DNA of 43,722 bases from a virus. Of this stretch, positions 1-43,722 are shown piece by piece. The stretch spans positions 771 through 44,492 of the IMG/VR virus record IMGVR_UViG_3300005290_000008; one strand, given 5' to 3'. How positions within the stretch are numbered: the stretch's first letter is position 1; each line of letters starts with the position of its first letter. The notes under the pieces were generated by a model. It worked only from the letters and a program-made list of their open reading frames with translations. It had not been told where the DNA came from and made no database searches. A program made the position numbers and the translations under genes.

Positions 1-183
1 GCAACAGACAATAGCTGTATTGTATTGCCTGTTGGATTGCGACCTCCAGCAACTATGATCTTTCCGGCAAACGGATCTACACGGGCAGCTGGGAACGTAA
101 CTATCACCTCAGATGGTAACGTCACATGTTTTCGCTCCAGCAACGGAAGTCTCGATTTGTCTTGTGTTTCGTTCTATCCGTAA
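1..183 (+). CDS. Tail fibre / receptor-binding protein, C-terminal fragment
   Basis: The reading frame is open from the first base to a TAA at 181-183, giving the last 60 residues of a larger protein cut by the window edge. The fragment is rich in small and polar residues (repeated T/S-x-N-G and DGNVT turns) and ends SCVSFYP. This resembles the C-terminal beta domain of siphovirus tail fibre or tip proteins. A bidirectional terminator follows, as expected for the end of a late operon. Function is inferred from composition and from the terminal position after the tail genes. No catalytic motif is visible. Confidence 0.5.
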   Translation, partial: ATDNSCIVLPVGLRPPATMIFPANGSTRAAGNVTITSDGNVTCFRSSNGSLDLSCVSFYP

Positions 184-255
184 CGCTGCTTAAGAAGCTG
201 AGCAGATTTTATAATGAGCGTCTTGATTATATTTTCATGACTAAATAATAAACAA

Positions 256-286
256 AAAACCCCGCCTAATAAGCGGGGTTTCTTTT
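256..286. terminator. Bidirectional intrinsic terminator
   Basis: Arms AACCCCGC (258-265) and GCGGGGTT (273-280) enclose the loop CTAATAA. T-rich tracts flank the hairpin on both strands. It sits between the plus-strand tail gene ending at 183 and the minus-strand operon whose last gene ends at 285, so it can stop both convergent transcripts. Confidence 0.88.
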
Positions 287-479
287 AGTGGATTGTCGGT
301 CCAGTCGGTAGCACCATTGGCTCTTCACCTTCATAGCAACGCTCAGCAATCAGCACGCTAAAGTCCTGACCTTCGCACGGCATCATCTCGATATTGAATC
401 CAGACTCAGCAAGGTTAACTACCAGATCCGAAACCATGTCGGGAAACGGGAAGAATTTCAGTTTGATTCGTTGGCTCAT
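285..479 (-). CDS. Hypothetical small phage protein, 64 aa
   Basis: Last gene of the minus-strand early operon that begins near 3116. The ATG overlaps the stop of the upstream gene by an ATGA, and GGAG lies 8 nt ahead, so the start is well supported. The product is a short, mixed alpha/beta-looking protein without recognisable motif, transmembrane segment or zinc site. Its stop lies at the edge of the terminator at 256-286. I do not recognise the family. Confidence 0.7.
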   Translation of the reverse strand: MSQRIKLKFFPFPDMVSDLVVNLAESGFNIEMMPCEGQDFSVLIAERCYEGEEPMVLPTGPTIH

Positions 480-670
480 TCGTCTCGCTCCAAGAAATAA
501 TCACAACCGCCATTGCCGCCACGCTCTTCTACGACACCACCAGTTAAACAATGATGCCGATTAACATAAGTCGCGCCCATCACGCCAAGATGCTCATTCT
601 CAACATCATGATCAAAAAGATCGCCAGCTAGAATCTTGAATTCTGGATAGCTTATTTTGATTCTTTTCAT
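476..670 (-). CDS. Hypothetical small phage protein, 64 aa
   Basis: Translationally coupled at both ends: the start overlaps the preceding gene by ATGA (667-670) and its stop overlaps the next start (476-479). The product is basic at the N-terminus, acidic at the C-terminus and contains a glycine-rich stretch (GGVVEERGGNGG). No domain is recognised. The support is operon position and 4-bp overlaps rather than homology. Confidence 0.65.
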   Translation of the reverse strand: MKRIKISYPEFKILAGDLFDHDVENEHLGVMGATYVNRHHCLTGGVVEERGGNGGCDYFLERDE

Positions 671-873
671 TTAATCGGCTTCCGTATTTCCTGCAATCCA
701 GAACATTCGTTACAGTATATGACCCCGTAACTCCTTAGAAACACACCACCACTACCGCTGATCTCGTGCTTGCAACTGCAAACTTTCTCGGAGAACTCTA
801 AGCTCTTCGCGCATCTCGATAATTCCAGCGAGCCAGTAGTTCTTTTGTTCTCCATTTTGGTATGGACAGTCAT
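667..873 (-). CDS. Small zinc-ribbon-like protein, 68 aa
   Basis: The C-terminal half has a CxC...CxxC pattern (CSCKH near residues 32-36 and CNEC near 54-57), typical of small phage zinc ribbons. The ATG is preceded by a very strong GGAGGGAAGGA site and overlaps the stop of the HTH gene by ATGA (870-873), so this start is credible. The first 40 residues overlap another frame (752-940) that also looks coding. Nucleic-acid or protein binding is the usual role of such ribbons. The exact function is unknown. Confidence 0.6.
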   Translation of the reverse strand: MTVHTKMENKRTTGSLELSRCAKSLEFSEKVCSCKHEISGSGGVFLRSYGVIYCNECSGLQEIRKPIK

Positions 874-940
874 TCCTTCCCTCCAGATAGGCTACTTTGC
901 CCTCTAGGTAATAACGATTCGTTAGACTCTTGTGCTGCAT
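752..940 (-). CDS. RMF-like small protein in an overlapping frame, 62 aa
   Basis: Contains a GRNDCPY...YWLAG pattern (residues about 21-39). It resembles the G-R-x(n)-NPY/CPY-x(n)-W-x-x-G signature of small phage proteins related to ribosome modulation factor. A charged, coil-like C-terminus follows. The ribosome site is weak (AAAGAGAG about 12 nt upstream). The frame lies wholly inside the end of the HTH gene and the start of the zinc-ribbon gene, so one of the three frames may not be translated. The motif match is the main support. Confidence 0.42.
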   Translation of the reverse strand: MQHKSLTNRYYLEGKVAYLEGRNDCPYQNGEQKNYWLAGIIEMREELRVLRESLQLQARDQR

Positions 941-1193
941 AGTATTTTATCGCTCTCTTTAATGCTTTCCAGCTTGGCCCTAGTTTCTCGCTGATCATTC
1001 GCCAAGAGAAACCTTCTAGATCCATCTCTGCTGCTTGGAATGCCTGCTCATATGTAATCCTAGTTCCACCAATCCTGTTAGGCTCGTATCCTTGAGCCTT
1101 GAGCATCTTTCGCGTGTGGCCTTCGCTGTAGCCTGTCTGTCTAGCAATTGCCTTTACTGGAAGACCTTGTTTGTAGAGTTCTAGGGCTGTCAA
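870..1193 (-). CDS. Helix-turn-helix DNA-binding protein, TTG start
   Basis: The N-terminal part (ALELYKQGLPVKAIARQTGY, then SEGHTRKML) is a classic HTH of the kind used to scan DNA, followed by a second HTH-like segment (FSWRMISEKLGPSWKALKRAI). I place the start at TTG 1193-1191. AAGGAG lies 8 nt ahead and TTGA overlaps the stop of the upstream gene. An ATG farther upstream would force a 60-bp overlap. The product is 107 residues, probably a small phage regulator or accessory DNA-binding protein. It couples by ATGA to the zinc-ribbon gene downstream. Confidence 0.7.
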   Translation of the reverse strand: MTALELYKQGLPVKAIARQTGYSEGHTRKMLKAQGYEPNRIGGTRITYEQAFQAAEMDLEGFSWRMISEKLGPSWKALKRAIKYYAAQESNESLLPRGQSSLSGGKE

Positions 1194-1756
1194 CCGTTCA
1201 GCTCCTTGACCTTGTCGATTGCGCGATTGAAGCCCTTCGCCTCGGCCCATTCAAGGAGTTGATCAAAGTCAGCGTCGAGTTCTCCGGACCAATACGGTTC
1301 GCCTTCTTCACGTTCGGGTAGCACCACCGATACCGGCTCGGGCTGCGAGGTGTAGAGAGGCCGTACGTCGAAGTACCTCCCTGCAATCTCGGCCATTTCT
1401 GCGCTGTTTATTTCGCTGGCAAGGTGAACATGCTTTTTGCCTAGCCGTCCGCCCGACGGAATAAGCAGCCACGCCACCGGCTCACCCTGCCCACCCTTCA
1501 GCCGCTCGATTTCGGCGAGAAGGTCCAGGATTGCAGCCGGATTTGCAGCCGCGATGAAGTCGGCGTTTGCCTCTGTCTCGCCCGGTCGCATCCAGTCTGC
1601 CCCGGTCGTCATTGCAACCTGACTTTGCCCGCTACCATTTACCCAGTGTTGAATCGGGCCGCCGTAGACAACACCGCCAAACTTTCGCGTGTCGCGTGAC
1701 CATTGCCCTTGCGTTGCAGCTTCGGCCAGGCGCTTCAATTCGATATGGTCAATCAT
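1190..1756 (-). CDS. Ead/Ea22-like accessory protein, 188 aa
   Basis: The segment NADFIAAANPAAILDLLAEI (about residues 64-83) is the hallmark of Ead/Ea22-like phage early proteins, followed by a C-terminal acidic, tryptophan-containing region. The start has AAGGA about 9 nt upstream and overlaps the preceding gene by 8 bp. The role of Ea22-like proteins is not established; they are usually dispensable early genes. Local GC is higher than in the flanking genes (GC-rich third positions), which suggests recent exchange with a GC-rich pseudomonad phage. Confidence 0.75.
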   Translation of the reverse strand: MIDHIELKRLAEAATQGQWSRDTRKFGGVVYGGPIQHWVNGSGQSQVAMTTGADWMRPGETEANADFIAAANPAAILDLLAEIERLKGGQGEPVAWLLIPSGGRLGKKHVHLASEINSAEMAEIAGRYFDVRPLYTSQPEPVSVVLPEREEGEPYWSGELDADFDQLLEWAEAKGFNRAIDKVKELNG

Positions 1757-2081
1757 GGTTCAATTCCTTTTTCAGTCGATCGTTCTCCGCCGTCAGCCTA
1801 GCGATGGTGGCTTGCAGTTCGGCGAGTTCGGGCGGGGCGGTGTAGAGCGCAGTCATGCCCTCGCCAGGGCGTTTGCTCACAGCAGCTACACCGCCGGATA
1901 CATGTTCGCTCGTAAACAGGGCGAGTTCATCAATTTCCATATAAATCGCCGGCTGGCGCTCGACGACAGGGGCGGCGAGAAAGACTCGCAGGTCATCCGT
2001 CAACCGCTGCACACTGAAGCATTCCTGCCGGCTTGATGCCTCGTCGATCTTGCGCAGAAGTTCCAGAATTTTACCGCTCAT
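1749..2081 (-). CDS. Hypothetical phage protein with C-terminal leucine-heptad coil, 110 aa
   Basis: The last 30 residues (from ALYTAPPELAELQATIARL onward) form a heptad-rich coiled coil. The ALYTAPP linker is common in modular phage accessory proteins, where it joins variable N-termini to a coil. The gene overlaps its neighbours by 8 bp downstream and ATGA upstream (2078-2081). No catalytic motif is visible. Oligomerisation through the coil is inferred. Confidence 0.7.
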   Translation of the reverse strand: MSGKILELLRKIDEASSRQECFSVQRLTDDLRVFLAAPVVERQPAIYMEIDELALFTSEHVSGGVAAVSKRPGEGMTALYTAPPELAELQATIARLTAENDRLKKELNHD

Positions 2082-2602
2082 TCGCTTGCTCCCGATTCGG
2101 TGGGTTTGATGTTCAGCGCTTCAACGATTGAGGCTTCAAGTTCGTCGTAGCGCATTCCGCGAATCACGTTCAGCGCACGGTGCAGCAGGCCGCGTTGAGC
2201 CACATTCCGCTGCTCGGCGGCTGTCAGGCGCTGTTGAAGTTCGATGTTTTCGCCGGAACCGTCACATGAAGTACACGCGTCGGATACCGATTCGGTGGGT
2301 TTGAGGGCTGCGTCCAGTGCTCCACGATAGAAACTGATGAACGTGTGTTGGTTGCTGCGCATTTCTTTTAGTAGCCCGACCAGCTTCTCATTCTGTTTCT
2401 CAGCAGCTATCAAGTCTCGCTGAAGCCGAACACCTGCAAGCATTTCACGGTCGCGGGATTCCTTGGCCTGATACAGCTCTTCCCGCAGCGCAGCAAGTTC
2501 AGATTGGGCGGCGGTCCAAGGAGTCCAGCTATCCTCATCAGGCTCAGAATCTTCAACCATTCTGGCGCATTCATCTATTCGATACGCTTTCACTTCACTC
2601 AT
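2078..2602 (-). CDS. Coiled-coil accessory protein with CxxCxGxG motif, 174 aa
   Basis: Two long heptad regions (about residues 33-85 and 118-150) flank a CTSCDGSG motif near residue 111, half of a DnaJ-type zinc knuckle. The ribosome site GGAGG lies about 9 nt before the ATG. The stop couples by ATGA to the next gene. Phages often carry such variable coil proteins near Ea22-like genes. Function unknown; the single CxxCxGxG may bind metal only as a dimer. Confidence 0.7.
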   Translation of the reverse strand: MSEVKAYRIDECARMVEDSEPDEDSWTPWTAAQSELAALREELYQAKESRDREMLAGVRLQRDLIAAEKQNEKLVGLLKEMRSNQHTFISFYRGALDAALKPTESVSDACTSCDGSGENIELQQRLTAAEQRNVAQRGLLHRALNVIRGMRYDELEASIVEALNIKPTESGASE

Positions 2603-2605
2603 TTT

Positions 2606-2683
2606 TCAAACCTCCGATAGTCCGTTATGAAATAGGCGGCACGTCAGCGCCAGAAAGATGAGATAACCAGCTAGCCAAATCAA
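2606..2683 (-). CDS. Possible 25-residue single-span membrane peptide, TTG start
   Basis: A TTG at 2683-2681 overlaps the stop of the upstream gene as TTGA, the same coupling used elsewhere here. It opens a frame of 25 codons, mostly hydrophobic (IWLAGYLIFLALT), with a short polar tail. AAGG lies about 10 nt upstream. The stop is 3 nt before the next ATG, and that gene's GGAGG lies inside this frame, so the space is fully packed if this is coding. A small transmembrane peptide is plausible. Without homologues it remains tentative. Confidence 0.35.
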   Translation of the reverse strand: MIWLAGYLIFLALTCRLFHNGLSEV

Positions 2684-2859
2684 GACTTGCAAACCTTTTC
2701 GAAGTAACCGTCTACATCTGGCCATACTCCTTCCGAGATCATCTGGCACTTGAACGCTTGATCATCCAGACCGTCTTGGTAGCTCATGCGGTTTGAGACG
2801 ACGAAGCCAGCGCATAATATAACGATGAATACTGCGGTAGTGATTGCGCGGATATTCAT
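2680..2859 (-). CDS. Small inner-membrane anchored protein, 59 aa
   Basis: The ATG at 2859 has GGAGG 7 nt upstream, inside the end of the previous gene. Residues 4-22 (RAITTAVFIVILCAGFVV) form one transmembrane segment or uncleaved signal. The remainder is polar, with FKCQMI and FEKVC cysteines probably exposed outside. The C-(x)n-GVWPD-(x)n-VC pattern matches a recurrent family of small phage membrane-anchored proteins whose role is unknown. The neighbours are accessory genes, consistent with a host-envelope or exclusion function, but that is inference. Confidence 0.7.
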   Translation of the reverse strand: MNIRAITTAVFIVILCAGFVVSNRMSYQDGLDDQAFKCQMISEGVWPDVDGYFEKVCKS

Positions 2860-2861
2860 GA

Positions 2862-3116
2862 CTAATCCTCCATGCTCAATTCTGCCTGCTCTGGATCTTC
2901 CATGTCTACTGCGTCAGAGTCGAATTTGCACTCCCATACGTGACTGTAGAGTGAAGAGTACATTTCGTAGCTGATACCGCCAACGAGCAGAGCACCACGC
3001 AGCATGCCGAAGATGTGCTTGTATTCGCTGGTACGTGAGCGCTGGAATTTGTCGTCAGCGAAGGAAATAGCGCGGTGAATTTGCTTTACGAACTCTGTTT
3101 GATTCTTGGTATGCAT
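2862..3116 (-). CDS. Hypothetical early protein, 84 aa; first gene of the leftmost operon
   Basis: I use the ATG at 3116, which has AGGAG 7 nt upstream. An upstream in-frame ATG at 3161 would lie over the promoter. The product is helical and charged, with a central hydrophobic stretch (FGMLRGALLVGGISYEMY) and an acidic tail. No family is recognised. As the first gene behind a good sigma70-like promoter (3143-3172) it should be expressed early. Confidence 0.7.
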   Translation of the reverse strand: MHTKNQTEFVKQIHRAISFADDKFQRSRTSEYKHIFGMLRGALLVGGISYEMYSSLYSHVWECKFDSDAVDMEDPEQAELSMED

Positions 3117-3142
3117 TGGGTTGCTCCTGTTGGCTTGCAGTA

Positions 3143-3172
3143 ATTGTATTCCGCCATGCACATGAAAGGCAA
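3143..3172 (-). promoter_or_regulatory. Sigma70-like promoter for the left minus operon
   Basis: On the minus strand, TTGCCT (-35, 3167-3172) and TACAAT (-10, 3143-3148) are separated by 18 nt, some 27 nt before the ATG at 3116. It drives the accessory operon 3116 to 285. Confidence 0.55.
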
Positions 3173-3180
3173 TATATTTT

Positions 3181-3189
3181 TGTTAAGAT
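3181..3189 (+). promoter_or_regulatory. Extended -10 promoter of the lysis genes
   Basis: TGTTAAGAT, a TGn extended -10 box, lies 27 nt before the endolysin ATG and back to back with the minus promoter. It matches the TGnTAAAAT family seen before the structural genes, which suggests late expression. Confidence 0.45.
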
Positions 3190-3215
3190 GGAGATATATT
3201 TTAGAGGCGCACAAA

Positions 3216-3635
3216 ATGTCAGTAGATCGCGGTATCCGGAACAACAATCCAGGCAACATCGACTACAACCCAATCAACAATTGGCAGGGACAGCTCAAGG
3301 TTGACAACACCATCGAGCCGCGATTCTGCCGATTCGACACGCCGGAGAATGGTATTCGTGCGCTCGGCAAGCTGTTGCAAACCTACCAGCGCAAGCACGG
3401 TCTGAAGACGGTCAAAGCGATCATCAGCCGATGGGCACCGGCTACAGAGAACAACACGAACGCGTACGTTAAATCGGTCGAAGCGTACACGAACACGAAA
3501 CCTGGCGCAGAAATCGACTTACGAGAACATGACATTCTGAAAGGAATGGTGAAGGCGATCATCCGGCACGAGAATTCAAACTATGAATATCCAGACGTGA
3601 TCCTGTCTGAAGGAGTCCGACGTGCGCTCGCTTAA
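3216..3635 (+). CDS. Endolysin-like peptidoglycan hydrolase (GIRNNNPGNI family), 139 aa
   Basis: The protein opens with GIRNNNPGNI, followed by W-x-G, F-x-x-F, NGIRAL and IISRWAP...ENNT. This layout is that of a lysozyme / lytic-transglycosylase-like phage family, sometimes annotated as structural protein P5. The ATG at 3216 has GAGG 8 nt upstream; in-frame ATGs farther upstream lie across the promoter. There is no signal peptide or SAR segment, so it needs a holin for export, and one is encoded at 22934. Adjacent Rz/Rz1 spanins support a lysis role. A virion-associated hydrolase is the alternative. Confidence 0.68.
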   Translation: MSVDRGIRNNNPGNIDYNPINNWQGQLKVDNTIEPRFCRFDTPENGIRALGKLLQTYQRKHGLKTVKAIISRWAPATENNTNAYVKSVEAYTNTKPGAEIDLREHDILKGMVKAIIRHENSNYEYPDVILSEGVRRALA

Positions 3636-3639
3636 ACTA

Positions 3640-3651
3640 TTCTCCGGAGAA
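3640..3651. repeat. Palindrome TTCTCCGGAGAA, copy 1 (over the Rz ribosome site)
   Basis: A perfect 12-bp palindrome in the 21-nt gap between endolysin and Rz. Its GGAG is also the Rz Shine-Dalgarno, 7 nt before the ATG. A second perfect copy lies at 10794 and degenerate copies at 10055, 15626, 17706 and 25157. Confidence 0.7.
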
Positions 3652-3656
3652 CACTA

Positions 3657-4085
3657 ATGCCAATCTGGCTAACCTCGCTACCGTGGCGATTCCTATCAGG
3701 GCTCGCGTGCGGCGCGTTCGTGGCTTTCCTTTGGCATGATGCGAGCGTGTCTAGGATTGAGCTGAGACAGGCTCAGGAGATGGCGCAGGCTACATTAGAG
3801 CAGTCAATCGTTGTTACTCAAGCTGACGCAAAGGCCAGCAAGGAATTATCAGATGCACAAGCTGTTACTGCTGACCTGCTTGCTAGCAATAAGCGCCTGT
3901 CAATCCGCGCCTCCTGTGTGCCAGCTTCCGGTGGTCCCGGCGTGGTTAATGCAGGATCTGCCATCCTCGACCAAGACGCTCGACGAGCTTATTTCGCCCA
4001 TCGAGAACTGATCGTAAAGAAGGATGCGCAGATTAAAGGCTTGCAGGAGATTGTTCGCGGACTTTCTTCCGCCCACCAAGATTAA
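3657..4085 (+). CDS. Rz: Rz-like i-spanin, 142 aa
   Basis: One N-terminal transmembrane segment (about residues 9-26, WRFLSGLACGAFVAFLW) is followed by a long helical periplasmic domain rich in Q, A and K. The C-terminal ARRAYFAHRELIVKKDAQIKG matches the end of Rz proteins. It acts in the inner membrane with the lipoprotein Rz1 to fuse inner and outer membranes at the last step of lysis. Rz1 is nested out of frame inside it, as in lambda. The 3' end overlaps the convergent gene at 4033 by 53 bp. Confidence 0.85.
   Translation: MPIWLTSLPWRFLSGLACGAFVAFLWHDASVSRIELRQAQEMAQATLEQSIVVTQADAKASKELSDAQAVTADLLASNKRLSIRASCVPASGGPGVVNAGSAILDQDARRAYFAHRELIVKKDAQIKGLQEIVRGLSSAHQD
3853..4011 (+). CDS. Rz1: Rz1-like o-spanin lipoprotein nested in Rz, 52 aa
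   Basis: It lies in the +1 frame wholly inside Rz, with AGGAATT 8 nt before the ATG at 3853. The N-terminus MHKLLLLTCLLAISAC has a lipobox (LAISAC) for signal peptidase II. The mature part is short and proline-containing (SAPPVCQLPVVP), typical of Rz1. It should sit in the outer membrane and bind the C-terminus of Rz across the periplasm. An in-frame ATG at 3811 would hide the signal peptide, so I reject it. Confidence 0.85.
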   Translation: MHKLLLLTCLLAISACQSAPPVCQLPVVPAWLMQDLPSSTKTLDELISPIEN

Positions 4086-4572
4086 GCTCTGCCCAGCCTG
4101 ACTTAGTGCGTGGCGGAATCGGGTTGTACTTTTTGAACTCGACCTCAATCCCGCGAATCTTCATCCAGGCTCGCATGCTGGATGCTGCGCTCCATCCGAT
4201 AGCTCTAGCGGTATCAACGACCGTGTTGTTTGGGGCTATCCGTCTGATAGCATCCTCTGCTGATTCGCCAGTCTTACGCTCGTATTCTCCTGCCGCGCTT
4301 CTGTTCTGTGAGCGCTTCACATCGCTAATCCGCTGCTTATCGGCAGTCGTCATAGGGTCTGGATTCTGTACGGCATTGCAGTAGCCCATCTTCGGGAACT
4401 GTATATCCTTCTTGTGGTATCGCAGCAGATACCAAAGAGTTGATCCGTCCTTGTAGCCGAGGATCTTGGCCGTCATGGTCATTGAGTTGCCGTCAGCCGC
4501 ATATGCCGCGACTATATTCCAAAACGGTTCGCCGTATTCCTGCTCAACCTCTTTGATTACTGACCTAGCCAC
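4033..4572 (-). CDS. HTH-type DNA-binding protein, 179 aa (paralogue of the next gene)
   Basis: The N-terminal 60 residues (EYGEPFWNIVAAYAADGNSM, then TMTAKILGYKDGSTL) contain an HTH resembling that of the gene at 4565-4969, so the pair looks like a tandem duplication. A second HTH-like block (NTVVDTARAIGWSAASSMRAW) follows near residue 115. The gene ends inside Rz on the other strand (53-bp convergent overlap), so its last 17 residues are antisense to the Rz C-terminus. No nuclease motif is visible. A regulator or a decayed homing-gene DNA-binding module is possible. Confidence 0.65.
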   Translation of the reverse strand: MARSVIKEVEQEYGEPFWNIVAAYAADGNSMTMTAKILGYKDGSTLWYLLRYHKKDIQFPKMGYCNAVQNPDPMTTADKQRISDVKRSQNRSAAGEYERKTGESAEDAIRRIAPNNTVVDTARAIGWSAASSMRAWMKIRGIEVEFKKYNPIPPRTKSGWAELNLGGRKKVREQSPASL

Positions 4573-4969
4573 GCGGCTTTCCTTTGATGTTGTTTACTGG
4601 GAATTTGTGACGCTCCGAACCCGGCTGCAATGCTTGGCGGGGAGTCATACCTTTTTCGAGTCGCTTTGAAATCTTGCAGCGAGTGACGCCTAGCTCTTTG
4701 GCCCATTCGGAGATCGACTGAGTGCGCCCGTCAAGTTCGATAAACCTAGAGCGCGAATCAGGACGCTTAGGTTTGCGTGGTGCAGGCTCTTTCGGCGCCA
4801 TCCTTGGAGTAAATGGAATTGAACGCTCTAATACCCACTTCTTTAGCGTGTTATGCGAAGTACCAACGATCTGCGCCGTTGCTGTCACGCTGTTTTCCAT
4901 TAACAGCTCGCGAACAACTTCAACTGCCGGCCTTCCGATTTCTTTGTACAACTCAAACGCCCAAGACAT
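4565..4969 (-). CDS. HTH-type DNA-binding protein, 134 aa
   Basis: Two DNA-binding segments: an N-terminal HTH (SVTATAQIVGTSHNTLKKWV) and a C-terminal module (RTQSISEWAKELGVTRCKIS, RLEKGMTPRQAL). The C-terminal module resembles the G-x-tlsEWa...S..ItxRlkxGws.eeAl element found beside HNH endonucleases. It overlaps the next gene by 8 bp. GGAGG lies 7 nt before the ATG. No catalytic domain is present, so it is either a regulator or the DNA-binding half of a lost homing enzyme. Confidence 0.65.
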   Translation of the reverse strand: MSWAFELYKEIGRPAVEVVRELLMENSVTATAQIVGTSHNTLKKWVLERSIPFTPRMAPKEPAPRKPKRPDSRSRFIELDGRTQSISEWAKELGVTRCKISKRLEKGMTPRQALQPGSERHKFPVNNIKGKPRG

Positions 4970-4989
4970 CTACTTCCTCCTTGTGGATT

Positions 4990-5008
4990 GCCCCGTGGTT
5001 AGCGGGGC
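4990..5008. terminator. Hairpin with CTAACCA loop before the HTH genes
   Basis: Arms GCCCCG and CGGGGC enclose TGGTTAG (CTAACCA on the minus strand). The T-rich tail (TTTGTTGTT) is on the plus strand, so as a terminator it would stop plus transcripts reading past Rz. On the minus strand it sits between gene 5016 and the ribosome site of gene 4969 and may act as a processing or stability hairpin. Confidence 0.5.
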
Positions 5009-5015
5009 TTTGTTG

Positions 5016-5171
5016 TTACTCTTCGTCGTAGCCTTCTGGCACCTTGACGCCCGTTTCCATCTCGTACTGCTGATTCAGGTGGTATCGGACATCGCCTTCT
5101 GCTGGACCAAAGTCAGCGTTTCCGTGAAACCAGCGCAAGTAATTCAGTTCAGCTTTCTGCTCTTCGGTCAT
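5016..5171 (-). CDS. Conserved small phage protein, 51 aa (YLRWF-NADFGPA type)
   Basis: The sequence ELNYLRWFHGNADFGPAEGDV followed by TGVKVPEGYDEE belongs to a widespread family of roughly 50-residue phage proteins, often found near ssb and accessory genes. The ATG at 5171 is one nucleotide after the ssb stop (TGATATG), so it is probably translated by coupling. The SD is weak. Role unknown; the product is soluble, acidic and aromatic. Confidence 0.8.
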   Translation of the reverse strand: MTEEQKAELNYLRWFHGNADFGPAEGDVRYHLNQQYEMETGVKVPEGYDEE

Positions 5172-5172
5172 A

Positions 5173-5655
5173 TCAGGCACCCATCAGGTAGTGAGCAGGG
5201 GCGAACGGGATTCCGTCATCCAGCGGATCGGCGCCGGGTGGTGCTGCCTGCTGGCTTTGTTGTGGGCGTGATTGCTGCTGTGTGCGAGGCGATGCATTAC
5301 CACCATCAGCCGGCTTTCCGCCCAACAACTGCATAGTGCCCTGCATGTCAACGACGATCTCAGTTGAGTACCGCTTGATGCCATCTTTCTCCCATTCACG
5401 TGTTTTTAGCTTGCCCTCGATGTAGATCTGACCGCCTTTACGGCAGTGTTCGCCTGCGATCTCTGCGACCTTTCCAAACAGCACGACCCTGTGCCATTCA
5501 GTTGTTTCTTTCTTCTCCCCTGATTGTTTGTCTTTCCACTGCTCACTTGTCGCTAGACTCAGATTGCAGACGGCGTTTCCGTTGCCAAGGTATTTCACTT
5601 CAGGATCTTGACCCAAAGTGCCCACAAGAATTACTCGATTAACACCACGTGCCAT
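5173..5655 (-). CDS. ssb: Single-stranded DNA-binding protein SSB, 160 aa
   Basis: The N-terminal OB fold is unmistakable: [19 protein letters not shown], then [44 protein letters not shown]-rich linker follows, then the acidic tip LDDGIPF. Here the tip is not terminal but followed by nine residues (APAHYLMGA), a variation I have seen in phage SSBs. The protein coats ssDNA during replication and recombination. The start codons overlap the end of an HNH homing gene, and a second, truncated copy of the same first codons sits at 6214-6249 (see that entry). Confidence 0.96.
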
Positions 5656-6169
5656 TTTCGTTACGCTCTCTGTTTATGCCGCTGAGTTTGTCTATCATTC
5701 GGTGGTGCCTACCATGACCCGAAAGAGTCATTAAAGCAAGATTGTTTTCATCATTATTTTCCTTGTCTTCGTCGATGTGATGCACGCATTCATCGTCTTT
5801 TAGAGGCCGCCCTAAACGAGTCTCCATGATTGCTACGTGCTTCGACTTTCCTTTGTTCGGGCCTCTAGTGAATTCAATGTATCCACTTTGCTTAAGGGTC
5901 TCGCCTTTTGCGAATTCTTCTCCATGCTTAAGCCTTGCAAGGCTGATGTTTTCCTTCCATTCCTCTGTGAAGACCCTGGTCTTTCCAAGCATGTGAGAGA
6001 GCCTGCCTTTTTCTGCGGCATTCCTTACACCGTCACCTCTACTCCTGAGAGCGCCAGCAAGTTTTACGTGGTATCTAACAGTGCTACGGCTTTTGCCTGT
6101 AATTTCAGAAACCTCAGGTATGCTTTTCCCTGACTTGTACAGATCAACAATATCTTCAAAGCTATGCAT
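5639..6169 (-). CDS. HNH homing endonuclease with N-terminal HTH, 176 aa
   Basis: Residues 1-40 are an HTH ([20 protein letters not shown]). The C-terminal third has the HNH core: [20 protein letters not shown], then GHGRHHR. The gene is inserted at the very start of ssb: its last codons overlap the first 17 bp of ssb. GGAGG lies 6 nt before the ATG. It would nick or cut an intronless ssb allele and copy itself by repair. Its AT-richness relative to ssb supports foreign origin. Confidence 0.88.
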
Positions 6170-6213
6170 GATGCGCCTCCAAAAACAGAAAACACATCAT
6201 AGCATAACTATAT

Positions 6214-6249
6214 CTATAAAGAGATTACTTTGTTTACGCCGCGTGCCAT
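6214..6249 (-). pseudogene. Displaced original ssb start (MARGVNKVIS-stop)
   Basis: ATG at 6249 overlaps the stop of the upstream gene as TAATG and reads MARGVNKVISL then TAG. The first nine residues match the intact ssb (MARGVNRVI), apart from K for R and synonymous third-base changes. The upstream coupling (TAATG) is what an undisturbed ssb would have had. This is best read as the native ssb 5' end cut off by the HNH insertion, with the downstream copy brought in by the mobile gene. Confidence 0.8.
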
Positions 6250-6821
6250 TATTGTGCCGCCTCTTGTGGATTTTTGATCAGTTCGATTTGCTCAGGCGTC
6301 AATTTACCAGACTGCTGAACTTTTGCAATAACATTTTCTGCGGTTGCTTTGCCGGCTGCGATTGCTGCGTGCCAGGCCGGAAGATTAGCATCAAACTTGG
6401 CCTCGTCGTACATGGCAGCCAACAGCTTCTTGATCAGGTGCGGCTTACGAACGCCACGTCGAGCGCTGATCAGGGTTTCGAAGTCGCCCTTGATATCGCT
6501 AAGACCACCGACCTTGATGCCGCCAACCTCAACACCGCCGTAGATGACAGTCGGATCGCCGTACAGGGTGATTGCCTTGCCTACCCATTGACTAGACTTG
6601 TCGCCCCAACCATCAGGCTGCGCGATGCATTTCAACATGCCCTTGGATGGCTTGTAAGGCGTCGCAGGGCACTCGACCATATGGATGAACACAGGATGAT
6701 CTCGGTCGCCTGGAGTGACCTTTGACACCGTGAAGGTTTGCGGGCCGGTTAAGAACGTTTCGTAATTAAGCTGATCTGACTTGGGTTTTGTCGCTGCACG
6801 GATATCCACATCTTCACTCAT
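6249..6821 (-). CDS. Conserved phage protein of the recombination cluster, 190 aa
   Basis: It lies between the RecE-like exonuclease (4-bp ATGA overlap) and ssb (TAATG overlap), so it was cotranslated with both before the HNH insertion. The central block WVGKAITLYGDPTVIYGGVE / GGIKVGGLSDIKG looks like a small beta barrel. The C-terminal part is helical (LIKKLLAAMYDEAKF...EQIELIKNPQE). I do not recognise a named function. The cluster position suggests a DNA-binding partner in recombination, which is inference. Confidence 0.75.
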   Translation of the reverse strand: MSEDVDIRAATKPKSDQLNYETFLTGPQTFTVSKVTPGDRDHPVFIHMVECPATPYKPSKGMLKCIAQPDGWGDKSSQWVGKAITLYGDPTVIYGGVEVGGIKVGGLSDIKGDFETLISARRGVRKPHLIKKLLAAMYDEAKFDANLPAWHAAIAAGKATAENVIAKVQQSGKLTPEQIELIKNPQEAAQ

Positions 6822-7681
6822 TCTTCGTCTCCAAAATCAATTTCTACTTCGTCCGATTTCTCTAGCGCCCAAAATGGAAGCCCGATCAACTGTTCTTCTG
6901 AGGCGCCATCGTAACCTTCCCAGCGACCGGATTCAAGACAATTTGCATAAGTATTTAGCGCGGATCGGTATTGATTTCGACCAACCTCAATCGACTCATC
7001 ATCCAGCCGATAGCACATGACGTTGTGAGGCGCCTTGCTCTCGGCTGCAATAAAGCCAAAGCCGTCCAAAACATCGCCGGTTGCCCAGTAATACGTATCG
7101 AGGTAGAACGCAGCCTGAAAGGCGTACCCGTATTTTGCAATCGCATTGCTGAAACCACGAGGACTAGCATCAGTCGTCGTCTTAAGATCCGGCGAGAACC
7201 CACGATCAAGCAACCGGTCGAATCGGCAACGAACAAGCACGCCGGTCTCTGGATCTTTGGCGTACACAGACAGCTCATTGCGCCCTGGTTGCTCGTACAG
7301 CCACTTATGCGCAACAGGGTTAGCTCGCACAGCCTTCTGCATCATATGAATCTGATGCGAGTCAGCACCAGACAGAACATTATCAGCGCCGTACTCAGCA
7401 GCCAGAGCCTTGTACTCAGTTGACCGGCGATCCTTACCAGCCGGCATAGTCACGTATTGCTTAGCAAACGACTCAGGTTCAAGGATCGCCGAGTGAGTTG
7501 CGCTACCCATGAACATGGCGGCTGTCTGCTTGTGGTCGCCGTTCTTGTAATGTAATGGGCTGACTGCGATCTTCTTGAGGCCGGTGCAGCTAATGCCAGG
7601 GCCGGCATGATACTCGGTATTAGAAAGTTGATCAGCCGTGTAGATGCCGGGTTTCATTGTCCATTGTTCGTGGGCGGTCAT
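6818..7681 (-). CDS. RecE-like PD-(D/E)XK exonuclease, 287 aa
   Basis: Matches the phage exonuclease VIII-type family (DUF3799 / PD-(D/E)XK): the N-terminal GISCTGLKKIAVSPLHYK, MFMGSATHSAILEPE, then the catalytic RCRFDRLLDRGFSPDLKTTT with D-x-K, and the C-terminal helix IAKYGYAFQAAFYLDTYYW. It degrades 5' strands of duplex ends to give 3' tails for a single-strand annealing partner. The gene overlaps neighbours by 4 bp on both sides. No RecT/Beta homologue was recognised next to it; the 190-aa neighbour is a candidate partner. Confidence 0.88.
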   Translation of the reverse strand: MTAHEQWTMKPGIYTADQLSNTEYHAGPGISCTGLKKIAVSPLHYKNGDHKQTAAMFMGSATHSAILEPESFAKQYVTMPAGKDRRSTEYKALAAEYGADNVLSGADSHQIHMMQKAVRANPVAHKWLYEQPGRNELSVYAKDPETGVLVRCRFDRLLDRGFSPDLKTTTDASPRGFSNAIAKYGYAFQAAFYLDTYYWATGDVLDGFGFIAAESKAPHNVMCYRLDDESIEVGRNQYRSALNTYANCLESGRWEGYDGASEEQLIGLPFWALEKSDEVEIDFGDEE

Positions 7682-7863
7682 TGCATTGCCTCCTTAAGCG
7701 TTACCTTCTTCCATGACTCAGGCAGCTTGATAGCCTGGATAGATCCTGTAGCGCTATCCTTGAGCATCTGGATAATCAGCGGCTCTACACCTTTCGGAAT
7801 CTGCGCATAGCAGAGCTGGCCATCTACTTCGATTGTGATTTGCACGATGCTGATGTCTGTCAC
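7678..7863 (-). CDS. Hypothetical small protein, 61 aa, GTG start
   Basis: The GTG at 7863 overlaps the stop of the upstream 42-codon gene as GTGA, and the stop overlaps the exonuclease start by ATGA. The product is a short alpha/beta protein (TDISIVQITIEVDGQLCYAQI...LIIQML) with no recognised motif. Its support is tight coupling within the recombination operon. Confidence 0.65.
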   Translation of the reverse strand: MTDISIVQITIEVDGQLCYAQIPKGVEPLIIQMLKDSATGSIQAIKLPESWKKVTLKEAMQ

Positions 7864-7988
7864 TTTGTAGCCCTCTGCCAGTTAGTCACCAGCTTCATGT
7901 ATTTCTTACGTTTTGCTTTTGTGATCCGATGCCCAAACTTGTCAGCCTCGCCGATGATGGCGCACCATAGTGCGGTTTGGTAGGTCAT
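7860..7988 (-). CDS. Hypothetical small basic protein, 42 aa
   Basis: The ATG at 7988 overlaps the upstream stop by ATGA and the TGA overlaps the next GTG. The product is strongly basic in its C-terminal half (HRITKAKRKKYMKLV...NWQRATK) and aromatic at the N-terminus (TYQTALWCAII), suggesting nucleic-acid contact. No family known to me. Complete double coupling makes it likely to be translated. Confidence 0.6.
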   Translation of the reverse strand: MTYQTALWCAIIGEADKFGHRITKAKRKKYMKLVTNWQRATK

Positions 7989-8227
7989 TGTTCAGCCTCG
8001 TAGTCCAGATAAAAGCTTTCTGGCTCATGCGGAACCTGGCCAGCATCACGAATCGTGCGAAAGTCGAGAATGTGCTTTACCTCAAGCCTTCCACAAACAT
8101 CAATTCTGCAAACTCCAGTCTGCACGCAGATATCCACAATAGGCCACCACCAGTCCTTACCGTTCTCGCTGCCGTAAAAGGGATGAGGCAACGAATTGAT
8201 CATGTCCATCTTCAGTATGTCGCTCAT
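7985..8227 (-). CDS. Hypothetical protein, 80 aa
   Basis: Coupled by ATGA at both ends to the ProQ-like gene upstream and the 42-aa gene downstream. It contains an aromatic/cysteine segment (GKDWWWPIVDICVQTGVCRID) followed by an acidic C-terminus (FYLDYEAEQ). No known domain. It belongs to the recombination/RNA-chaperone operon by position. Confidence 0.65.
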   Translation of the reverse strand: MSDILKMDMINSLPHPFYGSENGKDWWWPIVDICVQTGVCRIDVCGRLEVKHILDFRTIRDAGQVPHEPESFYLDYEAEQ

Positions 8228-8595
8228 GCCGCCACCCTCATCTTAGCCTGATAAACCGCCGCCTTCCTCGCCTTCTTAGCCTTCCGAAACGCCTTCAACT
8301 TGTCAATCGCCCGCTGCCGATGATCGTCCGAGACTGGTCCGTAGACCGAGCCGTTCAGGTTATACCGGCAAGGAGTACTAGCCAGCGCACGATGGTAGTT
8401 CGGACTAGCCAGCCAAGAGCTCATAGCCGCTCGCTGGATTGCCAGTGGGATGCACAGAGCGCCAGAACGTCGCAGCTTAGCCAGTTGCAGAGTCGTGCCA
8501 ATTGCTAGCGGCTTAGGCTGGTCGCGATTAAACAGTTTCGGGAATGCGGCTTGTAGGGCGGCGATTCCGGTGTTTACTTTTTGTTTGTGGTTCAT
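8224..8595 (-). CDS. ProQ/FinO-type RNA chaperone, 123 aa
   Basis: The FinO/ProQ domain is complete: IAALQAAFPKLFNRDQPKPL, IGTTLQLAKL, then WLASPNYHRALASTPCRYNL, NGSVYGPVSDDHRQRAID. A basic tail (KAFRKAKKARKAAVYQAKM) follows. Family members bind structured RNAs and 3' hairpins, control RNA stability and promote sense-antisense pairing. A phage-borne copy next to several structured RNAs in this genome is suggestive: a natural ligand could be the RNA at 22119-22521 or the HEG leaders. That link is speculation. Confidence 0.85.
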   Translation of the reverse strand: MNHKQKVNTGIAALQAAFPKLFNRDQPKPLAIGTTLQLAKLRRSGALCIPLAIQRAAMSSWLASPNYHRALASTPCRYNLNGSVYGPVSDDHRQRAIDKLKAFRKAKKARKAAVYQAKMRVAA

Positions 8596-8867
8596 GATTG
8601 GCCTCGGGCTTTGGCGATTGCGGCGCGGGCAAGGTCGAATTCAAGTGTTGCGCGATCCGCCACTGATAATACGGCTTCAAGAGCAGCGAGCAGGTCTGGC
8701 GCAGCTGCGATTAGATTGGCATTGCCTTTGCTTCTGATGTTTTCACAGATAGTGATTTCAGAATAAAACCCATCCCCGCGACGAACCGAAGCTGTTTGAC
8801 GAACTCGGCACTCATCATCTTCTGGATCGCCAATATGCTGCCATGGTCCCGCTGTAAATTTACTCAT
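8592..8867 (-). CDS. TPGPW-type (Ea22-related) accessory protein, 91 aa
   Basis: Begins SKFTAGPWQHIG and contains NANLIAAAPDLLAALEAVL followed by a short helix ending AAIAKARG. This is the same architecture as the gene at 16192 in the other arm, so the two are paralogues. I use the ATG at 8867 (GGAGG 8 nt upstream) rather than an in-frame TTG six bases earlier. Function of the family unknown. Confidence 0.75.
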   Translation of the reverse strand: MSKFTAGPWQHIGDPEDDECRVRQTASVRRGDGFYSEITICENIRSKGNANLIAAAPDLLAALEAVLSVADRATLEFDLARAAIAKARGQS

Positions 8868-8923
8868 TTTCAACCCCTCCTATTCGTGTACCACCACTCT
8901 AGCCAAACACTTTTCGCCCGTCA

Positions 8924-8956
8924 ACAAAAAAGGCCAACTATTTCTAGCTGGCCTTT
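8924..8956. terminator. Intrinsic terminator after the methyltransferase
   Basis: Arms AAAGGCCA (8929-8936) and TGGCCTTT (8949-8956). The minus strand reads into a run of six T's. It ends the methyltransferase transcript and isolates it from the operon starting at 8867. Confidence 0.85.
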
Positions 8957-8965
8957 CTGTTCTGC

Positions 8966-9991
8966 TTATGCGGTTTTGTCTGAGGCGTCCAGGCTCAATG
9001 AAATAGCGTTTTCCAAGTCTTTCGCGGCAATAGCTCCTGCGATACGCTTCTGTGCAATCTCAAAATATCCTTCGTCCATCTCAATACCGATGAATTTTCG
9101 GCCAGTGTTTACGCAGGCCACGCCGGTTGACCCACTGCCCATTGTGAAATCTAGAACGACGTTATTTTCTGCTGAATAGGTCCTAATTACGTCATCTAGC
9201 AATGCGACAGGCTTCTGTGTTGGATGATGACCGTCGTAGTCTTTACGATATTGTAGAACGTTTGACTTGAATTTACTGCCTTCTGCCAGATTGAACTGCC
9301 GGCTGAACTGCCGGCTGAACTGCTGATCAATTTCTAATATTTCCTCGTATGACATCAGCCATTCAACATGTTGCAAGCCGTAAAAATCAATAATCTGGCT
9401 ATAGGTTGCGTTGGTGCAAATTCCAAACTGAGTCGAGTCCTCGTAAAAGAAATGTTCAGCCCTTCTATGGCCTAAATCTTCATTTATCTGTTTTAGGTTT
9501 CTTTGTGTGTGCTCCATTATTTTTCTAGCGTAAATCCTAAGCGGGTGCTGGTTAAGTGTGTCATATTTCTTGAAGAACACCAATATATCCTCAAAATATG
9601 ATACTGGTGCTTTTTTTGCAATAAGCGCATTAGCGAAGTGATCCTTTAGCCAAACCATGCGATAGCTAAACGGAAGGTTCCCATGGGCCTCAGTGATCAT
9701 TTTGCTTGTGTACGGCTCCTGGCTGAATAGGATAAGTGCGCCGTTAGTCCTTAAAACCCTGTTACATTCTGCGTAAATTTCAGAAGGGTCAAGAGCTTTG
9801 TCCCACTCAGTCTTACCTTGCATGCCGTGGGATATTCCTTCGCTTGCAGCCATTCCTGACATCGTTCCGTAAGGTGGATCGGTAAAAATAAGATCAACCG
9901 ATCCATCTGGAATCCCTTTCATCAGTTCCAAGCAATCTCCATTCATTAGCTGCATTCGATTTAATCCGCCGATTTGTTTTGAGTTCGGCAA
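8966..9991 (-). CDS. DNA N6-adenine/N4-cytosine methyltransferase, beta-type order, about 341 aa
   Basis: Motif IV is DLIFTDPPYGT near residue 33 and motif I is VLDFTMGSGSTGVACVN near residue 280, preceded by GHHPTQKPVALLDDVI. The catalytic motif comes before the SAM-binding motif, the beta-class order. The central 180 residues are the probable target-recognition domain, with a tandem QFSRQFSRQF repeat. TTG at 9991 has AGGAG 5 nt upstream; the ATG at 9955 (MQLMNGDC) is an alternative start. No restriction partner is seen, so protection against host restriction is the likely role. Confidence 0.9.
   Translation of the reverse strand: MPNSKQIGGLNRMQLMNGDCLELMKGIPDGSVDLIFTDPPYGTMSGMAASEGISHGMQGKTEWDKALDPSEIYAECNRVLRTNGALILFSQEPYTSKMITEAHGNLPFSYRMVWLKDHFANALIAKKAPVSYFEDILVFFKKYDTLNQHPLRIYARKIMEHTQRNLKQINEDLGHRRAEHFFYEDSTQFGICTNATYSQIIDFYGLQHVEWLMSYEEILEIDQQFSRQFSRQFNLAEGSKFKSNVLQYRKDYDGHHPTQKPVALLDDVIRTYSAENNVVLDFTMGSGSTGVACVNTGRKFIGIEMDEGYFEIAQKRIAGAIAAKDLENAISLSLDASDKTA
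9292..9327 (-). repeat. 12-bp tandem repeat in the methyltransferase recognition domain
   Basis: TGAACTGCCGGC occurs twice in tandem with a third partial unit, giving repeated QFSR on the minus strand. Copy-number change would stay in frame and lengthen the loop by four residues. Confidence 0.7.
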
Positions 9992-10019
9992 TCGTACTCC
10001 TAGTTTTTTTGGATAGCAA

Positions 10020-10049
10020 CAAAAACCCCAAGCCTTTCGACCTAGGGTT
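10020..10049 (-). terminator. Intrinsic terminator of gene 10070-10627
   Basis: Read on the minus strand, AACCCTAGG and CTTGGGGTT pair over nine positions with two G-U pairs, then T-rich. It separates the lone gene 10070-10627 from the methyltransferase. Confidence 0.75.
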
Positions 10050-10054
10050 AATTG

Positions 10055-10066
10055 TTTCCCAGAGAA
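10055..10066. repeat. Degenerate copy of the dispersed palindrome
   Basis: TTTCCCAGAGAA differs at three positions from TTCTCCGGAGAA, and its flanks (AATTG and CCGTTAA) resemble those of the copies at 15626 and 25157. It lies between the stop of gene 10070 and its terminator. Confidence 0.4.
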
Positions 10067-10069
10067 CCG

Positions 10070-10627
10070 TTAAGCGGCTTTCGGCTTCCTGATCTCTTTC
10101 GGAACTTTCGACTGGAAACGCATGACCAGCTTGCGAAGACGCTGCTCGAAATCATCCTTATCCTCGTCGTTCAGGTTCTCGATGACGACGATTGCGTCAT
10201 GCCAGAGAGCGCCGTTCATGTGGCCAGTTGAGCGGAGCATGACACCTTTAAGCTCAGGGTCAGCAGGCTTAACCGGAGGCGTCGCAAGTTCCCTCCGCTT
10301 ATCAGCCACCGCATCAACCATCTGCCGCACCGACTCGAATTCCATCACCTTCATCTCGTACTTAAATGCAGCACGGAACATTGAGGCGTACTGCTTAACG
10401 GCTCTAGGAGCCGGAATCAGCGTAGAGCCAGGAACAGGGCGTCCAATCACGCTCGACCATCCGTTCTCTTCGTACCCGATCATCAGCCATGGGTTGAACT
10501 TCTCCAGGGTGTCTATGTTTTCTTCCTTGACTAGCTTCATAAAGGAGCCCGCTACATTGTCCAGCTTGTCGCCCTGCTCAGCGATTGCTTGAAGAACCTG
10601 TGCCTGCTTGCTTTTAGTAGTAGTCAT
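10070..10627 (-). CDS. Conserved phage protein of unknown function, 185 aa
   Basis: A monocistronic gene transcribed away from the replication operon, in the place where temperate phages keep a repressor. It shows no HTH. It is a helical, basic protein with a conserved-looking block (NPWLMIGYEENGWSSVIGRP, then TLIPAPRAVKQYASMFRAAF) and a lysine-rich tail (KVPKEIRKPKAA). GAGG lies about 10 nt before the ATG. Position makes a regulatory role possible. I cannot assign a family. Confidence 0.75.
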   Translation of the reverse strand: MTTTKSKQAQVLQAIAEQGDKLDNVAGSFMKLVKEENIDTLEKFNPWLMIGYEENGWSSVIGRPVPGSTLIPAPRAVKQYASMFRAAFKYEMKVMEFESVRQMVDAVADKRRELATPPVKPADPELKGVMLRSTGHMNGALWHDAIVVIENLNDEDKDDFEQRLRKLVMRFQSKVPKEIRKPKAA

Positions 10628-10866
10628 GTCTGCAAAGCCTCTTTTGTATTAATCCTTTAGTTAATCCTCAGACAGGGGCCGCCGGGGCCGGCGGTTGTTC
10701 CTGCCTATGCCTAATGTTAGTTTCGGTCAGCTAGAGTGCAAATACGATTTAGCTATAAGCAAGCCATGCTTTATAGCTATCAAAATCTAAGTGTTCTCCG
10801 GAGAAGTGTTTTTAGTTTGTGGTATGCTTGCCATCCAAATGCAAATTGCTGACAAAGGACTCAAAG
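10628..10866. promoter_or_regulatory. Divergent control region between gene 10627(-) and the cro-like gene
   Basis: No gene is seen in these 239 bp. They hold a direct repeat TTAATCC (10649 and 10661), a GC-rich dyad CCGCCGG-gg-CCGGCGG (10679-10694), a dyad TAGCTATAA/TTATAGCTA (10750-10758 and 10771-10779) and the perfect palindrome TTCTCCGGAGAA (10794-10805). An extended -10 box TGGTATGCT ends at 10828. The palindrome occupies the -35 position of that promoter, as an operator would. Confidence 0.6.
10794..10805. repeat. Palindrome TTCTCCGGAGAA, copy 2 (over the cro-operon -35)
   Basis: A second perfect copy, flanked by GTG on the left and GTG-TTTT on the right. It lies 17 bp before the TATGCT -10 box (10823-10828), so a bound protein would block RNA polymerase. 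Confidence 0.7.
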
Positions 10867-11037
10867 ATGCTGACGCTTGAAATGATCCGATCTCTTCTGC
10901 AAGACCGCCGCGTTCCTCTGGTTGCTGAGGCTACAGGTCTTCACTACAACACCATCCGCCAGATACGTGACACGCCAAGCGCTAACCCTACTTATAAGGT
11001 GGTTAAGGCTCTCAGCGATTATTTTGAGGGTAAATAA
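10867..11037 (+). CDS. Cro-like HTH regulator, 56 aa
   Basis: A compact HTH protein: LEMIRSLLQDRRVPLVAEAT-GLHYNTIRQIRD-NPTYKVVKALSDYFEG, the layout of small XRE/Cro-type repressors. The ATG at 10867 has AAGGA 7 nt upstream; an in-frame start at 10819 lies over the -10 box. The stop overlaps the replication gene start (TAATG). It is the natural candidate to bind one of the dyads just upstream and to autoregulate the early rightward operon. Confidence 0.8.
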   Translation: MLTLEMIRSLLQDRRVPLVAEATGLHYNTIRQIRDTPSANPTYKVVKALSDYFEGK

Positions 11038-11747
11038 TGGCTAACGCATGGTTTCGGATGTATTCCGAGTTCGCTACGGACCCAAAGGTGCAGATGCTGT
11101 CCGAGGTCAACCAGCGCCGTTATGTAATGCTGCTTTGCATGCGTTGCAGTAACGACAACGTAACGTTACATGATGAAGAGGTAGCGTTTCAGCTTCGCGT
11201 TACAGACGAAGAATGGATGGTCACAAAGGCTGCATTGATGTCGAAAGGCATGATAGATGAGGATGCAAAACCTTGCGCATGGGACAAGCGTCAATACATC
11301 TCCGACTCAAGTACTTCGCGGGTTGCAGCCTATCGAGAGCGAATGAAACAGAAAGGAAACGTTACAGAAACAAAAAGTAACGCCCTAGATACAGATACAG
11401 ATACAGATACAGATAATAAAAAACCTGTCGCGGCAAAGGCCGCTAGGGTTAAGTTTGATCCGTTGCCAATGAAGCCTGCGAACGTAAGCGAACAGGTATG
11501 GGCTGAATGGTGCCAAGCAAGATCGGAAAGCAGAAAGCCATTGACCAAGGCGATGTGCACGGCCCAAGCTAAGCAGCTAGATGGCCACGGCAATGCAGAC
11601 GAGGTTATCCGCAAGTCTATTGCTGCTGGATGGCAGGGACTGTTTCCGGATAGCGTCAAATCAGCGTCTGCGCGACACAGTGGATTCGACCAGATTGATT
11701 ACATGGACGGTTTGACCGTCGCTGAAAACGGCTCACTACGATTCTGA
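11037..11747 (+). CDS. Replication initiator / primosomal protein, O-like, 236 aa
   Basis: The N-terminus (WFRMYSEFATDPKVQMLSEV, RRYVMLLCMRC) matches the winged-helix domain of phage O-type replication proteins. A flexible linker contains DTDTDTDTD, coded by a GATACA microsatellite. The C-terminal domain (VSEQVWAEWCQARSESRKPL...AAGWQGLFP) resembles the region that contacts the helicase loader or ssDNA. It is followed by DnaC-like and DnaB-like genes, forming an initiator-loader-helicase module. The origin is probably inside this gene, but no iteron array is evident. Confidence 0.78.
   Translation: MANAWFRMYSEFATDPKVQMLSEVNQRRYVMLLCMRCSNDNVTLHDEEVAFQLRVTDEEWMVTKAALMSKGMIDEDAKPCAWDKRQYISDSSTSRVAAYRERMKQKGNVTETKSNALDTDTDTDTDNKKPVAAKAARVKFDPLPMKPANVSEQVWAEWCQARSESRKPLTKAMCTAQAKQLDGHGNADEVIRKSIAAGWQGLFPDSVKSASARHSGFDQIDYMDGLTVAENGSLRF
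11389..11416 (+). repeat. GATACA microsatellite in the replication gene
   Basis: About 4.5 tandem copies of GATACA encode alternating D-T in the inter-domain linker. The six-base unit keeps frame, so slippage would only change linker length. Confidence 0.8.
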
Positions 11748-11756
11748 GGAAATAAT

Positions 11757-12515
11757 ATGACCTTTACACAATTTACCTACCATGCAGGTCTTTGCCCTGC
11801 TCATCCTGAAGAGCGTGCCGGCTCAAGTGATGACGGAGCAACTATGTCTTTTTGCTTGGAGTGCTCCCGCGAGAAGCAGAAAGCTGAAGGGATAGCCGAA
11901 CAAAAGGCTCAAGCGGAGGCGAGACGGGTTAAGGAAATCGCCGCTCGTATTGCGTCATGCCGTATCCCAGCCAGGTTCGCCGATAAATCCTTCTGGGACT
12001 ATTCGCCATCGTCTGGTGGCCAGCGATCAAATCTCGAGAAGTGCCAAGATTACGCCGAGAATTTCGATACCCATTACGCTGACGGTCGATGCCTCATCCT
12101 TTCCGGCACTGTGGGCACGGGAAAAACGCATCTTGCGATTGCAATCTTGAAGGATGCGGTTGAAAAGCAAGGCTATACGGGTAAATACTGGACCGTGAAC
12201 GGACTGTTGCAAGTTATCCGGTCTTCATACGAGAAAGACTCTGGCTTCAGCGAGTCCGACGTGATTTCCTCGGTCACAGATACTCATCTTCTGGTTCTTG
12301 ATGAGGTTGGCGCAACAAAGCAGTCTGAGTTTGAGATGGCAACGCTGTTCAACATCATCAACTCAAGGTACGAATGGAAGCTTCCGACCATAATTATCTC
12401 AAACCTCGGGCCAAAGCAGATTGGCGAGGCGATTGGCGAACGATGCTTCGACCGTCTGCGCGAAGGTGGCAGCGAATGTCTTGTCTTCCAAGGAGAATCA
12501 AATCGCAAGAAATAG
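11757..12515 (+). CDS. DnaC-like helicase loader (AAA+ ATPase), 252 aa
   Basis: Walker A is SGTVGTGKTHLA (about residues 119-130), Walker B is LLVLDEVGA (about 178-186), and sensor-like IIISNLGP follows. The N-terminal 45 residues carry a putative zinc site (CPAH...FCLEC). It belongs to the DnaC/IstB AAA+ group and should load the DnaB-like helicase encoded next onto the origin. SD GAGG lies 7 nt before the ATG. Confidence 0.9.
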   Translation: MTFTQFTYHAGLCPAHPEERAGSSDDGATMSFCLECSREKQKAEGIAEQKAQAEARRVKEIAARIASCRIPARFADKSFWDYSPSSGGQRSNLEKCQDYAENFDTHYADGRCLILSGTVGTGKTHLAIAILKDAVEKQGYTGKYWTVNGLLQVIRSSYEKDSGFSESDVISSVTDTHLLVLDEVGATKQSEFEMATLFNIINSRYEWKLPTIIISNLGPKQIGEAIGERCFDRLREGGSECLVFQGESNRKK

Positions 12516-12572
12516 ATTGCTCCGGCGCCAAGGAGGCAATACCATTACAGAATAATTACTCGGAGCGGGAAA

Positions 12573-13949
12573 ATGAGAGATCCTTTTAGCCTGGAGGCTG
12601 AACAGAGCGTCTTGGGTGCAATGATGATTGCGCCTGAGATGATCGACCTGCTATGCGCTGACATATCGGCCAAGGATTTCTATTGGCAGGACAACGCTGA
12701 TGTTTTCAAGGCAATCCTCGAGCTTAACTCGCTTAACCGTCACATCGACTTTTTGACGGTTGGCGAGCATATTGGGAATCTGGATAGCGGAGAACCAGCG
12801 TTCGCCTACACTGCGGAAATCCAGAAGGGCACGCCTAGTACTGCCAACGCAGAGCAATACGCAAGGATCGTGCGTGAGCGCTCCATGGACCGTGCTTTGA
12901 TTGAGGCTGCACGAGAGATTCACGAGATCGCGCACAGCACCATTCAAACCGAGGACAAAATCTCGAGATCGCAGACGGCTATCCTCGGACTGGATACCGA
13001 GACAGCCACGAACGACACCGTGAACATCTTTGATTCGCTGGTTAAGCACATGGATGTTCTCGAGGTTCGGCTTGCTGGTGACAATGCTGTCACTGGCATC
13101 GCTACAGGGCACGAGGACTTCGATAATCACACCGGCGGTCTTCAGCCTGGTGGACTCTACCTTATTGCTGGTCGACCGAAGATGGGAAAAAGTACCCTAG
13201 CGATTGGGATCTGTCAGCACGCGGCCTTTCGTCAAGGCAAGCGCGTGATGATGTATCACCTTGAGATGACCGAGAAGCAGGTTATGGATAAGGTACTGGC
13301 TGCCGAGGCTACTATCCCGCTTGATGCCATGAAGGACGGCTCAGCATTGTCGGATCACTCGGCGCAACTCATGGCCGCTGTATCCAAGATGAAAGACGCG
13401 CACTTCGACGCTTCCTATCGCTCGAGCTACACAATGCAGCAGATCAGGGCAGATGCACGGCGCAAGAAACGCAAGGACGGGCTAGACCTGATCATGGTCG
13501 ATCACCTTGGGCTACTGAACGCGGATGATCCAAAGCACAACCAAGTGGCAAAGATTACGGAGATCTCGAGGCAGGCTAAGCTAATGGCTAAGGAGCTGAA
13601 TGTTCCGGTTTTGTTCCTGTCACAGCTCAACCGTTCGCTCGAGCAACGACCTAATAAGAGGCCTGTACCTTCTGACCTGCGCGACTCCGGATCGCTAGAG
13701 CAAGACGCTGACATGATCATCTTTGTCTATCGCGACGAGGTTTATCATCCGGATACTGATCGCAAGGGTATTGCCGAGATAATCATTGGCGCCGCTCGAG
13801 AGTGTTCGCCTGAGACGTTCTTCAGCATCTTCCAAGGCAAGTACTCGAGGTTTACCAAGCTTGATCCTGCTGTATTCCAAGGCTGGGATGAGGAAGAGCC
13901 GGCGCCTAAGAGTAATGGCGGGACTAAGTGGAAGAAGGAAGGTTTCTAG
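12573..13949 (+). CDS. dnaB: Replicative DNA helicase, DnaB-like, 458 aa
   Basis: The DnaB N-terminal domain ([20 protein letters not shown]) and the RecA-like core are complete. Walker A is [13 protein letters not shown] near residue 199, then [14 protein letters not shown], the Walker B-like [11 protein letters not shown], and [31 protein letters not shown]. Length is normal for the family. It unwinds DNA 5' to 3' at the phage fork. SD is GGAG 8 nt upstream. Confidence 0.95.
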   Translation: [458 protein letters not shown]

Positions 13950-13961
13950 TGGAGAGCGAGA

Positions 13962-14216
13962 ATGACTATCTGTGTTACGAATGTTGGGCCGGTGAATTTG
14001 GCAACCCTTTCGACTGCCGAACGCCAGAGCATCGAAGATCACAAAGCGGACTGTCTCCAGAGATGGAAGCTAGCTCGGGACCATGCCAGCGCGATCTATT
14101 TGGGGTTGAAGGCGAATAGGGGGAGATTATGGGCAGAGCGGGAATTGAAGACTAAGTCCGAGATCGAAGCCGAAACCAGGCGCCAACTTAACTTATTGCT
14201 GAAGGTTAAACGATGA
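13962..14216 (+). CDS. Hypothetical helical protein, 84 aa
   Basis: GGAG lies 8 nt before the ATG and the stop overlaps the next gene by ATGA, so it is part of the replication operon. The product is almost entirely helical and charged (LSTAERQSIEDHKADCLQRW, RGRLWAERELKTKSEIEAET). No motif assigns it. A longer frame at 13928-14119 is a shadow without coupling. Confidence 0.65.
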   Translation: MTICVTNVGPVNLATLSTAERQSIEDHKADCLQRWKLARDHASAIYLGLKANRGRLWAERELKTKSEIEAETRRQLNLLLKVKR

Positions 14217-15169
14217 GTGAATTGTGGGAAGAGGCTGACATCCAGCTTCTTAGGTTTGGTGTTGCGGACGGCCTATCCATTAAGGAGATGGCCGTATCGC
14301 TCGGAAGGTCAGATAAGGCGATTAGAAATAAATGCTGGCGCCTTGGATTGCTTGAGTCTCGCGAATGGACGGAAGACCAGATACAGATGATCCGCGACGA
14401 GTACGCTACCGAAAAGCCAGTTCGAATTGATAGGCTTGAAGAGCTGACAGGCAAGACAAGGGCAGCGATATTCCTCAAGGCTTCTAGGATTGGCCTTGGA
14501 GACAGGAATAGGAAAGTTGTCGAATTCCGAAAGGAGTACCCGAACAAATTCGATACCAAGGAAGAGCTATCGGCCTTTCATTCAGAGAGACAGAAGAAAG
14601 CGCTTGCAGAGAATGGACATCCACGAGGAATGCTAGGGAAGAGCCACAGTGAAAGCACGAAAGCCGCGTTATCATCGATATGCACCGAATGGAACCGGAG
14701 CCTTACCGATGAGAAAAGGATTGAATATCTGATTAAAGGAACGAAGACGAAGATGGCTAACGGCACATACGCACCACCACGCAAGAACTGCACATGGAAG
14801 GCTGCATGGCATGAGATCGGAGGAAAGCGTAAATACTACCGGTCCAAGTGGGAATCGAACTACGCCTATTACTTGGAGTCGTTGAAGGTCAACGGAGAGA
14901 TCAAAGATTGGACGCATGAATCAAAGGTATTTTGGTTTGAGGGAATCAAGCGCGGCTGCGTTAGCTACCTGCCAGACTTCCATGTTATCCAGAACGATGG
15001 ATCAGACGAATACCACGAGGTTAAGGGCTGGATGGATGCCAAGAGCGTTACTAAGATCAAGCGCATGGCTAAATATCATCCAGATGTCAAGCTAATTGTG
15101 ATCGATTCCAAGGCTTACACGGCTCTGCAAAAACAAGTGAGCGCAACCGTTCCAGGCTGGCAGAAATAG
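14213..15169 (+). CDS. PD-(D/E)XK nuclease with HTH and NUMOD3-like modules, 318 aa
   Basis: In order: two HTH repeats (LSIKEMAVSLGRSDKAIRNK and RIDRLEELTGKTRAAIFLKA), a NUMOD3-like DNA-binding piece (PRGMLGKSHSESTKAAL), then a PD-(D/E)XK core. The core has YYRSKWESNYAYYLE (E in helix 1), YLPDFHVI (catalytic D) and YHEVKGWMD (E-x-K). The core fits Holliday-junction-resolvase/DUF1064-like phage nucleases, and the N-terminal modules are those of homing enzymes. It follows the helicase gene by ATGA coupling through the 84-aa gene, which favours a replication or recombination role. Confidence 0.75.
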   Translation: MSELWEEADIQLLRFGVADGLSIKEMAVSLGRSDKAIRNKCWRLGLLESREWTEDQIQMIRDEYATEKPVRIDRLEELTGKTRAAIFLKASRIGLGDRNRKVVEFRKEYPNKFDTKEELSAFHSERQKKALAENGHPRGMLGKSHSESTKAALSSICTEWNRSLTDEKRIEYLIKGTKTKMANGTYAPPRKNCTWKAAWHEIGGKRKYYRSKWESNYAYYLESLKVNGEIKDWTHESKVFWFEGIKRGCVSYLPDFHVIQNDGSDEYHEVKGWMDAKSVTKIKRMAKYHPDVKLIVIDSKAYTALQKQVSATVPGWQK

Positions 15170-15170
15170 C

Positions 15171-15199
15171 TTGACGCCAACCCAGCAGCACCGTAAATT
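15171..15199 (+). promoter_or_regulatory. Sigma70-like promoter of the right accessory operon
   Basis: TTGACG (15171-15176), 17-nt spacer, TAAATT (15194-15199), then GAGGGAG before the ATG at 15227. It restarts transcription just after the replication operon. Confidence 0.65.
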
Positions 15200-15226
15200 G
15201 TTTTCACATTCAGAGGGAGTACAAAA

Positions 15227-15622
15227 ATGAACATCGAATTCAAAGACGGCAAGATCACCATCGACGCTTACGACCTGCTTAGCTCGATGACTGATGAGCA
15301 GAAGCTTGACCTGGCAGAACGCCTGAGCTGCGAAGAGGTAATCATCAAGCATGTTGCTGAGCAGATTTTTGACGGGCTTACCGAGAATGGTCACTCTGGT
15401 TGCTTCGGTTCAGGGTCGCCATACCACTCAAGCGCATTGATGGACGCTAAGCTGCGGGTTGCTAACGAGGCAGGCGACGTAGCCAAGAGCGAGATCTCTA
15501 CGCTTCAGTGGAAATACGAGCACGCTCACGCTCAAAGCGAGAAATACAGCAAGGCATACTTCGACCTGCTGCATTACGCTGAAGACAAGTTCGGCTACGG
15601 CTCTGTTCCGCGCGCTATCTAA
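15227..15622 (+). CDS. Hypothetical protein, 131 aa
   Basis: First gene after a strong sigma70-like promoter, with SD GAGGGAG. The N-terminus is NIEFKDGKITIDAYDLLSSM, followed by a helical domain DEQKLDLAERLSCEEVIIKH and a C-terminal helix rich in Y, A and H. The build suggests a soluble helical protein. I recognise no family. Its own promoter suggests a highly expressed early product. Confidence 0.7.
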   Translation: MNIEFKDGKITIDAYDLLSSMTDEQKLDLAERLSCEEVIIKHVAEQIFDGLTENGHSGCFGSGSPYHSSALMDAKLRVANEAGDVAKSEISTLQWKYEHAHAQSEKYSKAYFDLLHYAEDKFGYGSVPRAI

Positions 15623-15625
15623 GTG

Positions 15626-15637
15626 TTTTCCAGAGAA
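15626..15637. repeat. Dispersed palindrome, degenerate copy
   Basis: TTTTCCAGAGAA, two mismatches to the consensus, with conserved flanks (AAGTG and CAGTTAA). It lies in the 44-bp gap before the gene at 15667. Confidence 0.55.
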
Positions 15638-15666
15638 CAGTTAAATTGAGAGTTTGGAGGGGTGTG

Positions 15667-16008
15667 ATGGACGAACAAGAATGGATGGAATTGGCAGCAA
15701 AAGCCGCAGGCCTGTACGTATGTCGTGATGCGTCTGTAATTGGCGTTACAGAATTCGGGATTGACCTATGGGTAAAGGAAGAAAAATTCGGAACATATCG
15801 CGCTTGGAATCCTCTTGATGATGACGGGGATGCATTCCGTCTCGCCATGAGCCTGGATATGACGGTTAACTGCAACAGAGACTCACTAACCGTTATCGTT
15901 CAATCATGGCGTCCAAAGCTTTGCAAAGCTGTACGAGGCAACGAAAATAACGAAGATGTACGACGCGCGATTGTTGAAGTCGCAGCAATGATTGGGAAAC
16001 TCTTGTAA
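15667..16008 (+). CDS. Conserved phage protein, 113 aa
   Basis: I use the ATG at 15667, with GGAGGGG ahead; a TTG 21 nt earlier precedes that site. The sequence YRAWNPLDDDGDAFRLAMSL and the C-terminal RRAIVEVAAMIG define a phage family that shares a NPL-DDGDAxRLA block. Function unknown. It couples to the next gene by TAATG. Confidence 0.72.
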   Translation: MDEQEWMELAAKAAGLYVCRDASVIGVTEFGIDLWVKEEKFGTYRAWNPLDDDGDAFRLAMSLDMTVNCNRDSLTVIVQSWRPKLCKAVRGNENNEDVRRAIVEVAAMIGKLL

Positions 16009-16181
16009 TGACCCTAACCGACCTACTCACCCTCCTAATCGCCATCTACGAAAAACACGGCGACCTACCACTCGCTACAGGCTTCGACGACCATAAGCCT
16101 ATTGTGGGGGCGCTGGTGTCGGAGTTCGAACACAACTCGGATTTAGGCAAGAAGGGCGAGCTGTTTGTGGATTTTTACTGA
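16008..16181 (+). CDS. Small conserved phage protein, 57 aa
   Basis: The ATG overlaps the upstream stop (TAATG). The sequence LTDLLTLLIAIYEKHGDLPL is typical of a short phage family where 'YEKHGDLPV' is followed by an acidic tail; here the tail is KKGELFVDFY. No function is known. Codons use more C-ending synonyms than the neighbours. Confidence 0.7.
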   Translation: MTLTDLLTLLIAIYEKHGDLPLATGFDDHKPIVGALVSEFEHNSDLGKKGELFVDFY

Positions 16182-16191
16182 GGGATAGATG

Positions 16192-16500
16192 ATGAATGAA
16201 TTTAAGGGGACACCTGGGCCATGGAAGTGGAACGATAGATATCTCGGCCTTAAGAATCGAGAACTCAAGCGTGATGTATTCCACTTTGAGCCATACGAAG
16301 GATTAGCTCTTAGGCCTTATGGAGAGTCGCAGGAAGCGAAAACAGAGCGGGCAGCTAACGCTAGACTGATCGCATCCGCACCTGACCTTCTATCCGCCCT
16401 CCTAGCCATAACCAACTCCGGCCCCGACGCAATACCGATCAAGGAGGCGTTTGAGATGGCGCATAGGGCGATTGAGTTGGCGAGAGGAGGAAAGGTATGA
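16192..16500 (+). CDS. TPGPW-type (Ea22-related) accessory protein, 102 aa
   Basis: Begins NEFKGTPGPWKWND and contains ANARLIASAPDLLSALLAI then EMAHRAIELARGGK. The architecture equals that of the minus-strand gene 8592-8867. Either ATG of the ATGATG pair (16189 or 16192) may serve. The stop overlaps the DUF4031 start by ATGA. Function unknown. Confidence 0.75.
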   Translation: MNEFKGTPGPWKWNDRYLGLKNRELKRDVFHFEPYEGLALRPYGESQEAKTERAANARLIASAPDLLSALLAITNSGPDAIPIKEAFEMAHRAIELARGGKV

Positions 16501-16763
16501 CTGTCTATGTGGATGACGAGCAGATCACGTTCGGGCGCATGAAGATGAATCACATGATCGCCGACACAGACGAAGAACTGCACGAGATGGCTGACTTGAT
16601 TGGCGTTCAGCGTAAATGGCATCAGAAAGCAGGTACTCCGACTAGCCACTACGACATATGCCTGTCAAAGTCTGCATTAGCCATCAAACATGGCGCAAAA
16701 CTGATAGATCGCGAGCAATTACGCGACATAATCAACCGAAAGAAAGCAACAAGAAATCAATAA
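16497..16763 (+). CDS. DUF4031 family protein, 88 aa
   Basis: TVYVDDEQITFGRMKMNHMI, ADTDEELHEMADLIGV and YDICLSKSALAIKHGAK are the diagnostic blocks of DUF4031, a small family common in phages and bacteria, with no established activity. Complete length. ATGA-coupled to the TPGPW gene upstream. Confidence 0.88.
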   Translation: MTVYVDDEQITFGRMKMNHMIADTDEELHEMADLIGVQRKWHQKAGTPTSHYDICLSKSALAIKHGAKLIDREQLRDIINRKKATRNQ

Positions 16764-16764
16764 C

Positions 16765-16813
16765 TTGTATACAATCCTGACCAAATAATCGCCAAGATCC
16801 CATATATTGGGAT
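16765..16813 (+). promoter_or_regulatory. Regulatory gap with two dyads before gene 16824
   Basis: TTGTATACAA (starting at about 16765) is a perfect palindrome. ATCCCATATATTGGGAT (16797-16813) is a dyad with 6-bp arms whose centre TATATT could be a -10 box. The SD GGAGG follows directly. This looks like an operator-controlled promoter within the accessory run. Confidence 0.45.
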
Positions 16814-16823
16814 TGGAGGAAGC

Positions 16824-17126
16824 ATGAACGACATACGCGCAAAGTTTGAAGAGATTTGGCCGGTGCCTGAGGGTGTGTACTGGCGCGACTCCAAAGGCCA
16901 GTACGGCTGTGATAACCACACTTACGAAGACGCAATGGACACGCACAATATTCGTCTCGACACCTTCACCCGCTGCCAGGAGACGACAGATGTTTATGTG
17001 TCGCTGGTGGATGAGCTGCTTAAGAGCATGAGGCTGATTGAGACAGCGAGATCAGACCTTTACGCGATTGGTGTAGCCCGCGAATCCATTGGCCGCGCTA
17101 AGCAGAAACTGGAGCAGATCAAATGA
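16824..17126 (+). CDS. Conserved phage protein, 100 aa
   Basis: Starts after GGAGG with the segment FEEIWPVPEGVYWRDSKGQY, common in phage accessory proteins of about 100 residues, followed by a helical C-terminal half (VDELLKSMRLIETARSDLYA). The stop overlaps the next gene by ATGA. Function unknown. Confidence 0.72.
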   Translation: MNDIRAKFEEIWPVPEGVYWRDSKGQYGCDNHTYEDAMDTHNIRLDTFTRCQETTDVYVSLVDELLKSMRLIETARSDLYAIGVARESIGRAKQKLEQIK

Positions 17127-17314
17127 TTGGATTCAAAGAGATTCAGCTTGAGTTGCCTACAGTGATCGCGCACGAGCCTATGCGTACGCCTGATCTTGGA
17201 GATTACAAGCCAGCCGGTGTGCGCCTGGCTAAGATGCTGGCTCAGTACGACGAATCGCCATCATCGCAATTGTGGAGCGACATTCAGCGGTTGGCGCGGG
17301 AAATACTGAAATGA
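17123..17314 (+). CDS. Hypothetical small protein, 63 aa
   Basis: Coupled by ATGA on both sides. The sequence is short, with a helical C-terminus (WSDIQRLAREILK). No motif. The gene is supported by its couplings and by lack of frame alternatives. Confidence 0.6.
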   Translation: MIGFKEIQLELPTVIAHEPMRTPDLGDYKPAGVRLAKMLAQYDESPSSQLWSDIQRLAREILK

Positions 17315-17472
17315 GCAAACTATGGTGTCTTTTCGGAGTTCACGATTGGAAGATTATCGAAAAGGGTCCGTATTTGCTCACGTACTCAGATAGCAGTGAT
17401 CGAAAGGAGGGACACTGGTTCCATCTGCACTGCAATCGATGCGGAAATCTTAAATACAAAAAACTCGTTTAA
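17311..17472 (+). CDS. Small putative zinc-binding protein, 53 aa (DUF1660-like)
   Basis: The ATG at 17311 overlaps the upstream stop by ATGA; a longer in-frame start at 17272 lies inside the previous gene. The protein has LWCLFGVHDW at the N-terminus and WFHLHCNRCGNLKYK at the C-terminus. This is the C-x(n)-H-x-W...C-x-x-C layout of DUF1660-like phage zinc proteins. It is the last gene before the terminator at 17492. Confidence 0.7.
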   Translation: MSKLWCLFGVHDWKIIEKGPYLLTYSDSSDRKEGHWFHLHCNRCGNLKYKKLV

Positions 17473-17491
17473 TCTGCTTGCAAAACCACCA

Positions 17492-17520
17492 AAAGGCTCC
17501 TAATGTGAGCCTTTCTTTTT
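17492..17520 (+). terminator. Intrinsic terminator
   Basis: Arms AAAGGCTC and GAGCCTTT around CTAATGT, followed by CTTTTT. It closes the accessory sub-operon ending at 17472. Confidence 0.88.
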
Positions 17521-17541
17521 GGATTATTTTTGGAGGGGTGT

Positions 17542-17724
17542 ATGACTTACGACGAACAGGTTAAGGCGCTAGAGATCAAGCATGGCTGGACGCTAGAGGA
17601 GGCCGGAGATTGCGGCTGCAATACGCGCCCTAACGGGCCATGCGAGCGATGCTGGAGTCTCGGCTGGGCAATCGGCGGGATTGAGGTGCGTGCCAAGCTT
17701 AAAGATTTTCCGGAGAACCCTTAA
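17542..17724 (+). CDS. Small cysteine-rich protein, 60 aa
   Basis: The ATG at 17542 has GGAGGGG 4-8 nt upstream. The sequence EAGDCGCNTRPNGPCERCWS contains four cysteines that could bind zinc, preceded by a helix (DEQVKALEIKHGWTLEEA). The stop overlaps the next start (TAATG) across a copy of the dispersed palindrome. Function unknown. Confidence 0.65.
   Translation: MTYDEQVKALEIKHGWTLEEAGDCGCNTRPNGPCERCWSLGWAIGGIEVRAKLKDFPENP
17706..17717. repeat. Dispersed palindrome, one mismatch, over a ribosome site
   Basis: TTTTCCGGAGAA lies in the last codons of gene 17542. Its GGAG serves as the SD for the ATG at 17724, the same arrangement as copy 1 before Rz. Confidence 0.6.
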
Positions 17725-17960
17725 TGCCAACGCTGAGCATCCTAGGGCTCACTCTGGAGGCCGATATCCAGTACGCGCATACAGAGCCAGCCACCAAGCA
17801 CGCAAACGGCCACAGCGAGCTTGAGTGGACTCTTGAATCAGGCGCCGACGAAATAGGCGAAACAATTTCAAAAGAATCGCTTGACTTAATCTCGATCCAG
17901 TTCCAAAGTGACATCGAACGCGCTATTTGGGCGCAGATAGAGGGAAGAAATCATGGATAA
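17724..17960 (+). CDS. Hypothetical protein, 78 aa
   Basis: Starts at TAATG with the palindrome's GGAG as SD. The product is an acidic alpha/beta protein (PTLSILGLTLEADIQYAHTE...SDIERAIWAQIEGR) without known motif. It overlaps the next gene by 8 bp. Confidence 0.65.
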   Translation: MPTLSILGLTLEADIQYAHTEPATKHANGHSELEWTLESGADEIGETISKESLDLISIQFQSDIERAIWAQIEGRNHG

Positions 17961-18171
17961 GCCAGATTGGTCAGAAGCTCCGGAGTGGGCTAAGTGGTTG
18001 GCTCAAGACAAAGACGGTGATTGGTATTGGTGGCAGGATGAGCCTGTTGTCCTACGCGAACCGTTCTGGATGCCTAACGCAGACGACACCGGCGAGATTG
18101 GGCTTGCAAAACCTGCAAAATTCAATGAAGTAATTCTTGAGTGGACAACTAATCTGGAGCAAAGACCATGA
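17953..18171 (+). CDS. Phage 'PDW' small protein, 72 aa (paralogue of 21192)
   Basis: Begins DKPDWSEAPEWAKWLAQDKD and has alternating W and D/E (DGDWYWWQDEP), a pattern found in a family of small phage proteins. Related stretches occur at 21192-21392 and in the C-terminal half of the gene at 18866. The repeats suggest a small ligand- or protein-binding beta module. The role is unknown. It overlaps its neighbours by 8 and 4 bp. Confidence 0.7.
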   Translation: MDKPDWSEAPEWAKWLAQDKDGDWYWWQDEPVVLREPFWMPNADDTGEIGLAKPAKFNEVILEWTTNLEQRP

Positions 18172-18395
18172 GCATCACAGTAACCCAAGCACGCATCGCA
18201 CTCGAAGCCGCACACATGGCATACATCGGCGCAGACATCGAACACCCGACCGCTACCCATATCGCAAAAGAGGCGCTGACCAATGCGCGCCACGAATACT
18301 GGAATGCTTGTGCTGCGTTCTGCACTAAGCTGGAATTCGCCACGGATCTTGGTGAGGCTCACGAGAATCTGGTTGCGCAGGGGCTTTGGACATGA
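18168..18395 (+). CDS. Hypothetical helical protein, 75 aa
   Basis: Coupled by ATGA on both sides. The sequence is alanine- and histidine-rich and helical (VTQARIALEAAHMAYIGADI, AKEALTNARHEYWNACAAFC). No motif recognised. It belongs to the accessory run by position. Confidence 0.65.
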   Translation: MSITVTQARIALEAAHMAYIGADIEHPTATHIAKEALTNARHEYWNACAAFCTKLEFATDLGEAHENLVAQGLWT

Positions 18396-18691
18396 GCGAG
18401 TTGCAGCCTGGGATGTTGGCGCTGGTGGTTGGATGCGTCAGGAACCCCGTGAACATCGGTAAAACTGTAACCCTGTCACGAGAGGCTTTCGATGGTGACA
18501 TCGGACCTGATTCAATGCCTTATAGCGGCGATAGAACATGGCTAATTACAGGTGAGTCATTAGTCTGCGTTGACGTGCTTGGCCGTGAGAGAAAAAGTAG
18601 CTATAGTTATGCAAAATCTGAACATCTCATGCCCATCAAGCCCGAAGCCGACCCGCTACACGTAACCCATAAGGAAGAACTACATGCGTGA
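18392..18691 (+). CDS. Conserved phage beta-barrel-like protein, about 99 aa
   Basis: I use ATG 18392, which overlaps the upstream stop (ATGA); an in-frame TTG lies 6 nt earlier. The pattern LQPGMLALVVGCVRNPVNIG then VTLSREAF...WLITGESLV...HLMPIKPE matches a phage family that reads 'pGxxAxVvgcxxxpxnvGkxVxl', probably a small SH3-like barrel. Function unknown. Confidence 0.7.
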   Translation: MSELQPGMLALVVGCVRNPVNIGKTVTLSREAFDGDIGPDSMPYSGDRTWLITGESLVCVDVLGRERKSSYSYAKSEHLMPIKPEADPLHVTHKEELHA

Positions 18692-18869
18692 ACTTATCGA
18701 TGAAATGATTGCTCGCGGATGGACACTGAGCCTGATCGCCAATCGCAGCGGCGTCAGCCAGAACCGGCTTGAGCGCGGGGTGTTTGGTGTGAGGGAGGAA
18801 AGGGCCTTGCTACGTTTGGCAGAAGAAGAGTGCGGCATCGACTTAGACGACATGGAGCTTCAAGAATGA
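18684..18869 (+). CDS. Small HTH protein, 61 aa
   Basis: ELIDEMIARGWTLSLIANRS-GVSQNRLERGVFG forms an HTH, followed by a short helical and acidic tail. The size suits a small regulator or accessory DNA-binding protein. It overlaps the previous gene by 8 bp and the next by ATGA. Confidence 0.68.
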   Translation: MRELIDEMIARGWTLSLIANRSGVSQNRLERGVFGVREERALLRLAEEECGIDLDDMELQE

Positions 18870-19381
18870 AATCCACCGAATTCCTACAGGCAGCAATCGA
18901 CGTTCAGGCTGAGCGCGGGGTTACATACGACAAACCTACAGGCGAGCGCTCCATGGGAGCCACTGTGAAAGCCTTCAATGCCATCACGGGGCGCGATCTG
19001 TCCGAGGCTGAGGGATGGTTGCTTCTTCAGACGTTGAAGGACGTGCGGCAGTGGCAGAACCCTTCCAAGTATCACCATGATTCCGCTCTGGATGGCGTGG
19101 CTTACTCGGCACTTAAGGCTGAGGCTCTCAGCGAAGAACAAGTGGTCGCGCCTTCACATATTGTTTCGGATTTGCCTGATGGGTATCGCTGGGAAGATGC
19201 GCGCGATGGTTTTGAATGGTTCGCTACAGATCCAGAAGGGGCATTCTGGTTCAAAGATGAACCGCTTGCAAGGTCCGGCGGAACTGTGTGGGCATGGCCT
19301 GGAGGCGGTGGGTGCGACCCTATTGACGATGACCGCAAAGAACTATTCAAATGCAAACGCCCAACGAGCACAGCCAAATGA
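18866..19381 (+). CDS. DUF6378 protein with extra C-terminal 'PDW-like' module, 171 aa
   Basis: The first 95 residues (ERGVTYDKPTGERSMGATVK, FNAITGRDLSEAEGWLLLQT, LKDVRQWQNP...YHHDSALDGVAYSALKAEAL) are DUF6378, a phage family with a helical MazG-like look. After residue 100 comes a separate module, LPDGYRWEDARDGFEWFATD...EGAFWFKDEP, resembling the small PDW proteins at 17953 and 21192. It appears to be a fusion. Start ATG 18866 is coupled (ATGA). Confidence 0.8.
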   Translation: MKSTEFLQAAIDVQAERGVTYDKPTGERSMGATVKAFNAITGRDLSEAEGWLLLQTLKDVRQWQNPSKYHHDSALDGVAYSALKAEALSEEQVVAPSHIVSDLPDGYRWEDARDGFEWFATDPEGAFWFKDEPLARSGGTVWAWPGGGGCDPIDDDRKELFKCKRPTSTAK

Positions 19382-20499
19382 CCGAATACAACGAGCAGCT
19401 AGTCAAGGAAGCGATTGATTCGGGCGCTACTAATGCAATCATGGCTGAGGCTTTAGGAGTTAGCGAAAGGACTATGCGGCGGTGGAAGGCTAAGCTTGCT
19501 GTGTCTGGCTATAGCCCCGAGCATGACATGACGCGCCAGGTTCCGGATGGCTTCAAGGTCAAGGGTGTGAGCTCCTACTACAACCGAGACGGCGAGCTCT
19601 CTGGTCAGTGGGTCAAGAGCTCAGCCGATAATGATCGTCGCTACGAAATGATGGTCGAGGCGTGCGAGGCGCTTAAGGAGGATCTGCCTGTTCTCGTGCC
19701 TCGCGCATACGCTGGTGAATACCTTCCCGACCTGATGGCCTGCTACCCAATCGGCGATCCACACATCGGCGAGTACATCTGGTCAGAAGAATGCGGCAAG
19801 AGCTGGGATCTGGGTATCGCTGAGCGCATGCACTGTGGCGCAATGGCTGCGCTTGTAGAGGCCGCACCGCGCACTGAGAGCTGCACTATCGTAAACCTTG
19901 GGGATGCAGCCCATTACGATTCCATGGCTGCCGTGACGCCTCGTAGCGGCCACCACTTGGACGCAGATAGCCGATACGCCAAGATGGTTCGCGTGCTGGT
20001 CAAGGTTATCCGCCAATGCATCGAGACGGCGCTCACAAAGCACAAGACCGTGCATATCATTAACGTACCTGGGAACCATGATGAGACTGGCGCTCTGTGG
20101 CTATCGATTGCGCTGGATCATATCTACGCAAACGAGCCTCGTGTGACTGTCGATACCAGTCCAGCACTGTTCAGCTACTTCGAGTTCGGCAAGAATCTTG
20201 TCGGCACCCATCACGGGCATTCGTGCAAGGCTGACAAGCTTGGGCAAGTAATGGCAGCCGATCAACCTCAGGCATGGGGGCGCACTGAGCATCGGGCGTG
20301 GTGGACTGGTCACGTTCACCACGAGAGCAAAAAGGAGTATCCAGGCTGCACGGTGGAGACGTTCAACACCCTGGCGCCAGGTGATGCCTACGCGACTGCT
20401 GGTGGCTGGAGATCGCGGGAGAACATGAAGTGCGTGGTACTGCACAAGGAGTTCGGCGAGGTTGCACGACATACAGTGCATCCGTCCATGCTTCACTAA
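19378..20499 (+). CDS. Metallophosphoesterase with N-terminal HTH, 373 aa
   Basis: ATG 19378 overlaps the upstream stop (ATGA). Residues 5-40 hold an HTH (AIMAEALGVSERTMRRWKAK). The rest is a calcineurin-like phosphoesterase: GDPHIGE, NLGDAAHYDS, VPGNHDE, GTHHGH and TGHVHHE supply the metal ligands. Such HTH-phosphoesterases occur in many phages near replication genes and resemble Mre11/SbcD-type nucleases, but their substrate is not established. DNA-end processing is a reasonable guess. Confidence 0.85.
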   Translation: MTEYNEQLVKEAIDSGATNAIMAEALGVSERTMRRWKAKLAVSGYSPEHDMTRQVPDGFKVKGVSSYYNRDGELSGQWVKSSADNDRRYEMMVEACEALKEDLPVLVPRAYAGEYLPDLMACYPIGDPHIGEYIWSEECGKSWDLGIAERMHCGAMAALVEAAPRTESCTIVNLGDAAHYDSMAAVTPRSGHHLDADSRYAKMVRVLVKVIRQCIETALTKHKTVHIINVPGNHDETGALWLSIALDHIYANEPRVTVDTSPALFSYFEFGKNLVGTHHGHSCKADKLGQVMAADQPQAWGRTEHRAWWTGHVHHESKKEYPGCTVETFNTLAPGDAYATAGGWRSRENMKCVVLHKEFGEVARHTVHPSMLH

Positions 20500-20520
20500 A
20501 ACGCATTCCATTTAATGCTT

Positions 20521-20541
20521 GACCGCGCTAACCACGCGGTC
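20521..20541 (+). other. Hairpin with CTAACCA loop
   Basis: Arms GACCGCG and CGCGGTC around CTAACCA, without a T-tract. It has the same seven-base loop as the hairpin at 4990-5008 (minus strand), and both precede a ribosome site. Possible RNA-processing or weak terminator element. Confidence 0.5.
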
Positions 20542-20576
20542 TAACCTTCACAAATACACACGCAGGAGGGCGCACC

Positions 20577-20744
20577 ATGTTTTATATAGGCTTATCCCTA
20601 ATCGTTATAGTGATGGCGGCACTGTTCGTCTTTAGCTCGCTGCTAATCGGCGTCAGGATCACTACCATCATCTGGCTCACTGCTACGTTCGTAATGGCAG
20701 TATTTGCTTTCGGGTTTTATCAATTGATGGGTGGGGCGTTATGA
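20577..20744 (+). CDS. Small two-span membrane protein, 55 aa
   Basis: SD AGGAGGG lies 7-9 nt before the ATG. Two hydrophobic segments (residues 3-24, YIGLSLIVIVMAALFVFSSL, and 29-50) are joined by a short GVR turn, giving an N-in/C-in or reverse hairpin. It resembles small phage membrane proteins of unknown role; a second holin/antiholin is possible, but it is far from the lysis genes. The stop overlaps the next start (ATGA). Confidence 0.65.
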   Translation: MFYIGLSLIVIVMAALFVFSSLLIGVRITTIIWLTATFVMAVFAFGFYQLMGGAL

Positions 20745-20980
20745 TGCGTAAGGATGAGATTCAGGTTATCGGTGTTGCAAATATTCTTGATGTTGCTTGG
20801 TCGATTTCAGATGCCGGCAAGGCCAGACAAATCATTCTTGAGGTCGACAAGGCTCAGGCTGACGTAGGCTTCACAGAGGATTTAATCGTTACTCTGATTA
20901 AGGCTATGAAGAAAGAGTACAAGCGCGACAAAGAGGCAATGGAAGAATTTAAGAATCTGATTAATGGAGCGCTGAAATGA
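20741..20980 (+). CDS. Hypothetical protein, 79 aa
   Basis: ATG 20741 is coupled by ATGA (an adjacent ATG at 20744 is possible). A helical protein (ANILDVAWSISDAGKARQII, EDLIVTLIKAMKKEYKRDKE) without known motif. ATGA couples it to the next gene. Confidence 0.65.
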   Translation: MMRKDEIQVIGVANILDVAWSISDAGKARQIILEVDKAQADVGFTEDLIVTLIKAMKKEYKRDKEAMEEFKNLINGALK

Positions 20981-21195
20981 TCAACGTTATCCCGCGCTGG
21001 ACAAAAGGCGCACCATCCGCATTCAAGCCAGGCCAATTCCTAGTCTACGAATCCGGCGAGTATGCGCTGGTAGGCAGCAATACGGCTATCACGTCAACGC
21101 AGAAGATCGTGAAGCATACGACGCTGATTGAGGGGCATGAGTTGGAGTGGTTGCAGAGCATGGCGGTAGACAGGTCGTTAGGAGTGTTGAAATGA
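20977..21195 (+). CDS. Hypothetical protein, 72 aa
   Basis: Coupled at both ends by ATGA. A short beta-rich protein (FKPGQFLVYESGEYALVGSN then STQKIVKHTTLIEGHELEWL). No family assignment. Confidence 0.62.
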   Translation: MINVIPRWTKGAPSAFKPGQFLVYESGEYALVGSNTAITSTQKIVKHTTLIEGHELEWLQSMAVDRSLGVLK

Positions 21196-21392
21196 ATAAG
21201 CCGGATTGGAAGGATGCACCACAAGACGCCACTAACTGGGCGCCAGAAACAGAAGATCGTCATGAGTCTTGGTATAAGAAGGACGGAGATGCGTGGGCGT
21301 GCGTTGCAGTAGATTCTTATCGAGTATTTAAGTCTAGATGGTTTTACCTTGGAGCTCAGACACCTAGAATTGATATGGAGCCGCGCCCATGA
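21192..21392 (+). CDS. Phage 'PDW' small protein, 66 aa
   Basis: ATG 21192 overlaps the upstream stop (ATGA). It opens NKPDWKDAPQDATNWAPETE and continues with ESWYKKDGDAWACV, paralogous to the gene at 17953 and to the C-terminal module at 18866. The repeated presence suggests duplication and divergence. Function unknown. Confidence 0.68.
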   Translation: MNKPDWKDAPQDATNWAPETEDRHESWYKKDGDAWACVAVDSYRVFKSRWFYLGAQTPRIDMEPRP

Positions 21393-21583
21393 CAACCATA
21401 ATCGCAATCTACCTGGCAGTCGGGTTCTTCTCGTACTGGCCGGCACTTTACAACTGGGATGCGTACGAACCTTGCGCCGAGGTTCGCTGGTATCACTTTA
21501 TCGCTGCATGGGCTCTCTGGTGCGTTTGCTGGCCTATTCGTTATGCGCAAGATGCTTGGTATTGGTGGAGGGCTAAAAAGTGA
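21389..21583 (+). CDS. Small two-span membrane protein, 64 aa
   Basis: Two hydrophobic stretches (residues 3-22, TIIAIYLAVGFFSYWPALYN, and about 35-52, YHFIAAWALWCVCWPIRY) flank an acidic loop. The C-terminus is basic (WWRAKK), favouring a cytoplasmic tail. Coupled by ATGA before and GTGA after. Unknown function. Confidence 0.65.
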   Translation: MTTIIAIYLAVGFFSYWPALYNWDAYEPCAEVRWYHFIAAWALWCVCWPIRYAQDAWYWWRAKK

Positions 21584-21753
21584 TTTACGAATGCATAGGC
21601 AAAGGTGGCAGATATGTTGTAATCGGTAAGACGATTGGCGCAGGTTACAGTAGAGGCGAATCGGTTATTGTGTACAAGGACGAGGCGACGGGTCAGCTAT
21701 TCCACAGGACCGAGATCGACTTTAATACCAGAATGCAGGAAATCAAGGAGTAA
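21580..21753 (+). CDS. Conserved small phage protein, 57 aa, GTG start
   Basis: GTG at 21580 overlaps the upstream TGA as GTGA. The sequence YECIGKGGRYVVIGKTIGAG, then VIVYKDEATGQLFHRTEIDF, is a well-spread short phage family (KYECIGKGG-YE...GxGxxRG-xxIVYRD). It is likely a small beta barrel. No biochemical role is established. SD is poor, so translation probably depends on coupling. Confidence 0.78.
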   Translation: MIYECIGKGGRYVVIGKTIGAGYSRGESVIVYKDEATGQLFHRTEIDFNTRMQEIKE

Positions 21754-21758
21754 TCTCC

Positions 21759-21974
21759 ATGACCACAATCAACGACCTAGACCAAATCAACACAATGGCG
21801 ATGATGACCATGTGCGAGCTTGGGTATGCGCGGTATGAGCGGTTTCTTTCTACGTTGCCGCTGGATGATGAGGCGGGGGATAAGCTGCGTACGTTCATCA
21901 ATGACTGGGTTGAGAAGGAGCATGAGCTAGAATTGCGAATTAGAGTGTCACCTAAATACAAAACTGTGCAATAA
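21759..21974 (+). CDS. Hypothetical protein, 71 aa; last gene of the accessory run
   Basis: AAGGAG lies near 21745, close to its ATG at 21759. A helical protein (TMCELGYARYERFLSTLPLD, DKLRTFINDWVEKEHELELR). It precedes the strong terminator at 22018. No family recognised. Confidence 0.62.
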   Translation: MTTINDLDQINTMAMMTMCELGYARYERFLSTLPLDDEAGDKLRTFINDWVEKEHELELRIRVSPKYKTVQ

Positions 21975-22017
21975 TAACGGCAAGCGATACCTCCCCTCCG
22001 TCGCCCGCTGCACCTTC

Positions 22018-22051
22018 AGCCCATCGTGAACCGTCCGATGGGCTTTTTTTT
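22018..22051 (+). terminator. Strong intrinsic terminator
   Basis: Arms AGCCCATCG and CGATGGGCT around TGAACCGTC, followed by seven T's. It ends the whole accessory operon and insulates the non-coding region that follows. Confidence 0.92.
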
Positions 22052-22109
22052 GCCTATTAAATGGCAGTTTTTACGCAAAACAGGCAGAATATGTGCAGTT
22101 TTATGCCTG

Positions 22110-22118
22110 TGTTATCAT
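22110..22118 (+). promoter_or_regulatory. Extended -10 box before the candidate ncRNA
   Basis: TGTTATCAT fits the TGnTAnnAT pattern of the phage's other promoters. Upstream, CAGGCA (22081-22086) and TGCCTG (22104-22109) form a dyad that could be an operator. Confidence 0.4.
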
Positions 22119-22521
22119 TCCTGCATCCGGCGACAATGCCAGCGCAGGACCTGAAATCCTGTTAGCTTCCGGATAACACCTGTCGCAGTACTCAGGAAAC
22201 CCCGTCGAGATAGCATGCGGTAGTGCTCGGCGTAAGGTGAGACGCAGGTGATCGCAGCAAATTGGACTAGACGTAGAGCTGCACCAACCTGCAATAAGGT
22301 CGATGACCATAGAGTCGGTAATGGGTAAAGTCAATTAATGCCGTTTAGGCAAGGATAAGAAGACTGGTGACGACCGGTTAAAGTCGTCCAGCTTTCGGTA
22401 TGCAACCTGTTCACTCAGAGCCAGCCGATTGATGGGCGCGTAAATGGATTGGGAGTTCCCGGTCGCAGCAACACACGCCCCAAGCCTATGACTTCGGTTA
22501 TGCTCAAATCGGGGCGTTTTT
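22119..22521 (+). ncRNA. Candidate large structured non-coding RNA, about 400 nt
   Basis: No convincing reading frame occupies this stretch. It lies between a strong terminator and its own terminator and is full of complementary segments. Helices: TCCTGC 22119/GCAGGA 22144; a pseudoknot-forming GCGACA 22130/TGTCGC 22181; CGTCGAG 22203/CTCGGCG 22226; GCAGGT 22244/ACCTGC 22287 enclosing GCAGC 22254/GCTGC 22278; CTGG+ACGAC 22364/GTCGTCCAG 22383. The terminator is ACGCCCC 22475/GGGGCGT 22511 with a TTCG-capped inner hairpin. I cannot match it to RNase P, tmRNA, group I introns or tRNA. It may be a phage ornate RNA (GOLLD/ROOL-like in concept) or a new class. Confidence 0.55.
22475..22521 (+). terminator. 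Terminator of the candidate ncRNA
   Basis: ACGCCCC and GGGGCGT pair around an inner stem capped by C(TTCG)G, followed by TTTTTAT. A competing partner GGGCGCGT lies at 22434-22441. Confidence 0.85.
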
Positions 22522-22601
22522 ATGTGCGCGAAAATAGTTGTTGACGGCGAATCCTGGCCGGCGTAGATTTTGCTCATCAAAACGCGCCCTGGTGAGTCAA
22601 A

Positions 22602-22775
22602 GTGAGCAATTTTACTGCTGAAGAAGTTTACGAGATGGCATTTTACAAATTCCTTGAGGTTTCTGTTGATGGTTACGCAACTCTTCGAGATTGCCTTTGG
22701 TGTATGCCTTGCGTTGTAAAAGATAACTATGAGCTCCGAGTTGCATGGCTTCGAGGATGGAAAGACGCCAGATGA
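22602..22775 (+). CDS. RMF-like small protein, 57 aa, GTG start
   Basis: GTG at 22602 has GGTGA 6 nt upstream. The C-terminal part (YATLRDCLWCMPCVVKDNYE then LRVAWLRGWKDAR) has the C-x(n)-LR-x-AWLRGW pattern of small phage proteins related to ribosome modulation factor; compare 752-940. It is followed at once by a terminator, making a one-gene unit between the ncRNA and the holin. Function unknown. Confidence 0.65.
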   Translation: MSNFTAEEVYEMAFYKFLEVSVDGYATLRDCLWCMPCVVKDNYELRVAWLRGWKDAR

Positions 22776-22780
22776 CCATA

Positions 22781-22806
22781 AGCCCTCTTAACCGAGGGCT
22801 TTTTAT
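22781..22806 (+). terminator. Intrinsic terminator
   Basis: AGCCCTC and GAGGGCT around TTAACC, followed by TTTTATT, just after the stop of gene 22602. Confidence 0.88.
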
Positions 22807-22814
22807 TGCCAGTA

Positions 22815-22851
22815 GTTCGGTAATTCCGAACAACTGAAAAAGTGATATCAC
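22815..22851. promoter_or_regulatory. Dyads upstream of the holin-terminase genes
   Basis: GTTCGG-TAATT-CCGAAC (22815-22831) and the perfect palindrome GTGATATCAC (22842-22851) lie in the gap before the holin. They look like protein-binding sites controlling entry into late transcription. Confidence 0.4.
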
Positions 22852-22857
22852 AAAGCC

Positions 22858-22950
22858 ATGGAACCACAACTGATACAATTGGTTCAAATGGATTACATTC
22901 CACTAATCAGACCCATCAACGATGAAGAAGCCAATGAGCGATCCCACTAG
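22858..22950 (+). CDS. Possible 30-residue leader peptide before the holin
   Basis: An ATG at 22858 opens 30 codons (MEPQLIQLVQMDYIPLIRPI then NDEEANERSH), overlapping the holin start. No clear SD. It could couple holin translation or be chance. The sequence is coherent and acidic at its end, but unsupported by homology known to me. Confidence 0.25.
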   Translation: MEPQLIQLVQMDYIPLIRPINDEEANERSH

Positions 22951-23248
22951 CGACCCAAGCGTAATAGCTCAATTCTGGGATAGCTTGCCAGAACCATTGA
23001 AAGCCGCTGTTATGAACGTCGCGCTTAGTACTGTGATGGCGTTTCGGAATAAGGAGCGCACATTCTGGACTGCGTTTCTTGAGGTTACGGGTGGTGGGTT
23101 GATTACGTTCATGGCTGGATCAGCAGTTGAGGCGTTTGGTCTGTCTAACGGCTGGTGTTTTGCGATTGGTGGCGCGATTGCAGTATTCGGAATCGATCAG
23201 GTTAAAGCCTTCGCCTCCAAGTTCGCGGAAAAGAAAGTAAGCGAATAG
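22934..23248 (+). CDS. Holin, lambda-like family, about 104 aa
   Basis: After a polar N-terminus, hydrophobic segments occur at about residues 24-40, 56-73 (GGGLITFMAGSAVEAFGL) and 76-92 (GWCFAIGGAIAVFGIDQV), with a charged cytoplasmic tail (KFAEKKVSE). This is the pattern of lambda-type holins of Pseudomonas phages, which often precede the terminase genes. It would form inner-membrane holes that release the endolysin encoded at 3216. ATG 22922 is an alternative start. SDs are weak for both. Confidence 0.72.
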   Translation: MSDPTSDPSVIAQFWDSLPEPLKAAVMNVALSTVMAFRNKERTFWTAFLEVTGGGLITFMAGSAVEAFGLSNGWCFAIGGAIAVFGIDQVKAFASKFAEKKVSE

Positions 23249-23257
23249 GCTACAATG

Positions 23258-23280
23258 GCTTCCTAAATGGAGGCTTTTTA
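23258..23280 (+). promoter_or_regulatory. Hairpin overlapping the terS ribosome site
   Basis: GCTTCC (23258-23263) pairs with GGAGGC (23269-23274), then TTTTTA. The 3' arm is the terS Shine-Dalgarno, 7 nt before the ATG. It can act as a terminator or hide the ribosome site. A TACAAT box lies directly upstream (23251-23256). Confidence 0.55.
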
Positions 23281-23757
23281 ATGGCTAATAGACCAATCGT
23301 TCACACAGGGGATAAGACCTCTACTGTCGGGCGCTCAAGAATGTTTGAGACTCCTGATGATTTGCGTGAGGCTTGCCTTGAATATCTGGCTTGGTCGCAC
23401 GCTAACCCTCTGCAGGAAGAGAAGCACTTCTGCTCGGCGGGGCAAATAATGACTGCTTACATGAGCAAGCCCCGCGCCGTAACCATAGTCGGCCTATGCC
23501 TACACCTTGGCATTCATCGTCATACCTGGCAGAACTACCGCATCAGCGAAGAGTTCGATCTTGTCTGCGATGAGATCGAAGACCGCATGAAGCAGTACAA
23601 GTTCGAGAATGCCGTTGCTGGGCTCATGAACCCTACGCTGATTGCTCGGGATATTGGGCTTGTTGAGAAGTCGAGCGTTGACCTGACTAGCGGCGATGGC
23701 ACCATGAGCCCGCAGCAGCTTACCTTCAACATCATTAAGCCTAAAGATGCAGTTTGA
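23281..23757 (+). CDS. terS: Terminase small subunit, P22 gp3/GP3-package type, 158 aa
   Basis: FETPDDLREACLEYLAWSHA, VGLCLHLGIHRHTWQNYRIS and YKFENAVAGLMNPTLIARDI match the DNA-packaging small-subunit family. The C-terminus (LTFNIIKP) is the usual portal/TerL-interaction tail. It recognises the pac site, often within its own gene, and delivers DNA to TerL. It overlaps terL by 11 bp. Confidence 0.9.
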   Translation: MANRPIVHTGDKTSTVGRSRMFETPDDLREACLEYLAWSHANPLQEEKHFCSAGQIMTAYMSKPRAVTIVGLCLHLGIHRHTWQNYRISEEFDLVCDEIEDRMKQYKFENAVAGLMNPTLIARDIGLVEKSSVDLTSGDGTMSPQQLTFNIIKPKDAV

Positions 23758-25153
23758 TATCTCATCTGCCTATCTGCCGTTCGTTGACCTTGAGAATGTA
23801 GCTACAAGGCGCGAGCTGCTGCGTGATGCGCGGTATCACATCATGGAAGGTGGCCGAGGGGGCGGAAAGAGTCACTTTATCGCTGAGCTTCTAGTCGTTG
23901 AGGGCTATCTACAGCCTCAGCGCATCCTCTGTACGCGCCAGATCCAGAAGTCAATCAAGGCATCAGTTCTCCAACTCTTGGCTGACAAGATCGACAAGCT
24001 CGGGCTGTCTTGGTTCTACGACGTACAGCGTACGCAGATCGTCGGCAAGAATGGCACCGTCTTTCTGTTCGAGGGCTTGCAATCCAACATCGATAGCATC
24101 AAGTCGATGGAAGGCATCACCCGAGTATGGATTGAAGAGGCACACGGGGTTGTTGACGACTCCTGGCAAGTCCTGATCCCGTCCATCCGTGGAGCTGGCT
24201 CGAAGTTCATCATCTCCATGAACCCTGGAAACATCATGGACGCTAGCTATGTTCGCTTTGTGGCTAATCCGCCATCGAGCAGCATTCATCGCAAGATCAA
24301 CTACGACTCCAACCCGTTCTTCCCTGAAGTGCTTGAGACTGAGCGTCTAGAGTGTCTAAGCCGTTTTCCTGATGCTTATCCGCACATCTGGCTAGGTGAG
24401 CCAACAGCAGACAGCGAGCACGCCATTATCAAACCGTCATGGATTCAGGCGGCAGTAGACGCGCACATTGTGCTTGGCTTCAAGCCAGAAGGCATCAAGG
24501 TTGTAGGCATGGACGTTGCCGACGAGGGTGCCGACAGCAACGCAATGACCGCTCGTCACGGATCGGTAGTGTTCGACCTTGAAGAGTGGCGCAAAGGTGA
24601 CGTGATATTCAGCGCTAACAAGGCGTTCGCATATGCAGACCTAAACGGATTCGATCAGCTCACTTATGACTCTATTGGTGTAGGCGCTGGCGTGAAGGCT
24701 GAGACGAATCGATTGATGGATCAACGCCAATCATCCAGGCAGATGCAGGTTTCCGGCTTCAACGCTGGAGGCGCAGTAATGCAACCAGAAACCGAGTACA
24801 TGGTCGGCAAGAAGAATAAGGACATGTTCTCGAACATCAAGGCGCAAGCCTGGTGGCAGATGCGCGACCGCTTCAGCAAGACCTACAAGGCCGTCAGAGA
24901 AGGCGTGGGCTATCCGCCTGACGAGCTTATCAGTCTTTCGTCAACGCTTCCACATCTTGAGCAGCTTAAGGCCGAGCTATCACGGCCGATGGTTGACTAC
25001 GACAACAACGGACGCGCAAAGGTCGAGAGCAAGAAGGACATGGCTAAGCGCGGCATTCCATCGCCTAACCTGGCCGACTCGCTGATCATGGCGTTTGCAC
25101 CTACTGAGCAATCTGCTGGCGGCATCCTGCTCCCTCGCAGACTTCGCCGGTAA
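23747..25153 (+). CDS. terL: Terminase large subunit, 468 aa
   Basis: Walker A is MEGGRGGGKSHFIAELL near residue 32 and Walker B is RVWIEEAHGV near residue 125. The motif III-like FIISMNPGN follows, and the C-terminal nuclease domain has KVVGMDVADEGADSNAM and ...NLADSLIMAFAP. It is the ATP-driven packaging motor and headful nuclease. Length and motif order suit the P22/Sf6-like class. The stop abuts a copy of the dispersed palindrome. Confidence 0.95.
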   Translation: MQFDISSAYLPFVDLENVATRRELLRDARYHIMEGGRGGGKSHFIAELLVVEGYLQPQRILCTRQIQKSIKASVLQLLADKIDKLGLSWFYDVQRTQIVGKNGTVFLFEGLQSNIDSIKSMEGITRVWIEEAHGVVDDSWQVLIPSIRGAGSKFIISMNPGNIMDASYVRFVANPPSSSIHRKINYDSNPFFPEVLETERLECLSRFPDAYPHIWLGEPTADSEHAIIKPSWIQAAVDAHIVLGFKPEGIKVVGMDVADEGADSNAMTARHGSVVFDLEEWRKGDVIFSANKAFAYADLNGFDQLTYDSIGVGAGVKAETNRLMDQRQSSRQMQVSGFNAGGAVMQPETEYMVGKKNKDMFSNIKAQAWWQMRDRFSKTYKAVREGVGYPPDELISLSSTLPHLEQLKAELSRPMVDYDNNGRAKVESKKDMAKRGIPSPNLADSLIMAFAPTEQSAGGILLPRRLRR

Positions 25154-25207
25154 CTGTTCTCCGGAAAACAGTTGACGACGAGCCGAATACGCTGCTACAT
25201 TCGGCTC
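25152..25207 (+). promoter_or_regulatory. Promoter with palindromic operator and hairpin after terL
   Basis: AACTGTT and AACAGTT flank a TCCGGA core (25152-25173), a 22-bp near-perfect palindrome and the longest copy of the dispersed motif. TTGACG (25172-25177), 18 nt and TACATT (25196-25201) form a sigma70-like promoter that the palindrome overlaps at -35. A 9-bp hairpin GAGCCGAAT/ATTCGGCTC (25180-25207) covers the -10. Confidence 0.6.
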
Positions 25208-25231
25208 ACAACTGAAACGGAGGCGGTAAAG

Positions 25232-25531
25232 ATGGCGACGGTTAAAGAGCGAGAAGTGGTTAGCGAGATCATGAATCTTGCGTGTGACGTAAACGCGGAA
25301 GGCAAGGTGTCGGTGAGCGCTGAGGTGAATTCAGGCGGGATCACAATTCGGATTTCTCCGGTAGAAGTGAGTGATACTGATGACTGGCAGTGGATTTACT
25401 ACCCGAGGACGCAGGCTTACTTCGAGAATGAATCATTCGACGCTGACTACTTCGACAAGCCAGCAGCTGAGTTCATCGCAGAACTGAAGAAACACCACCC
25501 ACAATTCGACGCGGACGGGGTTAAGTTATGA
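25232..25531 (+). CDS. Hypothetical protein, 99 aa
   Basis: ATG 25232 has GGAGG 9 nt upstream; an in-frame start at 25172 would lie in the promoter. The first half is beta-rich (DVNAEGKVSVSAEVNSGGIT), the second acidic and aromatic (DDWQWIYYPRTQAYFENESF). It is an accessory gene between terminase and portal. No family recognised. ATGA couples it to the next gene. Confidence 0.68.
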   Translation: MATVKEREVVSEIMNLACDVNAEGKVSVSAEVNSGGITIRISPVEVSDTDDWQWIYYPRTQAYFENESFDADYFDKPAAEFIAELKKHHPQFDADGVKL

Positions 25532-25992
25532 TCAGCTTGGATAACACGAGTGACAAGGTTAGCAAAGTCAGCCATGCTATTGGCTTCAAGACGCTAACCT
25601 ATCCAAAAGGATTCACCTTGAAAATGAAAGAGTGGAATTCTCTTGATGCCGAGCTAGTTCCGCATGATGAGCGCCAGCAACCTAAGCAATGGTCAGGCCC
25701 TCAAGATGGGTTGCCGCCAGTTAATACTGAGTGTGAAGTAGAAACGGATTATGGCGTATGGGAGCATGGCATTATTCTTTGTCATGGTTACGACGACTTC
25801 AAACCTCATGCCGTCGCTCAGTGCGCTAGCGGTTTATGGATGGAAGAAGTAAATGGATTCCGCGCAATCCGCACACCAGAACAACTAGCCGCCGAACTCC
25901 GCGAAACCGCAATCCGCGAGTTCATGGATGTCGTCGGGACAGATTGCCGAGTAACTGCCGGTAAAGCGGTTGATGCTGGGTTTAAGCGGTAA
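25528..25992 (+). CDS. Conserved phage accessory protein, 154 aa
   Basis: The middle block (GPQDGLPPVNTECEVETDYG...HGIILCHGYDD) and the ending FRAIRTPEQLAAELRETAIR define a modular phage family with a 'GLPPVGtxCEv' barrel and a short helical tail. Function unknown. Last plus-strand gene before the inverted portal module; its stop is followed by the 88-bp inverted repeat. Confidence 0.72.
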   Translation: MISLDNTSDKVSKVSHAIGFKTLTYPKGFTLKMKEWNSLDAELVPHDERQQPKQWSGPQDGLPPVNTECEVETDYGVWEHGIILCHGYDDFKPHAVAQCASGLWMEEVNGFRAIRTPEQLAAELRETAIREFMDVVGTDCRVTAGKAVDAGFKR

Positions 25993-26006
25993 CAATCAGC
26001 CAAGGA

Positions 26007-26094
26007 CTTGACAAACACAAAAACACCATCTCCCAAATGTCCACGATCCATAAACCGTGGACATTTGCGTTTTGGTGTTTTCTCATTTGTCAAG
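26007..26094. repeat. 88-bp imperfect inverted repeat (39-bp arms)
   Basis: Arms 26007-26045 and 26056-26094 match at 31 of 39 positions without gaps, around a 10-nt loop. Outer ends CTTGACAAA/TTTGTCAAG and inner stem AAATGTCCACG are perfect. It lies between convergent genes and includes the stop codon of the minus gene. Most simply it is a strong bidirectional terminator, but it is longer than any other here. Confidence 0.8.
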
Positions 26095-26988
26095 TTTGCG
26101 CTTTGCTCGCTCGATGATTCCGGGGGAGAGTGGGTTTCCTTTGTCGTCGACAAGTACGCTAACCGTGGAACATTTGCAGTTGATACTTTGCCCAGACTCT
26201 GCCCACCATGCGCGCTGATCTGCTACAGAGTGCAAGGTTCCATGACGAGCACGGTGATTCGGCCTAGTGGTCGGTGACAGTGCGCTTAGGTGTAGCTCAA
26301 GAGTCTTGATGCCTAGATCAACCCGCGCAGTCTCAGCCTCGTCCATGCGTGCTTGACGGAAGGCGTTACCAACTTCGGTACGTGCAATCCGTTCGCCTCT
26401 GCGCTGATTGATTCCAGTACTTGCCGCAATGTCTTTGGCTATGATCCTTGGATTGAGCCCTGCAATCATTCCGCGAGTAAGCGCGCCCGCTAGATCCGTC
26501 TTCGCTTGTGCCGTAAAACCTTTCATGAGCTCAAACTCTCGCGCACGCAGGAGTCCGATACGCTTACGGTATGGCTCGCTGAATAGGATGGCATCAAGTG
26601 ATGGCTTTGTTAGCGCGTATAGTTCGCTCTGCACTGTTAGGTTCGCAGCCTGTACTGCCGTACCCTGGATGTATGCAGGCTCTACATAAGCGCGCATGCT
26701 CCACAATTCTTGCTCGCCACCTTCCAGCAGGATCAGTTCTGCGATTCGCTCAATCTCGCTGTTGATGCCCAGCAAAATCGCCTGATCAAGCTCAAATTGG
26801 TAGCTTGTGGCATTCGTCTGCATGGCGTTAAGGGTGATGACCGTGTAGTTCTGATCGCGCAGAATCCTCAAGACCTCTTTGCCAACAGCAGCTACGCGCC
26901 TATCAAAGTCGCGGATGAATTTCCTCTCTCTAGAATCCATCCCGGTCGGGTCATCAAGTGTTCTAGGGAGAATCGGTTGCCCTGGCAT
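26083..26988 (-). CDS. Minor head protein, SPP1 gp7 / Mu F-like, 301 aa
   Basis: The C-terminal half carries the Mu F signature: RIARTEVGNAFRQARMDEAE, LHLSALSPTTRPNHRARHGT, then WWAESGQSINCKCS. It should bind the portal and help initiate head assembly or protect the first DNA. I use ATG 26988 (AGGTGA 6 nt upstream); the frame extends upstream to 27177 only by chance. It lies on the minus strand, opposite to most structural genes, downstream of the portal in transcription order. Confidence 0.85.
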   Translation of the reverse strand: MPGQPILPRTLDDPTGMDSRERKFIRDFDRRVAAVGKEVLRILRDQNYTVITLNAMQTNATSYQFELDQAILLGINSEIERIAELILLEGGEQELWSMRAYVEPAYIQGTAVQAANLTVQSELYALTKPSLDAILFSEPYRKRIGLLRAREFELMKGFTAQAKTDLAGALTRGMIAGLNPRIIAKDIAASTGINQRRGERIARTEVGNAFRQARMDEAETARVDLGIKTLELHLSALSPTTRPNHRARHGTLHSVADQRAWWAESGQSINCKCSTVSVLVDDKGNPLSPGIIERAKRKLDK

Positions 26989-27013
26989 GCTATCACCTCG
27001 TAAGAATTGGTCA

Positions 27014-27034
27014 ATTTTAGCATTGTGGTAGAAT
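27014..27034. promoter_or_regulatory. Back-to-back extended -10 promoters
   Basis: On the minus strand TGCTAAAAT (27014-27022) serves the head gene. On the plus strand TGGTAGAAT (27026-27034) serves the homing gene. Only 9 bp separate the hexamers, so the two cannot easily fire together. Confidence 0.5.
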
Positions 27035-27040
27035 TGAATC

Positions 27041-27125
27041 GCGGCTATCCCGGCCAGGAGAAAAGGCTTAACGCTGAAAGCTCTGCCGCAACATTTCATC
27101 AGCGAAACCTTCAGCGAGGTTTTTA
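27041..27125 (+). ncRNA. Structured 5' leader RNA of homing gene, copy Y
   Basis: P1 GCGGC (27041)/GCCGC (27085); P2 TCC-CGGCCA-GGA (27048-27059); P3 GGCTT (27065)/AAGCT (27078), whose loop ACGCTG can pair with CAGCG at 27100 or 27112. The second CAGCG abuts GAGG, the ribosome site for GTG 27126. P1 starts six bases after the -10 box. The same fold with compensatory changes recurs at 42890-42966. Confidence 0.7.
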
Positions 27126-28028
27126 GTGATTTCAATCGGTCATCAGTGGTCTTGCGACAACGGCGCAAAACTAACATTCATCTCAGAATCAAAGCAAATC
27201 AACGGGCATCGTGTCGCGGTATTGAAATGCTCTATCTGCTCAAAAGATAAACAGCTTTGGCCTGCCGGATCCATAAGATCGAAGATACCGCACCTCAACA
27301 CAGGGAGGCGTCCGTGCGGATGCTCAATTTCTCCAAAGTGGTCTGCTAGTCAGCAGGCTCTTAGGGCATCAAGGGCTTTAGCTGAAGACGGTTATTTTTT
27401 CATCGCATGGGAAAATGAATTCAAAGGAAAAGAATCAAAGCTGATTGCTCACTGCCCAAAACACGGCAGCTTCAATGTGGCGATGGGTCATTTAATGACA
27501 AGCGGTACTCGCTGCCAGTCCTGCGGAAATTTGAGAAAGTTATTCTCCGAGCCGGAGATTATGGAGAGACTCAGCGAGTCAATTCTTGGGCGTAACTGGT
27601 CATTCTCTAGATTTGTTGGCAGCTTCAACGGGTACGCATCAAGAGCAATAATGGAGTGTTCTCAGCATGGCGAGTGGGAAGCATCTATCGACACAATTTA
27701 TCGACACAGATGCGGATGCCCGTCTTGCGCTGCTAACGGTTTTCAAAACTGTAAGCGATCAGTTGTATATGCGCTTAGAAGCGATTGCGGAGCCTACATA
27801 AAGGTGGGTATATCCGGGCAGCCAAAGAAAAGATTCCTCAAGCTTTCTCGGTCAACGCCTTTTGATTTTGTGGTTGTTCGCATCATTAGATGCGCTGGCA
27901 ACAAAGCCATTGCAATTGAATCAAGGATTCACGCGACATTTGAAACGGCAGGATTCAAGGGATGGGACGGCGCAACCGAATGGTTAAAATACGACCCATC
28001 AATAATTGACGCGCTCAACACTCACTAA
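27126..28028 (+). CDS. Homing endonuclease-like protein: zinc repeats + GIY-YIG-like domain, 300 aa
   Basis: GTG 27126 has GAGG 7 nt upstream. The N-terminal two thirds contain zinc-ribbon repeats of the C-x-x-HG...CxxC type (AHCPKHGSF...CQSCG; ECSQHGEW...CPSCA). The C-terminal 90 residues (VVYALRSDCGAYIKVGISGQ, AIAIESRIHATFETAGFKGW, DGATEWL) are a GIY-YIG-related nuclease of the T5orf172/Mug113 kind. The gene sits on the plus strand between two minus-strand head genes and carries its own promoter, leader and terminator. It is a close architectural partner of the gene at 34054. Confidence 0.75.
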   Translation: MISIGHQWSCDNGAKLTFISESKQINGHRVAVLKCSICSKDKQLWPAGSIRSKIPHLNTGRRPCGCSISPKWSASQQALRASRALAEDGYFFIAWENEFKGKESKLIAHCPKHGSFNVAMGHLMTSGTRCQSCGNLRKLFSEPEIMERLSESILGRNWSFSRFVGSFNGYASRAIMECSQHGEWEASIDTIYRHRCGCPSCAANGFQNCKRSVVYALRSDCGAYIKVGISGQPKKRFLKLSRSTPFDFVVVRIIRCAGNKAIAIESRIHATFETAGFKGWDGATEWLKYDPSIIDALNTH

Positions 28029-28031
28029 AAG

Positions 28032-28055
28032 AAAGGCCTCAATTAAGAGGCCTTT
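28032..28055. terminator. Bidirectional terminator
   Basis: AAAGGCCTC and GAGGCCTTT around AATTAA, with T's on both strands' 3' sides. It separates the convergent homing gene and portal gene. Confidence 0.9.
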
Positions 28056-28057
28056 TT

Positions 28058-29425
28058 CTATTGCACGGCTGCCGGATCTTCTGGCGGGGCAATATCTGGT
28101 AGCGGCGGCAACTCTACATCGTTGTCATAGCCACCAACCTCGCGCATCTCTTCAGCCGTGAATACAGGCTGCCCACTAGCAAGCATCTTGCTATTCACAT
28201 CAGCCATCTTGACGACAATGCTGATCTTCTCGTCCTTGCTAGCCTCGGTCAGATCATCCCAGCATACCGAGTATTCCAGAGTAAGCAGAACACCAAGCCG
28301 CATCAGATGATCAACAAACGTCTCAATATCCGACGACAGCAGGCTAACTCGGCGACCTTGGCAACGCTTGTTAAACGTCTTCTGGTCCTCTGTGGACGCA
28401 CGCTCGCCAGTCTGATTGCCAACGATGATCTTGGACGGGATGCGGATAGAGGCGCAGAAGGATTGCAGGGATACGTCGAAGGCCGGGATTGGATCTGGAA
28501 CGTTCGCTACCAGAGGCGTTACGGTAGCGCCCTTGGTGATTACCGTCTGATCCTGCCCACGGTTCATGCCGCGCGTTACTTCGTCGAAGATCTCTTGCAG
28601 CTCGCCGGTAGCCACGCCATGAGCGCGGGCAATAGCGTCCAGGTCAACCTCTTTATCGAAGTTGATCGCCAATTGACGGCTAGCGTTCTTCAGGAAGGAT
28701 TCGCCCGAACCGCCAAGCACCTTCTCCATATTCACGCAGTCGTTGAAGCCGGCTTGCAGGAAGGGGATGCCATTGCGCATGTCGCCGATTACAACAACGC
28801 GATCAGGGTGAACAGTGATGATTCGGCCTGGCTCGCCATCTTTGTTCGTGTTGAGCGCGTTTTCGGTATAAATGAACTCTTTAGGCTTGCCGAAATTGAT
28901 ATCTGCCGGGTTATCGTACCAAGCAGAAACCCAAATCTGAGCCTCCCAAGCCGGGATCAGGTTAATCAATTGCTGCTCAGAAGCTTTGCCTACTGGCTGA
29001 TCCCACTGCTTCGAATCCTTGAATTGCAGAAGGATGCACGAATAACGCCCAACGAGACGGCGCATATCAGCATCGCGGAACTTCTCCCACAGCTTCAGGC
29101 GTTTGGCGAGCTTCTTGAATTGCTTCTCCCAAGCAGTCGGGGCCTCTGCGCGATCTTCCTCGTCGCCTTCGATAACCTCGGGGTCAGTAGACCAGCAGTT
29201 CTCGTTGAGCGTCATTACCGCGCCATGAGCAATACCACCGCGCTCGAATAGGCGATAGTAGTCGTTGAAGCAGAGAACATCCTTATAGCCGTAGCTGCAC
29301 CAGGCATCAGGGCGCTTATTGTCAATCCCGCCCATCAGCAGAGACTGGCGGCTCATCACAGCCTGACGCTCGCTCAATGCCGAGTTCAGCGCCAAATCTA
29401 GTGCAGGCGTGCGTTTCACAGTCAT
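28058..29425 (-). CDS. Portal protein, DUF1073-like family, 455 aa
   Basis: FNDYYRLFERGGIAHGAVMT and LNENCWSTDPEVIEG are typical of the DUF1073/phage_portal_3 family. IPSKIIVGNQTGERASTEDQ matches its C-terminal crown region. The dodecameric portal forms the packaging and head-tail vertex. Transcription runs leftward, opposite to terminase and capsid genes. The start codon lies inside a 10-bp dyad that also contains its -10 box. Confidence 0.88.
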   Translation of the reverse strand: MTVKRTPALDLALNSALSERQAVMSRQSLLMGGIDNKRPDAWCSYGYKDVLCFNDYYRLFERGGIAHGAVMTLNENCWSTDPEVIEGDEEDRAEAPTAWEKQFKKLAKRLKLWEKFRDADMRRLVGRYSCILLQFKDSKQWDQPVGKASEQQLINLIPAWEAQIWVSAWYDNPADINFGKPKEFIYTENALNTNKDGEPGRIITVHPDRVVVIGDMRNGIPFLQAGFNDCVNMEKVLGGSGESFLKNASRQLAINFDKEVDLDAIARAHGVATGELQEIFDEVTRGMNRGQDQTVITKGATVTPLVANVPDPIPAFDVSLQSFCASIRIPSKIIVGNQTGERASTEDQKTFNKRCQGRRVSLLSSDIETFVDHLMRLGVLLTLEYSVCWDDLTEASKDEKISIVVKMADVNSKMLASGQPVFTAEEMREVGGYDNDVELPPLPDIAPPEDPAAVQ

Positions 29426-29457
29426 AAAATAGGGCCTCGTAAATTATCCCTATTTTA
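29425..29457 (-). promoter_or_regulatory. Portal promoter within a 10-bp perfect dyad
   Basis: TAAAATAGGG (29425-29434) and CCCTATTTTA (29448-29457) are perfect inverted repeats separated by 13 nt. On the minus strand the upstream arm contains the TGCTAAAAT -10 and the downstream arm contains the ATG. GAGG lies in the loop, so the RNA hairpin could also hold the ribosome site. Confidence 0.6.
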
Positions 29458-29517
29458 GCACTTGCTTGCGTGGCGCGGATGGGCTAAGGTTTGTGTACTT
29501 TAAATGGAGGGTTGGAG

Positions 29518-30381
29518 ATGGCTAGGCTGGTGGAGATTTTGGCTCTGGAGATGGAAAAGTGGCCGGAAGGTGTTACGCATTTGACGCAGTCAAGTGTTGA
29601 CCGCGAGATTTATGATGCTCGCGATGGCAAAGAAGAAGACTCGGTTGATTCGCTTAACCCGCGCTTCGATACTCGCAAGTCGCACACTGAGGGCGCATAT
29701 CCAATCGTAACCCGCGCCCAATGGCAAGCCGAGCGCGACCGTCAGAAGGGTGGCGAGTGGAAGCGGCATCGTGGCGGCAAACAGCCAGTAGCTGATGATG
29801 TGGTAGTGGAGTATAAGCTTCGTGGCGGATATACTGACACATGGAGCGCTAGAAGCTTAAGCTGGAGCCATGAAGGTGGCGAGGGCGATGTAATGCAATA
29901 CCGAATCATCAGCCAGCCACAAGCGGAGGAAAATACCTTTGCTGAAGCAGTCCATAAGCCAATCATTGAGGCTCTGAACACTATGGCATCAGAATGGCAC
30001 ACAGACCAAATCGACGGCCCGATCAAGTGGCGCGACACAATCATCCACTGCCAAGCCATCATCGAAGACTGCGAGCTGGAGATTCAGCGGAATGTTGACT
30101 TGCTGGATGCGGAAGGCCTGATGATGCAGACGGATAGCAAGAAGGCGATGCAGCATTATGATGCGCTGCAAGTTGAGCCGAAAGATTGGCAGATCGGCGA
30201 TATCTTGGAGATTACTAAGCGGTCAGATGCAAATAGTCACGACTTCAGGCTTGGCGAGCACGTAAAGGTTGATTTCTTTGATTTGGATGATGAGGATCTT
30301 CCTGTTCGCTGCTATGCGCTAGACGACTCTGATTACTGGTACATCAAGTATGACGATGCAAAGTTCGTCCGCCGTCCGTAA
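29518..30381 (+). CDS. Conserved phage accessory protein, 287 aa
   Basis: ATG 29518 is preceded by GGAGGGTTGGAG. The middle contains YKLRGGYTDTWSARSLSWSH and GDVMQYRII, a recurring phage module. The C-terminal third (WQIGDILEITKRSDANSHDF...YALDDSDYWYIKYDDAKFV) looks like a separate small barrel. It is not a recognised structural protein. Position between portal and protease suggests an inserted accessory gene with its own terminator. Confidence 0.7.
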   Translation: MARLVEILALEMEKWPEGVTHLTQSSVDREIYDARDGKEEDSVDSLNPRFDTRKSHTEGAYPIVTRAQWQAERDRQKGGEWKRHRGGKQPVADDVVVEYKLRGGYTDTWSARSLSWSHEGGEGDVMQYRIISQPQAEENTFAEAVHKPIIEALNTMASEWHTDQIDGPIKWRDTIIHCQAIIEDCELEIQRNVDLLDAEGLMMQTDSKKAMQHYDALQVEPKDWQIGDILEITKRSDANSHDFRLGEHVKVDFFDLDDEDLPVRCYALDDSDYWYIKYDDAKFVRRP

Positions 30382-30399
30382 CTACTAACCATCCACCAA

Positions 30400-30425
30400 A
30401 GCCCTCCTAACCCGAGGGCTTTTTT
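30400..30425 (+). terminator. Intrinsic terminator
   Basis: AGCCCTC and GAGGGCT around CTAACCC, followed by TTTTT, after gene 29518. Confidence 0.9.
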
Positions 30426-30471
30426 GTGCGTGCATGTTAAACTTGATTGGCTATCTAAAGAGAGATGATTG

Positions 30472-31155
30472 ATGAAGCAGTGCACCGGATGCAAAATCAC
30501 CAAACAGAGAACAGAATTCAGCGTGGCAACCGCGAAAAAGAGTGGATTGCAGCCTAGATGCAAGCAATGCCAAAGAGAATACAGAGATGCAAATAAGCAC
30601 AAGATCAGGGCTAGATACGCAGCTAACAAGGAAGAGATAAATGCAAAAACAAGAGCATATTATGCTGAAAACAGGGAGGCTTGCCTTGCTCAAAAGAAGG
30701 AGTATTACGAGAAAAATAGAGACCCAATACTAAAATACGCAAAGGAAAATCAAGCTTTAGCCAACGCCAGGCACGCTAAGCGATGGAAGGAGGACGCAAC
30801 CTTTAGGGCTTCTAGGCTCCTTCGCGCAAGAGTGGCTCACGCTGCGAGAATGCTCAGGCAAGATGTTACATGCGGCAAGCCAATTCGCTTAAGTATGGAG
30901 GTAATCAAGTCTCGTATAGAGTTCAATTTTCAACCAGGCATGTCTTGGGCCAATTATGGAGAATGGCAGATAGATCATGTAAAGCCTGTGGCTGCATTTG
31001 CGGTTCAGGGTCTTGATGTCAATATGGCGAACCTGCCCTGCAACCTAAAGCCAATTTGGAAGAAAGACAATGTGTTAAAATCTTCGACATTCAAAGGCGT
31101 GTTTTGGCGCTACAAGTCCACGCAGAGTGCTAAGAATGAAGAAGACAAGGGTTAA
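30472..31155 (+). CDS. HNH homing endonuclease with N-terminal zinc finger, 227 aa
   Basis: The N-terminus KQCTGCKITKQRTEFS...CKQCQREYR is a CxxC-CxxC finger. A long charged helix follows (YAANKEEINAKTRAYYAENR). The C-terminus is an HNH: GEWQIDHVKPVAAFAVQG, then NLPCNLKPIWKKDN. A TGTTAAACT promoter box lies at 30435-30443. Its last 20 bp overlap the start of the prohead protease gene, the same arrangement as the HNH gene at ssb. It is AT-richer than its neighbours. Confidence 0.85.
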   Translation: MKQCTGCKITKQRTEFSVATAKKSGLQPRCKQCQREYRDANKHKIRARYAANKEEINAKTRAYYAENREACLAQKKEYYEKNRDPILKYAKENQALANARHAKRWKEDATFRASRLLRARVAHAARMLRQDVTCGKPIRLSMEVIKSRIEFNFQPGMSWANYGEWQIDHVKPVAAFAVQGLDVNMANLPCNLKPIWKKDNVLKSSTFKGVFWRYKSTQSAKNEEDKG

Positions 31156-32452
31156 CATCCTGTCGGCGGTTAACGCTGACTCGATCAAGATTGAGCGCAC
31201 GGAGGTAGCTGGCGAGAAGTACGCGGTTATCAAGAATGTGCTATGGATGAAAGACAACATTGTGCTCAACGATGGTCTGTACTCTTCGTCAGAGAACGCA
31301 AAGGGTTATGCCTCGATGGATGGCCGCGTTATGCCATTTGGTCATCCAGAGGTTAACGGCCAGTACGTCGCTATCAGCTCGCTAGACAACGCTGATGTAG
31401 CTGTGGCACTAGGCAAGCACTACGGCGGTGTTCACGCCCAGAACGTGCGACAGAACGGTGAAGACTACCTAACTGAGGTCATGATCAATGAGCGTGTAGC
31501 CAAGTCGCATCCAGACGGCGAGATGCTGCTTAACTGGGTTGATAAGGCTGAATCCTATCAATCCGGCAATGGCGATAAGCCTGATCCGATCCAGATGTCT
31601 ACTGGCTTGATGACTGCCCGTGTAAACGCCAAAGGCGAGTCTCGTGGTAAGCCTTATAGCTGGATCGCGACTCAGCAATCCTACGACCACCTGGCAATCC
31701 TGTTCCACGAACAAGGCGCCGGCGGTGATGAGGTTGCAATCGCGGTCAACTGCGAGTCGGTCATTAACTCCGTGCTGCCGACTGTCAACGAAGACGCCCT
31801 AGACGACTCATACGGCGAGAAGCTTGCCATCTTGAGCGAGGCAGTCAAGGAGCGGTTTGCTACTTCGGACAGTTACGCATACGTGCAAGACTTTGATGAT
31901 CGTGCGCTGATCTACGTAACACCAGAAGGCACTTACACCATCGACTATCACTACGAGGGTGACAATCCAATCCTCACTGGCGAATCGAAAGTTGTAACTG
32001 TTGAAACGTCGTACAAGGTGAAAACTAACTCCATGATTGAGCACGTCCGAAGCGTGCTAAAATATTTCAGTACCAAAACTAAACAGCCAGTCGTGGCTAA
32101 TGTTATCGAGGATTCAGAGATGGACAAAGTTGAACTTCAAGCGATGCTTGATGCTCAGGCTGAGAAACTTAGCGGTGCGTTCAACGCTCAGCTGGAAGCT
32201 CAATCTGTGACCATCAATGCATTGCAGGAATCGCTGAAGGCTAACGCCGAAGCGGGCCTGAAAGACAAGCGCGCCGCAGTAGCAAAAGTTCACGGCGAAG
32301 TTGTTGCAAACGCCCTGAGCGGTGAAGCTCTGGACGCAATGTTCGCTAGCGTGCAAACCGCTGCCGGCATCGTTTCGGGCGCGCCAGTTACCAGCGCAAA
32401 AGACGAGTTCGAAGGCTATAGCTTGAACCAAGCTGATCAGGAGGCCAAATAA
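31136..32452 (+). CDS. Prohead protease-scaffold fusion (DUF2213 N-terminus), about 438 aa
   Basis: The first 220 residues (KYAVIKNVLWMKDNIVLNDG, VMPFGHPEVNGQYVAIS, MSTGLMTARVNAKGESRGKP, QQSYDHLAILFHEQG) fit the DUF2213 family, which I associate with head maturation. The last 110 residues are a coiled-coil, alanine-rich scaffold (DKVELQAMLDAQAEKLSGAF onward). ATG 31136 lies inside the HNH gene's end and has a poor SD. An internal promoter box and start at 32120 can give the scaffold alone. Confidence 0.8.
   Translation: MKKTRVNILSAVNADSIKIERTEVAGEKYAVIKNVLWMKDNIVLNDGLYSSSENAKGYASMDGRVMPFGHPEVNGQYVAISSLDNADVAVALGKHYGGVHAQNVRQNGEDYLTEVMINERVAKSHPDGEMLLNWVDKAESYQSGNGDKPDPIQMSTGLMTARVNAKGESRGKPYSWIATQQSYDHLAILFHEQGAGGDEVAIAVNCESVINSVLPTVNEDALDDSYGEKLAILSEAVKERFATSDSYAYVQDFDDRALIYVTPEGTYTIDYHYEGDNPILTGESKVVTVETSYKVKTNSMIEHVRSVLKYFSTKTKQPVVANVIEDSEMDKVELQAMLDAQAEKLSGAFNAQLEAQSVTINALQESLKANAEAGLKDKRAAVAKVHGEVVANALSGEALDAMFASVQTAAGIVSGAPVTSAKDEFEGYSLNQADQEAK
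32058..32063 (+). promoter_or_regulatory. Internal extended -10 box before the nested scaffold
   Basis: TGC-TAAAAT (32055-32063) inside the protease reading frame, 57 nt before the scaffold ATG, identical to the boxes of the portal and head genes. Confidence 0.45.
32120..32452 (+). CDS. Nested in-frame scaffold protein, 110 aa
   Basis: ATG 32120 is in frame with the protease gene, has GAGG 8 nt upstream and an internal TAAAAT box 57 nt upstream. It starts exactly where the protease domain ends and the coiled coil begins (MDKVELQAMLDAQAEKLSGA). The arrangement parallels lambda C/Nu3, where a separate scaffold is made from the 3' part of the protease gene. Translation from this start is inferred. 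Confidence 0.6.
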   Translation: MDKVELQAMLDAQAEKLSGAFNAQLEAQSVTINALQESLKANAEAGLKDKRAAVAKVHGEVVANALSGEALDAMFASVQTAAGIVSGAPVTSAKDEFEGYSLNQADQEAK

Positions 32453-32883
32453 TGGCTAACGTTATCTGGCGTGGTCCTGTGCATCTCGCACAGCCTGATT
32501 CGCGCACCGCAAAGACTGGCGCAAGCATTCTGCCGGGTCTCGCTGTAACTTTGACCGCTGGTGTGTGGCAGTTGGCTGCAACCTCTAAGGTTGACTTTTT
32601 CATCATGCACAACCGCGCCTATATCGGCGAAACCGTGGATACCGCTGTTCCGTCCGGCGAAACTGGCGAGGCGCTCAAGCCTGTAACTCAGTACGAGTTC
32701 AACGTTCGCTTTGCCGCCGCTACCTACGCGCCAGGCGCAGTGCTCAGCGTCGCAGCCGGCCAGTTCAAAGCAGCCGCAACCGGTGAAGTCGCTGTAGCCG
32801 TATTCGACGAAGCAGCCTCCCGAGCAATCTCCGCGAACGGCCTCGGTGACGTCCGTATCCTGCCTAACTCCTACGTGGTGTAA
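32452..32883 (+). CDS. Capsid decoration / cement-like protein, 143 aa
   Basis: It lies between scaffold and major capsid genes (TAATG coupling to the former). The sequence is beta-rich and alanine-rich (SILPGLAVTLTAGVWQLAAT, AATYAPGAVLSVAAGQF), like trimeric decoration or cement proteins of siphoviruses. It would bind capsid three-fold sites after expansion. Assignment rests on position and composition. Confidence 0.62.
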   Translation: MANVIWRGPVHLAQPDSRTAKTGASILPGLAVTLTAGVWQLAATSKVDFFIMHNRAYIGETVDTAVPSGETGEALKPVTQYEFNVRFAAATYAPGAVLSVAAGQFKAAATGEVAVAVFDEAASRAISANGLGDVRILPNSYVV

Positions 32884-32888
32884 GAACA

Positions 32889-33899
32889 ATGCCTATTTTG
32901 ACCTTTAACAAAGAGCAGGAAGCAGCCGTAATTGGCAAGCGCCGCGCTCACAATGCCCGCCAAGAGCGTCTCGCACGAGATAGCGAAGGCGAGCTGATTG
33001 GTAACGCCTACACCATCCCTCGCGATGCTTGGGCCACCTACGACAACGACCTGATCACCTTGCAGCGTGCGCAGCTTGGCGTATTCAGCGACTTGGCGAG
33101 CCTGCAAAAGAGCGTTCCAATTGGCAAAGTCCTGCACTACTTCTCCAAAGTCGGTGACCAAGGCGAAGTGAACAGCTCGATTGATGGCCGCAGCCGTGCG
33201 AAAGCAGACGCTCCAGTCATTGATTACGAAGGCACTCCGGTTCCAATCTACGACACCACCTTCACCTTCGGCTGGCGCGATGTTGAAGCAGCTCGTCAAG
33301 ACGGTGGCTGGCAGTACCTGGACGCCGCTACTCGCGACAACGGCAACCGTCGCATTTTGGAAAAATTGGAAGACCTGGTAATTAACGGGGACACCAAGTT
33401 CAACGTGGCCGGCAACCAGATCTACGGTATCCGTACCGCGCCAAGTCGCGCTACTGGTAACTTCGGTAACGTCGATCTGGTAACCGCTACCGGTGCTCAG
33501 TGGGTTGAAGCGATCAAACGTGTTCTTCTCGGCCTGCAAGCCAAGAACTTCTACGGTGGCGCCACGATCTACCTGAATTACGGTGACTGGTTCGCTGCAT
33601 CGGTTAACGACTACGTTACCGCCGCGCCTCAGAACACCATCCTGGCTCGCCTGATGGCGATTCCTGGTGTTGTTGCAATCGTTCCATCCACCGCTGTTCC
33701 AGTGAACGAAATCCTCGCCGTTGTGAAAGAACGCCGAGTGCTGGAAATCCTGACTGCGATGCCTGTTACCACCATGCCGATTGAACGTAAAAACTTCACC
33801 GACGAGTACAGCTTTCAGATCATGAGCGCGGTAGCTCCACAGTTCAAGCGTGATAATTCTGGAAATTCTGGCGTGGCGCAGTTTGTAAAAGGCGCATAA
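32889..33899 (+). CDS. Major capsid protein, HK97-fold type, 336 aa
   Basis: The N-terminal arm is basic and helical. The middle carries ADAPVIDYEGTPVPIYDTTF, then GWRDVEAARQDGGWQYLDAA and NRRILEKLEDLVINGDTKF. The C-terminal part is typical of E-loop/P-domain capsids (PQNTILARLMAIPGVVAIVP). Gene order (protease-scaffold, decoration, capsid) and codon use rich in C-ending synonyms, as in abundant proteins, support it. A terminator follows. Confidence 0.88.
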   Translation: MPILTFNKEQEAAVIGKRRAHNARQERLARDSEGELIGNAYTIPRDAWATYDNDLITLQRAQLGVFSDLASLQKSVPIGKVLHYFSKVGDQGEVNSSIDGRSRAKADAPVIDYEGTPVPIYDTTFTFGWRDVEAARQDGGWQYLDAATRDNGNRRILEKLEDLVINGDTKFNVAGNQIYGIRTAPSRATGNFGNVDLVTATGAQWVEAIKRVLLGLQAKNFYGGATIYLNYGDWFAASVNDYVTAAPQNTILARLMAIPGVVAIVPSTAVPVNEILAVVKERRVLEILTAMPVTTMPIERKNFTDEYSFQIMSAVAPQFKRDNSGNSGVAQFVKGA

Positions 33900-33916
33900 C
33901 ACTCAGATGTAAAATA

Positions 33917-33943
33917 GGGGCCTTAAGTGGCCCCTTTTTATTT
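33917..33943 (+). terminator. Terminator after the major capsid gene
   Basis: GGGGCC and GGCCCC around TTAAGT, then TTTTTATTT. It overlaps a TGTAAAAT box (33908-33915) on its 5' side and is followed by the AGGTGG ribosome site of gene 33954. Confidence 0.85.
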
Positions 33944-33953
33944 AGGTGGAAAA

Positions 33954-34148
33954 ATGAAAGAGTTTATGATCACAGAGCGCGGTTATTTCATTGATGGCGT
34001 TGAGCAGAAAATTGGATCTCGCCATAGATTCGAATCAATGCCTTCTATCTTGGTTAACAAGGCAAAAGAGGTTGGTGCTTCTGAGTTGACGCTAGAGGTA
34101 GCCACGCCTCGGCGCGGAAGACCACCGAAGGACTCTGCTCAAAAATAG
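33954..34148 (+). CDS. Hypothetical protein with AT-hook-like tail, 64 aa
   Basis: ATG 33954 has AGGTGG 5-6 nt upstream. The globular part (EFMITERGYFIDGVEQKIGS) is followed by a basic tail RRGRPPKDSAQK resembling an AT-hook. Position after the capsid gene suggests a head-associated role. The last 95 bp are overlapped on the other strand by the 3' end of a homing gene. Confidence 0.65.
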   Translation: MKEFMITERGYFIDGVEQKIGSRHRFESMPSILVNKAKEVGASELTLEVATPRRGRPPKDSAQK

Positions 34149-34989
34149 ACACGATATCTTCATCGTATCTAAGCCATTCAGTACATCCATCGAACCCAGA
34201 CAGTCCTGCGCTCATGAACCTGGATTGAATTTCCATTTCCTTGTCATGAGCCATTCCGCCATCTGTAAATATTTTTCGATGCAGCGTGAACTCAAATGGT
34301 GTTGCGTTGGCTAGCTTGACCATTCTCGTTTTTATGTCAGCAGTTATCCCGACCTTAAGGAATGCACAGTCTTTTGACTTAAGGCAGTAAAGGTATGCTG
34401 GCTCAGTTCTTTTGTAGCCATACCCGGCGCAAGAAGGGCAGCCAGCACCACGGGCATGCGAGCTTGCTTCCTGCTCGAACTCTCCGTGATCGCGACAGGT
34501 GACTACAATCTTTTTATCCATGCGAATAAATTTAGTCCTGGAGTAGTCGTATATTTCGCCGTGAGTTTCTCTAGCCCTAGCTATAAACGATACCGTGTTG
34601 TATTTCTTACCCGAGCAATACTGGCATCCGTATCCTCTAATAAAATCACTTGCTATCATCTCGAACTTCCCGTGATCAGAGCATTCGGCAGTGATTCTGG
34701 ATTTGTTGTTTATGTAGACGGTTTCTTCATATCCATACCTTTCGCCATGAACAGATTTGACTCTATCAATAAACTCTTCCTGCGTTGGTCTATAGACTCC
34801 GCCGCACTTTGGGCACCCATCGCCCCGGCAGTGCGATCTAGGCTTCTGAAGAAACGGGCCGTGCTCCCTGCAAACAATCCTAACCTTTGACTCTGAAGCC
34901 GAATATTCTGATAGCGAATAATCGTAACGGTCCCCATGTCTTTCTTTTGCTGATTTAACAAAGTCAGCTGTTGTTTTTCTAGCTACCAT
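34054..34989 (-). CDS. Homing endonuclease-like protein: triple zinc repeat + GIY-YIG-like domain, 311 aa
   Basis: Three repeats of about 60 residues (VRIVCREHGPFLQ...CPKCGG; ITAECSDHGKFEM...CQYCSG; IVVTCRDHGEFEQ...CPSCAG), each preceded by HG-x-x-YDYS, form DUF723-like zinc modules. The C-terminal nuclease (AYLYCLKSKDCAFLKVGITA, EMEIQSRFMSAGLSGFDGCT, EWLRYD) resembles that of gene 27126. Its last 27 residues lie antisense to the AT-hook gene, so it seems to have lost its own stop on insertion. Confidence 0.78.
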   Translation of the reverse strand: MVARKTTADFVKSAKERHGDRYDYSLSEYSASESKVRIVCREHGPFLQKPRSHCRGDGCPKCGGVYRPTQEEFIDRVKSVHGERYGYEETVYINNKSRITAECSDHGKFEMIASDFIRGYGCQYCSGKKYNTVSFIARARETHGEIYDYSRTKFIRMDKKIVVTCRDHGEFEQEASSHARGAGCPSCAGYGYKRTEPAYLYCLKSKDCAFLKVGITADIKTRMVKLANATPFEFTLHRKIFTDGGMAHDKEMEIQSRFMSAGLSGFDGCTEWLRYDEDIVSIFEQSPSVVFRAEAWLPLASTQKHQPLLPC

Positions 34990-35061
34990 TCAATCTACTC
35001 CATTATTCTCCGAGTAAAGAATAACAGATTTATTCTGGAAATGCTTGAAAAAAAGACAGAA

Positions 35062-35087
35062 AAAAGCCCTCGCGATTGAGGGCTTTT
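35062..35087. terminator. Bidirectional terminator
   Basis: AAAAGCCCTC and GAGGGCTTTT around GCGATT, with a T-rich minus-strand 3' side. It closes the minus-strand cassette 35099-35460. Confidence 0.88.
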
Positions 35088-35098
35088 CATTTGTTCAT

Positions 35099-35287
35099 TC
35101 AGATCGATCTTGCTGCCTGCTCGTTTAGCCTGTCTACATCTTCTTTGCTTGGTTGTCGCGGACTGCCAGCCAGCGCGCTAATCAGCTTCGGAATCAGGAC
35201 TCTTTGAGTAAAACTCTTGCCGATTCCGATTTCGTAGATACTGCCAAGCGCATGCAGGAAAACGATTTTAGTGATGTGCAGATTCAT
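35099..35287 (-). CDS. Moron protein of unknown function, 62 aa
   Basis: ATG 35287 has AGGAG 8 nt upstream. The N-terminal half is hydrophobic (NLHITKIVFLHALGSIYEIG), the remainder polar with an amphipathic helix (KEDVDRLNEQAARSI). It is transcribed against the structural genes from a host-type promoter and has its own terminator, the hallmarks of a phage moron. Function unknown; membrane association is possible. Confidence 0.65.
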   Translation of the reverse strand: MNLHITKIVFLHALGSIYEIGIGKSFTQRVLIPKLISALAGSPRQPSKEDVDRLNEQAARSI

Positions 35288-35330
35288 TGCGGTGACTCCT
35301 TGGGTGTGTAGCTTCCTATTGTACTGACTA

Positions 35331-35348
35331 GGCCCCAATGAAGGGGCC
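35331..35348. other. Hairpin between the mini-ORF and gene 35287
   Basis: GGCCCC and GGGGCC around AATGAA, without T-tract on the minus strand. It may attenuate or protect the cassette mRNA between the two reading frames. Confidence 0.5.
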
Positions 35349-35353
35349 AAGTT

Positions 35354-35386
35354 TTAGATCAGGATAAGCAGAATGAGCCATAGCAT
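35354..35386 (-). CDS. 10-residue hydrophobic mini-ORF (MLWLILLILI)
   Basis: ATG 35386 has a good SD (AGGAG 8 nt upstream) and lies about 40 nt after a predicted transcription start, first in the moron cassette. The ten residues are almost all L, I and W, enough to enter a membrane. It could be a leader peptide that regulates the downstream gene or a tiny membrane-active peptide. It is too short to prove by sequence. Confidence 0.35.
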   Translation of the reverse strand: MLWLILLILI

Positions 35387-35431
35387 GGTCGTATCTCCTG
35401 TTTGGTTGCCGGTCTGGCTTCCTTGAAATAG

Positions 35432-35460
35432 ACATTAGGCTTGATCGGATCCAACGTCAA
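35432..35460 (-). promoter_or_regulatory. Sigma70-like promoter of moron cassette
   Basis: On the minus strand TTGACG (35455-35460), 17-nt spacer, TAATGT (35432-35437). It differs from the extended -10 boxes of the structural genes and should be recognised by host polymerase throughout infection. Confidence 0.65.
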
Positions 35461-35468
35461 TGCTCGCA

Positions 35469-35477
35469 TGATAAAAT
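35469..35477 (+). promoter_or_regulatory. Extended -10 promoter for gene 35506
   Basis: TGATAAAAT, 29 nt before the ATG at 35506 and back to back with the moron promoter. Confidence 0.5.
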
Positions 35478-35505
35478 AGATCTAAATTTAAGCGAGTTCC
35501 GACCA

Positions 35506-36351
35506 ATGGCAATGATCTACGAAATCCCACGCGGCAGTCTAGAAACGGGACCGATGAGTCTGGATTATGACTCGGGACTGGCGACTATCCAGTATTACAA
35601 CGCTGGAGGGGTCGAGATTACGCCGACAGGGGTTGCGACGATTAGCGTTAGCCCGACGTTGACTGGAGAGAATTTCAAGAGCGTAAACCCGTCAGCTCTT
35701 GGTCAGTGGTCGTTTGAAGGGCCGGCTTGCAGGTTGCGTGTTTCGTTGGCTGGCACCAATGCCATAACCGCTGCCGTGAAGGTTTGGCGTGGCGATGATG
35801 CTCGCTCTGGGATTCCTGATGGCGCATTCAGCGGACTACGGGCTCTAACTTTTCAGAATTACGTCGAGGCCAACGTAAAGAACGGCGTTCAGTATGAGGT
35901 TTCAAGCGACACCCTAGCTCTAGCCAACGGCGCAAGCATTGATACGATCTTCATTACTGGCGCAAATCCAGTAGTCATTAAGAATCGTCTAGTTAAATTC
36001 AATGGCACCCATCTAACAACTCGCGTATATCGAACGCCGACCTATACTGGCGGCTCCATTGTTCCTTACTTCAACCTGAATGACAGAAACTCTATAGCTG
36101 GAACAGTTGTTATTAGGGCTGGAGCCACTGTTACCGCTGTGGGCACAGAATTCGGCGCGCCTACGTTCGATATCGGGTCCGCTGGGAACGGCAACTCAAG
36201 CCTTAGCACCTACTCGACGCTAGGCATTGAGCGATTGCTTGCGCCGAATACCACCTACTTGCAGCGTATTACTAACGACTCCGGTGCCACTCAAGAGGTT
36301 TCTTCGTACCTAACCTGGTATGACGGCAATACAGACCTGCCGCTGGCATAG
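35506..36351 (+). CDS. Putative virion structural protein, 281 aa
   Basis: A beta-rich, Gly/Thr/Asn-rich protein (LATIQYYNAGGVEITPTGVA, GTVVIRAGATVTAVGTEF, LAPNTTYLQRITNDSGATQE) with no catalytic motif. It lies between capsid and neck genes. A head fibre, decoration or head-associated protein is likely. ATG 35512 (MIYEIP) is an alternative start. It has its own promoter. Confidence 0.65.
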   Translation: MAMIYEIPRGSLETGPMSLDYDSGLATIQYYNAGGVEITPTGVATISVSPTLTGENFKSVNPSALGQWSFEGPACRLRVSLAGTNAITAAVKVWRGDDARSGIPDGAFSGLRALTFQNYVEANVKNGVQYEVSSDTLALANGASIDTIFITGANPVVIKNRLVKFNGTHLTTRVYRTPTYTGGSIVPYFNLNDRNSIAGTVVIRAGATVTAVGTEFGAPTFDIGSAGNGNSSLSTYSTLGIERLLAPNTTYLQRITNDSGATQEVSSYLTWYDGNTDLPLA

Positions 36352-36360
36352 TTAGGCGCG

Positions 36361-36369
36361 TGTTAAAAT
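36361..36369 (+). promoter_or_regulatory. Extended -10 promoter for the neck genes
   Basis: TGTTAAAAT, 28 nt before ATG 36397. Confidence 0.5.
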
Positions 36370-36396
36370 TACCGAAACTATTTTCAGGTGGCGAAA

Positions 36397-36786
36397 ATGC
36401 CGACTCTCGAACAGATTAAGCAATATTTTGAGGCGTACGGAATTCCAATCCCGCCCGACTTCATCCTTCAGCTTTGGATTGATACCGTTTCTGTTATCCA
36501 GCCGTGTCTAGACGGAGCCGGTTATCCAGCATCAACGCAGGCGCTCATCTACCTGTACCTGCTTGGACTTACAGGCTATGTAAATGTGGATCGACAGATC
36601 AGTTCGCAGGCGGCGCCTAGTGGTGCCAGCCAGTCTTTCCGATGGGGATCGTTCGTTGATCGCTACCGTTCACTGCGATCACTGCTCGGCACGCTAGACA
36701 CTAGCGGCTGCACTGCTTCAGTAATCCCTCCAGAACCTGGCGCATCTGCCGGCCTGTGGGTTTCTACTGGCGGGAAGTGCTGCTGA
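36397..36786 (+). CDS. Putative head-tail adaptor, 129 aa
   Basis: ATG 36397 has AGGTGG about 5 nt upstream; an in-frame GTG nine bases earlier is part of that site. A helical protein (EQIKQYFEAYGIPIPPDFIL, QPCLDGAGYPASTQALIYLY, WGSFVDRYRSLRSLLGTLD) at the adaptor position of a siphovirus neck cluster. The fold and order suggest the ring under the portal; family membership is not certain. Confidence 0.62.
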   Translation: MPTLEQIKQYFEAYGIPIPPDFILQLWIDTVSVIQPCLDGAGYPASTQALIYLYLLGLTGYVNVDRQISSQAAPSGASQSFRWGSFVDRYRSLRSLLGTLDTSGCTASVIPPEPGASAGLWVSTGGKCC

Positions 36787-36923
36787 TGAATTTCGATCTT
36801 GAGCGCATGAAGAAGGCAATGGAGGGCGAAAGGTTTCTATTGCCTGACAATCTGTCGCGTGAAGAGCTTCGCAAATTTCTCTGCGATAAGGCTAAAGAAA
36901 TCCGAGCCAAGGAGAAGCAATAA
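36786..36923 (+). CDS. Small helical protein, 45 aa
   Basis: ATG at 36786 overlaps the adaptor stop, and TAATG couples it to the next gene. The product is a charged helix (DLERMKKAMEGERFLLPDNL, EELRKFLCDKAKEIRAKEK). It sits inside the neck-gene run, so it is probably a minor assembly factor. Function unknown. Confidence 0.65.
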   Translation: MNFDLERMKKAMEGERFLLPDNLSREELRKFLCDKAKEIRAKEKQ

Positions 36924-37267
36924 TGGCCTTCATGTCCGCGTGGTACATGATCGATACCGCAACCGTGTACCCAAGGCTCGCAGAAGGAGATTGGGGCGGC
37001 GTCGTCACATACGGAACCCCATACACCATCCTATGCGGTCATGAAGGCGTATCACGGCAATCACGCGATCAGGAAGGTGCTGAGTTCGTGACGCGTGACA
37101 TCTATTACACCGGCGATACTCGTCCAGCGTTCCTAGACCGCATCGCATACGGCGACACTACCGCGCAAACGTGGGATGCAGTATCAGCCGCAGAGATTCG
37201 CAAGATCGCTCGGCACGGCATGGCGGCGTTTGGATACGAAGACGAGTACGAGCTGGAGACTGTCTGA
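36923..37267 (+). CDS. Putative head-closure (stopper) protein, 114 aa
   Basis: The sequence is beta-rich in the middle (GGVVTYGTPYTILCGHEGVS, EFVTRDIYYTGDTRPAFLDR) with a helical end (AAEIRKIARHGMAAFGYEDE). Order after the adaptor and before a gp10-like protein fits the stopper/closure ring. Assignment by synteny. Confidence 0.6.
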   Translation: MAFMSAWYMIDTATVYPRLAEGDWGGVVTYGTPYTILCGHEGVSRQSRDQEGAEFVTRDIYYTGDTRPAFLDRIAYGDTTAQTWDAVSAAEIRKIARHGMAAFGYEDEYELETV

Positions 37268-37680
37268 TGCCAGTTCGCGGCCTGAAGGAAGTTCGTCAGC
37301 AATTACGCAGAGTGTTCGGTGACATATCCGGGCCTAAAGCAGAAAAGACGCTGACTGAAGTTCTTATTGAGGCATCAGCATTTGCTGCAACCATGACGCC
37401 TATCGACACCTCGAACTTAATCAACAGCCAGTACAGAAAGATTACGGCTTATGGCACTAGGGTTGTTGGAGCTATTGGATACACCGCTGCATATGCCGCT
37501 GCCGTACATGATGCAAAAGGCACCCTTCTCGGAACAAATACTCCGCGATCAAAATCAGATCCGTCTCGTGGTAATTTTTGGGATAAAGACGGTGAGCCTG
37601 AGTTTCTGCGCAAGGCATTCGAAGATTCTGATGCTCGAGCGGCAATCGATGCAATCATTCAACGCGGGATGAAAGTCTAA
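37267..37680 (+). CDS. HK97 gp10-like neck/tail protein, 137 aa
   Basis: ATG 37267 overlaps the previous stop. LKEVRQQLRRVFGDISGPKA and AAYAAAVHDAKGTLLG, followed by EPEFLRKAFEDSDARAAIDA, are typical of the HK97 gp10 family (minor neck/tail-joining protein). An upstream in-frame start at 37171 lies inside the closure gene. Confidence 0.78.
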   Translation: MPVRGLKEVRQQLRRVFGDISGPKAEKTLTEVLIEASAFAATMTPIDTSNLINSQYRKITAYGTRVVGAIGYTAAYAAAVHDAKGTLLGTNTPRSKSDPSRGNFWDKDGEPEFLRKAFEDSDARAAIDAIIQRGMKV

Positions 37681-38066
37681 TGAGTCACACACCAATCAAC
37701 CTGTTCCGCGACTGGCTAGAGGCTTACGTTTCGACTGCTGGCTACACGATTAGTCGTGGGATGTGGGAAGAGACTAATAACTCTACAAAGAAATTCGTCG
37801 CCGTATGGTCTGACTCTGGACGCTCGCCAAATGGCGAAATTCAGTATCCGCATATTCGCGTGATCGTTACTGGTCGGGCTAATGGAAGGGCTTTAGGTGA
37901 TACAGAGGCAGTCGAGCTATTCATTGAGTCGATATTCGATGCCGCCATTGCTAACTTCTCGACTAGCTGCATGATGCAAATTCGAGCGCTTGGAAGTATC
38001 CAAGGTCCGTACTACACGGAAACTAACAGGCCGTGGTCAGAAATTAACTTTGAGTTGACGTGTTAA
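37680..38066 (+). CDS. Tail terminator-like protein, 128 aa
   Basis: INLFRDWLEAYVSTAGYTIS, IQYPHIRVIVTGRANGRALG and IQGPYYTETNRPWSEINFEL give the alpha/beta layout of siphovirus tail-terminator proteins, located just before the major tail protein. It caps the growing tail tube and joins it to the neck. Confidence 0.72.
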   Translation: MSHTPINLFRDWLEAYVSTAGYTISRGMWEETNNSTKKFVAVWSDSGRSPNGEIQYPHIRVIVTGRANGRALGDTEAVELFIESIFDAAIANFSTSCMMQIRALGSIQGPYYTETNRPWSEINFELTC

Positions 38067-38069
38067 ACT
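38061..38069 (+). promoter_or_regulatory. Extended -10 promoter for the major tail gene
   Basis: TGTTAAACT, 50 nt before GTG 38119. The leader contains a hairpin around GCC-TAAGTC-GGC. Confidence 0.45.
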
Positions 38070-38118
38070 ATATGCATCTGCCTAAGTCGGGCGATACAAA
38101 CTTTGATGGAGGTGCCTT

Positions 38119-38850
38119 GTGGCGCTGAATTGTGCAAGCGACAAATTCGTCGGCAAGAGCGTACTCGCTGAGTTCGCGCTTGCTTGCGGCGATGTAGATC
38201 CAATGACATTGACGTGGCTGCCTCTTGGTGCTGCCCGTAACAAGTCTCTAACCATGTCCGCTGATACCGTTGACGCTACTGCCGACGACTCGGTAGGTGG
38301 CTTCCGTGACACCCTGATCACCTACAAGACTTTCGAAGTCTCGATTGATGGCGTTACCAAGCGCGATGACGGTACAACTTCCAATCAGCAGCTCTTGTTC
38401 AATCACTTTGTGACTGATCCGCAGCCGTATGTATGGATTCGCCTGACTGGCCCAATCAACACCGTAATCGGCTTCTGCATTCTGACCGAGTTCAGCCAAG
38501 AGTTCCCGTATGACGACATCGCTACCTACTCGCTGACTGCAAGCGCTACTTCGCGTCCAGGCGGTTTGGCTAGCGTTATCGTTGAAGACACTCCGATTGC
38601 AGTGACGTCCGTCGTGACCACTCCAGCAACCGCTAGCGTTCAGGTAGGCAACGTGACCAACATCGATCACGTAGTTAATCCAGCAGCAGCAAATCAAGCC
38701 GTAACCTGGACCTCTAGCACGCCAGCAAATGCCACCGTGAACTCTAGCGGTCGTGTTACTGGTGTGGCTGTCGGTACTTCTACCATCACGGCAACATCGG
38801 TGGTTGATCCTACCAAGTCCGACACAACCGTAGTCACCGTTACCGCGTAA
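38119..38850 (+). CDS. Major tail tube protein with C-terminal Ig-like domain, 243 aa
   Basis: GTG 38119 has GGAGG 5-6 nt upstream. The N-terminal 155 residues form the tube domain (SLTMSADTVDATADDSVGGF, YKTFEVSIDGVTKRDDGTTS). The C-terminal 85 residues are a bacterial Ig-like group 2 domain (VAVTSVVTTPATASVQVGN..., GRVTGVAVGTSTITA), as decorates many siphovirus tails such as lambda V. It builds the tail tube. Confidence 0.9.
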   Translation: MALNCASDKFVGKSVLAEFALACGDVDPMTLTWLPLGAARNKSLTMSADTVDATADDSVGGFRDTLITYKTFEVSIDGVTKRDDGTTSNQQLLFNHFVTDPQPYVWIRLTGPINTVIGFCILTEFSQEFPYDDIATYSLTASATSRPGGLASVIVEDTPIAVTSVVTTPATASVQVGNVTNIDHVVNPAAANQAVTWTSSTPANATVNSSGRVTGVAVGTSTITATSVVDPTKSDTTVVTVTA

Positions 38851-38864
38851 AGCAGTAGATACAC

Positions 38865-38887
38865 AAAGGCCCCTAAACGGGGCCTTT
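38865..38887. terminator. Bidirectional terminator
   Basis: AAAGGCCCC and GGGGCCTTT around TAAAC, with T's on both sides. It separates the tail tube gene from the minus-strand moron. Confidence 0.92.
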
Positions 38888-38895
38888 TTTATTGC

Positions 38896-39105
38896 TCAAA
38901 TTTCCTTCTTAGCCAGCAAAATGTACTTGCTTGGCTCGATACAGGCGAATCGAGGATCTTCACCAATTGACCGGTTATATGAGTTGTAAGCCTCGGCCTT
39001 TTGAAAGCAATCGGCATCACTAGCGACTGCCTCTCTTGCCGTGAGGTCAATGTAATCGCAGCCAACATCAGAGCACAAGCCAATTACCAGCATCAGAGTA
39101 AGCAT
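38896..39105 (-). CDS. Small secreted, cysteine-containing moron protein, 69 aa
   Basis: AGGA lies 6-7 nt before the ATG; an in-frame ATG at 39093 (MLVIGLCS) is an alternative. The N-terminus is hydrophobic (LTLMLVIGLCSDVGC) and the rest contains further cysteines (DADCFQ, RFACIE), consistent with export and disulphides. It resembles a recurrent family of short exported proteins in Pseudomonas phages. It is transcribed from its own sigma70-like promoter against the tail genes, a moron arrangement. An envelope or superinfection role is possible. Confidence 0.68.
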   Translation of the reverse strand: MLTLMLVIGLCSDVGCDYIDLTAREAVASDADCFQKAEAYNSYNRSIGEDPRFACIEPSKYILLAKKEI

Positions 39106-39136
39106 TTCACATCCTTGAATTCGTTTGAGTTGGCCG

Positions 39137-39164
39137 AGTATAGCCGCACCGATAATTTCGTCAA
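39137..39164 (-). promoter_or_regulatory. Sigma70-like promoter of moron 38896
   Basis: TTGACG (39159-39164), 16-nt spacer, TATACT (39137-39142) on the minus strand, near-consensus. Confidence 0.7.
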
Positions 39165-39172
39165 GCTCAGAA

Positions 39173-39181
39173 TGATAGAAT
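39173..39181 (+). promoter_or_regulatory. Extended -10 promoter for gene 39208
   Basis: TGATAGAAT, followed by a small hairpin GTAGA-TATT-TCTAC at the predicted transcript start. Confidence 0.45.
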
Positions 39182-39207
39182 AGTAGATATTTCTACGGGC
39201 AATAAAA

Positions 39208-39831
39208 ATGCGCGCTATCACTTCTATAGGCGAATGCGTGGTTAGCCTCGGCGAGCGCGACTGGGTATTTCGACCATCCCTCAAAGCAATTGACTCTCTG
39301 GGCTCTCCATCCGAGATCGTGGAAAAGTTCAGCCTTCTGTTCTCTGCACCAAAATTCAATCCATTCTGGCCTGTGCCTGCGTACAGGGCGTGGGAGCGAG
39401 AAGTCATGGCTACGGCTTATGACGTGCTGATGGCTTGTTGTGATGTTGATGTGACGCCTCTGATCGGACACATGGGTAGCAAGTGGGGCTCGTTCGTTCC
39501 TGGCGCCATGCCTTCGCATGACATGGTTCACATTGCCCGATCTCTCATGCGTCACGGGATCATCGGCCTTAAGCCGGAAGGCAGGCTAATCGAGAAGCCG
39601 AAGCAGGAATACGTTCCAGAGTTCAAGCCTCGTGAGTTCGTTGCTCAAGCTGTCGCGCATCTAGGCCTGTCAAGCGCTGAAGCTTGGCAGATGACCATGA
39701 CAGAGCTCTCTGGCGCCATGCAATCAAAATTCGGTAAGCCCGACACCCTGCCGCCTCCAGAAGAGCACGACGAAGCAATGTCGCGCCTCGCAGAAATTAA
39801 CAGATTGCGTCAGTATCAGGTGAAGAAATGA
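39208..39831 (+). CDS. DUF6246-like tail assembly protein, 207 aa
   Basis: SIGECVVSLGERDWVFRPSL, IDSLGSPSEIVEKFSLLFSA, VLMACCDVDVTPLIGHM and the C-terminal FVAQAVAHLGLSSAEAWQMT fit the DUF6246 family. These genes lie between major tail and tape-measure genes and probably act as tail assembly chaperones. No slippery frameshift site or second frame was evident, unlike lambda G/GT. It overlaps the tape-measure start by 4 bp. Confidence 0.72.
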   Translation: MRAITSIGECVVSLGERDWVFRPSLKAIDSLGSPSEIVEKFSLLFSAPKFNPFWPVPAYRAWEREVMATAYDVLMACCDVDVTPLIGHMGSKWGSFVPGAMPSHDMVHIARSLMRHGIIGLKPEGRLIEKPKQEYVPEFKPREFVAQAVAHLGLSSAEAWQMTMTELSGAMQSKFGKPDTLPPPEEHDEAMSRLAEINRLRQYQVKK

Positions 39832-42392
39832 CCATTAGTGCCGGATCCATCCAATACCAGGTGGAAATCGAGACAGCTCAAGTTTTGACTGGCTCACAGA
39901 ATGTCAACAAGAGCCTTGACGGCCTGCAAACTGGCTTCAACAAAACCGACAAGGCAGCAGCTAACTCATCCAAGAGCATGAACACTCTCAGCAAGAGCAT
40001 GTCTACTGCCGGCAGTGAGTCGTCTAAATTTGGTACGGCGATCACTCCGCTAGCTGGCGCAATCGCCGGCATCGTGTCCGTGCAGGCTATTGCTAACTTG
40101 CAAAAGCTAAGCGAGCAATTCACGCTGCTCGAGTCCCGCGTTAAGCGTCTATCCGCAACTGCTGGCGATGCTAAGACAAACTATGCCGCGCTTGTCCAGA
40201 TCTCTTCCGCTGGCGGCTCTGATTTAACGACAACCATTAAGCTATGGGAAAGCCTGACGGCATCTCTGACTAGCCTTGGCGTCACTCGTGATCAAGTGCT
40301 TAGCCTGACCGACACACTGCAAAAGATTGGCAAGATTGGCGGTTCAAGCGCAGAAGAGATCAGCGCTGCATTGCGTCAATTCAGTCAGTCTGTAGCAGGC
40401 GGAACTCTGCGCGCTGAAGAATTCAACTCAATCATTGAGCAGATGCCAGAGCTTGGCCGAAAGATCGCTGATGGTCTCGGCATTCCGTTCAACGAACTTC
40501 GTCAGCAGATGCTTGACGGTAAGCTTACGATTGACCGCGTGCTGACTGCCATTCAAGAGCAGACTGGAAAGGTTAACGCTGAATTCAAGAACGTTCCTCG
40601 CTCTGTTGGTGACGCGAGCAACGCAATCGTCAACTCGATGGGCGTGGCGATATCCAAGATTGACCAGGCTGCCGGTGCTTCTCGTGCACTGGCTAAAGCA
40701 CTGGATGCCGTAGCTCTAGGTATCCGCCTGTCTTCTGGCCAGCTTGATGATCAGCAGCAGCTAAATAAACTTGTAACGGAGCGCGCAACTGCTGAGCAGC
40801 AGTATGCAACGCAGATAAAGTTCGGCTTGAAGGAGACGGCTGCTGCTACCCAGAAACGAATAGATGGCTATAACGCAGAGATTCAAGCAATTCAGGATAG
40901 AAAAGTTGCTCAGCAAAAAGCGGAAGGCGACAAGCTAAAGATCACTGCGCCTGCAAACGCTCCAAAGACCGATTCTCAAAAGGCTCTTGATGATCTTGCT
41001 AAAGAAGCTGAGCTAGCCAAGATTGTTGGAGTTGAGCGCGCAAAACTACAAGCCATACAGAAGCTAGGCGATAAGGCTACAGACGTAGAGAAAGCAAAGG
41101 CTGCGGAACTTGCTGCATCCATCTACAATCTTGAGACAGCTAGAAAGGCAGAAGGCGCGACCAACAAGAAAGCCAAAACCGAAGCAGAACAGCTAGCAAA
41201 TCGTGCGGCTGCTGCGGAGAAGAAAGGCATTGACGACAATATTAAGGCATTCCAAGAACTAGGCGTACAGCTTGCCTCTGTCGGGCAGAACGCTCGCGAT
41301 GTTGCCATGCAGCAAGCCGAGCTTAGCCTGAACAAGTATGCCACGCCTGAACAGATTAAGACTGTTCGCGATATGGCCGGCGCTCTGTATGATCTTAATC
41401 AGGCCAAGTCAAACAAGGCGCTGTTAGGGCAGATTGATCCAGCAGCCGGCGCAAAACAAGGACTAGAGAAACAACTGAAAGATCTGGATACGCTCAAGAC
41501 CGCCAAGATGCTGAGCGATACCGAATATCTGACATTCAAAGAGCAGGCGGAGACAGATTACAACGCTCGCATGACAGAGATTGAATTGCAGCGCTTCGCC
41601 GCACAGTCCGCTGGCAACGCCGCGATGGTTGCTGGATTCGATGCGCTGGCGGCTTCAGGAACTCAAGCGCTAAGCGGATTGCTGTCTGGGACTATGAGTC
41701 TTCAGGATGCTCTAGGAGGGATTGCTAATACTGTCCTTAATTCTGTTATCGGCTCTTTCGTTGATGCCGGCGTTGAATTTGTCAAACAGGAATTTGTCAA
41801 GCAAGCCGCCGTGCAAGCAACAGAAGCAGCGCAAATTGGCGGCATTGCCGCTGTAACAGCCACGCAGGCTGGCGCAACTGGCGCTATCGCAGCTACAACT
41901 ACAACTACAGCAGCTACAACTGGCGCAGCAGTGGCCACCTCTATGGCCCCTGCGGCGGGCCTGTCTTCTATCGCCTCGTTCGGTGGCGCTGCGGTAATCG
42001 GTGGCTCAGCATTACTGGCCACGATGCTGCTCGCAAAATCATTCAGCGGTAAAGCCTTGGGTGGGCCAGTTCAAGCAGACGGCATGTATCGCGTGAACGA
42101 AACAGGCGCTCCAGAGATCTTTAATGCCGCGAATGGCCGTCAATACATGATGCCAAACAGCCGTGGCGACGTTGTCAGTCATAAAGACGCAACTAGCGGT
42201 GGCTCCGGTGGTGGCGCCGCACCAGTCGTTAACGTCCATAACTACAGCGGCCAACAAGCAAATGTAACCAGCAAATTCAGTGAAGCAGACCGCGCATACA
42301 TTATCGACGTAGTGGTCGGTGACGGAATGGGCGATGGCAAAACAGGTAGAATGATTAACTCGCTTACAGGCACGCGGAGACAAGGAACTTGA
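39828..42392 (+). CDS. Tail tape-measure protein, 854 aa
   Basis: The N-terminal tape-measure domain is clear: VAGGTLRAEEFNSIIEQMPE, LGRKIADGLGIPFNELRQQM. Long alanine/glutamine helices follow (AEKKGIDDNIKAFQELGVQL). A hydrophobic segment lies around residues 690-740 (GAIAATTTTTAATTGAAVAT and AAVIGGSALLATMLL). The C-terminus is glycine-rich. Its length predicts a tail of roughly 125-130 nm by the usual 1.5 angstrom per residue rule. It ends in TTGA coupling to the next gene. Confidence 0.95.
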   Translation: MTISAGSIQYQVEIETAQVLTGSQNVNKSLDGLQTGFNKTDKAAANSSKSMNTLSKSMSTAGSESSKFGTAITPLAGAIAGIVSVQAIANLQKLSEQFTLLESRVKRLSATAGDAKTNYAALVQISSAGGSDLTTTIKLWESLTASLTSLGVTRDQVLSLTDTLQKIGKIGGSSAEEISAALRQFSQSVAGGTLRAEEFNSIIEQMPELGRKIADGLGIPFNELRQQMLDGKLTIDRVLTAIQEQTGKVNAEFKNVPRSVGDASNAIVNSMGVAISKIDQAAGASRALAKALDAVALGIRLSSGQLDDQQQLNKLVTERATAEQQYATQIKFGLKETAAATQKRIDGYNAEIQAIQDRKVAQQKAEGDKLKITAPANAPKTDSQKALDDLAKEAELAKIVGVERAKLQAIQKLGDKATDVEKAKAAELAASIYNLETARKAEGATNKKAKTEAEQLANRAAAAEKKGIDDNIKAFQELGVQLASVGQNARDVAMQQAELSLNKYATPEQIKTVRDMAGALYDLNQAKSNKALLGQIDPAAGAKQGLEKQLKDLDTLKTAKMLSDTEYLTFKEQAETDYNARMTEIELQRFAAQSAGNAAMVAGFDALAASGTQALSGLLSGTMSLQDALGGIANTVLNSVIGSFVDAGVEFVKQEFVKQAAVQATEAAQIGGIAAVTATQAGATGAIAATTTTTAATTGAAVATSMAPAAGLSSIASFGGAAVIGGSALLATMLLAKSFSGKALGGPVQADGMYRVNETGAPEIFNAANGRQYMMPNSRGDVVSHKDATSGGSGGGAAPVVNVHNYSGQQANVTSKFSEADRAYIIDVVVGDGMGDGKTGRMINSLTGTRRQGT

Positions 42393-42877
42393 GTACTCTA
42401 ATTGAGCGCGTATATGCATCGGCAGGCTCGGAGGTCATCATTGACACTATCGAGCTTGCATGTCCTGCGTGGGATTCGTCGCTGTACATAGTCAAGGGTT
42501 ATGAGGACATGACGCTAGGTCTTGATGGCGTCACGTACAAGGAGTTCATGGCGGCTCCAATTTCTATTGCTCTACCAAAGAAGAGCAACCAAGGAAACCA
42601 GACGCTTAACTTCGCGATTGATAACGTCACGGGTCAGGCTCAGCGGTTGATTGATAATGCAATGGAAGCTGAGGCTCGTATCACGCTGACGTTTCGTCGG
42701 TATCTGAATGCTGATCTGACTACACCGTCTGAGAAGCCATTCTATGCGACGGTTCTTGGCGGGAATGTTACCGGGACAACTGTGCAGATTGAGGCTGGGT
42801 TCATCGATGCGCTAAATTATGCGTGGCCTCGAGCGCTTTATACGTCAGAGTTCGCTCCTGGTCTAAAATATTTATAG
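42389..42877 (+). CDS. DUF1833 minor tail protein, 162 aa, TTG start
   Basis: TTG 42389 overlaps the tape-measure TGA as TTGA with GGAG 9 nt upstream. VYASAGSEVIIDTIELACPA, GYEDMTLGLDGVTYKEFMAA and NQTLNFAIDNVTGQAQRLID are typical DUF1833 blocks, followed in many phages by an NlpC/P60 gene, as here. The C-terminus ends early (FAPGLKYL) where the downstream promoter begins. Confidence 0.85.
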   Translation: MSTLIERVYASAGSEVIIDTIELACPAWDSSLYIVKGYEDMTLGLDGVTYKEFMAAPISIALPKKSNQGNQTLNFAIDNVTGQAQRLIDNAMEAEARITLTFRRYLNADLTTPSEKPFYATVLGGNVTGTTVQIEAGFIDALNYAWPRALYTSEFAPGLKYL

Positions 42878-42883
42878 TAAAAT
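42864..42883 (+). promoter_or_regulatory. TAAAAT boxes before leader copy X
   Basis: TAAAAT at 42864-42869 and 42878-42883. The second lies six bases before P1 of the leader, the same spacing as in copy Y. Confidence 0.5.
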
Positions 42884-42889
42884 ATTAGT

Positions 42890-42966
42890 GCAGCTAGACC
42901 GGCCAGTCGAAGAGGGTTACGCCTACCCCTGCTGCAATACCCAAGGCGAATACATAAGGCGATGCT
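42890..42966 (+). ncRNA. Structured 5' leader RNA of HNH gene, copy X
   Basis: P1 GCAGC (42890)/GCTGC (42931); P2 GAC-CGGCCA-GTC (42897-42908); P3 GGGT (42914)/ACCC (42925) with loop TACGCCT. CGCCT in that loop pairs with AGGCG at 42944 or at 42957. The second AGGCG contains the AAGG ribosome site 7 nt before ATG 42967. All helices differ in sequence from copy Y yet pair, while CGGCCA and flanking purines are identical. Confidence 0.7.
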
Positions 42967-43512
42967 ATGAAAATTTCTCAAGAATATCTGAAGTCCCGGC
43001 TTAGCTATGATCCGCTTACCGGGATTTTTGTTTGGCTTTATCAGCAGGATTTCCCTCCTCAGTGGAATACTAATTACGCAGGAAAAATTGCAGGCGGAAT
43101 CAAAACTCATCCAAAAGGCTACAGATATATACAAATAAGCATTTTGAAGAAAGCCCATATCGCCCATAGACTTGCATGGCTGTACATGATGGGTGGTGAT
43201 CTCCCAGAGGCTGTCGATCACAAGAATCGTGACGCCACTGATAACAGGTGGGAGAATTTGCGCGATTCCAATGGCATGAACCAAAGGAACAGAAGCAAAA
43301 ACATAAATAACAAGTCGGGCATAACTGGCGTTTGCTGGGATTCCAGAAAGTCCAAGTGGCTTGTAATGGCTGGATGTACATACCTTGGAAGGTATGATGA
43401 TATAGAAGTGGCAAAGAATGTAGTAGAGAATTTTAGAATTGGAAGATTCGATCCAATGCACGGAATGATTCCTACACCATACTCAAAGGGATCTGAAAAT
43501 GCTTTGGCTTAA
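42967..43512 (+). CDS. HNH homing endonuclease with AP2-like DNA-binding end, 181 aa
   Basis: HNH core: IAHRLAWLYMMGGDLPEAVD, then DHKNRDATDNRWENLRDSNG with N-Q-R-N-R. An AP2-like segment KNINNKSGITGVCWDSRKSK follows. This is a standard phage HNH_3/AP2 homing enzyme. It separates the DUF1833 and NlpC genes, which are normally adjacent, and overlaps the NlpC start by 14 bp. It is AT-rich compared with its neighbours. Confidence 0.9.
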   Translation: MKISQEYLKSRLSYDPLTGIFVWLYQQDFPPQWNTNYAGKIAGGIKTHPKGYRYIQISILKKAHIAHRLAWLYMMGGDLPEAVDHKNRDATDNRWENLRDSNGMNQRNRSKNINNKSGITGVCWDSRKSKWLVMAGCTYLGRYDDIEVAKNVVENFRIGRFDPMHGMIPTPYSKGSENALA

Positions 43513-43722
43513 TCATTACCTTGCAGCCCAATACGAAGACGGAGCAAGAGGACCGGACAAGTACGATTGCTATGGAGTTGCGAGGGAGGTAAGGCATCTG
43601 CACTGCGGAAAACGCCTACTCCCATCATTCGGATCAATCCGCAACACCCAGCCAAAAGAATTCACCCGCGCTTACCAGCAAGAATCCGCCAGCATGGAAG
43701 AGTGCGCGCCAGAACACGGAGC
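43499..43722 (+). CDS. NlpC/P60-like tail assembly protein, N-terminal fragment
   Basis: ATG 43499 lies inside the end of the HNH gene. [34 protein letters not shown] has the catalytic-cysteine pattern (D-C-x-G-L/V) of NlpC/P60 peptidases at the tail tip. They help assemble the tip and may open peptidoglycan during entry. The frame remains open at the window end. Confidence 0.82.
   Translation, partial: [74 protein letters not shown]

Follow-up and report, generated by a model that had tools for sequence, protein, structure and literature searches.

The two leader RNAs of the window, that is, the whole analysed stretch of 43,722 nucleotides from the virus record IMGVR_UViG_3300005290_000008, are assigned to a known RNA family, int-alpA (Rfam RF02996). 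With moderate confidence, and from comparison of sequences, we read the int-alpA leaders as the 5' control region of mobile-gene mRNAs, in which an anti-Shine-Dalgarno loop (L3) would pair with either of two downstream repeats. The int-alpA RNA is real, conserved and more widely spread than its Rfam name suggests, and it is a known family rather than a new class.

The three-way junction of copy 1 (leader 27041-27125, plus strand throughout) spans 27041-27089 and comprises P1 (GCGGC/GCCGC, 27041-45 and 27085-89), P2 (TCC/GGA, 27048-50 and 27057-59) closed by L2 (CGGCCA, 27051-56), the linker J23 (GAAAA, 27060-64) and P3 (27065-69 and 27078-82), which carries L3 (AACGCTGA, 27070-77). The antisense element of L3 (CGCTGA, 27072-27077) is complementary at six of six positions to both repeat 1 (TCAGCG, 27099-27104) and repeat 2 (TCAGCG, 27111-27116), and the latter forms the six-base loop of hairpin P4 (AAACCT/AGGTTT, 27105-27122). 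A GAGG Shine-Dalgarno sequence overlaps repeat 2 and the 3' arm of hairpin P4. Six nucleotides ahead of P1 lies a -10-like box, TAGAAT (27029-27034), called from the sequence together with the -10 peak of the family. The leader is followed by a free-standing homing-type endonuclease gene with a GTG start (27126-28028, plus strand), whose product carries CapR repeats and a GIY-YIG-like domain (MUG113/T5orf172). This gene is placed between a MuF-like head gene (26083-26988, minus strand) and the portal gene (28058-29425, minus strand), on the strand opposite to both; these two genes point in the opposite direction to the terminase and other late genes. The related contig L044 shows this same arrangement, which is therefore not an error in the assembly of the window.

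Copy 2 (leader 42890-42966, plus strand throughout) shows the same organization. Its three-way junction (42889-42936) is built from a P1 containing GCAGC/GCTGC (42889-94 and 42931-36), P2 (GAC/GTC, 42897-99 and 42906-08), an L2 identical to that of copy 1 (CGGCCA, 42900-05), J23 (GAAGA, 42909-13), P3 (GGGT/ACCC, 42914-17 and 42925-28) and L3 (42918-24), with an antisense element (CGCCT, 42920-42924) complementary to both repeats. Repeat 1 (AAGGCG) lies at 42943-42948; repeat 2 (AAGGCG, 42956-61), which is at the same time the Shine-Dalgarno sequence, is held in the loop of hairpin P4 (ATACAT/ATGCTAT with one bulged base, 42950-42968), whose 3' arm extends into the start codon of an HNH_3 homing endonuclease gene (42967-43512, plus strand). 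The -10-like box of this copy (TAAAAT, 42878-42883), called on the same grounds, stands directly behind the stop codon of a minor tail gene (42389-42877). Three more homing-type genes of the window have no leader RNA, namely an endonuclease-VII-like gene (30469-31155, plus strand), a CapR-like relative (34054-34989, minus strand) and an HNH_3 gene (5639-6169, minus strand).

P1, P2, the CGGCCA loop, the GAARA linker, P3 and the repeats had been proposed in an earlier sequence-only reading, and all of them are present in both copies where that reading had placed them; the two downstream genes, one with CapR repeats and a GIY-YIG-like domain and the other of the HNH_3 type, are unrelated, as it had held. 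The low identity that it described for the helices holds for them and does not extend to the junctions or L2, and overall the copies are about 60% identical. Hairpin P4 with repeat 2 inside it, the -10-like box 5-6 nt before P1 and the existing Rfam family are additions to that account.

The view that the structure matches no known class was wrong. When short segments were searched, RF02996 matched copy 1 with 33.2 bits (E 1.2e-5) over the full model length and copy 2 with 23.2 bits (E 0.0046), so the Rfam search that had been recommended did recover both copies by E-value, each below the gathering cut-off of 35.8 bits. A scan of the whole window at Rfam gathering scores gave no match, and RF02996 appears there only with an E-value threshold. 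The three-helix junction with the CUA, GAAAA and CCUG core, by which int-alpA is recognized, is present. The RF02996 model and the window leaders have in common the three-way junction, the core CUAG / CGAAAAG / CCUG, and a loop, CCuU, opposite a 3' AgGG that corresponds to repeat 1. The match of an independent model to both copies marks them as more than a product of chance. The assignment of both leaders to int-alpA as sub-threshold members, linked through intermediates, is supported at the level of sequence comparison. One such locus, L051, scores 44.8 bits against RF02996, above the cut-off, and has the promoter, P1, L2, repeats and hairpin P4 as in the window copies.

A first pattern, derived from the two window copies and fixing part of L3, retrieved L051 and three further IMG/VR loci (L043, L045 and L053), in all of which P1, P3 and the repeats are kept even though the pattern had not searched for them; ten of its 16 matches (L040, L042, L046-L050, L052, L054 and L055) were chance matches without the structure. 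The main search patterns used neither P3, nor the L3 pairs, nor the repeats, and together with two covariance models, R1 and R2, they yielded 208 places, 176 of them distinct, of which 165 passed simple structure filters. Many loci matching R1 or R2 also carry above-threshold RF02996 matches, and the cut-off was passed at most of nineteen loci sampled. A third covariance-model match in the window, at 33914, proved to be a terminator hairpin, and a similarity search of the DNA of both loci in named phages returned nothing useful.

The copies occur in phages and in bacteria of many phyla; judged by record titles, the hosts include Proteobacteria, Firmicutes, Planctomycetota, Nitrospirae and Chloroflexota, several of these records being metagenome bins whose single assignments are uncertain. 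RF02996 scores above its cut-off in 14 of 149 genomes from Enterobacteriaceae and their relatives. Pseudomonas phage D3 has a leader ahead of orf23 (L381 1482-1563, equivalent to NC_002484 14757-14838) with L3 AACGCCTG, repeats AAGGCG and AAGGTG and hairpin P4; it sits behind a minor tail gene, as does copy 2 of the window, and the two-gene unit resembles a moron cassette in that an annotated terminator closes it. Pantoea septica (G046:C7) contains five near-identical leaders with the same loop (L346 94-, 2037- and 4707-, and one each in L345 and L347), three of them within 5 kb; their repeats fit the loop less well, and they are perhaps a decaying or amplified element. Three leaders lie within 6 kb of one Brocadiia contig (L207 870, 3240 and 5678, minus strand), two of them sharing a loop. 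At another locus (L188 2879-2963, plus strand), a DUF3800-VII RNA (RF02967) follows the int-alpA leader about 800 nt downstream, and the DUF3800 RNA motifs may be worth a loop-repeat comparison.

Support for the structure comes from comparison, since folding energy is uninformative: by single-sequence folding energy, the leaders were not distinguishable from shuffles (z about 0), and the lowest-energy fold of copy 1 differs from the three-way junction. In an alignment of 53 sequences, 91.7% of the cells in the junction and L3-repeat 1 pairs were paired, and the covariation score was 0.634, compared with 0.192 in shuffled and at most 0.12 in slid alignments. A second alignment, of 104 sequences fitted to the model, scored 0.690 against 0.159; the search filters had in part selected for P1 and P2, and this larger alignment leans towards the model structure. 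The search for further copies with covariation gave about 165 distinct copies and strong covariation, and the selection on structure that had been suggested from two copies is strongly supported.

The pairing of the P3 loop with two tandem downstream repeats, likewise proposed from the two window copies, is confirmed as complementarity in both and strongly supported by the approximately 165 distinct copies. At least one perfect 5-bp Watson-Crick complement to L3 was found downstream for 112 of 121 distinct loops (shuffled mean 29.9, maximum 39), and at least two for 78 of 121 (shuffled mean 5.9, maximum 13), in a test that took one leader per distinct loop, dealt the loops to other leaders in 200 shuffles and ignored relatedness. 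With 121 different loops, inheritance alone is unlikely to have caused this match. In some paralogous leaders within one phage, L3 and both repeats change in concert while the remainder is nearly constant (G011, G031 and G034; L251); in the first three of these, L3 goes from CGTAGA to CACAGA as the repeats go from TCTACG to TCTGTG and from CTACG to CTGTG. In the 137 leaders that are followed by an ORF, the start of repeat 1 usually lies 13-16 nt after the start of the 3' strand of P1, and repeat 2 comes about 13 nt later, in most cases with 3-10 nt between its end and the start codon. A Shine-Dalgarno-like sequence was present in the repeat-2 zone of 132 of these leaders and in the repeat-1 zone of 63, and a hairpin P4 stem of at least 5 bp flanked repeat 2 in 110 of 137, against about 44 in shuffles. 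The two repeats are predicted to pair with similar energies; by these predictions L3 favours repeat 1 in 71 leaders and repeat 2 in 32.

The position of the leader relative to promoter and gene was equally regular. An ORF of at least 100 amino acids begins in the expected interval in 138 of 156 copies, compared with 26% at random positions. Of 74 cases with a good -10 box, 33 have 6 nt between its end and P1; this sharp peak is most pronounced in phages (43 of 71 with at least five of six matches), and the spacing places the likely transcription start at P1. The RNA is therefore probably the 5' end of an mRNA, as far as its sequence context indicates. For the window copies the start is taken from the family-wide -10 position, as the promoter scanner called no full sigma-70 site upstream of copy 2, nor on the leader strand upstream of copy 1. 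The RF02996 model, 71 nt long and typed as an sRNA, ends at repeat 1; it has no counterpart for repeat 2, hairpin P4 or the Shine-Dalgarno overlap, nor for the spacing to the promoter, the association with homing genes or the distribution over many phyla. The promoter and ORF spacing suggests an mRNA leader rather than an independent small RNA of the Rfam type.

The genes downstream of phage copies mostly encode HNH, GIY-YIG or endonuclease-VII proteins (HNH_3 in 20 of 69, endonuclease VII in about 11) and also include CapR/GIY-YIG types and DEAD helicases. On bacterial contigs they are more varied, with HNH proteins, integrases, Rha and many without assignment. The RNA family is not confined to homing genes, though these dominate in phages. 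When an E. coli phage was compared with its empty counterpart, leader and ORF formed a single insert right behind the stop codon of the tail-terminator gene; this insert opens with the -10 box and the leader and contains the endonuclease. In this one case the leader travels with its gene.

Taken together, these data suggest a portable regulator, probably translational in most copies, whose loop likely sets when the mobile genes are translated. Transcription would begin at or beside P1, judging from the -10 position, and the conserved junction would display L3 as an anti-Shine-Dalgarno element that may pair either with repeat 1, which lies shortly after P1, or with repeat 2, both pairings being supported by covariation. 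Repeat 2, which is the Shine-Dalgarno region, is usually shown in the loop of hairpin P4, and its pairing with L3 would block ribosome binding and repress translation. Repeat 1, which emerges first and is on average the slightly stronger partner, would keep L3 away, so that a fresh transcript could be translated. Of this predicted scheme, the comparison establishes that the RNA folds as described, that L3 has two alternative partners, that repeat 2 overlaps the Shine-Dalgarno sequence, that hairpin P4 is present and that the RNA stands in leader position, as well as, in one case, its co-mobility with the gene. In three gut-phage copies (L066, about 80-166, minus strand; L107, about 2162-2300, plus strand, between same-strand genes; L125, about 3080-3206, minus strand), an intrinsic terminator that precedes structural genes has repeat 2 in its 5' arm; these are possible transcription attenuators, in which the partner choice of L3 would control termination. 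Least certain is the step in trans, in which the L3 of a freed 5' fragment, or of a leader from another copy, might silence mRNAs, giving a burst of endonuclease followed by self-shutdown, as in P4 CI and P1 c4 control. Only tentatively, and with clear doubt, we extend the scheme to an RNA device in which the loop chooses between tandem targets and released junctions silence sister copies with loop-encoded specificity, such that homing genes would fire once on entry and then self-exclude or fall silent.

A mainly trans-acting small antisense RNA, in which a cut-off or terminated junction would silence the same mRNA family in a copy- or immunity-type control, has a small chance of being the better description. 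The Rfam type 'sRNA' speaks for it, as does the likeness in working to P4 CI (PMC4825925) and P1 c4, and hairpin P4 presents repeat 2 in its loop, much like the partners of loop-loop antisense pairs. Loops also differ within each multi-copy phage, being identical in none of 18 pairs from 13 such records; however, chance alone would have given about 0.5 identical pairs, so this difference is not significant and was rejected as proof of action in trans. Moreover, the same loop occurs in several copies within some bacterial genomes (G046, G051 and L207), and a terminator separating the junction from the ORF is absent from most copies.

A ligand-binding riboswitch, whose junction would bind a small molecule, with the L3-repeat 1 pairing as aptamer pseudoknot and repeat 2 as expression platform, is unlikely. 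The wholesale exchange of P2 and L2 (CGGCCA, UAGCU, UCGCU, CGACGG and others) around a near-constant core, the two mutually exclusive partners and the occurrence of Shine-Dalgarno as well as terminator platforms would fit. However, the invariance of the junction bases CUA, GAAAA and CU is partly due to the search patterns, L3 and both repeats vary over 121 sequences, and the downstream genes have mobility in common rather than metabolism. The invariant bases could nevertheless be a ligand or protein site that the anti-Shine-Dalgarno model leaves unused. That the RNA instead serves as a binding site for a protein of the phage or the host, such as a regulator or an RNase, is very improbable, because a protein site in the conserved junction core would leave two separate repeats that track L3 unexplained, and the encoded proteins are unrelated, which makes autoregulation by the product unlikely.

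For the preferred reading, a control region in which L3 would choose between two repeats, the leader position, the tandem target with Shine-Dalgarno overlap and hairpin P4, and the link to homing cassettes are new as far as checked. In the literature searched, which did not include the family's original description (reportedly by Weinberg and colleagues in 2017), no function is described for int-alpA, and its sole mention is a genome annotation. For a functionally uncharacterized Rfam family this offers a mechanism that can be tested, in which one loop follows two repeats and one of these is at the Shine-Dalgarno sequence; the phage D3 copy allows such a test in a laboratory phage. The self-restraint of free-standing homing endonucleases is known mainly from T4, and here the regulator rides inside the cassette.

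The homing genes of T4 are restrained by plain leader hairpins (PMC2988022). The hairpins that sequester the ribosome binding sites of I-TevI, segB and Aeh1 mobE (PMC2988022) resemble the int-alpA leaders in that a leader structure restrains homing-gene translation, but they are simple, do not form one family and lack a loop with a duplicated target.

The closest functional likeness is to the C4 RNA (RF01695; P4 CI and P1/P7 c4), also a three-helix RNA of phage transcripts that controls mobile-element genes through an anti-Shine-Dalgarno loop matching two targets, one of them at a Shine-Dalgarno sequence. This likeness is one of function and not of membership, as the sequence and the junction differ. 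RF01695 gave no match in the window at its gathering score, nor in the two leaders at E values up to 5, so membership of the leaders in the C4 family was rejected. Conversely, the P4 CI RNA scores 74.9 bits against RF01695, and R1 does not match P4 there, so the CI RNA was rejected as a member of the present family. The c4 RNA is processed from a longer transcript, as is the CI RNA, whereas the promoter of the int-alpA leaders abuts P1. The CI RNA, which has been found to arise by processing, pairs with two sites, seqA and seqC (PMC4825925). The targets of the P4 RNA flank it on either side, whereas both targets of the window leaders lie downstream.
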